Below the pieces are notes generated by a model that saw nothing but the letters and a program-made list of their open reading frames with translations, was not told where the DNA came from and made no database searches. Positions 1 through 36,730 of a stretch of DNA of 36,730 nt are shown here, in pieces (position 1 is the stretch's first letter; every line of letters begins with the position of its first letter). Location: the IMG/VR virus record IMGVR_UViG_3300009413_000027, positions 1 through 36,730 of that record; one strand, 5' to 3'. Made by a program: the position numbers and the translations under genes. This stretch comes from a virus.

Positions 1-1
1 T

Positions 2-430
2 AAATGGACTATAGATGGAGCTATAAATAAAACTTTAGGCAGTAAGTCTACTGCTACCTTAACTGGATCTCAATGGGGTGAAGGATGGTCTTCTTTCCAA
101 CATCCAGAGCAATACTGGGAAGACTGTGGAAGTGATTGGGAAGATATGGGAGAAGCATATAATGGAGTATTGACTATAAGTGCAGCTACATCTTTAAATG
201 TAGATTCTGCATCTGCTTCTACAGCAGTAATATTTTTATATGTAAAGAATTTAGGAACAGCTTCTAATCAAGGCTTAAAACTAAGTCTAGATGGAAGTAA
301 TTATAAGATTTATATACCTTCTCAGGGTAGTGTAAATATTAGAGGCGATGGTTCAACTTTACAAATGCAACATGTAAAGGTGGATGCGGCAGATCAGGAT
401 ACATCTGTAGAATTTATAATAGCAAAATAA
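2..430 (+). CDS. Partial virion structural protein (5' end outside window)
   Basis: The frame is open from base 2, so this is the C-terminal 142 residues of a longer protein; the internal ATG at 146 is probably not the start because the codons before it read as normal protein (Trp/Gly-rich, with a SQWGEGWSSF stretch). The rest is Ser/Thr/Ala-rich and predicted beta-structured, ending in a short hydrophobic strand. Its position just before an S74 fibre, with similar composition, suggests a tail or virion surface protein. No family is recognised. The next gene follows after a 22-base gap holding an AAGGAT ribosome binding site. Confidence 0.6.
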   Translation, partial: KWTIDGAINKTLGSKSTATLTGSQWGEGWSSFQHPEQYWEDCGSDWEDMGEAYNGVLTISAATSLNVDSASASTAVIFLYVKNLGTASNQGLKLSLDGSNYKIYIPSQGSVNIRGDGSTLQMQHVKVDAADQDTSVEFIIAK

Positions 431-452
431 TGCATTAGTAAGGATATCTGAA

Positions 453-2144
453 ATGGCACTAACAACACCAACCAATGATTTAACAGGCAATACAATTGCC
501 TCAACATACGATCAAATATTATTTATAGATGGAACTGCATTAACAAATAGTGCATTATTTGCTGTGGCTTGCCAGGATGGAGAGACTGCATTACATGTTG
601 CAAATGACCAAATCCTCATCAAAGATTCATCTGGTACAGATATAGCAAGTTTATTTGAAGTACAAGATAAGGATGCAAATGTCATTCTATCTATAAATGG
701 AACAAACAATAGAGTCGGTATTGGGACTGCATCACCAGGCACAGACTTACACATAGATGGAACTGCCACGACTCTCAAAATATCAAGTACTACTTATGGA
801 ATTATTACAATTAATACAGACTCAAATGATGATGGTTCAAGCGATGATGGTGTATTCCAAATAACAAATAGTTCATCAGGAACTGTTAAGGGCGAACTAA
901 GATGGGATGAATCAGATGCTGCATTAGAACTTAGTGCTGCTGATCAGGGGGATCATTTATGTATTAAAGCAGATGGCAATGTCGGTATTGGGACTACTTC
1001 ACCAGGTGCTAATTTGGATATAGCTACGTCAATAGATGACCCTGTAATACTTAGACTCCATTCTGATACTGGTGGAAGTGCAGGTACTGATGGTAATTGT
1101 CTCATTCAGTTTAGAAATGCATCTACCAACAAAGGGGCAATAGGGTGGGATGAATCTAGTAATACGGTGATATTAAATCATGGCACTGGGGTAGACAATG
1201 CTACTCCTGCTATAGCTATAGATACAAATAATAATGTCGGTATTGGGACTACTGCACCAATAATGTCAGGATTTTCCACAGGTTCAACAAAATTGGATTT
1301 ATATGAGCCAGCAGCGAATACTCGTGCTATATTGTCAATAGGAGGTACAGGAACAACTAATGGTACTATTCTTGGCAGTTACTATGTTGTTAATAATGAT
1401 AATGCTGATGCTACAAACCATGATGCAGATGGTAAGACTATATCTTCTATAGAAACTGCACTTATTACAAGCGATAGTAATGCTGGAGATGATAGTGGTG
1501 GAGAAATTAGAATTTTTACTAAGCCAGAAGCAGGAACTATAGCAAGAGCAATAACTATAGATTCTTCTCAAAATGTCGGTATTGGGGAGACTTCACCAAC
1601 TGCTAAAATACATATAGTAGCTGATACAGATGCGGAAAGAGCTGTAAATATAATAGAGGCAGATTCTGGTTGTGATTCAAATAATATTATGATGAATTTG
1701 GACTATAGTGGAGATAACGATATTGATGATGCTGTATTTATCTATTTCCAAGATCAGGGTGGTAATATAGGAGAAATATCGGGGAATCTTAATACAACTA
1801 CATATGCTACGAGTTCTGATTATAGGCTTAAAACGGATTATAAAGATATAGTAGATGCAACAGGAACTATTAACCAACTTAAACTATATGATTTTGCTTG
1901 GAAAAAGAACAGTAGTAAGAGAAGTATGGGAGTTATAGCACATGAAGCACAAGAAATTGTTCCCACTGCTATTACAGGTGTAAAAGATGCTATGACAACT
2001 AAAGAATATATTGACGATCATGGAGATAGGCAAACTAAGGATGTTATAAAAGCACAGCAGGCAGATTATTCAAAGTTTGTACCTTTACTATTAAAGTCAG
2101 TACAAGAATTATCAGCTAAGGTAACAGCCTTAGAAAACGCATAA
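453..2144 (+). CDS. Tail fibre/spike with C-terminal peptidase S74 (intramolecular chaperone) domain
   Basis: A 563-aa fibre. Residues 1-450 are Asn/Thr/Asp/Gly-rich beta repeats with four copies of a VGIGT/E-type motif (residues about 88, 177, 262 and 375) typical of S74 fibres. The C-terminal domain of about 109 residues begins at SDYRLK (Ser455, Asp456, Lys460) and contains GVIAHEAQE and a PTAITGVKDA-like segment, the hallmarks of the S74 intramolecular chaperone. In this family the domain helps the fibre trimerise and then cleaves itself off through a Ser-Lys dyad, here probably Ser455/Lys460. The protein ends in a short helix for trimer contact. It probably binds the host surface. The first ATG is used, with AAGGAT upstream. 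Confidence 0.9.
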   Translation: MALTTPTNDLTGNTIASTYDQILFIDGTALTNSALFAVACQDGETALHVANDQILIKDSSGTDIASLFEVQDKDANVILSINGTNNRVGIGTASPGTDLHIDGTATTLKISSTTYGIITINTDSNDDGSSDDGVFQITNSSSGTVKGELRWDESDAALELSAADQGDHLCIKADGNVGIGTTSPGANLDIATSIDDPVILRLHSDTGGSAGTDGNCLIQFRNASTNKGAIGWDESSNTVILNHGTGVDNATPAIAIDTNNNVGIGTTAPIMSGFSTGSTKLDLYEPAANTRAILSIGGTGTTNGTILGSYYVVNNDNADATNHDADGKTISSIETALITSDSNAGDDSGGEIRIFTKPEAGTIARAITIDSSQNVGIGETSPTAKIHIVADTDAERAVNIIEADSGCDSNNIMMNLDYSGDNDIDDAVFIYFQDQGGNIGEISGNLNTTTYATSSDYRLKTDYKDIVDATGTINQLKLYDFAWKKNSSKRSMGVIAHEAQEIVPTAITGVKDAMTTKEYIDDHGDRQTKDVIKAQQADYSKFVPLLLKSVQELSAKVTALENA

Positions 2145-2156
2145 CCAAGGAGAGTA

Positions 2157-2399
2157 ATGAGTAAAAAAACAACAGAAACAGTAGAAGAAGTTAAAACTAA
2201 TAACGTAGCAGAGACTGTAGATACAGATGCTAAGGCTAAGGAAGCTATTAATACATTGCGTGTTCAACTACAAGAACATCTTAGACAAGTAGACCATCAT
2301 CGTACAATGGCTACAAAAGCACAGGGAGCATTAGAAGTATTATTACAATTGCATCCCGAAGAAGAAAATAGAAGTAATGGAGAGGCTATTGAAAGTTAA
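2157..2399 (+). CDS. Small helical/coiled-coil protein
   Basis: An 80-aa protein with a charged Thr/Glu/Lys N-terminus followed by a helix (about residues 24-70, containing LRVQLQEHLRQVDHH) likely to form a coiled coil. A good AAGGAG lies 5 bases before the ATG. Its 3' end overlaps the next gene by 23 bases. No family is recognised; the place between a fibre and a neck gene suggests a virion assembly or scaffold-like role, but this is inference only. Confidence 0.7.
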   Translation: MSKKTTETVEEVKTNNVAETVDTDAKAKEAINTLRVQLQEHLRQVDHHRTMATKAQGALEVLLQLHPEEENRSNGEAIES

Positions 2400-2670
2400 A
2401 GAGATTATGGAAAGGGCAGGCACTAACCAAACAGGTCGTGCCATTGCTTATATTAAGGATGCTTTAGATGAGATGAATATTTTATCTGAAACGCATATTA
2501 CTACTACACGTATAGATATCAATGCAAATCAACGATTTTATAACATTCCAAATGATTGTTTGAAGATACTTGATATTAGGTGTAAGAACCATAATAATGC
2601 AGAAAGTAAATATAGATCCATACCAAGATCTATATATGAACCTAAAATAGTGGACGAAGATGGCATTTAA
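2377..2670 (+). CDS. N-terminal part of a head-tail adaptor-like protein (possibly split)
   Basis: A 97-aa ORF with an N-terminal helix pair (KEIMERAGTNQTGRAIAYIKDALDEMN, split here as KEIMERAGTNQTG and AIAYIKDALDEMN) followed by the pattern QRFYNIPNDCLKILDIRC. Helices followed by an 'x-Y-x-(I/L)P-x-x-x-x-K-(I/L)' strand are typical of neck/adaptor proteins of marine tailed phages. It stops abruptly at TAA 2668-2670 after a VDEDGI segment, and the next ORF continues in the +1 frame with sequence that would suit the same fold. The start could also be the in-frame ATG at 2407. It may be a separate small protein, or the front half of a frameshifted or broken adaptor. Confidence 0.6.
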   Translation: MERLLKVKEIMERAGTNQTGRAIAYIKDALDEMNILSETHITTTRIDINANQRFYNIPNDCLKILDIRCKNHNNAESKYRSIPRSIYEPKIVDEDGI

Positions 2671-3739
2671 AAAATATGGATATTATTTAAAGGGCAATAA
2701 GATTGCCGTTATTGAGCAATCTGATGCAACATCTAGTGGGAATTTAGCTGTGGCTCATTGTACCGTAGATCCTACTAATAATACTACTAAAGATACTTGT
2801 GAAGCTGCTGGTGGTCAATGGATTCCAAGTAGTTCTGGTAGTCTTAGTAGTTATTCAGAATATATGAGTCCTACTGAATCAGTTGCAGATGGACTGGAAA
2901 TACAGTATGCTTATAGTCCAACATTTAATCTTCAATCTACAGGTACAGAAGGAACTGATTTTCATAGATTTGTAGGTTGGGGTTCTAATGGTACAGAACT
3001 TCTTTTATTTACATTTTCAGGATCATCTACTGTAGTGAATCTATCAAGTCTTTTTGCTGCTGATGATTGGATATATATTAGTGGATCAGGTAGATGGTCT
3101 GGATTACATCAAGTTAAATCTACTGGTGGTACAACAGGAATATTGACTTTAAAGACTAGATGTAATTTAAAGCCTTCAACTATTACTGTTACAGGTACTT
3201 TTGAGGCAGATGATGAAACTTTTATAGGAGATTCTAGTGCCCATATTGTAGATATAGAAACATTTAAAGATGTTCTGAATAGTAGAAGATCCAATCCCTA
3301 TATATTTATAACTGATGCTGCTCATGGATCAAATTCTGGATTGTTCTCATTAACTACAAATGATACTTCAGGCAAGATTACTTTAAATAAAAAGATAAGT
3401 ATAGATACAGATGGTGATTATACTAGCACTGCAGCATCTGCCGTAGATGGTGGGAGTGATGAAGTCACTATATATAATGCATTTTCTGAACAGATATCTG
3501 TTTATGAGGGTGTGGAAGTATTAAGTGGTGCATCAGCAGAAACATTTGAATTAGATATTAGTAGATATCAAGCTAATGCTGTAGTATACTATGTAAAGGC
3601 TAAATTAGCTGAAGATGGGGGAGATATGGAACAAAGAGAGTTCTTCCTCAGGGAATTTAAAAGACAACTTGAGAAGGGCGTTTCAGCCCTTAAAAGAGGC
3701 CCTTATATGGTACAGGGCTTTAAGGAAATGAGAAACTAA
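2660..3739 (+). CDS. Head-tail adaptor/neck-like protein (C-terminal part, with beta-rich insert)
   Basis: A 359-aa protein. The start (KKYGYYLKGNKIAVIEQ) reads like the continuation of the preceding ORF. Residues about 35-55 hold a Cys-containing stretch (TKDTCEAAGGQW) of a kind seen in low-complexity virion proteins. The middle is beta-rich. The C-terminus (residues about 295-359) is helical: QANAVVYYVKAKLAED, then QREFFLREFKRQLEK, then a basic tail; this resembles the C-terminal helices of adaptor proteins that contact the portal. The ATG at 2660 has no clear ribosome binding site and overlaps the previous ORF by 11 bases, so translation needs re-initiation or a +1 shift. The neck role is inference from pattern and context. 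Confidence 0.6.
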   Translation: MAFKKYGYYLKGNKIAVIEQSDATSSGNLAVAHCTVDPTNNTTKDTCEAAGGQWIPSSSGSLSSYSEYMSPTESVADGLEIQYAYSPTFNLQSTGTEGTDFHRFVGWGSNGTELLLFTFSGSSTVVNLSSLFAADDWIYISGSGRWSGLHQVKSTGGTTGILTLKTRCNLKPSTITVTGTFEADDETFIGDSSAHIVDIETFKDVLNSRRSNPYIFITDAAHGSNSGLFSLTTNDTSGKITLNKKISIDTDGDYTSTAASAVDGGSDEVTIYNAFSEQISVYEGVEVLSGASAETFELDISRYQANAVVYYVKAKLAEDGGDMEQREFFLREFKRQLEKGVSALKRGPYMVQGFKEMRN

Positions 3740-3749
3740 CAATAAACAA

Positions 3750-3779
3750 GCCCATTCACGGACGGTCAGTCCTTAGGGC
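3750..3779 (+). promoter_or_regulatory. Stem-loop in leader of the 181-aa virion gene
   Basis: Nested complementary arms: GCCC (3750-3753) with GGGC (3776-3779), and GGAC (3760-3763) with GTCC (3769-3772) around a 5-base loop. It sits in the only sizeable gap of the first 8 kb (3740-3800), just before a strong AAAAGGAG ribosome binding site. It could be an RNA-processing or stability element or part of a promoter; it has no T-run, so it is not a typical terminator. Confidence 0.4.
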
Positions 3780-3800
3780 AAACTCAAAAGGAGATAAATA

Positions 3801-4346
3801 ATGGCAATTAAAAATAAAGGTATATATTCATATACAGTCCAAGAAGCTACTAATCTTGCTCTTGGAAGAGTAATTAAAATCAATCCAACCCAAGTTGCTG
3901 CAGATGCAGCTGACAATGATGTAATTTTTGATTGGACAGAATTGGCTAATGCAAGTATAGCTAATGGTAGGGCAACTAAATTGGTAAGTGTTGGTATATT
4001 AGATTCTGATGATACTGTAGCCGATATTGAATTGGTATTTTGTAGAGGTGAAGGAGATACAGGGACAGCTCCAACAGCTGCTCAAGCACTTGGAACAGCA
4101 AATGATGTTGTTGCTATTACTGCAGCAGAAACTTTAGAAGTTGAAATTTGTGGAAGTGTGCCAATAACTAGAAGTGAAGGTGACTTGTTAACAGCTTTAG
4201 TCTTAACTAAAACTAATATTAATTTAATAATGCAACCTCAAAAAAATTCAACTAGCTTATATGTTGCTGGTATTTGGAGAGGTGCAGATCCAGCTACAAC
4301 AGCTTCTGCTACTAGTATGAATTTATATTTTGGATTTGAAGGATAA
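3801..4346 (+). CDS. Virion structural protein of unknown fold
   Basis: A 181-aa, Ala/Thr/Asp-rich, mostly beta protein with no signal peptide or membrane segment. It has a near-ideal ribosome binding site (AAAAGGAG, 7 bases before ATG) and its own leader stem-loop, suggesting high expression; an abundant virion component such as a head decoration or tail protein would fit. The C-terminal part (SLYVAGIWRGAD, then a short strand ending FGFEG) looks like a compact beta-barrel edge. No family is recognised; the assignment rests on composition and neighbours. Confidence 0.6.
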   Translation: MAIKNKGIYSYTVQEATNLALGRVIKINPTQVAADAADNDVIFDWTELANASIANGRATKLVSVGILDSDDTVADIELVFCRGEGDTGTAPTAAQALGTANDVVAITAAETLEVEICGSVPITRSEGDLLTALVLTKTNINLIMQPQKNSTSLYVAGIWRGADPATTASATSMNLYFGFEG

Positions 4347-4349
4347 TCA

Positions 4350-4712
4350 ATGAGACCATCTTTATTTGATCAATTATATTACAATATAGACCTTGGAACG
4401 TCTTCAAAGGCAGAAGCTCCTACTCAGCCGGCATTAACTCCGGCTCAGAGGACTCCTACTACTAATGAAGCTGGTCTTGGACAGCAAAAGGCTCCTAAAG
4501 AGTTTACTGGTATGAAGTTTACACATTCACTTATTAAACATTTAGATCAACTTTATAGTAAGATGCTTGCAGGTGAAGTTAAAGAGATAGCTTCAGAACC
4601 AGAGCATGATTCAAAACAGAAGATAATAGAGGGTCAAACTGGTGCTTTAGTTCTTAATGAGAAAGAGGCTTTTTATAATCCAGGTAATAGTGCAGTAACG
4701 GAAAGTATGTAA
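4350..4712 (+). CDS. Small virion-module protein, unknown
   Basis: A 120-aa protein with a Pro/Thr/Gln-rich, probably disordered segment (about residues 18-50) and a helical segment (FTHSLIKHLDQLYSKML, about residues 56-72). It starts 3 bases after the previous stop and its own stop shares a base with the next start (TAATG), so it is co-translated with the fibre-like gene that follows. It could be an adapter or chaperone for that fibre; no family is recognised. Confidence 0.65.
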   Translation: MRPSLFDQLYYNIDLGTSSKAEAPTQPALTPAQRTPTTNEAGLGQQKAPKEFTGMKFTHSLIKHLDQLYSKMLAGEVKEIASEPEHDSKQKIIEGQTGALVLNEKEAFYNPGNSAVTESM

Positions 4713-5863
4713 TGCCGCATCCTAAAGTCAAGATAGCAGACAATTCTGGAAATGAAGTTGCTGTAACCAGTAACGCTTTAGATGTTAATATAGCTGGTGG
4801 TGCTTCAATTGATATTGGTGATGTAGATATACACCTTAGTGGAAATGTTCCTCTTCTTGGTAATGCTGGTAATGTAGCAGCTGGTGTTCTTCGTGTTACT
4901 CTTGCAGGTGATGACCCTGCGGTTGTTGACCTTGCAGCTATGGAAGCATTGCTTATTACCATAGATAGTGATACTAGTAGTATAAGAAGTAGTGCTAATA
5001 CTCTTGCTGGTCAGTTAAAAACTATTGGTGATGATACATATAGTGAAGGTGTTGTTGGAGGTCGAGTGGCTGCTGTGGTTAGAAACGATACTCTCGCAGC
5101 CCTTGCAGGTACAGATAATGAATTTGCTCCACTTCAAGTAAATGCTGAGGGTGCATTATATACAACTGGAAATACGTTACAGAATGGGCTTCTTCATGGA
5201 GAGAATTTTACAGTAATGGGAGAATCTAAGACAATAGATGGTTCTGCTTTGCCAAATATTGTAGCAGAAGGGCGAAATGCAAGATTAGCTGTCTCAAGGT
5301 CTGGTATCGCATATGCATGTTTAACAGACCCTAATGGTGCTTCTGACCTTGGTACTACAATAACAACTCATTTAAGCGAGATAGAAGGAGCTGTTGAGAC
5401 TATCGAGGGAGTTGTTAGTGGAAGCGAGATGCAGGTTGACGTTGTTGCATCTTTACCTGCTGGAACTAACGCAATTGGTAAACTCTCAGCAAATAGTGGG
5501 GTTGATATTGGAGATGTGGATGTAACGAGTATTGCAGCAGGTACTAATATAATAGGAAAGGTTAGCCATGATATTACTGGTCTTGCAAGTGATGATAATC
5601 CAACTGTTGGTACAAGTGCAGAAGCAATCACTACTGATGGTGCTGATGGTGCTGCTGCTTGTAAGCGTATGGATATTATGGCACATCCAAGTAATACTGG
5701 TGAGATATGGGTAGGTGATGCTGCTGTTACAGTAAATGGATTAAATGGTGGGATAAGACTTCTGCCTGGGGATGTTTATAGTATAGATATTGATAACACA
5801 GGCGATGTCTATGTTATAGCAACTGTTGATGGTGAAAATGTTAGTTATAATTATTTTACATAA
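4712..5863 (+). CDS. Fibre-like virion protein with repeated Gly/Asp strands
   Basis: A 383-aa protein, beta-rich and poor in aromatics, with repeat-like pieces: GDVDI near residue 36 and again GVDIGDVDV near 266, and two copies of an AGTNxIGK motif (about 251 and 277). The C-terminal 75 residues (from KRMDIMAHPSNTGEIWVGD) look like a compact beta-sandwich domain common at the ends of phage fibre or adapter proteins. It overlaps its neighbours by single bases on both sides (TAATG). Likely a tail fibre or fibre-base protein; the family is not identified. Confidence 0.65.
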   Translation: MPHPKVKIADNSGNEVAVTSNALDVNIAGGASIDIGDVDIHLSGNVPLLGNAGNVAAGVLRVTLAGDDPAVVDLAAMEALLITIDSDTSSIRSSANTLAGQLKTIGDDTYSEGVVGGRVAAVVRNDTLAALAGTDNEFAPLQVNAEGALYTTGNTLQNGLLHGENFTVMGESKTIDGSALPNIVAEGRNARLAVSRSGIAYACLTDPNGASDLGTTITTHLSEIEGAVETIEGVVSGSEMQVDVVASLPAGTNAIGKLSANSGVDIGDVDVTSIAAGTNIIGKVSHDITGLASDDNPTVGTSAEAITTDGADGAAACKRMDIMAHPSNTGEIWVGDAAVTVNGLNGGIRLLPGDVYSIDIDNTGDVYVIATVDGENVSYNYFT

Positions 5864-7206
5864 TGGCTAATTCAATTACAAGAGACCATCATAATCTTCG
5901 GAGAAATTTAAAGCTTAATGGTAACTACATCTCAAATGATGGTGGAGATGAGGGGATTAGTATCCAAGATGATGGAGATGTTATTATAAATGGAGATACG
6001 AAGTTATATCTAAATGATGCAGGGGGCGAATATCTTAATAGTGATGGCACAGATTTAACTATTGCTTCGGGTAATAATATAAATATTGATATTGATAAAA
6101 ATCTTACTATTGATTCAGATGCAACTATAAATAATGCCCTAACAGTTAATTGTGATTCTATGGTAAATGCATCTGGTATTGAAGTTCAAATAGATGATAG
6201 TAAAACAAGTGCTTCTAGTGTAAAATTACTATATGCAGACTATAATAAATCTGGAGTAACTGCTAATGGGGATGCAAATCAATCAAAGGGTTTAGCTATA
6301 GAAATGACTGATACTGCAAATACAAATCATTCAGGTAGTAGTGTAAGAATGACTGGAGCACAAATAGATGTAGGTTCGGCAAGTGCAGTTGGAAGTATAA
6401 CGCAAAAAGGTTTAGTCTTGAATGTAGCTGCTGATGGTACTGGTGATGCTGCTAATACTTTTGGTATTGAGATGGAAGTAATGGATGGTGGTACAGATAT
6501 TAAAATGAAAAGTTCTGCTGATACTGGTGACTATTGTACTATAGCTACAACAGCAAATGGTGCAACTACAATAGCAACTGTAGATGATGATGGGGAAGGT
6601 GCTGATTTAACTCTGAATATAGATGGATATGTAGATATTAATAGTGCATCAGGTGAAGATATTACACTTGATTCTGGTGATGATATTATTTTAGATGCTG
6701 ATGGAGATCAAGTGTCAATGAAATTTGGTGGTGCTACAGGACAGATAGATTTCTCAAATGAAAATAGTGGCGATGGTATTGTTAGGCAAATGATAGATGC
6801 AAAAGATTTGGTTATACAGCAGTTTGATGGCAATGAGGTAGCAAGATTTACAGATCGTGGTGATCTAAAGATAACTAATACTGTATATTTTGCTGCTGAA
6901 ACTGCTAATACGATAGGAGATGGTGCAACTGGTGCTATTGATTGGAATGTTAGCCAAAAGCAAAAACTAACAATTACTGGAACAGGTATTACTGTAAACT
7001 TTACTAATCCTGCTGGAGTTTGTAATCTACTTTTGAAGGTTGTACAGGGAGATGGTAGTGATGTTGTTGGTACATGGGATAGTGATATATATTGGGCAGG
7101 GGGTTCTCCTCCTACACTTTCTACAGGAAATGGGGATGTAGATATATTGAGTTTTTATTGGGATGGTTCAAGGTATTATGGTATAGCAAGTTTGGATTTT
7201 TCATAA
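5863..7206 (+). CDS. Tail fibre-like protein
   Basis: A 447-aa protein with an N-terminal segment (ITRDHHNLRRNLKLNGNYI) recalled from fibre proteins of marine tailed phages, followed by long Asp/Gly/Ile strands (for example DITLDSGDDIILDADGDQV) that suggest a beta-helix or triple-beta shaft. The C-terminal about 95 residues (from KQKLTITGTGITVNF) form a distinct aromatic-rich domain ending YYGIASLDFS, which may be the receptor-binding tip. It shares a base with the preceding stop. The fibre role is inferred from composition, order and neighbours. Confidence 0.7.
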   Translation: MANSITRDHHNLRRNLKLNGNYISNDGGDEGISIQDDGDVIINGDTKLYLNDAGGEYLNSDGTDLTIASGNNINIDIDKNLTIDSDATINNALTVNCDSMVNASGIEVQIDDSKTSASSVKLLYADYNKSGVTANGDANQSKGLAIEMTDTANTNHSGSSVRMTGAQIDVGSASAVGSITQKGLVLNVAADGTGDAANTFGIEMEVMDGGTDIKMKSSADTGDYCTIATTANGATTIATVDDDGEGADLTLNIDGYVDINSASGEDITLDSGDDIILDADGDQVSMKFGGATGQIDFSNENSGDGIVRQMIDAKDLVIQQFDGNEVARFTDRGDLKITNTVYFAAETANTIGDGATGAIDWNVSQKQKLTITGTGITVNFTNPAGVCNLLLKVVQGDGSDVVGTWDSDIYWAGGSPPTLSTGNGDVDILSFYWDGSRYYGIASLDFS

Positions 7207-7207
7207 T

Positions 7208-7756
7208 ATGGCATTTAAAGATAATACATTAACATTTGAAGATAGTAAGATACTTACGGATGATGGTAGGGAAGTTATGATGAGTTGGGAAGCACCAATA
7301 ATGGAGAAAAGTGCAGAATATATCTGTCAAAGCAAAGGAGATATTTTAGAGATAGGATTTGGAATGGGTATTTGTTCTGATTATATACAGGCTCAAGATG
7401 TTAATTCTCATACAATAGTTGAGATACATCCACAGATAATTGAGAAGCTAAAGATTTGGGCTTCTGATAAGGATAATGTTGTTATAGTTGAGGGTGATTG
7501 GAATAGTGTTGAACTTGGAACTTATGATGGAATATTATTAGATACATTTGGAGATTTAAATTTAAACAGTTTCAAATCATTTGCTTTGTCTAAAGCTAAA
7601 CCAGGAGCAAAGATAACATATTGGAATAATGAAGAAAAAGAATATAATCCATATTCATTTGATTCTGTTAGTTATGATAGAATAAGTATTACACCAGTTG
7701 ATAATTTATATACAGCTATGAAAGATAATTATTATATGCCAAAGGTAACAGCATAA
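7208..7756 (+). CDS. SAM-dependent methyltransferase, GAMT/arginine methyltransferase 2-like
   Basis: A 182-aa Rossmann-fold methyltransferase. Motif I is ILEIGFGMGIC (46-56); the acidic residue after strand 2 is Glu72 (HTIVEIHP); GDW is at 97-99; motif IV is YDGILLDTFGD (106-116). The preceding MMSWEAPIM block (24-32) and GFGMG glycine loop match guanidinoacetate N-methyltransferase and fungal-type arginine delta-N-methyltransferase (RMT2) rather than DNA methyltransferases. In GAMT an acidic residue in the WE-x-P block and an Asp in the 'DT' motif hold the guanidino group; the equivalents here are Glu28 and Asp112. It is shorter than GAMT (about 236 aa) at the N-terminus. It lies between fibre genes with overlapping ends, so a virion or host arginine/guanidino substrate is possible; the substrate is unknown. 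Confidence 0.75.
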   Translation: MAFKDNTLTFEDSKILTDDGREVMMSWEAPIMEKSAEYICQSKGDILEIGFGMGICSDYIQAQDVNSHTIVEIHPQIIEKLKIWASDKDNVVIVEGDWNSVELGTYDGILLDTFGDLNLNSFKSFALSKAKPGAKITYWNNEEKEYNPYSFDSVSYDRISITPVDNLYTAMKDNYYMPKVTA

Positions 7757-8403
7757 TGGCAACAGTTTATGCAACAACAGCAGATTCTTATGTTAGAAAT
7801 TCATCTACTAATGCTTGGGCACAGGCACAGGGTGATGCAACTACAACTGGAACATTACACAATAATTCTGTTTCATCTAATGCTTTTGGAGTATATAATA
7901 TTTATACAAGTGGTAGAGGTGGAAATTCATATATTTGTCAAAGAAGTTTTCTTCCGTTTGATTTATCAGGTGAAAGTGGCACAATAGATACAGTTTCTTT
8001 AAGTGTATATATGGATAATTTAGGCACATTAAGTCCAGTAAATGTAATAGCTATTGAAGCTACTGCTCTTGCAGGGTCAGCTGATGATTTTGGTAATGTA
8101 TATTCATCAGGAACAACTTTTGGTACGACAATTTCATCAGCAACTACAGTATCAACGACAGCAGGATACCATACTTTTACTATACAATCAGCAGGTAAAA
8201 CAGCTATACAAAACCAAATTGGTTCTGGAACTATAACTATTGCCATTATAGGTGATGCTTATGATAAAGGAGGTCTTGACCCTCCACTTGATGGTAGTTA
8301 TGCAAAAATAAGAATTGATTATGCAAATGGTTCAAACGATGCTTATTTAACTATTACTTATGTGGCAGCAGATAATGCTACATTTTTTGGAGCAAACTTT
8401 TAA
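7756..8403 (+). CDS. Beta-sandwich virion protein (DNRLRE-like)
   Basis: A 215-aa protein. The opening MATVYATTADSYVRNSST, the central RSFLPFDLSG with TIDTVSLSVYM, and the final DAYLTITYV strand resemble DNRLRE/carbohydrate-binding-like beta-sandwich modules that occur in secreted and virion surface proteins. There is no signal peptide, as expected for a capsid-associated protein. It is coupled to the methyltransferase (TAATG) and followed by a small membrane protein. Probably a fibre tip or decoration that binds a surface glycan; this is inference from weak pattern similarity. Confidence 0.6.
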   Translation: MATVYATTADSYVRNSSTNAWAQAQGDATTTGTLHNNSVSSNAFGVYNIYTSGRGGNSYICQRSFLPFDLSGESGTIDTVSLSVYMDNLGTLSPVNVIAIEATALAGSADDFGNVYSSGTTFGTTISSATTVSTTAGYHTFTIQSAGKTAIQNQIGSGTITIAIIGDAYDKGGLDPPLDGSYAKIRIDYANGSNDAYLTITYVAADNATFFGANF

Positions 8404-8404
8404 C

Positions 8405-8557
8405 ATGGAAGAAACACTTAAAACAACAGGAGCAGGAATGGGTGGATGGTGGCTATCAATTAGTGGATGGTTACCAGAAATAGTATCATTAAGTGTGGGA
8501 ATCGCCACATTAGTGTATCTTATTATTAAGATAAGGAAGGAACTGAGAACAAAATAG
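8405..8557 (+). CDS. Small single-span membrane protein, holin-like candidate
   Basis: A 50-aa protein. The ATG at 8405, one base after the previous stop, gives a protein with a Gly/Trp-rich N-terminus (GMGGWWLSISGW) and one membrane helix (about residues 24-43, EIVSLSVGIATLVYLIIKI) followed by a basic tail KIRKELRTK. Size and layout fit class II/III holins of T7-like phages. It opens a cluster of three small membrane-associated proteins. The longer reading frame starting at 8360 overlaps the fibre gene without a ribosome binding site and was not chosen. Confidence 0.6.
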   Translation: MEETLKTTGAGMGGWWLSISGWLPEIVSLSVGIATLVYLIIKIRKELRTK

Positions 8558-8567
8558 GGAGAACAAT

Positions 8568-9347
8568 ATGCCTAAATCGGATAAGGGTGTTGTCAAAAGG
8601 GTAGTAGTAACGCCAGACAAACACTTTCCTTTACACGACCAAAAGGCTATAAACTGTGTCAAGCGAGCCATAGAGATAGTTAAACCAGATGCTTATGTAG
8701 ATCTGGGAGATGTAGGGGAGTTTCATGCTTTTTCTGCTTGGAAGTTCAAGCGTATTAAGAAACCGCCATTGGAATACTTGATTGAAAGTTTTGATCAAGA
8801 TGTAAAAGATGTTAATAAGGGGATGGATCAGATAGATGAATCATTGGATAAAGTTGGATGTAAAGAGAAGTATATTACAGAAGGTAACCATGATAACTGG
8901 CTTAATATGTCAGTTGAAATGTATCCATACCTACCACAGTATAAGTTTGCCAATGCAGTTAAGTTAAAAGATAGGGGGTATACATACTACCCATTCGGAA
9001 AATACCTAAAGATAGGTAAGCTCCGTTTTTATCATGGTCATCAATATGGTGGTCAATATCATGCAGCTAATCACTTGAGAAAGAAGGGCTGCAATATAAT
9101 GTATGGGCATTGGCACGATTTACAGCAGCACTCTGTAACACATGAGGATGGCCCTAAATCTGCATGGAGTATAGGTTGTTTGAAGGATATGAAACCTAAT
9201 GCTAATGAGTGGTTAGCTAATAGGGATGTTAATTGGAGTCATGCGTTTGCTATAGTAGACTTCTACAAAAAAGGGTTGTTTACAGTGCATATAGTACAAA
9301 TAATAAATGGTAAGACTTCATTGTGGGGTGAATTAATTGAGGGTTAA
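8568..9347 (+). CDS. Calcineurin-like metallophosphoesterase
   Basis: A 259-aa protein with all the metal-binding motifs of the family in order: DKH (17-19), DLGD (45-48), GNHDN (106-110), HGH (156-158) and GHWH (180-183). These bind two metal ions and cleave phosphoester bonds in nucleotides, DNA or phosphoproteins. It looks intact. It lies between small membrane proteins in the supposed lysis region, starts after a GGGAGAA ribosome binding site and overlaps the next start (TAATG). The substrate cannot be told from sequence; a role in nucleic-acid or nucleotide turnover late in infection is possible. Confidence 0.85.
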   Translation: MPKSDKGVVKRVVVTPDKHFPLHDQKAINCVKRAIEIVKPDAYVDLGDVGEFHAFSAWKFKRIKKPPLEYLIESFDQDVKDVNKGMDQIDESLDKVGCKEKYITEGNHDNWLNMSVEMYPYLPQYKFANAVKLKDRGYTYYPFGKYLKIGKLRFYHGHQYGGQYHAANHLRKKGCNIMYGHWHDLQQHSVTHEDGPKSAWSIGCLKDMKPNANEWLANRDVNWSHAFAIVDFYKKGLFTVHIVQIINGKTSLWGELIEG

Positions 9348-9604
9348 TGGAAACATTCGTAGAAATAATAGAACGTGTGGGAGTACCGGTAGCTATGTGT
9401 ATGGCTTTCGGGTTCTTCATATGGAAGCAGAATCAGTTCATACAGAACGAACTTCAGAAGGAGATGAGGGAATCATTTGCTAGATTAGAAGGGATTGTAA
9501 TCGGATTGATAAATGCTTTGAAGAAACACACTATAGATATAAAAGAATTGAAAGCGAGCTATACAGCTCTCGTCAATATAGTACAAAAACTATTTAAAAA
9601 ATAA
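9347..9604 (+). CDS. Membrane-anchored coiled-coil protein (BhlA/holin-like candidate)
   Basis: An 85-aa protein with an N-terminal membrane helix (about residues 10-27, VGVPVAMCMAFGFFIWKQ) followed by a charged helix (30-60) and a basic C-terminus. This 'short N-terminal helix, KQN, then coiled coil' layout resembles BhlA/UviB-type bacteriocin-associated holin-like proteins. It is coupled to the phosphoesterase stop. A lysis role is inferred from topology and position; no lysozyme or endolysin is recognised beside it. Confidence 0.6.
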   Translation: METFVEIIERVGVPVAMCMAFGFFIWKQNQFIQNELQKEMRESFARLEGIVIGLINALKKHTIDIKELKASYTALVNIVQKLFKK

Positions 9605-9618
9605 AAAGGAGATAGGAA

Positions 9619-9762
9619 ATGGAATTGTTATCGGCTAATTGGGAATATATATTAATAGGTATTCTCTGTATAGACAAGTTAGTAGCATTAAGTCCTACAG
9701 AATGGGATGACCTCATTTGGACTTCAATTAAAAAGGCACTTTATAAAGTGGTTGGGAAATGA
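9619..9762 (+). CDS. Small hydrophobic protein, unknown
   Basis: A 47-aa ORF beginning MELLSANWEYILIG with an AAAAGGAG ribosome binding site 8 bases upstream. It has one hydrophobic stretch (about residues 9-24) and then an amphipathic basic C-terminus (SIKKALYKVVGK). Short proteins with an 'LSPTEWDD' turn are common in late regions of tailed phages. It lies between two small genes of the same cluster and ends one base before the next start. Function unknown; membrane association likely. Confidence 0.6.
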   Translation: MELLSANWEYILIGILCIDKLVALSPTEWDDLIWTSIKKALYKVVGK

Positions 9763-9763
9763 T

Positions 9764-9913
9764 ATGTTAAAAGCGTTATTGGCAAAAGCCATCAAAAAAC
9801 ATGGATTAAAAGGAATACTCATAAAAGTTGGAGATTTGGCCGTTAAGGTCACTAAATCCAAAAAGGATGATAAAGTATGGGAAGAGGTTAAAAAGGTCTT
9901 AAACAAGCTATAA
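9764..9913 (+). CDS. Small basic amphipathic protein, unknown
   Basis: A 49-aa protein (MLKALLAKAIKKHGLKG at its start) rich in Lys and hydrophobics, likely an amphipathic helix able to touch membranes or nucleic acid. The ATG at 9764 begins right after the previous gene's stop; an in-frame ATG at 9707 would extend it into the previous gene without a better ribosome binding site, so the shorter form is preferred. Its stop shares a base with the next start (TAATG). Function unknown. Confidence 0.55.
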   Translation: MLKALLAKAIKKHGLKGILIKVGDLAVKVTKSKKDDKVWEEVKKVLNKL

Positions 9914-10053
9914 TGGCCGTAATTAGTACATACTACTTTAATTGGGAGAGGGACTACACTGCTCCTCCTTGGTTCTCTCGGCTCGCATGTTCAGACGGTT
10001 CGCTGACTGTTGTGTATAGCTCTCCCAATAATTTAGAGGAAGAAGATGCCTAA
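9913..10053 (+). CDS. 46-codon ORF, GC-richer than neighbours, unknown
   Basis: The ORF begins inside the previous stop (TAATG) and ends 8 bases inside the next gene, so it fills the gap exactly, which argues for translation. The product (MAVISTYYFNWERDYTAPPW at its start) has an acidic end (NNLEEEDA). Its codons (CTC, CGG, TCG, CTG, GAC) are clearly more GC-rich than in the surrounding genes. It also contains both arms of a perfect 10-bp inverted repeat. It may be a real small protein, a structured RNA read through by chance, or both. Confidence 0.5.
   Translation: MAVISTYYFNWERDYTAPPWFSRLACSDGSLTVVYSSPNNLEEEDA
9941..10029 (+). repeat. Perfect 10-bp inverted repeat enclosing a GC-richer 69-base segment
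   Basis: ATTGGGAGAG (9941-9950) is the exact reverse complement of CTCTCCCAAT (10020-10029). Inside, CTACAC (9953-9958) can pair with GTGTATAG (10012-10019) with a 2-base bulge, and TCAG/CTGA around 9990-10006 can form a small hairpin. Together these could fold into a multi-stem RNA ending 16 bases before the tail nozzle start codon and its GAGGAAG ribosome binding site. It does not fit a tRNA. Confidence 0.55.
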
Positions 10054-12349
10054 GCAGCTTTATAAGATAACACAGTTTCATGGAGGTTTGAATAGTAATT
10101 CAGATGCTAGAGATATAGCTGAGAATGAGTTGTCTGAAGCTACTGATGTAATGGTGGATGAGTTGGGTAAGATTAGGTTGATGGGTGGAGAAGCTACCCA
10201 CGGTACTATTCAAGCTCAAAATGATAGTGAAATTAATCCTGGATATGGGTTATTTCAATTTAGTCATGATAGGATTGATGGCCATACGGCAAGTTCTGGG
10301 GTAGAAACTGGTGCTGATTATATGGTATTCTCTGACCCTGATACTCAAGGAACGGTAGATATCTATAGTAATGAAGATGATACGTGGGGTAGTCCTATAA
10401 CTGGTATGACTAATAATAGCTCTGGTTTACGTAAAGATGTTTTCTATACTGTAGATGGAGCTTTAAGGGTATGCGATAGTGATTTTGGGAATAGTAATTC
10501 TAACAAGTGGTATGGGTATGTTGATAGAACACATTTTAGTGGCACTACACCTGGAGGATCTGCAGATGCTTATGATACATGGCATCTTGCTAATGCTGAG
10601 ATAGCCGCTCCTACTAGGGGGATAGTAGGGCATCTGCTTGATACATCAGCTGCTGGTGATGCAAGTACAACATCTTTAACTGAAGGTGATGTATTTAATG
10701 CTGCCTGGTCAGCTGAGATAGTAGGGCATATAGTTTTAAATAGTACAACTGATGAAACTGTAGCTATTACTGGATATACGGATGCAGATACTGTAGTTAC
10801 TGATGCAATAGCTAGTGGACAATGGGCTGGTGATATATTTTATGTTTTTCCTCCTGTTGGTACTGGATTTAATCTGCATGTTTCAGGTACTGGGTCTACA
10901 GGGAGTATACCTGCAGGTACTTATGAATTTGCAACAACTTTTATATACGATAAAGAACCTGGAGATATAACTGGAGGGGATCAAGAATCTTTACCTTTCA
11001 TCTGTCCAGGAACGATAGCCGTTACTGCGAATCAATATCTGTCAATGAATATATGGGCAAATGCTCCTTATGATGCTAGAATAACAGGTGGCAGAGTATA
11101 TACAAGAATAGAAAATAGCAATGATGAATGGCAGCAAGTTTCAGAAATAAGTTTAAAAAATGGTGCTAGGGCATCATCTACTCAAGCTTATATTGAAGGT
11201 TCGGAATGGGGGAATGTTGACCCTACAAATAATGTTACTACACTTTGCCTGGATGCTTCACATACCGTACTTTCTTTATCTCCTATTACTTATGAAATTA
11301 ATGCTGGTATATCTCAAGGTGCTTCTTCTAATACAGCTAAATATAAAACTGCAGTTGTAGCTAATAGAATAGCCTATGTAGGTAATGTTCAATATGATGG
11401 TACTATTTATGGAGATGCTGTATTTAAGTCTCCTGTTAATAAGTTTGATGTATTTAGTAGTGATAGAAGACTTGAAGCAAGTATAAATGATGGAGATAGT
11501 ATAGTTAAACTTGAAACTTATGCAGATAGACTTTTGATTTTTAAGAAGAATAAATTAGAGCTTTTGAATATTTCTCAAGAGATAGAATTTGTAGAAGATA
11601 CTTTTATGCATAAGGGAGTATCTCATCCAGCTGCTACATGTAAGACTGACTTTGGAATAGCATGGGTTAATAAGCAAGGATGTTATCTATATGATGGACA
11701 GAAGGTAAATAACTTACTTGAGAAAGGTGGTAGGCAGATAATAAAAGAAAATGATTGGGATACATTTACTACTAATGAACCTATGATTGGCTATATTCCA
11801 AAGAAAAGACAGCTTCTCGTTGTAGATGATAATAGTACAACTGGTACTGGTAAGACATTTTTATATGATTTGGTAACACAATCCTGGGTTAAAGGAGCAG
11901 CTGCTACTATTACAAGTCAAGCTTTAACAAATTTTGTTACAGATTGGAATGGAGATCTAGTATATGCACATACTAGCGATACAGGCACTTTTGTTAAGTG
12001 GAGTGATTCTGCAGAAGCTAGTACGGCTGTAGATATAAAAACTAAAGATATAGACTTTGGACAGCCTGGACAGATTAAAAGAATATATAAATTTTATGTT
12101 ACACATAGGGGTAGTGCTAGTGAAATTCAACTATCTTATGCAAAAGATGGAGATCAGGATACATATACTGAAGCTGGCTCTGAACTGCCAGTAACCTCTG
12201 CTGTAACTGATTGGGTTACTACAGCAATTACACCTACTGCATTTAGTTGTAATTCAGTACGTTTAAGACTATTTAGTGATGGAACTACACCAGCTAATTT
12301 TGAGATTAATGATATAACTATAGTCTTTAGGTTGAAGGGGCAGAGATAA
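10046..12349 (+). CDS. Tail nozzle/stabilisation-like protein
   Basis: A 767-aa protein. The N-terminus (ITQFHGGLNSNSDARDI, then VMVDELGKIRLMGG) matches the opening of podovirus tail nozzle/head-stabilisation proteins, in which 'F-x-GGLN' is followed by a list of parameters. The centre (residues about 440-600) looks like a beta-propeller: RIAYVGNVQYDG, then KLETYADRLLIFKKNKLELL, GIAWVNKQGCYLYDG. The C-terminus (680-767) is a beta domain. It probably forms the distal part of the short tail. It starts within the 46-codon ORF and overlaps the next gene by one base. Confidence 0.7.
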   Translation: MPKQLYKITQFHGGLNSNSDARDIAENELSEATDVMVDELGKIRLMGGEATHGTIQAQNDSEINPGYGLFQFSHDRIDGHTASSGVETGADYMVFSDPDTQGTVDIYSNEDDTWGSPITGMTNNSSGLRKDVFYTVDGALRVCDSDFGNSNSNKWYGYVDRTHFSGTTPGGSADAYDTWHLANAEIAAPTRGIVGHLLDTSAAGDASTTSLTEGDVFNAAWSAEIVGHIVLNSTTDETVAITGYTDADTVVTDAIASGQWAGDIFYVFPPVGTGFNLHVSGTGSTGSIPAGTYEFATTFIYDKEPGDITGGDQESLPFICPGTIAVTANQYLSMNIWANAPYDARITGGRVYTRIENSNDEWQQVSEISLKNGARASSTQAYIEGSEWGNVDPTNNVTTLCLDASHTVLSLSPITYEINAGISQGASSNTAKYKTAVVANRIAYVGNVQYDGTIYGDAVFKSPVNKFDVFSSDRRLEASINDGDSIVKLETYADRLLIFKKNKLELLNISQEIEFVEDTFMHKGVSHPAATCKTDFGIAWVNKQGCYLYDGQKVNNLLEKGGRQIIKENDWDTFTTNEPMIGYIPKKRQLLVVDDNSTTGTGKTFLYDLVTQSWVKGAAATITSQALTNFVTDWNGDLVYAHTSDTGTFVKWSDSAEASTAVDIKTKDIDFGQPGQIKRIYKFYVTHRGSASEIQLSYAKDGDQDTYTEAGSELPVTSAVTDWVTTAITPTAFSCNSVRLRLFSDGTTPANFEINDITIVFRLKGQR

Positions 12350-12816
12350 TGACAAGACAAGAAAGAATAGCTTTACATAAGAAGCAAGAAAGATTGCAAG
12401 TAAAATCTGGAGTACCGATAGTTTCTGCTTTGAAAGAAGGTGTTCCAGTATTAAGATCTACAGCTGAGGGTGTGGTAGAGTATGTCCGATATAATGGTGT
12501 TTTATATAAAAATGTATTGGATAAATCTGATGCAAAATTAGAGGCAAGTTTTGGAGATGATGGATATTTAATTATGCCTAATGGTTTTATTTTACAATGG
12601 GGTCAAGAGACCGCTACTAGTACAACTGAAACAGTAACGTTCCCAATTCCTTTTCCACATAGATGTTTAAATATTACCTGTACCGACTATGCTAGTGGCG
12701 ATGATACTGGTATTACATCTGCAACTGGAATTAGCACTTTGCCAACTACAACTACAGTTATTTTTAGTTGCTATAATGCTGTAGACACTTTTTTTTGGCA
12801 AGCAATAGGACATTAA
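12349..12816 (+). CDS. Short tail fibre-like protein with Gp53-like C-terminal domain
   Basis: A 155-aa protein. Residues 20-62 carry a module (VPVLRSTAEGVVEYVRYNG, then LYKNVLDK) found near the N-terminus of small marine phage virion proteins. Residues about 75-155 (NGFILQWGQETATSTTE, then VTFPIPFPHRCLNITCTD) resemble the Gp53-like C-terminal domain of tail fibres that bind the cell surface. Coupled to the nozzle gene by TAATG. A T8 run near 12791 lies in the C-terminal codons, a spot sensitive to sequencing indels. Confidence 0.65.
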   Translation: MTRQERIALHKKQERLQVKSGVPIVSALKEGVPVLRSTAEGVVEYVRYNGVLYKNVLDKSDAKLEASFGDDGYLIMPNGFILQWGQETATSTTETVTFPIPFPHRCLNITCTDYASGDDTGITSATGISTLPTTTTVIFSCYNAVDTFFWQAIGH

Positions 12817-12835
12817 AGATTAGAGAGACAATAGC

Positions 12836-12868
12836 ATGTTGTATAAAAATATATTAGAAAAAGGATAA
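12836..12868 (+). other. 10-codon micro-ORF, possible remnant of fibre module
   Basis: ATG at 12836 encodes MLYKNILEKG. It resembles LYKNVLDK encoded at 12502-12525 of the gene just upstream, with 20 of 24 bases matching over the aligned codons. It may be a leftover from duplication or loss of a second small fibre gene. It could also be a chance ORF that couples translation to the next gene. Confidence 0.3.
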
Positions 12869-12872
12869 GATT

Positions 12873-13787
12873 ATGGGATATGGTAGAGCTTTATTACAAA
12901 GAGATGTAAGACAAGAGGAAGAAGCTTTCCAAAAAAAGGCTAAAAAGAAAAGTCTTTGGGGTTCTATTGGTAGAACTCTTGGTGGTTTAGCAGTAATGGG
13001 TTTAACTGGAGGTGCTGTAAATCCATTAACAGTTGGCCTTCTTACTGGAGGTGCTAGTTTTCTAGGTGGAGCTATTGGAGCTAAGGCTGCTGGGGGAAAG
13101 CTAACTGGGGGTAAATTCTTTCAGGCAGATAGAAAAAGTGCACAAAAGGAATTAGGTGCATTTGGTACTCAAAATCTAGTGTCTTCTCTTACATCTGGAA
13201 TTACTGCTGGTATAGGACAGAAATTAAAACTTATGAAAGCAGGAGCACCAGAAGCTGCTAAATTATCTGAAGGATTTGGATTGGATTTTGAAGGGAGCAT
13301 GGTAGGTAAAGGATTGGAAAAAAGAGCTATAGGTAAAGAGTTGGTTGGTTATGGTGAAGCTAGTATAGGCACAGGAGATGTTTCAAGAGGGAAATTTGCT
13401 CCCGGAGAAATGACTTCAAAAATATATGACGCAGATCCTTCTCTTGCTCCTACAGAGAACTTACAATATAGTGATCGCACAGTAACAGATACATATGGTA
13501 GTAGGGAAGGAGGTGAATATTTTTTTGAAGATACACCTAAAGTAAGTGCATGGGATAAGTTTAAAGACTTTGTTGATGTTAGCGATGTAGTAGAAGAGAG
13601 GGATTTAATGTCTCAGATAGAAAGTGTTCAAGGTAGTTCATTATCACAGTATGGCCCACATTCCGAATTTACTGCTAGGAATCAGGGATGGACTCCTCCC
13701 GGCATGGGCTATAAGAAACCTTTCAGTGTGCTTTCTAAAGAATTTCCTGGAAGACGTAAATCAGGATTATCAAATGTTATTAGGTAG
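12873..13787 (+). CDS. Internal/ejection protein candidate with Gly-rich hydrophobic segment (gp14-like position)
   Basis: A 304-aa protein with a charged N-terminal helix (EEEAFQKKAKKK), then a hydrophobic Gly-rich segment (residues about 30-75, GGLAVMGLTGGAVNPL and GGASFLGGAIGAKAAGG) that could enter membranes, and a polar, probably disordered C-terminal half. It is the first of five genes between the tail fibre and the end of the plus block. In T7 the small membrane-active gp14 precedes gp15 and gp16, the proteins ejected to form a channel; order and features are similar, but no sequence family is recognised. Confidence 0.6.
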   Translation: MGYGRALLQRDVRQEEEAFQKKAKKKSLWGSIGRTLGGLAVMGLTGGAVNPLTVGLLTGGASFLGGAIGAKAAGGKLTGGKFFQADRKSAQKELGAFGTQNLVSSLTSGITAGIGQKLKLMKAGAPEAAKLSEGFGLDFEGSMVGKGLEKRAIGKELVGYGEASIGTGDVSRGKFAPGEMTSKIYDADPSLAPTENLQYSDRTVTDTYGSREGGEYFFEDTPKVSAWDKFKDFVDVSDVVEERDLMSQIESVQGSSLSQYGPHSEFTARNQGWTPPGMGYKKPFSVLSKEFPGRRKSGLSNVIR

Positions 13788-13797
13788 GAGATAAATA

Positions 13798-14733
13798 ATG
13801 GCTGGATATAGCAAAGGTATAGTAGATACACGTAAACTCAATAAGGATAGTAAAGCCAAGTTAGGTCGTGGTGGTGATACTAAAATACGTGAGGTAGATA
13901 ATAGAGCATCTCATGTTAACGCTTTAGAAGCTTATCTTATTGATGTTAATGGTAAGGCAGGGGAAGAGTATGCTAAAAGAGTTGGTGCTGGTACTGTAAA
14001 TCCTCTTACTGGTATGCCTGAGTATCAAACTGAGGGAGAGAAGATAGCTGTTTTGCATGGTGATGGCGAGGAGTTTTATGGATATTATACTTATACAGAT
14101 GGCGAATGGGTTAAAACTGGTGGTGGTAGTGGTAGTGGAAGCGGTGCTGATGGCGATAAATGGTATCAAGGTTGGGATGATCCAAAACTACAGAACATAG
14201 ACTTAGGGAGTAAAGACCCATACAGTTATGAAGGATTAAGTGATGTAACCGGGGAACAATTAAAAACATTTGATCCAAATCTTGGAGCTGATGATGTAAA
14301 ATATTTTCAAGATATCTTTACTGATGTGCCTTTTGGATTTCTTGGAGAGCAACAAGATTTAACTATTAGAGGATTAGAAAGTACGTATGGAGCTACTATG
14401 GGTGCGTTGGGAAGTCAGCAAGAGGCTCTTAGTATGGATACAGGACGTGGACTTAGTCAAGCTACTCAAGATGCAGGACAGGCTATGCGTAAATCTAATA
14501 TGGCTTTTAGTGGAACTGTTACTCAAGGGTTAGAAACACAGAAAAAACAATTATTTCAAGATTATGCAGCTGGTACAAAAGATATTGCACGACAAAGAGG
14601 AACTGCATTAGAAACATTAACTTTAGGTAAAGATACTGCAGGTTTAGACCTTAAAACAGGTACATATGCTGAGCAGAAAAGACAGATGGATGAGTATTGG
14701 GAGATGATTGGACTACGACAAGCAGCCGGATAG
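13798..14733 (+). CDS. Virion protein of the ejection cassette, with Gly-Ser linker
   Basis: A 311-aa protein. The N-terminal segment (RASHVNALEAYLIDVNGKAG, then AGTVNPLTGMPEYQ) is a pattern seen near large internal proteins of marine phages. A GGGSGSGSG linker (about residues 109-117) separates it from a C-terminal, Gln/Ala-rich helical half (from about 185, including GQAMRKSNMAFSG). The GGAGATAAATA ribosome binding site is good. Likely an internal or neck-associated virion protein that works with the neighbouring giant proteins. Confidence 0.6.
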   Translation: MAGYSKGIVDTRKLNKDSKAKLGRGGDTKIREVDNRASHVNALEAYLIDVNGKAGEEYAKRVGAGTVNPLTGMPEYQTEGEKIAVLHGDGEEFYGYYTYTDGEWVKTGGGSGSGSGADGDKWYQGWDDPKLQNIDLGSKDPYSYEGLSDVTGEQLKTFDPNLGADDVKYFQDIFTDVPFGFLGEQQDLTIRGLESTYGATMGALGSQQEALSMDTGRGLSQATQDAGQAMRKSNMAFSGTVTQGLETQKKQLFQDYAAGTKDIARQRGTALETLTLGKDTAGLDLKTGTYAEQKRQMDEYWEMIGLRQAAG

Positions 14734-14760
14734 AATGAATATTTATAGAGGGTAATAATT

Positions 14761-16389
14761 ATGGCAATAACAGTAGAAAGAAGTGCAATAGCAGATTTCT
14801 TGGATGATCTTCCTGGTCTGTTGATGCAATATAAGCAGATGCAATGGGCTATAGAAGAGAGAGCTTTAGAGAGGGAAGAACGTAAAGCTGCTGGTACACA
14901 GCAAATACTTCTCAAGGAGTATTATGATAAGAAGGCTGAAGTAAGAACAACCGAAAAGGTATTTGATCAATATGATAATCTAAGTCCTTCAGATGTATCT
15001 TCAAGTGGTGCTGGTGCTGAACTTCGTTCTATTGTAGATAAAGAACAGAATCTAGATATGAATGCTATTACTCAAAATTTAGATGCTTTAGGTATCTATC
15101 AATCTGAGTTAGAATCTAGTCTTGGAGAGTTAAGAGGTCAAGCTCAAACTTTAAGAGAAATGCAGATGGACTTTGCTGGTGCTAACAGAGTATTAGAGCC
15201 ACATGAATATCAAGCTTTTCAAGAACATGCTTTACAAGCTTTAGAAGAAGGTGGTTTAGGATGGGATACTACTGCAGGTGCAGATGTAGAATATTATAAA
15301 ACTGATCCTGAAGCTAGATTTGCTAGAGCTTTAAATGTAACTGAGAAGATGAAAGGTGATGAAGATACTGGAGCTAAAAGCAATTATGCTATAATTCAAA
15401 GTATGTATACTGTTGGAGAAGGTGAGGATGCAGGTGATCTTGTAGATAGATTAACTTATCAAGATGCTTCTGGTAAGGAAATAGAGCCTTCTGAAGAAGT
15501 TATAGCAGCTATACAAAGATTGGCATTACAACCTAATTATAATGAGTTTGTAGCTAATTTAAATGCTCTTCCAGCTGAATATGGTGGTGATGCAATTAGA
15601 ACTGAACTTATGACTAATCCTAATACTTCTACAATATTCGGCAATTTACAATCTAATGTTCAAGCAATTAATACATTAGAGAATGAGCTTGCAGGTATAA
15701 ATGAACTTGATTCACAAACTAAATTAGGTCAATTTGTATCTGATATCTCAGGTGTAACTAATCAGCAAGCTTTATTTGGAATGTTTGATCAGGCTGTTCA
15801 GGGACTTGAACCAGAAGAACATGAACAATTCTTTAATGCTATGGAATTACAATCTGGTACTGATTTAGATAAATCTTATATGGAATATAAAGGATTCGCA
15901 GGTGGAGGAAATAATAATCTAGATAATGCTTTAAATCAATTAGCAATGACAAGTATGACTGGAGAAGAATTATTCCCTGGACAATTAGAAACTCAATACA
16001 GAGGCATGGAATATGAGACTGCCTATACTTATCCTGAATTATCTGAAGGTATAACTAAAGAAGAGCATATAAGGCATCAAATGAAATCTATTATAGGTAC
16101 TCAAGTTGACTTAGATATAGAAATTTTTGGAAATGAATCTAGGATAGTAGATACCAAGCTTGATAAAGATGGAAGGATTATGGTTAAAGTTGATCCAGAT
16201 GCAGATGCTTTAATAGGAGCTCATCCTTCAAGATGGAAGTATAAAGGTAAGCCTTTATATCTAGATGAGTTGAATATTGTAAGTCTAGGTAAAGCTCAAG
16301 AAGCAATGCCTACTGCATTTCAAGCAGGGCCTATTGGATATTATTGGGATCCAATGACAGAAGAGTATAGAATTAAAAGAAATCAATAG
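14761..16389 (+). CDS. Helical internal virion protein candidate (gp15-like position)
   Basis: A 542-aa protein, largely helical: an N-terminal coiled coil (about residues 15-70, IEERALEREERKAAG and beyond), a long middle helical part (EYQAFQEHALQALEEGG) and a smaller mixed C-terminal domain (from about 440) ending YYWDPMTEEYRIKRNQ. No membrane segment or enzyme motif is seen. It lies immediately before the 2973-aa gene, as gp15 precedes gp16 in T7. A structural role in the ejected complex is inferred from order and size. Confidence 0.6.
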   Translation: MAITVERSAIADFLDDLPGLLMQYKQMQWAIEERALEREERKAAGTQQILLKEYYDKKAEVRTTEKVFDQYDNLSPSDVSSSGAGAELRSIVDKEQNLDMNAITQNLDALGIYQSELESSLGELRGQAQTLREMQMDFAGANRVLEPHEYQAFQEHALQALEEGGLGWDTTAGADVEYYKTDPEARFARALNVTEKMKGDEDTGAKSNYAIIQSMYTVGEGEDAGDLVDRLTYQDASGKEIEPSEEVIAAIQRLALQPNYNEFVANLNALPAEYGGDAIRTELMTNPNTSTIFGNLQSNVQAINTLENELAGINELDSQTKLGQFVSDISGVTNQQALFGMFDQAVQGLEPEEHEQFFNAMELQSGTDLDKSYMEYKGFAGGGNNNLDNALNQLAMTSMTGEELFPGQLETQYRGMEYETAYTYPELSEGITKEEHIRHQMKSIIGTQVDLDIEIFGNESRIVDTKLDKDGRIMVKVDPDADALIGAHPSRWKYKGKPLYLDELNIVSLGKAQEAMPTAFQAGPIGYYWDPMTEEYRIKRNQ

Positions 16390-16397
16390 GAGCAGCA

Positions 16398-19300
16398 ATG
16401 CCACTACCAAAAGAATACTACGATATACTAAAAACTGGAGATAAACCTTTTAATCCTCCAACTCAACCAAGTCCAACAGGTCTTTATTTTGGGCCAGAAG
16501 ATGCTACAGAAGAAGCAGCTAGTGCTTGGGGCGGTGTAGGTGATTTCTTATGGAGTGCAGGCACTGGCTTTACTTCAGGTATGACTTGGGGTCTTACTGA
16601 TCTAGCAGGAGTGACCGGTCAAGAACCTTGGGAAGAGATGACTGGTACTGAGAAGGCAGGTTGGATACTTGGTGAAGGTGCTTCATTCTTTGCTCCTTGG
16701 GGGCCATTTGGTTTGCTTGGTAAGGGTAGTAAGGCATTAGCTAAAGGTGCTAATAAGTTTGTTGGTAAAGCTGCAGGAGAAGCTGCTGAAACTGGTATAG
16801 CAAGACTTACTGGTGAGACAGGTAAGGCTGTAGCTAAGGCTATGGAGAAGGGTACCCAGTTCTCAGATGATGTAGTTGCTGGTTTAAATAAAGTAGCTAA
16901 AGATGATTTAGGTGTTCGTTGGATTAAGGATCTTAGTGCTACAGGTAAAGCTGCTTTAGATGCTAGTGATAACCTTACTATGGCTGGTACAAGGGCTGTA
17001 CAGAAAGCATTTAAAGATGGTGGCATACCAGATATAGCAACTGCTGATGCAGCTAGAATAGCAGGAGAATTTGTTGAGAGTATTAAAGGTGGAACCTATG
17101 TAAATGATGTAGCTGAATGGGTTACTCGTGGACTAGCTGGTCGTATACCTGATACTGCTACTGGCTTTATGTCTAAGTATTTAGGTATGGTTGCACAAGA
17201 TATGATGTTTATGGGTCTTCATGGATTAGGTTCAGGCAAGATAAAAGCTTTAGCTAATGGTGAAGATTTTGATGCTACAGGTGCTCTTAGTCATGCAGGT
17301 CTAATGTCTCTTGGCTTCCCACTTATTAGAAAGATACCTAATCTTGCTGGTATGGGTCAGGGTGGTATGGTTACTGCCTCTCAAGGTATTAAAGCATATA
17401 TGAATCAATTTAAGAAGACTAACTATAAAGCTATACAAGAAATGCATGGTGATGATGTAGTTAAGAATATGCTTAAAGTTATGGTTCGTGGTGAGAAAAA
17501 GAATTTATGGAGTCGCAGTCAATTAGATGATGCTCATTGGAAAGCTGGTGGTAAAGTATATAAAAGTGCTGAAGAAATAGAAAGAGCTTTACCTAAAATG
17601 AAGATAGATGATACTATAACTCTTCTTAATAAAATGAATAAAACTGTTAATCAAGAGATAATGAAGAAGTGGGGGCCTGAATTTATACTTGATACAATAG
17701 GTTCAGTTCCAAGAATGGGTCTTGGTATATTAGCTATGAATCCTTGGGTTGTTAATAAAGATGCTTGGGGATCTATGGAAGGGCCTGAACTTGCATCACA
17801 TTTATTTATGGCAGCTGTAATGACAAGAGGTAGAGGTGCTTGGGGCCATGCACAGCAGAGAGCTTATTTTGCAGACTTCACTCCATACCATGAAGCTTTA
17901 AATCTTCTAGGTGTTAATACTAAGAATGTTAAAGATATATTAAGGTTCCATGATGGTAAACATCCTTATGAGGGGATGGGGGTAGCTCTAGGTACTCATG
18001 AAGTTGGTGTAGAGATGGTAGATATATTCGATACAGCTTTAAAGACTGCAGAATCTAGACCTAATGCTAGAGATTTCAGTAATCCTGATCATGCTCTTGT
18101 AGTAGATATGGCTAACTTATATAATGTAATTAAGAAAAGTGCTGATCCAAATTTTAAACCTATTAAAGCTCAGACTTTAGATTCAAAAACTCTTAATACA
18201 TTGGCACATAGATTGTCAGGTATTAAGTTTGCTGATGGCAATTCTATCGGAGAGATTGGATATGAAGGTTCTTTAGTTAGGCTTACTCTTGAGCCTGCTA
18301 AGCGTGGGCTTGAAGTATACAAACAAATGCTTTCAGAATTAGGAAGATTGGGATATGGTGTATCTGTTACTGAGGATGGTAGAGTTACTGGTACTCATAT
18401 TATGTCTAATAAAGAAGGCAAACCTATTGATGATGCTAATACTTTTAATCGTGTATTAGATGCTTTAGCTGGTATAAATGAAGCTACTGTTAGATCTGGT
18501 ATAGATGTAACATCTGAAGCTAGTAATTATGAGAGGATAGTTAAAAGGTCTGGACTGACTGAGCCTGAATTTAATCTTAGAACTCGTGAGATTATAGATC
18601 AACATATGGATGTCTTAGGTAGAGAGTATGGTGATAAGAATATATATAGAGATCCAGTTGAAAGTAATCCTATTTGGGAATTTTTCAAACAAGCCAAAGG
18701 AATTGAAGCTGCTGAGAGAGTATACAATATAGCCACAGGAAAGTTCCCTGCTGGCGATCCTACTGGCGATAAGATATTGACTGAGAATATGGATAGTTTA
18801 TTCATGCTTACTGATAGAAAGTATGCAGCATCTATAGATCAATACAAAGGATTAATAAAAAATCTTATTAAAGATCCAAAGACTGATAAAGAGAAAGAAG
18901 CTAATGAAGTTATTGTAGAACATATTAATGATATGCGTCAGCTATTTAATATAAGAAAGAAAATATTAGGAGTTTCATCTAAAGATGTTAGCGAGAAAGG
19001 TTCTATTAGTGCTGAAGGATTATCAATTGTTCAGGGTAAATGGAAAGATATATTTGGAAGTCTACCTAGGGAATGGAAACAGAATTGGGATGCTCATACA
19101 AAACAATTATATATAGAAAGAGTATTTAAAGGTCGTGGATTTGACAGGAGAGCTGTAAATCTTATATCATTTATGTCAGAACATAACCTAGTTCTCCCTG
19201 ATGCTGAGGGTAAGATTAATATGCCTTCTAAAAAAGCAATGATGGATGAACTTTCTGGAAGAAAGATGTCTAAGAAAGAACTTGATCAGTATGAAAGAGC

Positions 19301-22300
19301 TTTAGATACAATCAAGAAAGTACTAGGAGAGGATGTTGTAACTGAGATTGATTGGGCATTTACTGAGACTGGTAAACGTCAGTTAGAATCAGTAGATGTT
19401 AGAGATTATCTTAAAGCTGCTAAGATGCTTGGTAATGAAATGTATGCCGATCTACTTGTTAATACACAAGCTGTGCTTGGTGAAATTGCAGCAGTATCAT
19501 CTGGTACTAGGCAGAGAGTGCATGAAATTTATAATAAAACAACAGATCTTCTTGATACATTAGATCCAGCTAGTGGTAAAAAGCCTGTAGCTGATCCTAT
19601 AAAGGAGATTAATAATCTAAAAGAAGAGTTAATATCATTAGAAAGGGTTGCTAGAAATAAAGATAGTAAGGATGAATTAGGTCAGGCTATTGTACAATTG
19701 CATAAATTAATAGATGCTATTGATCCTGCTACACGTAAATTTAATATTTCTCCAAAGAAAACTCTAACTGAAACAGAACAATTATCTGGAGATGAGTTTG
19801 GAATACATGATGCTTTAACCAGACCTTTACAAACTACCATTGAAAAGATATTCAATAGAGAATATGAAGCTGTAAATAAATTGCAAGAATTAGTAGTCAA
19901 GCTTGAGAATCTTTCCTCACTAGGTAAGGCTGGTCTTGGTTTAGATAAGTCAGATACAATGAGAATTATTGAAGATATGTCAAGACAGTGGCATGAAATA
20001 TATAAAAATAAAACTGGCGATCATACTAAAGTATTATCAGAACTTATTGCTGATGTTAATAAGAAAGGTTTCTTTGGAGATGCTTTAACCTTGCTAGAAA
20101 GTGTTGACGCTAGGATTAACCGTGAAGTAATTCTTAAAAATGAACATAGTCCACTCAATGAAGATGGTGTGCGTATGTCTGAAGCTTTAGAGAATGCTTA
20201 TAAAACTCATGAACATCACAGGTCTGTAACTGAAATCTTAAAAGATTATGGTCTTGTAGATAAGGATGGTAAGATAGATGAAAGCTTTAGAAATGCTGTA
20301 ACTGCAAATCCTCGTAAGGCTTTACTTGATAATGTTAAGCCTAAAATATATGCTCAGACAGACAAATCTATAACTCAAAAGGATCGTGAGTGGAGAAAGT
20401 TTAAAGAGAATGATGCTATAGAATTATTAACAAACATATATAATTCTAAGCCTATCAATAGAGTTAAGATACTTGGTATAACTAGAGATGGTAAGCAACG
20501 TGGTATTGTAGAATTTAATAATAATGCTCCACACATACAGCATCCTAATACTCAATACTTTTCAGACAAAGGATTTAAAGTACATTGGATAGATGATACT
20601 ATGAGTGTTGATATTGGCATAGATGGTAAGCTTAGAAATGCTAGTATTGATTCCTTTAACAATCCAGATTTAATTCAGAAGTTTTTAAACGAAGCATTAC
20701 GTACAGATAATATTACTAAAGAAATACTTGATGGCTTTAAGTCTATAGATCATGGTATCAGTGAGAAAGATGTAAGAAAGATTCTTAAAAATCCAACTGA
20801 CTATGTATTCTATTTAAGACTTTCTCCTATGGATAAGATGATGTTTGTAGCTACTGATAAGAATCTTAAACTTATGGATACTGAGTTTGAAACTTGGTAT
20901 AATGATACTGCAGGTAGATTGAAGGGTAAGAATAAAACTACCTTTGAATCTATGTTTAAAGATTTGTTAGAGAAGCCTAATACATCACGTGCTATTGTAG
21001 AACTTAAAATGTTATTACCTTATTTAGATCATGCTGGTAAGAGGAGTGAAGTTGATAAGATGATAGCTGAATATGCTGGTGATGCTAATCCTCAAACACT
21101 TGCTAAGATTCAAGCTAATATGTATAAGCGTGGTTTCTTGTCTGATGGTGGAACTACACAGCCAATGAGAACTGAAGTTCTTAGATGGGTACAAGGTCAT
21201 CATCCAAATAAAGATGTAAGAGATGAAGCTAAACGTATTATTAGAAATGGTGGATTCGTAGTAGGTGTCATAGGTGATAAAGCTGCAGAGGGAGAGGGTG
21301 GAAGAGCTCATCCTCTAAATATAGAATCATTAGAGCTAGGGCAATTGCAAGTTATAGGTAATCAAGCCAGTGGATTGATAAAAGAATTAGCTCTAGCACA
21401 ACAAAGATCACTTGGAGATATGCCTAGTTTATTGAACTCACTACTTGATGGTGGTAAGTTTGCATCTGAAAAAGTTACGAAACTTGTTATGGCTCAGAAG
21501 GGTATGCTTGATACAGATTTTAGCAACAGTCCTAACGGTGCTAAGACAATCATATTTGCTACAGGCAATAATCAAATGTTAGGTAAGGGATATCTTATAT
21601 ATCATCCAGATATAGCAGCACAAATGCCTAAAGATGTAGACATAATGTTAGGAGAATCTTCTGCTAAAACTTATAGTGGTATAGCTGTAGATGGTAATCC
21701 TCTCTCCCCACATGATATATCACAAGCAGGGCCTAAGTGGCAATCTTCAATTAAGAATATGGGTAATGGTAATAAAATGCTTATGCCTGTTGAAAGTCTT
21801 GGAATATCCTTTACATCTAAAAGTGAGAGTGGTGTGGCTATATCTCCTTCCATATTTGATTTTCAATCTCCAGCAACTATAGATAAAGCTATAACATGGA
21901 TGGGATTTGAATCTAAATTAAGAGAAATTGGGGTGCAATGGAATACAGTTCATAGAGATGGTGCTAAGTTAGCTGAATGGCTATATGAGATAGGGCAATC
22001 TGAGGGTAATCCTTTAGATAAGGGCGATACTGGCCTCTCTAAGCTACTTTTTGAGTATGGGGCTATGCCTAACAACCCTTTGGTACAAAAGGCCCTTAGA
22101 AGGCTATTACGGAGCTCAAACTATAAACATTTAGGCAAGGTACCCAATCAAGGTGGTGGTGAAGATAACTTTATAGTACCTAATATTGATGGAAAATTAT
22201 CAATACCATTGTATGCAGATCTACATGGAGCTCCTGCATTCCCTGGAGATACTGTAACTAAGGATAGGATAGATAGAGTTTCTGTTAATTATGGTGGTAT

Positions 22301-25300
22301 AGGTCTCAATAAACATACTGGAGGCAGACAATTAGGTAATGGTATTAACTCTAATCTTGAAGGTGAGAGATTTATATTTAGAGATGGTAATGGTGTAGAT
22401 GTAGTTATAGGTATGGAGGGTGGCAAGTTTAAATACTTCAGCACATTCTATGATAAGGTTGGTGAAGGTATTAACTATAGAGGTACTGATAAGGCTGGAG
22501 CAGATGTTTTCAATGATGCTAATATTAAGATGGATTCTAATTCTCAACAGAAAGCTAAAAAGCAAATGGAAGAGCTTTCTAGATTAGTTAAGAAATATGA
22601 CTTAAATTATAGAGATGTTTTTAGATTATTACAAGGAGAGGTAGTAAGTTCTACCGATAGCAAGGGTCTTATTACTTCATTTGATATGAAAGTTGATAAA
22701 GCTTTAAAAATGCAGTTTGGTCTTATGTCTCATGCTGTACCAGTAGTTGGTCATGACAAAGTTATATTCCGTGTAGAGAAAATTATGGATAACATGGATG
22801 GATTAACTGAAGTTAATGTACATGATCTTCGTACTGTAATGCAGAGGGATAATGATGGGGATCACTTATTTACTCATACAAAGTTACCTTGGGATGTATT
22901 TGTAGGATTTGCTAAAGAGAATGGCCGTAAAGATGACTTTAGAATGTTTGAAAGAGAACAAGTATTAGATCAGAACTATATAAATATATTTGGTATAGGT
23001 AATAATGGTAAGGTAGGAGAGAAGCCAGAGCAGGTTGGTTTTCATAGTTATGCTGCTAAATTACATAAAGCTAAGATGATGACTGGAACTATTATAGGTG
23101 CAAGAAATGCTATATCATGGCTTAATAGATTAGGCTTTAAGATGGGTAAGGATCCAGTATTAAAAGATTTCCTTGCTAATAAGGGTATGGATTCTTCTGA
23201 GTGGCAGACTTTAGATAAGTTCTATGATACTATACAGAATGCTTTAGATATACATAGTGGTATACATGGAGCTATATCTAGTAAGCAGAAGCTTAGAGAT
23301 TTCTTATTCTTTGGCCATGCAGAGAAGTATGCTGAACCTACAGGGGATCCAGTATTTGATAAGCATAATCAACCAGGATTAGGATTCTTTAAAGATCCTA
23401 ATTTTGGCAAGACTAGAATACAAAAAGAAATGTTCTATGAAATATTGAATACGTTAAAGAAAGCTAATATGATTCAAAATGAAACTTGGGATGAGAAGGG
23501 TAGTCGTGCTCCTGAGCCATTTGAAATTAAGAATGCTTATTATGATATGAAGGGATTCTTCTCTAATCCTACTGGATATTTAGCTAAGAAACTTGCTAGA
23601 AAGATAGGTCGTGTTAGAGATAGGGATCAAAGAGATCTTCTAATGTCTGAATATGCAGATATGTTTTATGGTGACACTATAGATATAAGAAAGCGTCAAG
23701 GGAAAGGAAGTAGAGAGTCATTATATTTTGATATTCTAAAAGGAAATCATGATAGTATAATGAAAAAGATATTTAGCTTTGATAATATACCATCTGATGA
23801 TCCTGCTTCTGCTTTCGATATGTCTATTGGTGGTCATGTAATGAAAAACTTACTTAAAACTAATGGATTTTGGGATGCAAACTATGAAGGCTTAGTAGAA
23901 AGAAGAGGTACTGGTGAAGAATTATTTAATAAGGCTGGATTCTTTGTCAAAAATATAGAAAGCTTTGTAGAAACTGCACGTATGTTTGGGGATAAACCTC
24001 TTGAATTTATGAAAACAAATGATATAACTGTTGATACATTTGATACTAGACCTGTATCTCCAGAGATAAGAAATGCTTTAAACAATGGTATACTTAAAGA
24101 ATTAATACATCGTCAGCACAGAAATGTGATGGGAACTCTTGAATATTTTAGAGCTGAGAAGTTTGCTAATCCTGATAAGGTAGCAAAGCTACAGAATAGA
24201 TTAGCTAACTTACAATCAGCTATGGATATAATGGATCAGCAGATAGCTAAGGATATGGTTATTGATAGACCTGATACTCAGATTATGAATATAAAGAAAT
24301 CAGGAGAGAAAAACTTTAAGTATTTAGAAAAGGGTAAGAAGGTATCTGTATATAGGATTAGGGGAGATGTTAAAGTTATAGAAGAACCTGCAGAGGGTGC
24401 AAAGCCTAGTTTATTTACTCATGGTGTAGATGGTAAGCGATTAAATTATGGTCAGTTAGAATTTGTAGGTACATTTGATAATAAAGGTAAGATGAGAGTT
24501 CAAGAGGGCTATACATATGTCGTTGATAGAAAGCCTAAGAAGATGATATCTCAGACTGGCAATGAAGCTAGATATTCTCAAGCATTATTTAAAGCTACAT
24601 ACGGTAATGAGATTACACCTGAAAGATTTATTAAAGAAAATGTAAATGATTTTAGAGATGATGTGCGTCAACTTAGAGCTTCTATTAGTATGGACTATAT
24701 TAAGACTGTACAGAATGCTTTATCTAGCAGAGTATTGAGTGATGGATTGTTTGCTCTGCAGCAAGCTAAGGAAGGTAGAGCTATAGCTGAGTTTATGGAA
24801 CGTTGGGAACCATCTATATCAGGCGGTGACCCAATAAAGTTATTACTTAGGTATCTATTACAACCTCAACTCACACCTTCATCTTATTATAGAGATGCTC
24901 AAGGTCATGAGATGCCTGCATATAAAACTAATGAACATTTATATAAAACAGTTATGCAATGGGCAGAGAATAATGGTCAGAGAGAATTTGTTAAAGAACT
25001 CGTTAAAGATGTAGAGCATTTTGCTTCCGGCAGAGATACTGAGATTGACATTAGCAGTTATGAAAGAGGTAGAATGGATCGGTTTGATTACTCACAACTT
25101 GGAGATATGGCTAATCCAGTTAGATCTTTAGCTAAGCATTTGAATTTATTCTTTGCTTCACCAATATTAAATGATAAATTAAAGCAGGTGATTCCAAGAG
25201 GAAAGGGTAAAACTGAGACAGTAATAGGTAGGGATGGTCAAAAGATACCTATACGTAGAGTACCTAATAAGGATGAGTACTGGAATATACAAACAGATCA

Positions 25301-25319
25301 AACAGGTGAAGGTTGCTAA
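16398..25319 (+). CDS. Giant 2973-aa internal virion protein with DxDGD motif; candidate virion RNA polymerase
   Basis: This single ORF takes up nearly a quarter of the window. The N-terminus (86-110, WILGEGASFFAPWGPFGLLG) and residues about 268-325 are hydrophobic and Gly-rich, consistent with a protein that crosses or enters membranes on ejection. Residues about 1729-1757 hold GKGYLIYHPDIAAQ... ending in SSAK (Lys1757). Residues 2100-2160 hold MSHAVPVVGHDKVIFRVEKI then RDNDGDHLFTH, with Asp2151, Asp2153 and Asp2155. Multi-subunit-type RNA polymerases carry Lys in a first double-psi barrel and a D-x-DGD metal loop in the second; crAss-like phages carry both in one virion-packaged chain. The order and about 395-residue spacing fit, but the middle Asn is unusual (normally Phe/Tyr). 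Otherwise it is a gp16-like ejection protein. Confidence 0.6.
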   Translation: MPLPKEYYDILKTGDKPFNPPTQPSPTGLYFGPEDATEEAASAWGGVGDFLWSAGTGFTSGMTWGLTDLAGVTGQEPWEEMTGTEKAGWILGEGASFFAPWGPFGLLGKGSKALAKGANKFVGKAAGEAAETGIARLTGETGKAVAKAMEKGTQFSDDVVAGLNKVAKDDLGVRWIKDLSATGKAALDASDNLTMAGTRAVQKAFKDGGIPDIATADAARIAGEFVESIKGGTYVNDVAEWVTRGLAGRIPDTATGFMSKYLGMVAQDMMFMGLHGLGSGKIKALANGEDFDATGALSHAGLMSLGFPLIRKIPNLAGMGQGGMVTASQGIKAYMNQFKKTNYKAIQEMHGDDVVKNMLKVMVRGEKKNLWSRSQLDDAHWKAGGKVYKSAEEIERALPKMKIDDTITLLNKMNKTVNQEIMKKWGPEFILDTIGSVPRMGLGILAMNPWVVNKDAWGSMEGPELASHLFMAAVMTRGRGAWGHAQQRAYFADFTPYHEALNLLGVNTKNVKDILRFHDGKHPYEGMGVALGTHEVGVEMVDIFDTALKTAESRPNARDFSNPDHALVVDMANLYNVIKKSADPNFKPIKAQTLDSKTLNTLAHRLSGIKFADGNSIGEIGYEGSLVRLTLEPAKRGLEVYKQMLSELGRLGYGVSVTEDGRVTGTHIMSNKEGKPIDDANTFNRVLDALAGINEATVRSGIDVTSEASNYERIVKRSGLTEPEFNLRTREIIDQHMDVLGREYGDKNIYRDPVESNPIWEFFKQAKGIEAAERVYNIATGKFPAGDPTGDKILTENMDSLFMLTDRKYAASIDQYKGLIKNLIKDPKTDKEKEANEVIVEHINDMRQLFNIRKKILGVSSKDVSEKGSISAEGLSIVQGKWKDIFGSLPREWKQNWDAHTKQLYIERVFKGRGFDRRAVNLISFMSEHNLVLPDAEGKINMPSKKAMMDELSGRKMSKKELDQYERALDTIKKVLGEDVVTEIDWAFTETGKRQLESVDVRDYLKAAKMLGNEMYADLLVNTQAVLGEIAAVSSGTRQRVHEIYNKTTDLLDTLDPASGKKPVADPIKEINNLKEELISLERVARNKDSKDELGQAIVQLHKLIDAIDPATRKFNISPKKTLTETEQLSGDEFGIHDALTRPLQTTIEKIFNREYEAVNKLQELVVKLENLSSLGKAGLGLDKSDTMRIIEDMSRQWHEIYKNKTGDHTKVLSELIADVNKKGFFGDALTLLESVDARINREVILKNEHSPLNEDGVRMSEALENAYKTHEHHRSVTEILKDYGLVDKDGKIDESFRNAVTANPRKALLDNVKPKIYAQTDKSITQKDREWRKFKENDAIELLTNIYNSKPINRVKILGITRDGKQRGIVEFNNNAPHIQHPNTQYFSDKGFKVHWIDDTMSVDIGIDGKLRNASIDSFNNPDLIQKFLNEALRTDNITKEILDGFKSIDHGISEKDVRKILKNPTDYVFYLRLSPMDKMMFVATDKNLKLMDTEFETWYNDTAGRLKGKNKTTFESMFKDLLEKPNTSRAIVELKMLLPYLDHAGKRSEVDKMIAEYAGDANPQTLAKIQANMYKRGFLSDGGTTQPMRTEVLRWVQGHHPNKDVRDEAKRIIRNGGFVVGVIGDKAAEGEGGRAHPLNIESLELGQLQVIGNQASGLIKELALAQQRSLGDMPSLLNSLLDGGKFASEKVTKLVMAQKGMLDTDFSNSPNGAKTIIFATGNNQMLGKGYLIYHPDIAAQMPKDVDIMLGESSAKTYSGIAVDGNPLSPHDISQAGPKWQSSIKNMGNGNKMLMPVESLGISFTSKSESGVAISPSIFDFQSPATIDKAITWMGFESKLREIGVQWNTVHRDGAKLAEWLYEIGQSEGNPLDKGDTGLSKLLFEYGAMPNNPLVQKALRRLLRSSNYKHLGKVPNQGGGEDNFIVPNIDGKLSIPLYADLHGAPAFPGDTVTKDRIDRVSVNYGGIGLNKHTGGRQLGNGINSNLEGERFIFRDGNGVDVVIGMEGGKFKYFSTFYDKVGEGINYRGTDKAGADVFNDANIKMDSNSQQKAKKQMEELSRLVKKYDLNYRDVFRLLQGEVVSSTDSKGLITSFDMKVDKALKMQFGLMSHAVPVVGHDKVIFRVEKIMDNMDGLTEVNVHDLRTVMQRDNDGDHLFTHTKLPWDVFVGFAKENGRKDDFRMFEREQVLDQNYINIFGIGNNGKVGEKPEQVGFHSYAAKLHKAKMMTGTIIGARNAISWLNRLGFKMGKDPVLKDFLANKGMDSSEWQTLDKFYDTIQNALDIHSGIHGAISSKQKLRDFLFFGHAEKYAEPTGDPVFDKHNQPGLGFFKDPNFGKTRIQKEMFYEILNTLKKANMIQNETWDEKGSRAPEPFEIKNAYYDMKGFFSNPTGYLAKKLARKIGRVRDRDQRDLLMSEYADMFYGDTIDIRKRQGKGSRESLYFDILKGNHDSIMKKIFSFDNIPSDDPASAFDMSIGGHVMKNLLKTNGFWDANYEGLVERRGTGEELFNKAGFFVKNIESFVETARMFGDKPLEFMKTNDITVDTFDTRPVSPEIRNALNNGILKELIHRQHRNVMGTLEYFRAEKFANPDKVAKLQNRLANLQSAMDIMDQQIAKDMVIDRPDTQIMNIKKSGEKNFKYLEKGKKVSVYRIRGDVKVIEEPAEGAKPSLFTHGVDGKRLNYGQLEFVGTFDNKGKMRVQEGYTYVVDRKPKKMISQTGNEARYSQALFKATYGNEITPERFIKENVNDFRDDVRQLRASISMDYIKTVQNALSSRVLSDGLFALQQAKEGRAIAEFMERWEPSISGGDPIKLLLRYLLQPQLTPSSYYRDAQGHEMPAYKTNEHLYKTVMQWAENNGQREFVKELVKDVEHFASGRDTEIDISSYERGRMDRFDYSQLGDMANPVRSLAKHLNLFFASPILNDKLKQVIPRGKGKTETVIGRDGQKIPIRRVPNKDEYWNIQTDQTGEGC

Positions 25320-25424
25320 ATGAAAAATAACGAAAAAGTTATAGCATATATACCAGCTTTTGAACTTTGTTTAAGAAAGTCGACCCACCCAGCGTGTAAA
25401 ATTTTGAAACCTAAAGGAGCTTAA
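25320..25424 (+). CDS. 34-codon ORF between the two large genes
   Basis: The ATG follows directly on the stop of the 2973-aa gene and the TAA directly precedes the next ATG. The product (MKNNEKVIAYIPAFELCLRK at its start) contains two Cys and is basic. It holds the AAAGGAG ribosome binding site of the next gene in its last codons. There is no good binding site of its own, so it would be made only by coupled re-initiation. It may be a real micro-protein or a chance filler. Confidence 0.4.
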   Translation: MKNNEKVIAYIPAFELCLRKSTHPACKILKPKGA

Positions 25425-28040
25425 ATGGGCTTATGTAATGTAACTAGTATGACTAAGCAACAGCGTATGGATGCTATGAGTGATATCTATAATTACTGGA
25501 TATCTAAAAGAAATATAGTGGGCAGATTTTCTGATGGGCGTAGGGGATATAATGCTGAATCTTCTGCAAAAAATATGAAATGGCTTATAGAACAACGCTT
25601 AGAGAAACCTTGGGATTCTGATAGTCCTCTAACTAAAGCAGATTATAGACGTATTAAAGTAGAGATAGATGCTTTTGATAGTGCTCTAGGTGGTAAATTT
25701 AGCAATCTAGCCTTTATAGTACCTGAAGGTATATCTAAACAGGATCCTACATCTAGAAAGTTTTACTTAAAATTAAATGATATATTAAATTATGAACGTG
25801 TTCAGATAAATAAAGTCCTCACATCTAATGCTTATATAGCTAATCATATGCTTGATGCTTATATGATGGAACATGGTGGTAAGAAAGATTTAGCTACTAA
25901 AGAACTTAGAGAATTACGTAAGGAAATGGCTAATGCAGATCCCAATGAACATGTGCAGGCAGAGTTTATTGGCAAGCTAGAAAGCTTTGTTGCTAGTGAC
26001 AAGGGAAAAACTATTAGAGAGTTTATTGAACTTGTCCAAATGGATAATGATACATTTACTAGTGCACGTAAGCCTAGTTATAGAAATGAAAAAGGTGATC
26101 TTACAGATTACAATCCACATGTGTATAAAGCTGTAGAAAGAGCTAGGGATAATCTTAAATCTATGGGTTCAGTATATACTAATGGGCTTCTAGGACTTCA
26201 GAAGATTATTGCTTTAAAGTATACTAATAGTACTGATGTTAATGCTGCTAAAGCTGATAAGACGGCTGGGAGAATGATAGAAATCATTGATGAATCTATA
26301 ACTGATATTAAAAAAGGTAATGATCGTGGTGGTTATTTTCCTCAAGTTCAGTTTGAAACTATGATGCAGATTAAAGATAGGCTGTCTAAGGCTATGAATG
26401 CTAATCTTATTAATAGAGATTATGCTTTTGCTGACGTGGTTGATAATGTAATTGCTGGGATAGATATCAATAAGATTCCAGCACATGCTCAAAAACGTAA
26501 TCCACTTCTTGATAAGTACTGGGAGAAGGATCCTCTCATGGTTTTAAAAGAATATGGAGATCAAGCAGCTCAATTCAATAAGATGATATCTACACAGGTA
26601 ACATATCTTGATGCTTTAAAGAATCTACCTAAATCAGATGCTCAATTCCAAAAAGGATTGAGAAGATTTATTGATGAGGAATATACTGTATTCACACAGG
26701 GTACTTCTGGTCGTCCTGATTGGGCAAATAAAGCCGTTACTACACTTAATGCATTTCAAACAGCTAGAACAATGGGACTTAATATTACAGGTGCTGTTAA
26801 GAATGCTGCTAGTGCTATACATTTTTACAGTAGAGTAGGGATTAGTGCTCTTACTAATACTCGTAAAGCGATGTCTCATGATAGGCAATTTCAGGAAATG
26901 GTTAGTAGGGCTGAAGAAGAAGCAGGATTCTTATTTACGGATGTAGCTAAAGAATTATATACTGAGGGATTAATAACTAGAAAAGATCTTCAAAGTGGTA
27001 AAATAGAATTTGATCCTCTTACTGGCAAGATTACAATGGAAGGAAGTCCATTATCTGATAAACTTAAAAGTGTTGGTAAATGGACATTAGATAAAGGTTT
27101 GTACTTTCATAGGCTTACTGAGAATAGTCAACGTAAATGGATGTTCAGGACAGCTTTACATAAGAAATATACACAGCTTGTTAATGATGGTTATCCTCCA
27201 GATAAAGCACAACAGTTTTCTACAACATATGCTTTAAAGATGGTTAATAGTTGGGCATATGAGTATGCAGCTCATGCTAAAGCTAAAGCTGTACGTGGAG
27301 AATGGAGAACTGTTGAAGAAATTCAAGATGGTAAGATAGTAAAGAAATTAGAAGGTGGTGCTGGTGCCATGTCTGAGGTAGCATTTCACTTACTACATTA
27401 TCCTATGTCTTTAATGGAAACTCATTATGATGCTTTAAAAGGTATCCATAAATCATTACTTGCTAGACAAGGATTAGAATCAGAAGAGATACAATATGCT
27501 ATGCGTTATGCAGGTGTATCAGGACTTGTAGCTTTAGGATCTGTTCTTGCTAATATAGATTTTAGTAATGTATTAGAGAATGAAAGTGTTGACCGTATGA
27601 AACGTGTGGTTGATGATCTTACTCAGTATGATAATCCAGATAGAGGTACATTTGGACTTATGGGTGAATTTACAGGGCCAACTCTTGGTACAGTCAAACA
27701 TCTTATGATAGCTAATGAGATTATAGATATAGATAATAGCACTCTTAATAAAATATTATTTGGTAATGTGGATTTCTCTGATCCTAATGACTCTATGGCT
27801 GAAAGATTTAATGCTTATCAATGGTCTACATTCTGGGGTACTACAAAGAATAAGATTGCTCCAGCTATAGCAGCTGGTAGGGGTAGGGATCTTTTAACAC
27901 ACTATCTCAAACTCTATCCTGCTACTTGGACTAAGAAAGGTCATGAAGCTGTATTTGGTAAGAAGTCTAAGAAGAAACAGAAGAAAAGAGCTACTAATGT
28001 TGATAGAGCTTTAGCAGTACTTGAAGGTATGCGTAGGTAG
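25425..28040 (+). CDS. 871-aa helical virion/ejection protein candidate
   Basis: A long, mainly helical protein with polar and charged segments, a hydrophobic stretch near residues 695-712 (YAGVSGLVALGSVLANI) and a strongly basic end (KKSKKKQKKR). It begins after an AAAGGAG site and closes the plus-strand block. The position after the giant protein and the basic, membrane-touching C-terminus suggest a second ejected or DNA-associated internal protein. No enzyme motif or known family is recognised. The stop codon lies inside a stem-loop shared with the convergent junction. Confidence 0.6.
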   Translation: MGLCNVTSMTKQQRMDAMSDIYNYWISKRNIVGRFSDGRRGYNAESSAKNMKWLIEQRLEKPWDSDSPLTKADYRRIKVEIDAFDSALGGKFSNLAFIVPEGISKQDPTSRKFYLKLNDILNYERVQINKVLTSNAYIANHMLDAYMMEHGGKKDLATKELRELRKEMANADPNEHVQAEFIGKLESFVASDKGKTIREFIELVQMDNDTFTSARKPSYRNEKGDLTDYNPHVYKAVERARDNLKSMGSVYTNGLLGLQKIIALKYTNSTDVNAAKADKTAGRMIEIIDESITDIKKGNDRGGYFPQVQFETMMQIKDRLSKAMNANLINRDYAFADVVDNVIAGIDINKIPAHAQKRNPLLDKYWEKDPLMVLKEYGDQAAQFNKMISTQVTYLDALKNLPKSDAQFQKGLRRFIDEEYTVFTQGTSGRPDWANKAVTTLNAFQTARTMGLNITGAVKNAASAIHFYSRVGISALTNTRKAMSHDRQFQEMVSRAEEEAGFLFTDVAKELYTEGLITRKDLQSGKIEFDPLTGKITMEGSPLSDKLKSVGKWTLDKGLYFHRLTENSQRKWMFRTALHKKYTQLVNDGYPPDKAQQFSTTYALKMVNSWAYEYAAHAKAKAVRGEWRTVEEIQDGKIVKKLEGGAGAMSEVAFHLLHYPMSLMETHYDALKGIHKSLLARQGLESEEIQYAMRYAGVSGLVALGSVLANIDFSNVLENESVDRMKRVVDDLTQYDNPDRGTFGLMGEFTGPTLGTVKHLMIANEIIDIDNSTLNKILFGNVDFSDPNDSMAERFNAYQWSTFWGTTKNKIAPAIAAGRGRDLLTHYLKLYPATWTKKGHEAVFGKKSKKKQKKRATNVDRALAVLEGMRR

Positions 28041-28066
28041 AATGGAGATATACCACCTACGCCTTC
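28023..28066. terminator. Stem-loop at the convergent gene junction
   Basis: GCGTAGGT (28031-28038) pairs with ACCTACGC (28055-28062), extended after a 4-base bulge by GAAG (28023-28026) with CTTC (28063-28066). The loop is 16 bases. It overlaps the stop codon of the 871-aa gene and lies 10 bases from the end of the opposing gene. A T-run is lacking on both sides, so it may protect 3' ends or slow opposing polymerases rather than act as a classic terminator. Confidence 0.5.
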
Positions 28067-28075
28067 CTCATCTTC

Positions 28076-28255
28076 CTAGTCTCTAAATAGACTTCTATTT
28101 TTTCCAATTCCAAATGTCAATTGTACTGGCCACATGGTGAAGTTAATTTCTATATCTTCATTGTATGAAAATACTTCAATTCCAAATGGTGCTATAAAAA
28201 TACTAGCATAATCCTTATTAATATCTCCACCTAAATATTTATTACCAAATTCCAC
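28076..28255 (-). CDS. 59-aa hypothetical protein with GTG start
   Basis: The last gene of the minus block. The ATG at 28300 would overlap the upstream gene by 46 bases with no ribosome binding site, whereas GTG at 28255 sits 6 bases after GGAGGA and shares one base with the upstream stop (TAGTG). That start is preferred. The product is beta-rich, with ASIFIAPFGIEVFSYN near the middle and a basic end. Function unknown. Confidence 0.55.
   Translation of the reverse strand: MEFGNKYLGGDINKDYASIFIAPFGIEVFSYNEDIEINFTMWPVQLTFGIGKNRSLFRD
28078..28103 (+). terminator. Weak intrinsic-terminator-like hairpin, plus direction
   Basis: AGTCT (28078-28082) and AGACT (28089-28093) form a short stem with a 6-base loop, followed by TCTATTTTTT. 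The stem is short and AT-rich, so it would be weak. It lies just past the plus-strand block and within the 3' end of the opposing small gene. Confidence 0.4.
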
Positions 28256-28578
28256 TACCTGTCCTCCGGCATTGAACAAATGAATCTTTCTTCTAACCAA
28301 TCATCGAATCTCATAATAATAAGTGTTTCACCTCTGTCTTGTTTACATACTACAGCATCTACATGTTCAGTGGGTACAAGAAAAGATGCTAATTTCTTTC
28401 TACATTTAGCTTGAATCTTAAAATCATCTCCCATTAGGACATCAACCTCTTCATGCATACCGAGAGAAGCACCATTGCTCCCCCATGCACGCTTACATTT
28501 ATTGAATCCTGAACTCAGAACTGTATTAACTATTTCTCTTTCAAACCGGTTGCCTTTGGCTTTGCTTGGACTTGGCAT
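28255..28578 (-). CDS. Holliday junction resolvase-like PD-(D/E)XK nuclease
   Basis: A 107-aa protein of the archaeal Hjc type: KGNRFEREIV (9-18, acidic Glu13/Glu15), AWGSNGAS (31-38), EVDVLMGDDF (44-53, Asp46) and IQAKCRKK (55-62, Lys58). The usual ExK is QxK here, a variant found in related phage resolvases. The length is normal for Hjc. Such enzymes cut four-way DNA junctions made during replication and recombination, which fits the ERF recombinase upstream. The start lies in the previous gene, after AAAGGAA. Confidence 0.7.
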   Translation of the reverse strand: MPSPSKAKGNRFEREIVNTVLSSGFNKCKRAWGSNGASLGMHEEVDVLMGDDFKIQAKCRKKLASFLVPTEHVDAVVCKQDRGETLIIMRFDDWLEERFICSMPEDR

Positions 28579-28822
28579 TATTTAATTCCTTTCTTAATTT
28601 AGCTGTGAATCGTTTCATGGCAGCATCAGCTTCTTTCGATGCTTGATGAAACCTAGCACTTATTGGTTGATTTTTAATTGTGATTGGTTTATTTAATTTA
28701 GCTTCAAGTTCTTCTATTTTATCAAGTAAAGCATTATTATCTTTAGTTAATTTATCTATAATTTCAATAGCATTTTCAAAGTTAAATCGTAAATAATTAC
28801 CTAAATCACCATCTCTTTCCAT
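28541..28822 (-). CDS. Small coiled-coil protein
   Basis: A 93-aa protein. The N-terminal half contains a clear coiled coil (about residues 15-45, IEIIDKLTKDNNALLDKIEE), and the C-terminal half is basic (KRFTAKLRKELNNAKSKQSQ). The start is coupled to the preceding stop (TAATG), and the 3' end overlaps the resolvase by 38 bases. Its basic tail could bind DNA or help the nuclease, but no family is recognised. Confidence 0.6.
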   Translation of the reverse strand: MERDGDLGNYLRFNFENAIEIIDKLTKDNNALLDKIEELEAKLNKPITIKNQPISARFHQASKEADAAMKRFTAKLRKELNNAKSKQSQRQPV

Positions 28823-29043
28823 TATAGACCCATCCTGCCCATTATTCTTTTAATTTTACCAGCAAGGTCAGATATAGATAGCTCTACTTCATTAACTCTT
28901 TCGCTTAAATCAGCTAACTTGTTACCAAGATAGTCAACATCTAGCTTTACTTCTTTAGAAAGTGGTGGTGTTTTAATTTCCATCCCTGGTATAGATCCTT
29001 TACGTCCTGCATACTTTTCTTTTACTGCTGCTTTTTTAGCCAT
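28822..29043 (-). CDS. Small basic/coiled-coil protein
   Basis: A 73-aa protein with a Lys-rich N-terminus (MAKKAAVKEKYAGRKG) and a coiled-coil segment (about residues 38-65, LGNKLADLSERVNEVELSI). AAAGGAC precedes the ATG, which lies inside the upstream gene. It is coupled to the next gene by TAATG. A protein-protein adapter is possible; function unknown. Confidence 0.6.
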   Translation of the reverse strand: MAKKAAVKEKYAGRKGSIPGMEIKTPPLSKEVKLDVDYLGNKLADLSERVNEVELSISDLAGKIKRIMGRMGL

Positions 29044-29252
29044 TTCTTAGTCCTTTCATTTATTATATTTTCTAACTTAGTACGTTTGCCATGTTCTCTT
29101 TTGGCACACTTATTGCAAATCCTTTGTTCTTCATAAGGATGTTTTGGAAGAATGGCAAAGTTACCCCAAATATATACATCTTGTGCTTTTGTGATGCGGC
29201 ACATATAGCACTTGAAATATGTTCTAGATAACTTTGCATTTATTCCATACAT
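29022..29252 (-). CDS. Small zinc-ribbon-like protein
   Basis: A 76-aa protein with two CxxC pairs: CYMC (about residues 15-18) and CNKC (46-49), separated by 27 residues, with a nearby His; this is a likely zinc ribbon. The C-terminus is highly basic (ERTKKWLKKQQ). It may bind nucleic acid or polymerase. The ATG lacks a ribosome binding site and follows a stem-loop-rich leader (29253-29331). Confidence 0.55.
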   Translation of the reverse strand: MYGINAKLSRTYFKCYMCRITKAQDVYIWGNFAILPKHPYEEQRICNKCAKREHGKRTKLENIINERTKKWLKKQQ

Positions 29253-29263
29253 AATGTAAAGAG

Positions 29264-29332
29264 ATACATTGTAGAGTTGAGTCTTTTATTTACCATTCTA
29301 CATCCGTAGATTTGTATCTCAATTAAATGTAT
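29264..29332 (-). repeat. Nested inverted repeats in the leader of the zinc-ribbon gene
   Basis: Outer pairs: ATACAT (29264-29269) with ATGTAT (29327-29332), and TTGAG (29277-29281) with CTCAA (29318-29322). An inner hairpin, TCTAC-ATCC-GTAGA, lies at 29297-29310. It fills the untranslated gap between two genes and could be a processing or regulatory structure. Confidence 0.4.
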
Positions 29333-29589
29333 TAGAGACATTCATCTCCAGTACATTGATATCCTGGAAGATCCTTATTATATTCATCAGCAGTAGTAGG
29401 TTCATAGTCATCTTCATCCATCATTTCAATTAGATGAGCTGCTAAATATACAGCACAATCAAGTGCTTCTTCAAGAGCTTCCTGAACAAAATCCCTACCA
29501 TCTGAGGAGATATTTTCCTTACCATATCTCTTCTTTCCTTTATCAAGACGTTGCTCTATCAAATTAAGTATTTGTTTATTTATGTTCAT
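29332..29589 (-). CDS. All-alpha NTP pyrophosphohydrolase-like (MazG-like) protein
   Basis: An 85-aa protein starting at MNINKQ (29589), 5 bases after AGGAGAG; the longer ATG at 29649 lacks a site. RLDKGKKRYGKEN, DGRDF and EALEEALDCAVYLAAHLIEM match the helical core of MazG-like/dUTPase-type pyrophosphohydrolases, whose E-x-x-E...E-x-x-D residues hold magnesium and split nucleotide triphosphates. The acidic tail ends CTGDECL. It probably adjusts the nucleotide pool during phage DNA synthesis; the substrate is not clear. Confidence 0.6.
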   Translation of the reverse strand: MNINKQILNLIEQRLDKGKKRYGKENISSDGRDFVQEALEEALDCAVYLAAHLIEMMDEDDYEPTTADEYNKDLPGYQCTGDECL

Positions 29590-29995
29590 TGTTCTCTCCT
29601 GTATTATAAATACGCCATTTTTCAATAGGAACATCATAGAAATATTCACCTTCTGGTACTGATTTATTGGGAACTTCTATTAGATTATATTGCCTAATGA
29701 CTTCTGATCTACAAAACATTATTTTATCAAAGTCTTTATTAACTACTGCATATACTATACTATGCTTTAAAAACTTTTCCTTTCTTGCTGGTATATGTAC
29801 AGTTTTAAATGGAAATTCATCTATCCATATCTCACGTCTTTCAACTTCATAACGAGGAACTACAATATCTATACCATACTTATCAGGATTTTCCATAGCA
29901 TCTAATCCCTTTGATTTAAGAAAATTAATTACTAAATCTTTTGCAGGTTTGTCATTAGTAGCATGACTTTCTTTGTTAAATTCTTTATATATCAT
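29576..29995 (-). CDS. Restriction-endonuclease-like fold protein (putative)
   Basis: A 139-aa protein. KDLVINFLKSKGLDAMENP, GIDIVV (Asp43) and YEVERREIW (Glu50, Glu52) follow the alpha-beta-beta layout of PD-(D/E)XK enzymes, with 'ExE' where ExK is usual. The remaining part (RKEKFL, FDKIMFC) matches small endonuclease-like proteins of phages. If active, it would cut DNA; if not, it may be a structural relative. It overlaps its neighbours and starts after AAGGAGAAAAG. Confidence 0.45.
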   Translation of the reverse strand: MIYKEFNKESHATNDKPAKDLVINFLKSKGLDAMENPDKYGIDIVVPRYEVERREIWIDEFPFKTVHIPARKEKFLKHSIVYAVVNKDFDKIMFCRSEVIRQYNLIEVPNKSVPEGEYFYDVPIEKWRIYNTGENNEHK

Positions 29996-30116
29996 CTTTT
30001 CTCCTTGTTAAAATTGGTAAATAAGAACGTAGAATTGTTTCAAGAACTTTAATCTGCTTCTTGAGCTCTATATTCTCTAACAATATCTTCTTAAATAGTT
30101 TCTGTAAGTGTTTCAT
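29985..30116 (-). CDS. 43-aa leucine-zipper-like ORF
   Basis: The ORF overlaps a 28-aa ORF upstream (ATGA) and the nuclease-like gene downstream by 11 bases. The product (MKHLQKLFKKILLENIELKK at its start) has a basic, heptad-like helix. It has no ribosome binding site of its own, so it relies on coupled translation. It is too small for family assignment. Confidence 0.45.
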   Translation of the reverse strand: MKHLQKLFKKILLENIELKKQIKVLETILRSYLPILTRRKDDI

Positions 30117-30199
30117 AAGGGGGCAGCAAATGTGGTATGTGTGAATACACGATCATCAAGCCTAAGGAATGCGTACCCCCCTATAAATTTATACTCCAT
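30113..30199 (-). CDS. 28-aa micro-ORF
   Basis: It begins MEYKFIGGYAFLRLDDRVFT and ends in an ATGA overlap with the 43-aa ORF. Only a weak AGGG precedes the ATG. The frame is blocked by a TAG just upstream, so the ATG is the natural start. The coherent sequence and coupling favour a real micro-protein, but the evidence is modest. Confidence 0.4.
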   Translation of the reverse strand: MEYKFIGGYAFLRLDDRVFTHTTFAAPL

Positions 30200-30278
30200 A
30201 CACAGACCCTAACCGATATTTATCTGCGATTCTACGATGATCAATCTCGAAAGGACTAATCTGGAGTACCTAGGATAC
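30200..30278 (-). other. Noncoding leader after the DUF932-like gene
   Basis: No ORF with a start codon is seen here. TACTCCA (30192-30198) is the reverse complement of TGGAGTA (30262-30268), so the gap can fold into a large hairpin whose left arm touches the start of the 28-aa ORF. Confidence 0.35.
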
Positions 30279-31067
30279 TTATGCAACTGCTCTACAAAGA
30301 CCATCTACTATGGTAGCATTCTGCCCATATGTAGTAATGGTAGGATTCTCTTTATGCCATAACAAATCTGTACCGGCATTAAGTAAATTCCAACCACTAT
30401 AATCTTCTTTACTGGTATGAGTAAACCTATCTACAATTTGTCCCCAAATACTAACAGGAATTTCTTGTAGATGATTATGTCTAACATCACCAAGTACATC
30501 CATAGTAACTTCTAAAGCACTTAATTTTCTTAGATTCTTTATAAAATCATCTAATTGATAAGTACCACTAACAAGATTATTAATATTGGTCACTACCTGT
30601 TCAAGACTATCACCCCAATCTTCACTCTTAGGTTCATGTTTGAATCTATAAGTATTGAAGTGATCTTTACTCATCATACCATTGGTACATATGAGACGAT
30701 ATAACATCATAGCAAAGCCAAATGCTTTAGAACCATCATAGGAGTTCCAAAATTGCATGCCTAAGGCTACATCGTCACCTACCTTAACCTCACCTGCTAT
30801 ATGTTGAGATTTCATGGAATACACGAAATTTCGACCATTAAAGAATGTTTTATCATGAACAAAGTCAATTTTACATTCTTCAGCTACTTGATGAGCAGCA
30901 TTTTTTACTTCTTCATTAGGTAGTAACATATAGTTATTACCTACTACACCTACTTCTGACCAACTGAATGAAGTATCATTTGGTTTTTGCATCTGTACAC
31001 TAAAGGCAGATGATTGTATACCATCATAATCTAATGGTACTTTTCTTATTGGTAAATAAGGGTTCAT
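30279..31067 (-). CDS. DUF932-like protein
   Basis: A 262-aa protein with the signature core of the DUF932 phage/plasmid family: GDDVALGMQFWNSYDGS (residues about 97-113), AFGFAMMLYRLICTNGMMS (115-133) and a later helical segment (LEQVVTNINNLVSGTYQ). Proteins of this family are common next to phage replication genes; their biochemical role is not known. It starts after AAGGAGAATACCCC, coupled to a 51-aa ORF by ATGA. The C-terminus ends NATIVDGLCRAVA. Confidence 0.7.
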   Translation of the reverse strand: MNPYLPIRKVPLDYDGIQSSAFSVQMQKPNDTSFSWSEVGVVGNNYMLLPNEEVKNAAHQVAEECKIDFVHDKTFFNGRNFVYSMKSQHIAGEVKVGDDVALGMQFWNSYDGSKAFGFAMMLYRLICTNGMMSKDHFNTYRFKHEPKSEDWGDSLEQVVTNINNLVSGTYQLDDFIKNLRKLSALEVTMDVLGDVRHNHLQEIPVSIWGQIVDRFTHTSKEDYSGWNLLNAGTDLLWHKENPTITTYGQNATIVDGLCRAVA

Positions 31068-31219
31068 GGGGTATTCTCCTTGTTTTTTAGTTTTGTTATT
31101 TCTCTTTCTAATATATCCAGTACTTCAAGTATTCCATCTAACTGTTCTATTACTCTCGACCTGAAAATATTCATTCCATCTTTCCAATCGGCTTCTTCTG
31201 CCATTTTGTCTTGAAACAT
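31064..31219 (-). CDS. 51-aa helical small protein
   Basis: An ORF with ATG at 31219 sharing a base with the previous stop (TAATG) and an ATGA overlap with the DUF932-like gene. The product (MFQDKMAEEADWKDGMNIFR at its start, then a coiled-coil-like VIEQLDGILEVLDILEREI) is mostly helical. Unknown function; the tight coupling on both sides supports translation. Confidence 0.6.
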   Translation of the reverse strand: MFQDKMAEEADWKDGMNIFRSRVIEQLDGILEVLDILEREITKLKNKENTP

Positions 31220-31401
31220 TATTTGATCCTTTTCCTAAATACGGCTTTAGCTCCTTCTGAATTAGTCCTTATGGTTGTAGTCTTACCAGTAAGTCTGGAG
31301 ATAGATTCTTTTTCAATCATCAACCATTCAAGAACAGTAATATAAGTTCCTTTATACCATGTTTCATCTTCAGGATTTAACCATTTTGTTATTTGTATCA
31401 T
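31219..31401 (-). CDS. 60-aa small protein, unknown
   Basis: A 60-aa protein (MIQITKWLNPEDETWYKGTY at its start), overlapping the primase-helicase stop by 4 bases (ATGA) and basic at its end (AKAVFRKRIK). It looks compact, with beta strands and a helix. No family is recognised; it could be a helicase accessory. Confidence 0.55.
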   Translation of the reverse strand: MIQITKWLNPEDETWYKGTYITVLEWLMIEKESISRLTGKTTTIRTNSEGAKAVFRKRIK

Positions 31402-33131
31402 CTTATATCCGTACCATTAACAATTAATTCAAGATTTAATGTTTCTCTTTCTCTGTTGGCTGTGCATACAACCTTTAATGATTTAATGAGATTATTTTCA
31501 TCTTTATATGGTGTTAATGATAGGACTTTATTGGCATTATAACCAATACGAAATGATCCTTTGGCTGAAGTTATATCCATACCTTCATGAAATGCTTGCT
31601 TTGTTATTTCAGATACTGCAAATACTACTACATTATTGTGAATTGCAACTTCCATTAAAGCTTGCGATACTTCTTCAACTTTCATATTATTATCATGCTT
31701 TTGAGATTTAAACAAACCCATATGATCTACCACTACTATCTCTGGTTTATATGGTAACATCATAATACGTTTATTAAGTTCATGAGAATAACAGCTATTA
31801 TAATCTATAGTAAGCCAATCAAAGTTTTGTGAAATTCCATTAGCATATTGCGTATAATGAGCTTTAAGTTCATCTTCATTCCAACCTTTTTCCATCATAA
31901 CGAAACGCATCCACATCTGACGTGGTGACATTTCCATTTCAATGAAATAAGTTGGACGTTTAAGTTTATGTATCCAACTCTGTAAGAGCATGGTTTTCAT
32001 AGACTTAGGTGGTGCTTGTAAGATAACAACCTCACCAGGATATATAGGAAAGTCTTGTCCATATAACTTACCTATATTTATAGGATCTAAATCTCTTGTG
32101 AAGAAATCAACAAGTTCTTTCTCCATAGCTTTAGCATCCATCATATTCTGAGACTTCTTAGTCTTATAAAGCACACATGTAGATTCACAATGATTGTCCA
32201 TATGAATATCAGTACAACCATAATTATAGCCATTACCATTATGACCTTCATAACAATCAGTTACAATCTTATCCATTTCCTTCTTAGTAAAGGGATGTTT
32301 AGGTAAATCTACCCTTGTCCTCCAATCTTCCATAACTAATCTTACTACATGCTCAGGATATCTCCATCTTAGAAATGCACCTACACGTAAAGCTATCTGA
32401 TGTCTTGATCCTTGACCAGTACCAGCCATCATAGTTTGAATACATGGATACCATACAGGATCAGGACTCTTACCAAGAGTAACAGTTTCAAATGTTTTAT
32501 CACTTGCTATAGTTTTACGTTTTAATACATCAAATACAGGTTCACATTCTAATGTTTGCCATGCATAAGTACTTCTTTTGCTTTTTGCTAAAGCTTGTAT
32601 TTCTGTTATAGGTTTATGTAGTTCAGCTTGTAATAACGGTATCTTCCACAAATTAGATTTCTTATTGAGAGTATTAACAACTCTTATTAATCTAGTTTTA
32701 TCAGATACAGATACATCTGCATATTCATAAATACCTCTAGCCATCAATTCATCTTTCACCATTAAGTGGAGATTAGGTGCTGGTTTCCATCTAAACGCAG
32801 ATCCGGGTATGCCTAAATGAAATCCAGTTCCAGAAAAGTAAACTTGATATGGAATACATAGATCATTTAGGACAATACTTAAACCAATTGTTTTTTGTCG
32901 AGCATTTTCTGGATTAGAACCATCAACATCGAGAATAAATTCATCAGGCATATAAAGCATTCCATCATATGATGCAAGAGTACCTTTCTGTTTAACATAA
33001 TCAATTACATGATTATCATAATCCCATAAGGACATGAAAGTATCTTGTGCCATACCGGCCCATTTCTCAATATCGTGTACATCTCCAAAATGATGTCGAT
33101 TTGCTAATCCAAATGCAAACTCTTTAATCAT
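31398..33131 (-). CDS. Primase-polymerase/RecA-fold helicase fusion
   Basis: A 577-aa protein. The N-terminal half is a primase-polymerase (AEP-like) domain: FILDVDG (65-71, Asp68/Asp70 metal ligands), SGTGFHLG (100-107, His105) and SDKTRLIR (143-151). A middle helical segment (about 240-300) matches PriCT domains, with four Cys (293, 306, 315, 319) that may bind metal. The C-terminal half is a DnaB/RepA-like RecA domain: APPKSMKT (373-380, Walker A, with Met before the Lys), IVVVDHMG (465-472, Walker B, Asp469), VVVFAVSEIT (501-510) and SAKGSFRI (522-529). It should prime and unwind DNA at phage forks. A 14-codon coupled ORF precedes it; AGGGAGAA lies 4 bases before the ATG. Confidence 0.8.
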   Translation of the reverse strand: MIKEFAFGLANRHHFGDVHDIEKWAGMAQDTFMSLWDYDNHVIDYVKQKGTLASYDGMLYMPDEFILDVDGSNPENARQKTIGLSIVLNDLCIPYQVYFSGTGFHLGIPGSAFRWKPAPNLHLMVKDELMARGIYEYADVSVSDKTRLIRVVNTLNKKSNLWKIPLLQAELHKPITEIQALAKSKRSTYAWQTLECEPVFDVLKRKTIASDKTFETVTLGKSPDPVWYPCIQTMMAGTGQGSRHQIALRVGAFLRWRYPEHVVRLVMEDWRTRVDLPKHPFTKKEMDKIVTDCYEGHNGNGYNYGCTDIHMDNHCESTCVLYKTKKSQNMMDAKAMEKELVDFFTRDLDPINIGKLYGQDFPIYPGEVVILQAPPKSMKTMLLQSWIHKLKRPTYFIEMEMSPRQMWMRFVMMEKGWNEDELKAHYTQYANGISQNFDWLTIDYNSCYSHELNKRIMMLPYKPEIVVVDHMGLFKSQKHDNNMKVEEVSQALMEVAIHNNVVVFAVSEITKQAFHEGMDITSAKGSFRIGYNANKVLSLTPYKDENNLIKSLKVVCTANRERETLNLELIVNGTDIR

Positions 33132-33168
33132 TAGTTCTCCCTATTTTTTCTAATAGTCTATCTATCAT
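33124..33168 (-). CDS. 14-codon micro-ORF preceding the primase-helicase
   Basis: It reads MIDRLLEKIGRTND, starting in an ATGA overlap with the upstream gene after AAGGAGATAGA and stopping 8 bases inside the primase-helicase gene. It may be a translation-coupling leader rather than a working peptide. Confidence 0.3.
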   Translation of the reverse strand: MIDRLLEKIGRTND

Positions 33169-33395
33169 TCTATCTCCTTACATGCAAAACACACTTGATT
33201 ATATAATCCTCTTCTTGGGAAGTTTTTATAATAGTGTGTTGTTGAAATTTGTTTATACTGATTATGTGTCATTTCATAAGCACGATTACATTCTGGACAT
33301 AATTTAACAGCAAATGATTCTCTTTCATTAACTCTTAATTTACTTGCAGATCTAGCATATGTTAGATTATATGTTAATCCCCAGTCATTTATCAT
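33165..33395 (-). CDS. Small Cys-rich (zinc-finger-like) protein
   Basis: A 76-aa protein with CPECNRAYE (about residues 33-41) and CFACKEIE (69-76), two CxxC pairs likely to hold a zinc ion. The middle is polar and aromatic. It overlaps the preceding gene by ATGA and lies just upstream of the primase-helicase. It may bind DNA or the replication proteins. No exact family is recognised. Confidence 0.55.
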   Translation of the reverse strand: MINDWGLTYNLTYARSASKLRVNERESFAVKLCPECNRAYEMTHNQYKQISTTHYYKNFPRRGLYNQVCFACKEIE

Positions 33396-33634
33396 TTTTT
33401 CTCCTTTTTCATTGCTTTATGATCTTGTTCTTCATGATATGTTTCATCATCACAATCAGCACATAAAGCATTAAGTTGATTACCATGAAGACAGCAGTCA
33501 TTTTCATTAAATTTCTTGTGATCTTCCCATAATTTCCACATTATATCAGCAAAAATAAATTGATTTTTCTTACATTCATGCATATTACCCATTTGAGTTT
33601 TATACCATAATTTAACTATATCATTAAGATTCAT
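33392..33634 (-). CDS. Small Cys/His-rich protein
   Basis: An 80-aa protein. CCLHG (47-51), CADCDD (58-63) and nearby His residues suggest a small metal-binding knuckle; the C-terminus is charged (EEQDHKAMKKEKK). It starts in a TAATG overlap and ends in an ATGA overlap, so it is firmly part of the operon. Function unknown. Confidence 0.55.
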   Translation of the reverse strand: MNLNDIVKLWYKTQMGNMHECKKNQFIFADIMWKLWEDHKKFNENDCCLHGNQLNALCADCDDETYHEEQDHKAMKKEKK

Positions 33635-33807
33635 TATTTTACTCCTAAAAATTCTTTAGATTTATTAACTAATATTTCTTCAGCTTCACTTAGATCACTA
33701 TCCATATACTCTACCCACATTTTTAATAATTCAGTGGAATATTCTAACCTATCTATTGCTTTCTTAATTTCTTTACCTATTTCATCATCTGTTATTTTTC
33801 TTGACAT
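33634..33807 (-). CDS. 57-aa helical small protein
   Basis: The ATG at 33807 follows AAGGAGATATAT, a strong ribosome binding site. The product (MSRKITDDEIGKEIKKAIDR at its start) is acidic and helical. Its stop shares a base with the next start. It is the first gene after the structured gap 33808-33915. Unknown role. Confidence 0.65.
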   Translation of the reverse strand: MSRKITDDEIGKEIKKAIDRLEYSTELLKMWVEYMDSDLSEAEEILVNKSKEFLGVK

Positions 33808-33821
33808 ATATCTCCTTAAAT

Positions 33822-33911
33822 GAGAAGGCTATATTAGCCGCTGTATTATTATCCCCACTTGAATAGTTCAGAATAATATTGTCAATACTAATATAGCCTA
33901 TCTCAATGGGG
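33822..33911 (-). ncRNA. Candidate structured RNA between the SSB-like gene and the next ORF
   Basis: An 11-bp perfect inverted repeat, GGCTATATTAG (33827-33837) with CTAATATAGCC (33888-33898), is extended by GAGA/TCTC pairs. Inside lies an AT-rich hairpin. CCCCA (33853-33857) in the loop can pair with TGGGG (33907-33911) outside it, making a possible pseudoknot just after the SSB-like stop codon. No start codon gives a believable ORF here. It lacks a T-run on the minus strand. Confidence 0.45.
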
Positions 33912-33915
33912 TTAC

Positions 33916-34476
33916 TTAGAAAGGAATTTCTGCATCACCTGTTGTAGTAGTAGTAGTATCTAAATTTACAGTACCTACACCATTAGTGGTAGTTGCAGTT
34001 CTTTTAGCATGCTGTTTTTCGACATTTCTCTTTAAGCGTGCAACATCATCATCAGTCCAAGTAATATGTTCAGTTTCCTGAACTACAGGAACTAAGTCAA
34101 AAGTCCTACTATATTCCTTACCATCAGTTGTACTTGTTTCTTTAACAAACAAAACATTTACACGTGTACCAACTAGATTAGTAACTTCATCATCATACTG
34201 AATTACAGGATTCTTACCTGTAGGATCTTGTAAAACACTAATGATACCAGCACAAGCAAATCTGAATAGGTTTGCAATCTTAAATTCTTCTCCAGTTGTT
34301 TTATTACTAGCTTCAAATACACGATGACGCATATTATCAGGATAACCTTCAAAGTTTAGATCTATGGTTCTTTTCTCACCCCATTTACCATCAACAGCCT
34401 TACTAATAGTAAGTTCATGCCATCCTGCATTGTATTGTCCAGTACCTGTATTTTTTGCCATTGTTTTTACAGCCAT
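33916..34476 (-). CDS. SSB-like single-stranded DNA-binding protein
   Basis: A 186-aa protein. The N-terminal about 130 residues form a beta-rich domain (WHELTISKAVDGKWGEKR, then RTFDLVPVV) that could be an OB fold, followed by a Thr-rich linker (about 158-180) and the acidic tip DAEIPF, the usual SSB tail that contacts partner proteins. It lies 2 bases after the ERF gene, which needs ssDNA coated for annealing. AAAGGAGCATAAAG precedes the ATG. The family is assigned by tail and context, not by a clear match to E. coli SSB. Confidence 0.65.
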   Translation of the reverse strand: MAVKTMAKNTGTGQYNAGWHELTISKAVDGKWGEKRTIDLNFEGYPDNMRHRVFEASNKTTGEEFKIANLFRFACAGIISVLQDPTGKNPVIQYDDEVTNLVGTRVNVLFVKETSTTDGKEYSRTFDLVPVVQETEHITWTDDDVARLKRNVEKQHAKRTATTTNGVGTVNLDTTTTTTGDAEIPF

Positions 34477-34478
34477 CT

Positions 34479-34970
34479 TTATGCTCCTTTATTAGTTAAT
34501 ATAGTTTTAGCGTGATTTTGAGTAATACCTTTGCTTTGAGAAGCTGCATTACCATCATCATCATATTGAGCTATACCTGTGATTGCAGATAATCCATATC
34601 TACGTCCATATGTAATGGTAGAGCCAATACTTTGAGCAGTAATCTTCTCTATAGGCATTTTCAATTTAGATTTAATCCATTGACCGGATTCATGTAGTAA
34701 CATAGTTGTTACAAAAAATTCTCCAGGATTGGAATCATTACCTTGAATTACAGATAATCCATACTTTGTTAAATGTGGAAATGATGATTCAATTACAGTA
34801 TGAAGATCAGCGTATCCAGAATTAAAGAATGGATTTACTGATTTCTTTTCAGCACCTTTTATCTCAGATTGAGCTTTAGATAGTGCTGTTGCAAGTTTAT
34901 CAATCTTATCTGATTTCCATATTTCAGAAGTCTGGAGGTCAGCATTTTCTACTGGAATAGTTTCTTCCAT
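34479..34970 (-). CDS. ERF-family single-strand annealing protein
   Basis: A 163-aa protein with the defining motifs of the ERF family: VNPFFNSGYADLHTVIES (residues about 45-62) and AQSIGSTITYGRRYGLSAIT (109-128) followed by GIAQYDDDGNAA. ERF proteins bind and pair complementary single strands for phage recombination and repair and are found with SSB genes, as here. The length is near the family norm. GGAGAACCCCA precedes the ATG. Confidence 0.85.
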   Translation of the reverse strand: MEETIPVENADLQTSEIWKSDKIDKLATALSKAQSEIKGAEKKSVNPFFNSGYADLHTVIESSFPHLTKYGLSVIQGNDSNPGEFFVTTMLLHESGQWIKSKLKMPIEKITAQSIGSTITYGRRYGLSAITGIAQYDDDGNAASQSKGITQNHAKTILTNKGA

Positions 34971-34993
34971 TGGGGTTCTCCTTATATTAAGAG

Positions 34994-35155
34994 TTATTTA
35001 GTTTGGTTTTTGATTTGCTTACGTTTAATGAGTTCAAACATACGAGACTTTATTATTTTAATAAATTTGTATGATCTTGATTCATTTAACGCTTTGAGGT
35101 ATAGCTCCACATAAGATTTTATTACTATATCCTCTGTATTTGACTCGCTAATCAT
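34994..35155 (-). CDS. 53-aa basic helical ORF
   Basis: It begins MISESNTEDIVIKSYVELYL and continues as a basic helix (SYKFIKIIKSRMFELIKRKQ). It has no good ribosome binding site and starts 19 bases after the previous stop, so translation is less certain than for its neighbours. It fills the 203-base gap between the ERF gene and the 65-aa gene. Function unknown. Confidence 0.45.
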   Translation of the reverse strand: MISESNTEDIVIKSYVELYLKALNESRSYKFIKIIKSRMFELIKRKQIKNQTK

Positions 35156-35173
35156 ATGTAAATATAATATGAT

Positions 35174-35371
35174 CTAGGTCACATTTACAAGGTCTTTTTC
35201 AAGAAATCCTTCAAGTTTATTAGCTATAGCTATAACTTCTTCCCATGAATATGAAAATTCACTAAAACCAACTTCTTTAGTAGTAGTGTATATTTCAACA
35301 CTGGGTTTAGTTCTATATGCTAATGTTTTTCCATCTATTTCATCTACAATTTCTAATTTATTTTTTTCCAT
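35174..35371 (-). CDS. 65-aa small protein, unknown
   Basis: A 65-aa acidic protein, predicted beta-alpha: an N-terminal strand pair (KLEIVDEIDGKTLAYRTK) and a C-terminal helix (SWEEVIAIANKLEGFLEK). GGAGATAAAAG lies before the ATG. It overlaps the preceding 53-aa gene by 14 bases. Similar small proteins are common in early phage operons; no family is recognised. Confidence 0.55.
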   Translation of the reverse strand: MEKNKLEIVDEIDGKTLAYRTKPSVEIYTTTKEVGFSEFSYSWEEVIAIANKLEGFLEKDLVNVT

Positions 35372-35519
35372 CTTTTATCTCCGTAATTTTAAGTGTTAAA
35401 TCAGCAGCATTACGTAAAAGTTCATTAGCCATAAGAATTTCCTTGACATGTTCTTCACTTTCAGCACCGACTTTAATTGGATAGGAAATTAATACATCAT
35501 ATGTCTTTATTTCATTCAT
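35358..35519 (-). CDS. 53-aa small protein, unknown
   Basis: The ATG at 35519 follows AAGGAGA by 8 bases and overlaps the previous stop (ATGA). The product (MNEIKTYDVLISYPIKVGAE at its start, then a helix EEHVKEILMANELLRNAADL) looks like a small alpha/beta protein. Unknown role within the replication operon. Confidence 0.55.
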   Translation of the reverse strand: MNEIKTYDVLISYPIKVGAESEEHVKEILMANELLRNAADLTLKITEIKDGKK

Positions 35520-35659
35520 TTCTTCAATCTCCTTATATAGTTTTCAGTTATCATTGATTTAATAATAGGTGTAACTCCTCCGGTATGCTTATCGCTAAGT
35601 TTCCGAAGGAGTTTATCAGCCCATTCTAGTTGTTCTTTCTTACTAGAGAATTTACGCAT
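35516..35659 (-). CDS. 47-aa basic small protein, unknown
   Basis: It starts in the stop of the 339-aa gene (TAATG) and ends with an ATGA overlap. The product (MRKFSSKKEQLEWADKLLRK at its start) is basic and helical. Its 3' codons hold the AAGGAGA ribosome binding site of the next gene. Function unknown. Confidence 0.5.
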   Translation of the reverse strand: MRKFSSKKEQLEWADKLLRKLSDKHTGGVTPIIKSMITENYIRRLKK

Positions 35660-36678
35660 TATGTTAATATGATTGGTTTAACATAATTCTCACTTGTTGA
35701 TTCACCTCTCCAAGTATCTCCAGTAGATATGATACCATCACCATCACGCCAAGATAGTGCAGCTTTAACAGTAGCTTCTTGTATATTTTCATTACGCCAA
35801 CCTCCACCTTCACCACTAACATTAGCTATACCTTCAAAATGACTTTCTCCTGTAGAAGGATTAATCATTTCAAGATATAAGCCCCATCTAGAATCTTCAC
35901 GTTCACTTGTTAGATCAGGAATGTTAACGTTTATTAATCTATAGAACCTTCCATCAATAGTATCCTCGTCTTCAACTTTAGTTTCCAATGTAGATATAAC
36001 CTTTTCTAAACCATGAAAGTTTAGTATATCATTTCTACGATCAGTATTACGAAGTTTAAAGATATCATCTATAGGAAGTAAAGCATAATTACCATCAGCA
36101 GCTAAGTATCTTTGATTAGCTTCATGATTGTTCTTATTAGCTATACGATTTCTACGTCTAGTATATCTGTCAGTTTCTTTAGCAGCTGTAAATCTCTTAA
36201 TAGATTCTTTAGTAGGTTTATTAATAAGACTACCAGTTTTAAGATCTATTTTCATTCCAACCCAAGGAGTAAATACTATCTTATTCCATAATTTCATCAT
36301 ATATGCTGATCTACAGAATCTAATTGTCCATTGGTTATTAGGATTTCTAGGTTGTATACCTTGACGCATCAACTGTTTAAGAATATAACCAGCACTACTA
36401 TGCCAATATTTTTGACTTTCAGAACAAATTCTTAAAACATAATCTGTAATGGTAGCTATATGAGTACCTTGAGTTGTACCATAATCATAACTATTATGAA
36501 CAGTATGAAAATCTATGACATTCTTATTTCTCTTAGTAGCTACATAAATAGTATATCTATCACCTATTGCACCTCTGAAATATACATTTTCACGTATTTT
36601 ACCATATTCAATAAGCCATTCAACTTTAGCATTATTAAGATGTCTTGCACCATAATCTTCACATTTAATCTGCGACAT
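35659..36678 (-). CDS. 339-aa hypothetical protein
   Basis: A long soluble protein, rich in Arg, Asn and aromatic residues, with no clear enzyme motif. The middle (TKESIKRFTAAKETDRYTRR, about 156-175) is very basic and may bind nucleic acid. The C-terminal part (WGLYLEMINPSTGESHFEG, then SGEGGGWRN) is beta-rich. GGGAGGT lies 7 bases before the ATG. As the first full gene of the early block and next to ERF/SSB, a DNA-related job is plausible, but none can be named. Confidence 0.6.
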   Translation of the reverse strand: MSQIKCEDYGARHLNNAKVEWLIEYGKIRENVYFRGAIGDRYTIYVATKRNKNVIDFHTVHNSYDYGTTQGTHIATITDYVLRICSESQKYWHSSAGYILKQLMRQGIQPRNPNNQWTIRFCRSAYMMKLWNKIVFTPWVGMKIDLKTGSLINKPTKESIKRFTAAKETDRYTRRRNRIANKNNHEANQRYLAADGNYALLPIDDIFKLRNTDRRNDILNFHGLEKVISTLETKVEDEDTIDGRFYRLINVNIPDLTSEREDSRWGLYLEMINPSTGESHFEGIANVSGEGGGWRNENIQEATVKAALSWRDGDGIISTGDTWRGESTSENYVKPIILT

Positions 36679-36730
36679 ATCTAGACCTCCCAGTCATATG
36701 ATCAAACTCACGTACTATACGTACAACATA
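36665..36730 (-). CDS. Possible C-terminal fragment of an upstream gene (partial)
   Basis: The minus-strand frame is open from the window edge to a TAA at 36665-36667, reading YVVRIVREFDHMTGRSRYVA then Asp. It overlaps the start of the 339-aa gene by 14 bases, as other genes do in this operon. It is too short to identify. Confidence 0.4.
   Translation of the reverse strand, partial: YVVRIVREFDHMTGRSRYVAD

Follow-up and report, generated by a model that had tools for sequence, protein, structure and literature searches.

What would a phage methylate with an enzyme whose nearest solved relatives act on a guanidino group, and why would the gene for it lie next to a tail-fibre gene? These questions are raised by the stretch of DNA analysed here (hereafter, the window), which comprises 36,730 nucleotides, positions 1 to 36,730 of the IMG/VR virus record IMGVR_UViG_3300009413_000027. 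The open reading frame concerned occupies positions 7208 to 7756 on the plus strand, starts with ATG and encodes 182 amino acids, and the motifs MMSWEAPIM (residues 24-32), EIGFGMG (48-54) and LLDTFGD (110-116) were found in it exactly as stated in the original prediction. Because hundreds of viral homologues exist, we regard it as a real gene under selection. A phmmer search against the PDB gave human guanidinoacetate methyltransferase (GAMT; 3orh, E = 1.5e-14) as the sole strong match, and a profile search with the family reached GAMT at E = 1.1e-20, with other sequence matches far weaker. An AlphaFold2 model obtained with 22 viral homologues as input (pLDDT 88, pTM 0.86) was then compared with known structures by Foldseek; the best five PDB matches were all GAMT, including 3orh, 1xcj and 1khh (TM 0.73-0.83 relative to the query, E 4e-13 to 2e-10), and the next folds were spermidine synthases at about 1e-7. 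Pfam, NCBIfam and PHROGs yielded generic methyltransferase matches, all of them weak. No match was found to the catalytic domain of canonical PRMTs (types I-III) in Pfam or NCBIfam, nor to DNA-methyltransferase families in Pfam, NCBIfam or PHROGs. An identity as a DNA or RNA methyltransferase was rejected, as the RrnaAD and KsgA matches were weak, generic and far below cut-offs in comparison with that to GAMT; the placement of the enzyme in the GAMT superfamily, rather than among DNA methyltransferases, was thus borne out.

We then focused on the two acidic residues expected to hold the guanidino group. Glu28 (codon 7289..7291, plus strand) is aligned with GAMT Glu45/46, under the segment WETPYM of the phmmer alignment, while Asp112 (codon 7541..7543, plus strand) lies under DGILYDTY and is aligned with Asp134/135, the proton acceptor of GAMT. 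Glu28 and Asp112, together with W27, W98, N140, Y168 and Y175, are unvarying in all 104 non-identical viral homologues. Closest relatives of a generic kind lacking the two acids, which had been named as the outcome that would speak against the prediction, were not what the searches returned, as GAMT is nearest and both acids are kept throughout. We take Glu45, the counterpart of Glu28, to be the second guanidino-binding acid of GAMT. In GAMT, the guanidino nitrogen passes its proton to Asp134, the counterpart of Asp112 (PMC12471008, PMC12842229).

The phage enzyme has in common with GAMT the fold, the W-E...M motif, the E(V/I)GFGM motif I, the catalytic Asp and a C-terminal Tyr. Judged by its sequence, it is a member of the GAMT superfamily with a GAMT-like core, yet it is not GAMT proper, because it has neither the LTSWG loop downstream of TYCN nor the lid helix at the C-terminus. 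In the alignment, T(Y/W)WNN stands at the position of the loop in the phage proteins, with a short, variable loop behind it, and the C-terminal helix of GAMT-like proteins has no counterpart in them; the cyanobacterial GAMT-like protein L181 retains the mammalian CNLTSWG loop. The phage enzyme is shorter than GAMT (182 against 236 residues). At the N-terminus, where GAMT has a lid over its active site, it has about 18 residues fewer, and an aromatic residue (F/Y) is kept at position 3 in 100 of the 104 homologues. In GAMT, the L-T-S loop after TYCN presumably binds the carboxylate of guanidinoacetate, and the loss of this loop and of the C-terminal helix would be expected to leave the pocket more open and to suit a substrate lacking such a carboxylate. 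The phage gene also differs from GAMT in adjoining fibre and adhesin genes and in having a protein as its predicted substrate.

At least 450 matches to the methyltransferase family were found in IMG/VR, and two viral scans confirmed by tblastn gave 430 and 453 related stretches, of which the best 80 each were retrieved; L-numbers are used here as labels of the homologous loci and contigs so obtained. On these matches the enzyme appears to be widespread, occurring in many uncultured phages. One retrieved locus, L086, was discarded as a false, TrmB-like match. The annotated phage collection contained a single record with the enzyme, the unannotated 634-kb LR745206.1 (L024), and gave no match to three queries with the protein encoded downstream of the enzyme, described below. 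The megaphage-type homologues of L024 (positions 8001-8546) and L101 (2466-3047) have Asp-Gly, and not Asp-Thr, at 112-113; they are 59% identical to each other, and that of L024 is 48% identical to the window enzyme. Relatives from bacteria are both rare and remote (37-41% identity), and four of them (L083, L084, L182 and L183) have their core in common with the phage enzyme. GAMT-like genes were present in three of the 299 genomes in a sample of one bacterial phylum and in one of the 244 in a sample of another, and a host origin of the enzyme was rejected, as no close bacterial source appeared among these two samples.

The gene upstream of the enzyme (5863..7206, plus strand, 447 amino acids) encodes a tail fibre with a C-terminal domain of the ...DILSFYWD...ASLDF type, and its residues 356-442, the C-terminal 90 or so, match the PHROG tail-fibre families phrog_9017/22179. 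One base separates the fibre stop from the enzyme start, and the enzyme stop overlaps the ATG of the following gene (TAATG), which encodes a CBM96/DNRLRE-like beta-sandwich protein of 215 amino acids (7756..8403, plus strand), here called the partner. The predicted placement between two fibre genes hence holds on the upstream side, the downstream gene being of this other kind. The cassette is followed by a metallophosphoesterase gene (8568-9347; PHROG 221, E = 2.2e-25), and a similar protein with a VTPDKHFPL motif comes after the partner-position gene in the enzyme-less contigs L225 and L248. Further along the plus strand, the window holds a very large open reading frame (16398-25319, 2973 amino acids); neither tRNAs nor Rfam families were found in the window.

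The same arrangement recurs across loci. In almost all of the viral loci, the methyltransferase gene comes after a fibre gene, in most cases with overlapping stop and start codons, and the gene 3' of the enzyme encodes 215-250 amino acids, with a 1-base stop/start overlap being typical on either side of the enzyme. The partner gene adjoins the enzyme in essentially every locus with flanking sequence; in L164 and L171 the order of the two is swapped while adjacency is kept, and in incomplete loci the start of the partner is likewise present beyond the enzyme. Moreover, when the C-terminal half alone of one partner clade was used as query, 17 of 17 contigs were enzyme-positive, all of them already in the retrieved set of the enzyme scan. 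This gene pairing lends support to the earlier suggestion that the position of the enzyme hints at virion-protein modification. It also bears on the possibility that the enzyme is an auxiliary metabolic gene methylating a free guanidino metabolite (guanidinoacetate, arginine, agmatine or a polyamine-like compound), which would agree with its nearest solved relatives being GAMT, a small-molecule enzyme, and with spermidine synthases coming next by fold. Nevertheless, the enzyme sits in a fibre module and not beside metabolic genes, is coupled to a structural-type partner gene, lacks the GAMT loop after TYCN, and covaries with one partner residue (see below), and we consider a small-molecule substrate quite unlikely.

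As a protein substrate, the original prediction had suggested, as a possibility, an arginine on a fibre or on a host protein. The upstream fibres are strongly mosaic at the N-terminus and fall into two main types at the C-terminus, and the fibre types have no arginine in common. The fibre was rejected as general substrate, a role that its sequences make unlikely, because the complete 167-residue fibre of L044 contains no arginine at all; the evidence points instead to Arg54 of the downstream partner. The exceptions to the gene pairing are L024 and its relative L101, where a fibre gene lies upstream and no partner was detected within the sequence examined; their enzymes therefore need another substrate, perhaps an arginine of the upstream fibre.

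As to the partner itself, its fold model (pLDDT 88) retrieved by Foldseek an alginate-binding CBM (7vbo, E = 1e-6, prob 1.00, TM about 0.5-0.6) and a chondroitin-sulfate CBM (8wab, E = 1.7e-5), and the model thus assigns it the CBM96 fold. Among 31 partners, NF033679 matched four (best E = 8.5e-6) and PF24517 five (best E = 7.6e-4), the latter scoring below its curated cut-off in all members scored individually. The likeness to CBM96/DNRLRE proteins (7vbo, NF033679, PF24517) hence lies in the fold, while the partner differs in falling below the Pfam cut-offs, in being a free-standing phage protein and in having a C-terminal tail matched to the fibre type. In CBM96, alginate is bound by a positively charged groove of basic residues, and the substitution R36E abolishes binding (PMC9971899); 7vbo gave no sequence match to the partner from which Arg54 could be mapped onto CBM96 residues.

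In all 77 scored loci (68 by script and nine assigned by eye from the script output), the tail of the partner corresponds to the type of fibre C-terminus encoded upstream: fibres of type 1 are paired with tails ending in xGxNF (...FFGxNF-like), and those of type 2 with IGKV-like tails (...ANIGKVxGV-like). The window tail lies at 8370-8403, L065 provides a further example, and the match is also seen in the enzyme-less L224. Since its tail follows the fibre type, the partner is suggested to dock on the fibre, with the C-terminal tail possibly serving as docking tag; by way of analogy, and with no homology claimed, adhesins are encoded after fibre genes in other phages. In nine further contigs (L230, L233, L234, L236, L238, L243, L245, L247 and L248), unrelated proteins, often larger (680-720 amino acids), carry the same ...NAxFFGxNF tail and are encoded directly behind fibres of type 1; this points to a tail module by which various tip proteins are joined to a single type of fibre. 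In the window, a consensus scan also placed a terminator-like hairpin with a T-run at 8360-8393, within the 3' end of the partner gene and over the conserved FFG-tail codons.

To compare partners with and without the enzyme, enzyme-less homologues were sought with partner C-terminal halves, that is, with queries blind to the Arg54 motif, and the whole record of 21 contigs with such homologues was searched without finding the enzyme, which may sit elsewhere in those genomes, because the contigs are fragments. Besides the start Met, Arg54 (codon 7915..7917, plus strand) and Arg63 (7942..7944, plus strand) are the sole residues invariant in all enzyme-positive partners. In the fold model, strands 44-53 and 56-69 form a beta-hairpin whose tip, a two-residue turn, holds Arg54, usually as part of GRGG, and Arg63 lies within the second of these strands. 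Arg54 was present in 94 of 94 partners with the enzyme against at most four of ten without it (Fisher p = 1.4e-7), four being an upper count, since doubtful enzyme-less rows, several of which are divergent and uncertainly aligned at this position, were scored as retained. The enzyme-less rows display K in L199, L205 and L211, and another residue or a gap in L226, L212 and L215. Arg63, which served as internal control, is found in 94 of 94 partners with and ten of ten without the enzyme, and is probably structural.

The IQ-TREE phylogeny of the partners indicates nine changes of the enzyme-less label, at least five of them forced by well-supported branches, and Arg54 was lost five or six times independently, each time on branches without the enzyme. 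These branches account for 12.6% of the tree length, and the naive probability of the losses falling on them alone is 3e-5 to 4e-6. The cleanest case is that of the sisters L040, with the enzyme, and L199, the closest enzyme-less relative (support 100/97), whose fibre C-termini are 74% and partners 71% identical: at Arg54, ASRGGGTVYT is replaced by SVKGGGTAYT, RGGG having become KGGG. In L199 and L206 the fibre stop runs straight into the partner start, and L203, a near-copy of L199, has the same architecture. In the enzyme-positive L209, L237 and L244, Arg54 is retained although the Gly behind it is replaced or shifted.

Two other explanations of this pattern were weighed. The same chemistry could be directed at Arg63, or at an arginine in the fibre or in some host protein, with Arg54 covarying indirectly, e.g., through contact with the enzyme during assembly. 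Such a reading finds backing in the invariance of Arg63 and in the enzymes of L024 and L101, which come without a partner. However, Arg63 stays in all ten enzyme-less homologues, one complete upstream fibre is devoid of arginine, and a target in the host alone would leave the gene pairing unexplained, so that we judge it unlikely. It could also be that Arg54 is kept purely as a glycan-binding residue, and that the methyltransferase, although linked to the partner, acts elsewhere. The basic groove of CBM96 and the effect of R36E on alginate binding favour this, as do the enzyme-less L224 (GRGS, 66-kb contig) and L225 (GRGG, 6.9-kb fragment), whose motifs indicate that Arg54 can persist without the enzyme and count against our preferred explanation. 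Nevertheless, neither the confinement of the five or six losses to enzyme-less branches nor the retention of the Arg in L209, L237 and L244 despite the replaced Gly would be explained, and we hold this account to be very unlikely.

Overall, a guanidino-methylating fold, a coupled neighbour and an exposed arginine whose retention hinges on the presence of the enzyme suggest that a dedicated protein-arginine methyltransferase is at work, and we lean, by a little, towards a phage-encoded, single-substrate N-methyltransferase acting on Arg54 of an adhesin associated with the fibre. In such a mechanism, translational coupling would let the enzyme, built on a GAMT/RMT2-type guanidino-methyltransferase fold, be made in step with its single substrate. 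SAM would donate a methyl group to the guanidino side chain of Arg54, which lies at the beta-hairpin tip (consensus G/A/S-R-G-G), with Glu28 and Asp112 holding and deprotonating the guanidinium in the manner of GAMT Glu45 and Asp134. The partner, docked on the fibre, would probably be an adhesin for host glycans, and the methylation of Arg54 might tune or stabilise its glycan-binding site. For the broader proposal, namely that this is a widespread RMT2-like cassette in which the enzyme is dedicated to one arginine of a translationally coupled glycan-binding adhesin, so that the phage marks its own host-recognition protein, we find the case evenly balanced. If true, protein methylation would join the ways in which a phage can tune receptor binding, and the GAMT/RMT2 family would extend to viruses; as the cassette names enzyme, substrate and residue, the proposal is testable with two small genes.

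RMT2 belongs to the same GAMT-related family, and resembles the phage enzyme, by description and with no membership claimed for the latter, in that a single arginine of a single protein is the target, as is proposed here. It is a type IV protein-arginine delta-N-methyltransferase that methylates Arg67 of Rpl12 and has been described as restricted to fungi and plants (PMC3365026), whereas the phage enzyme is viral. No dedicated protein-arginine methyltransferase encoded by a phage was found in the open-access literature, and no claim to priority is made. In 2026, methylation of phage proteins was reported as a first detection in three Cellulophaga phages, where mass spectrometry revealed Arg and Lys methylation of structural and tail-fibre proteins; these phages encode no known methyltransferase, and host enzymes were inferred to be responsible (PMC13288928). 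Both cases concern arginine methylation of virion proteins, measured there and proposed from sequence here, but the Cellulophaga phages would rely on enzymes of the host, whereas the cassette described here would supply a dedicated enzyme encoded by the phage itself.
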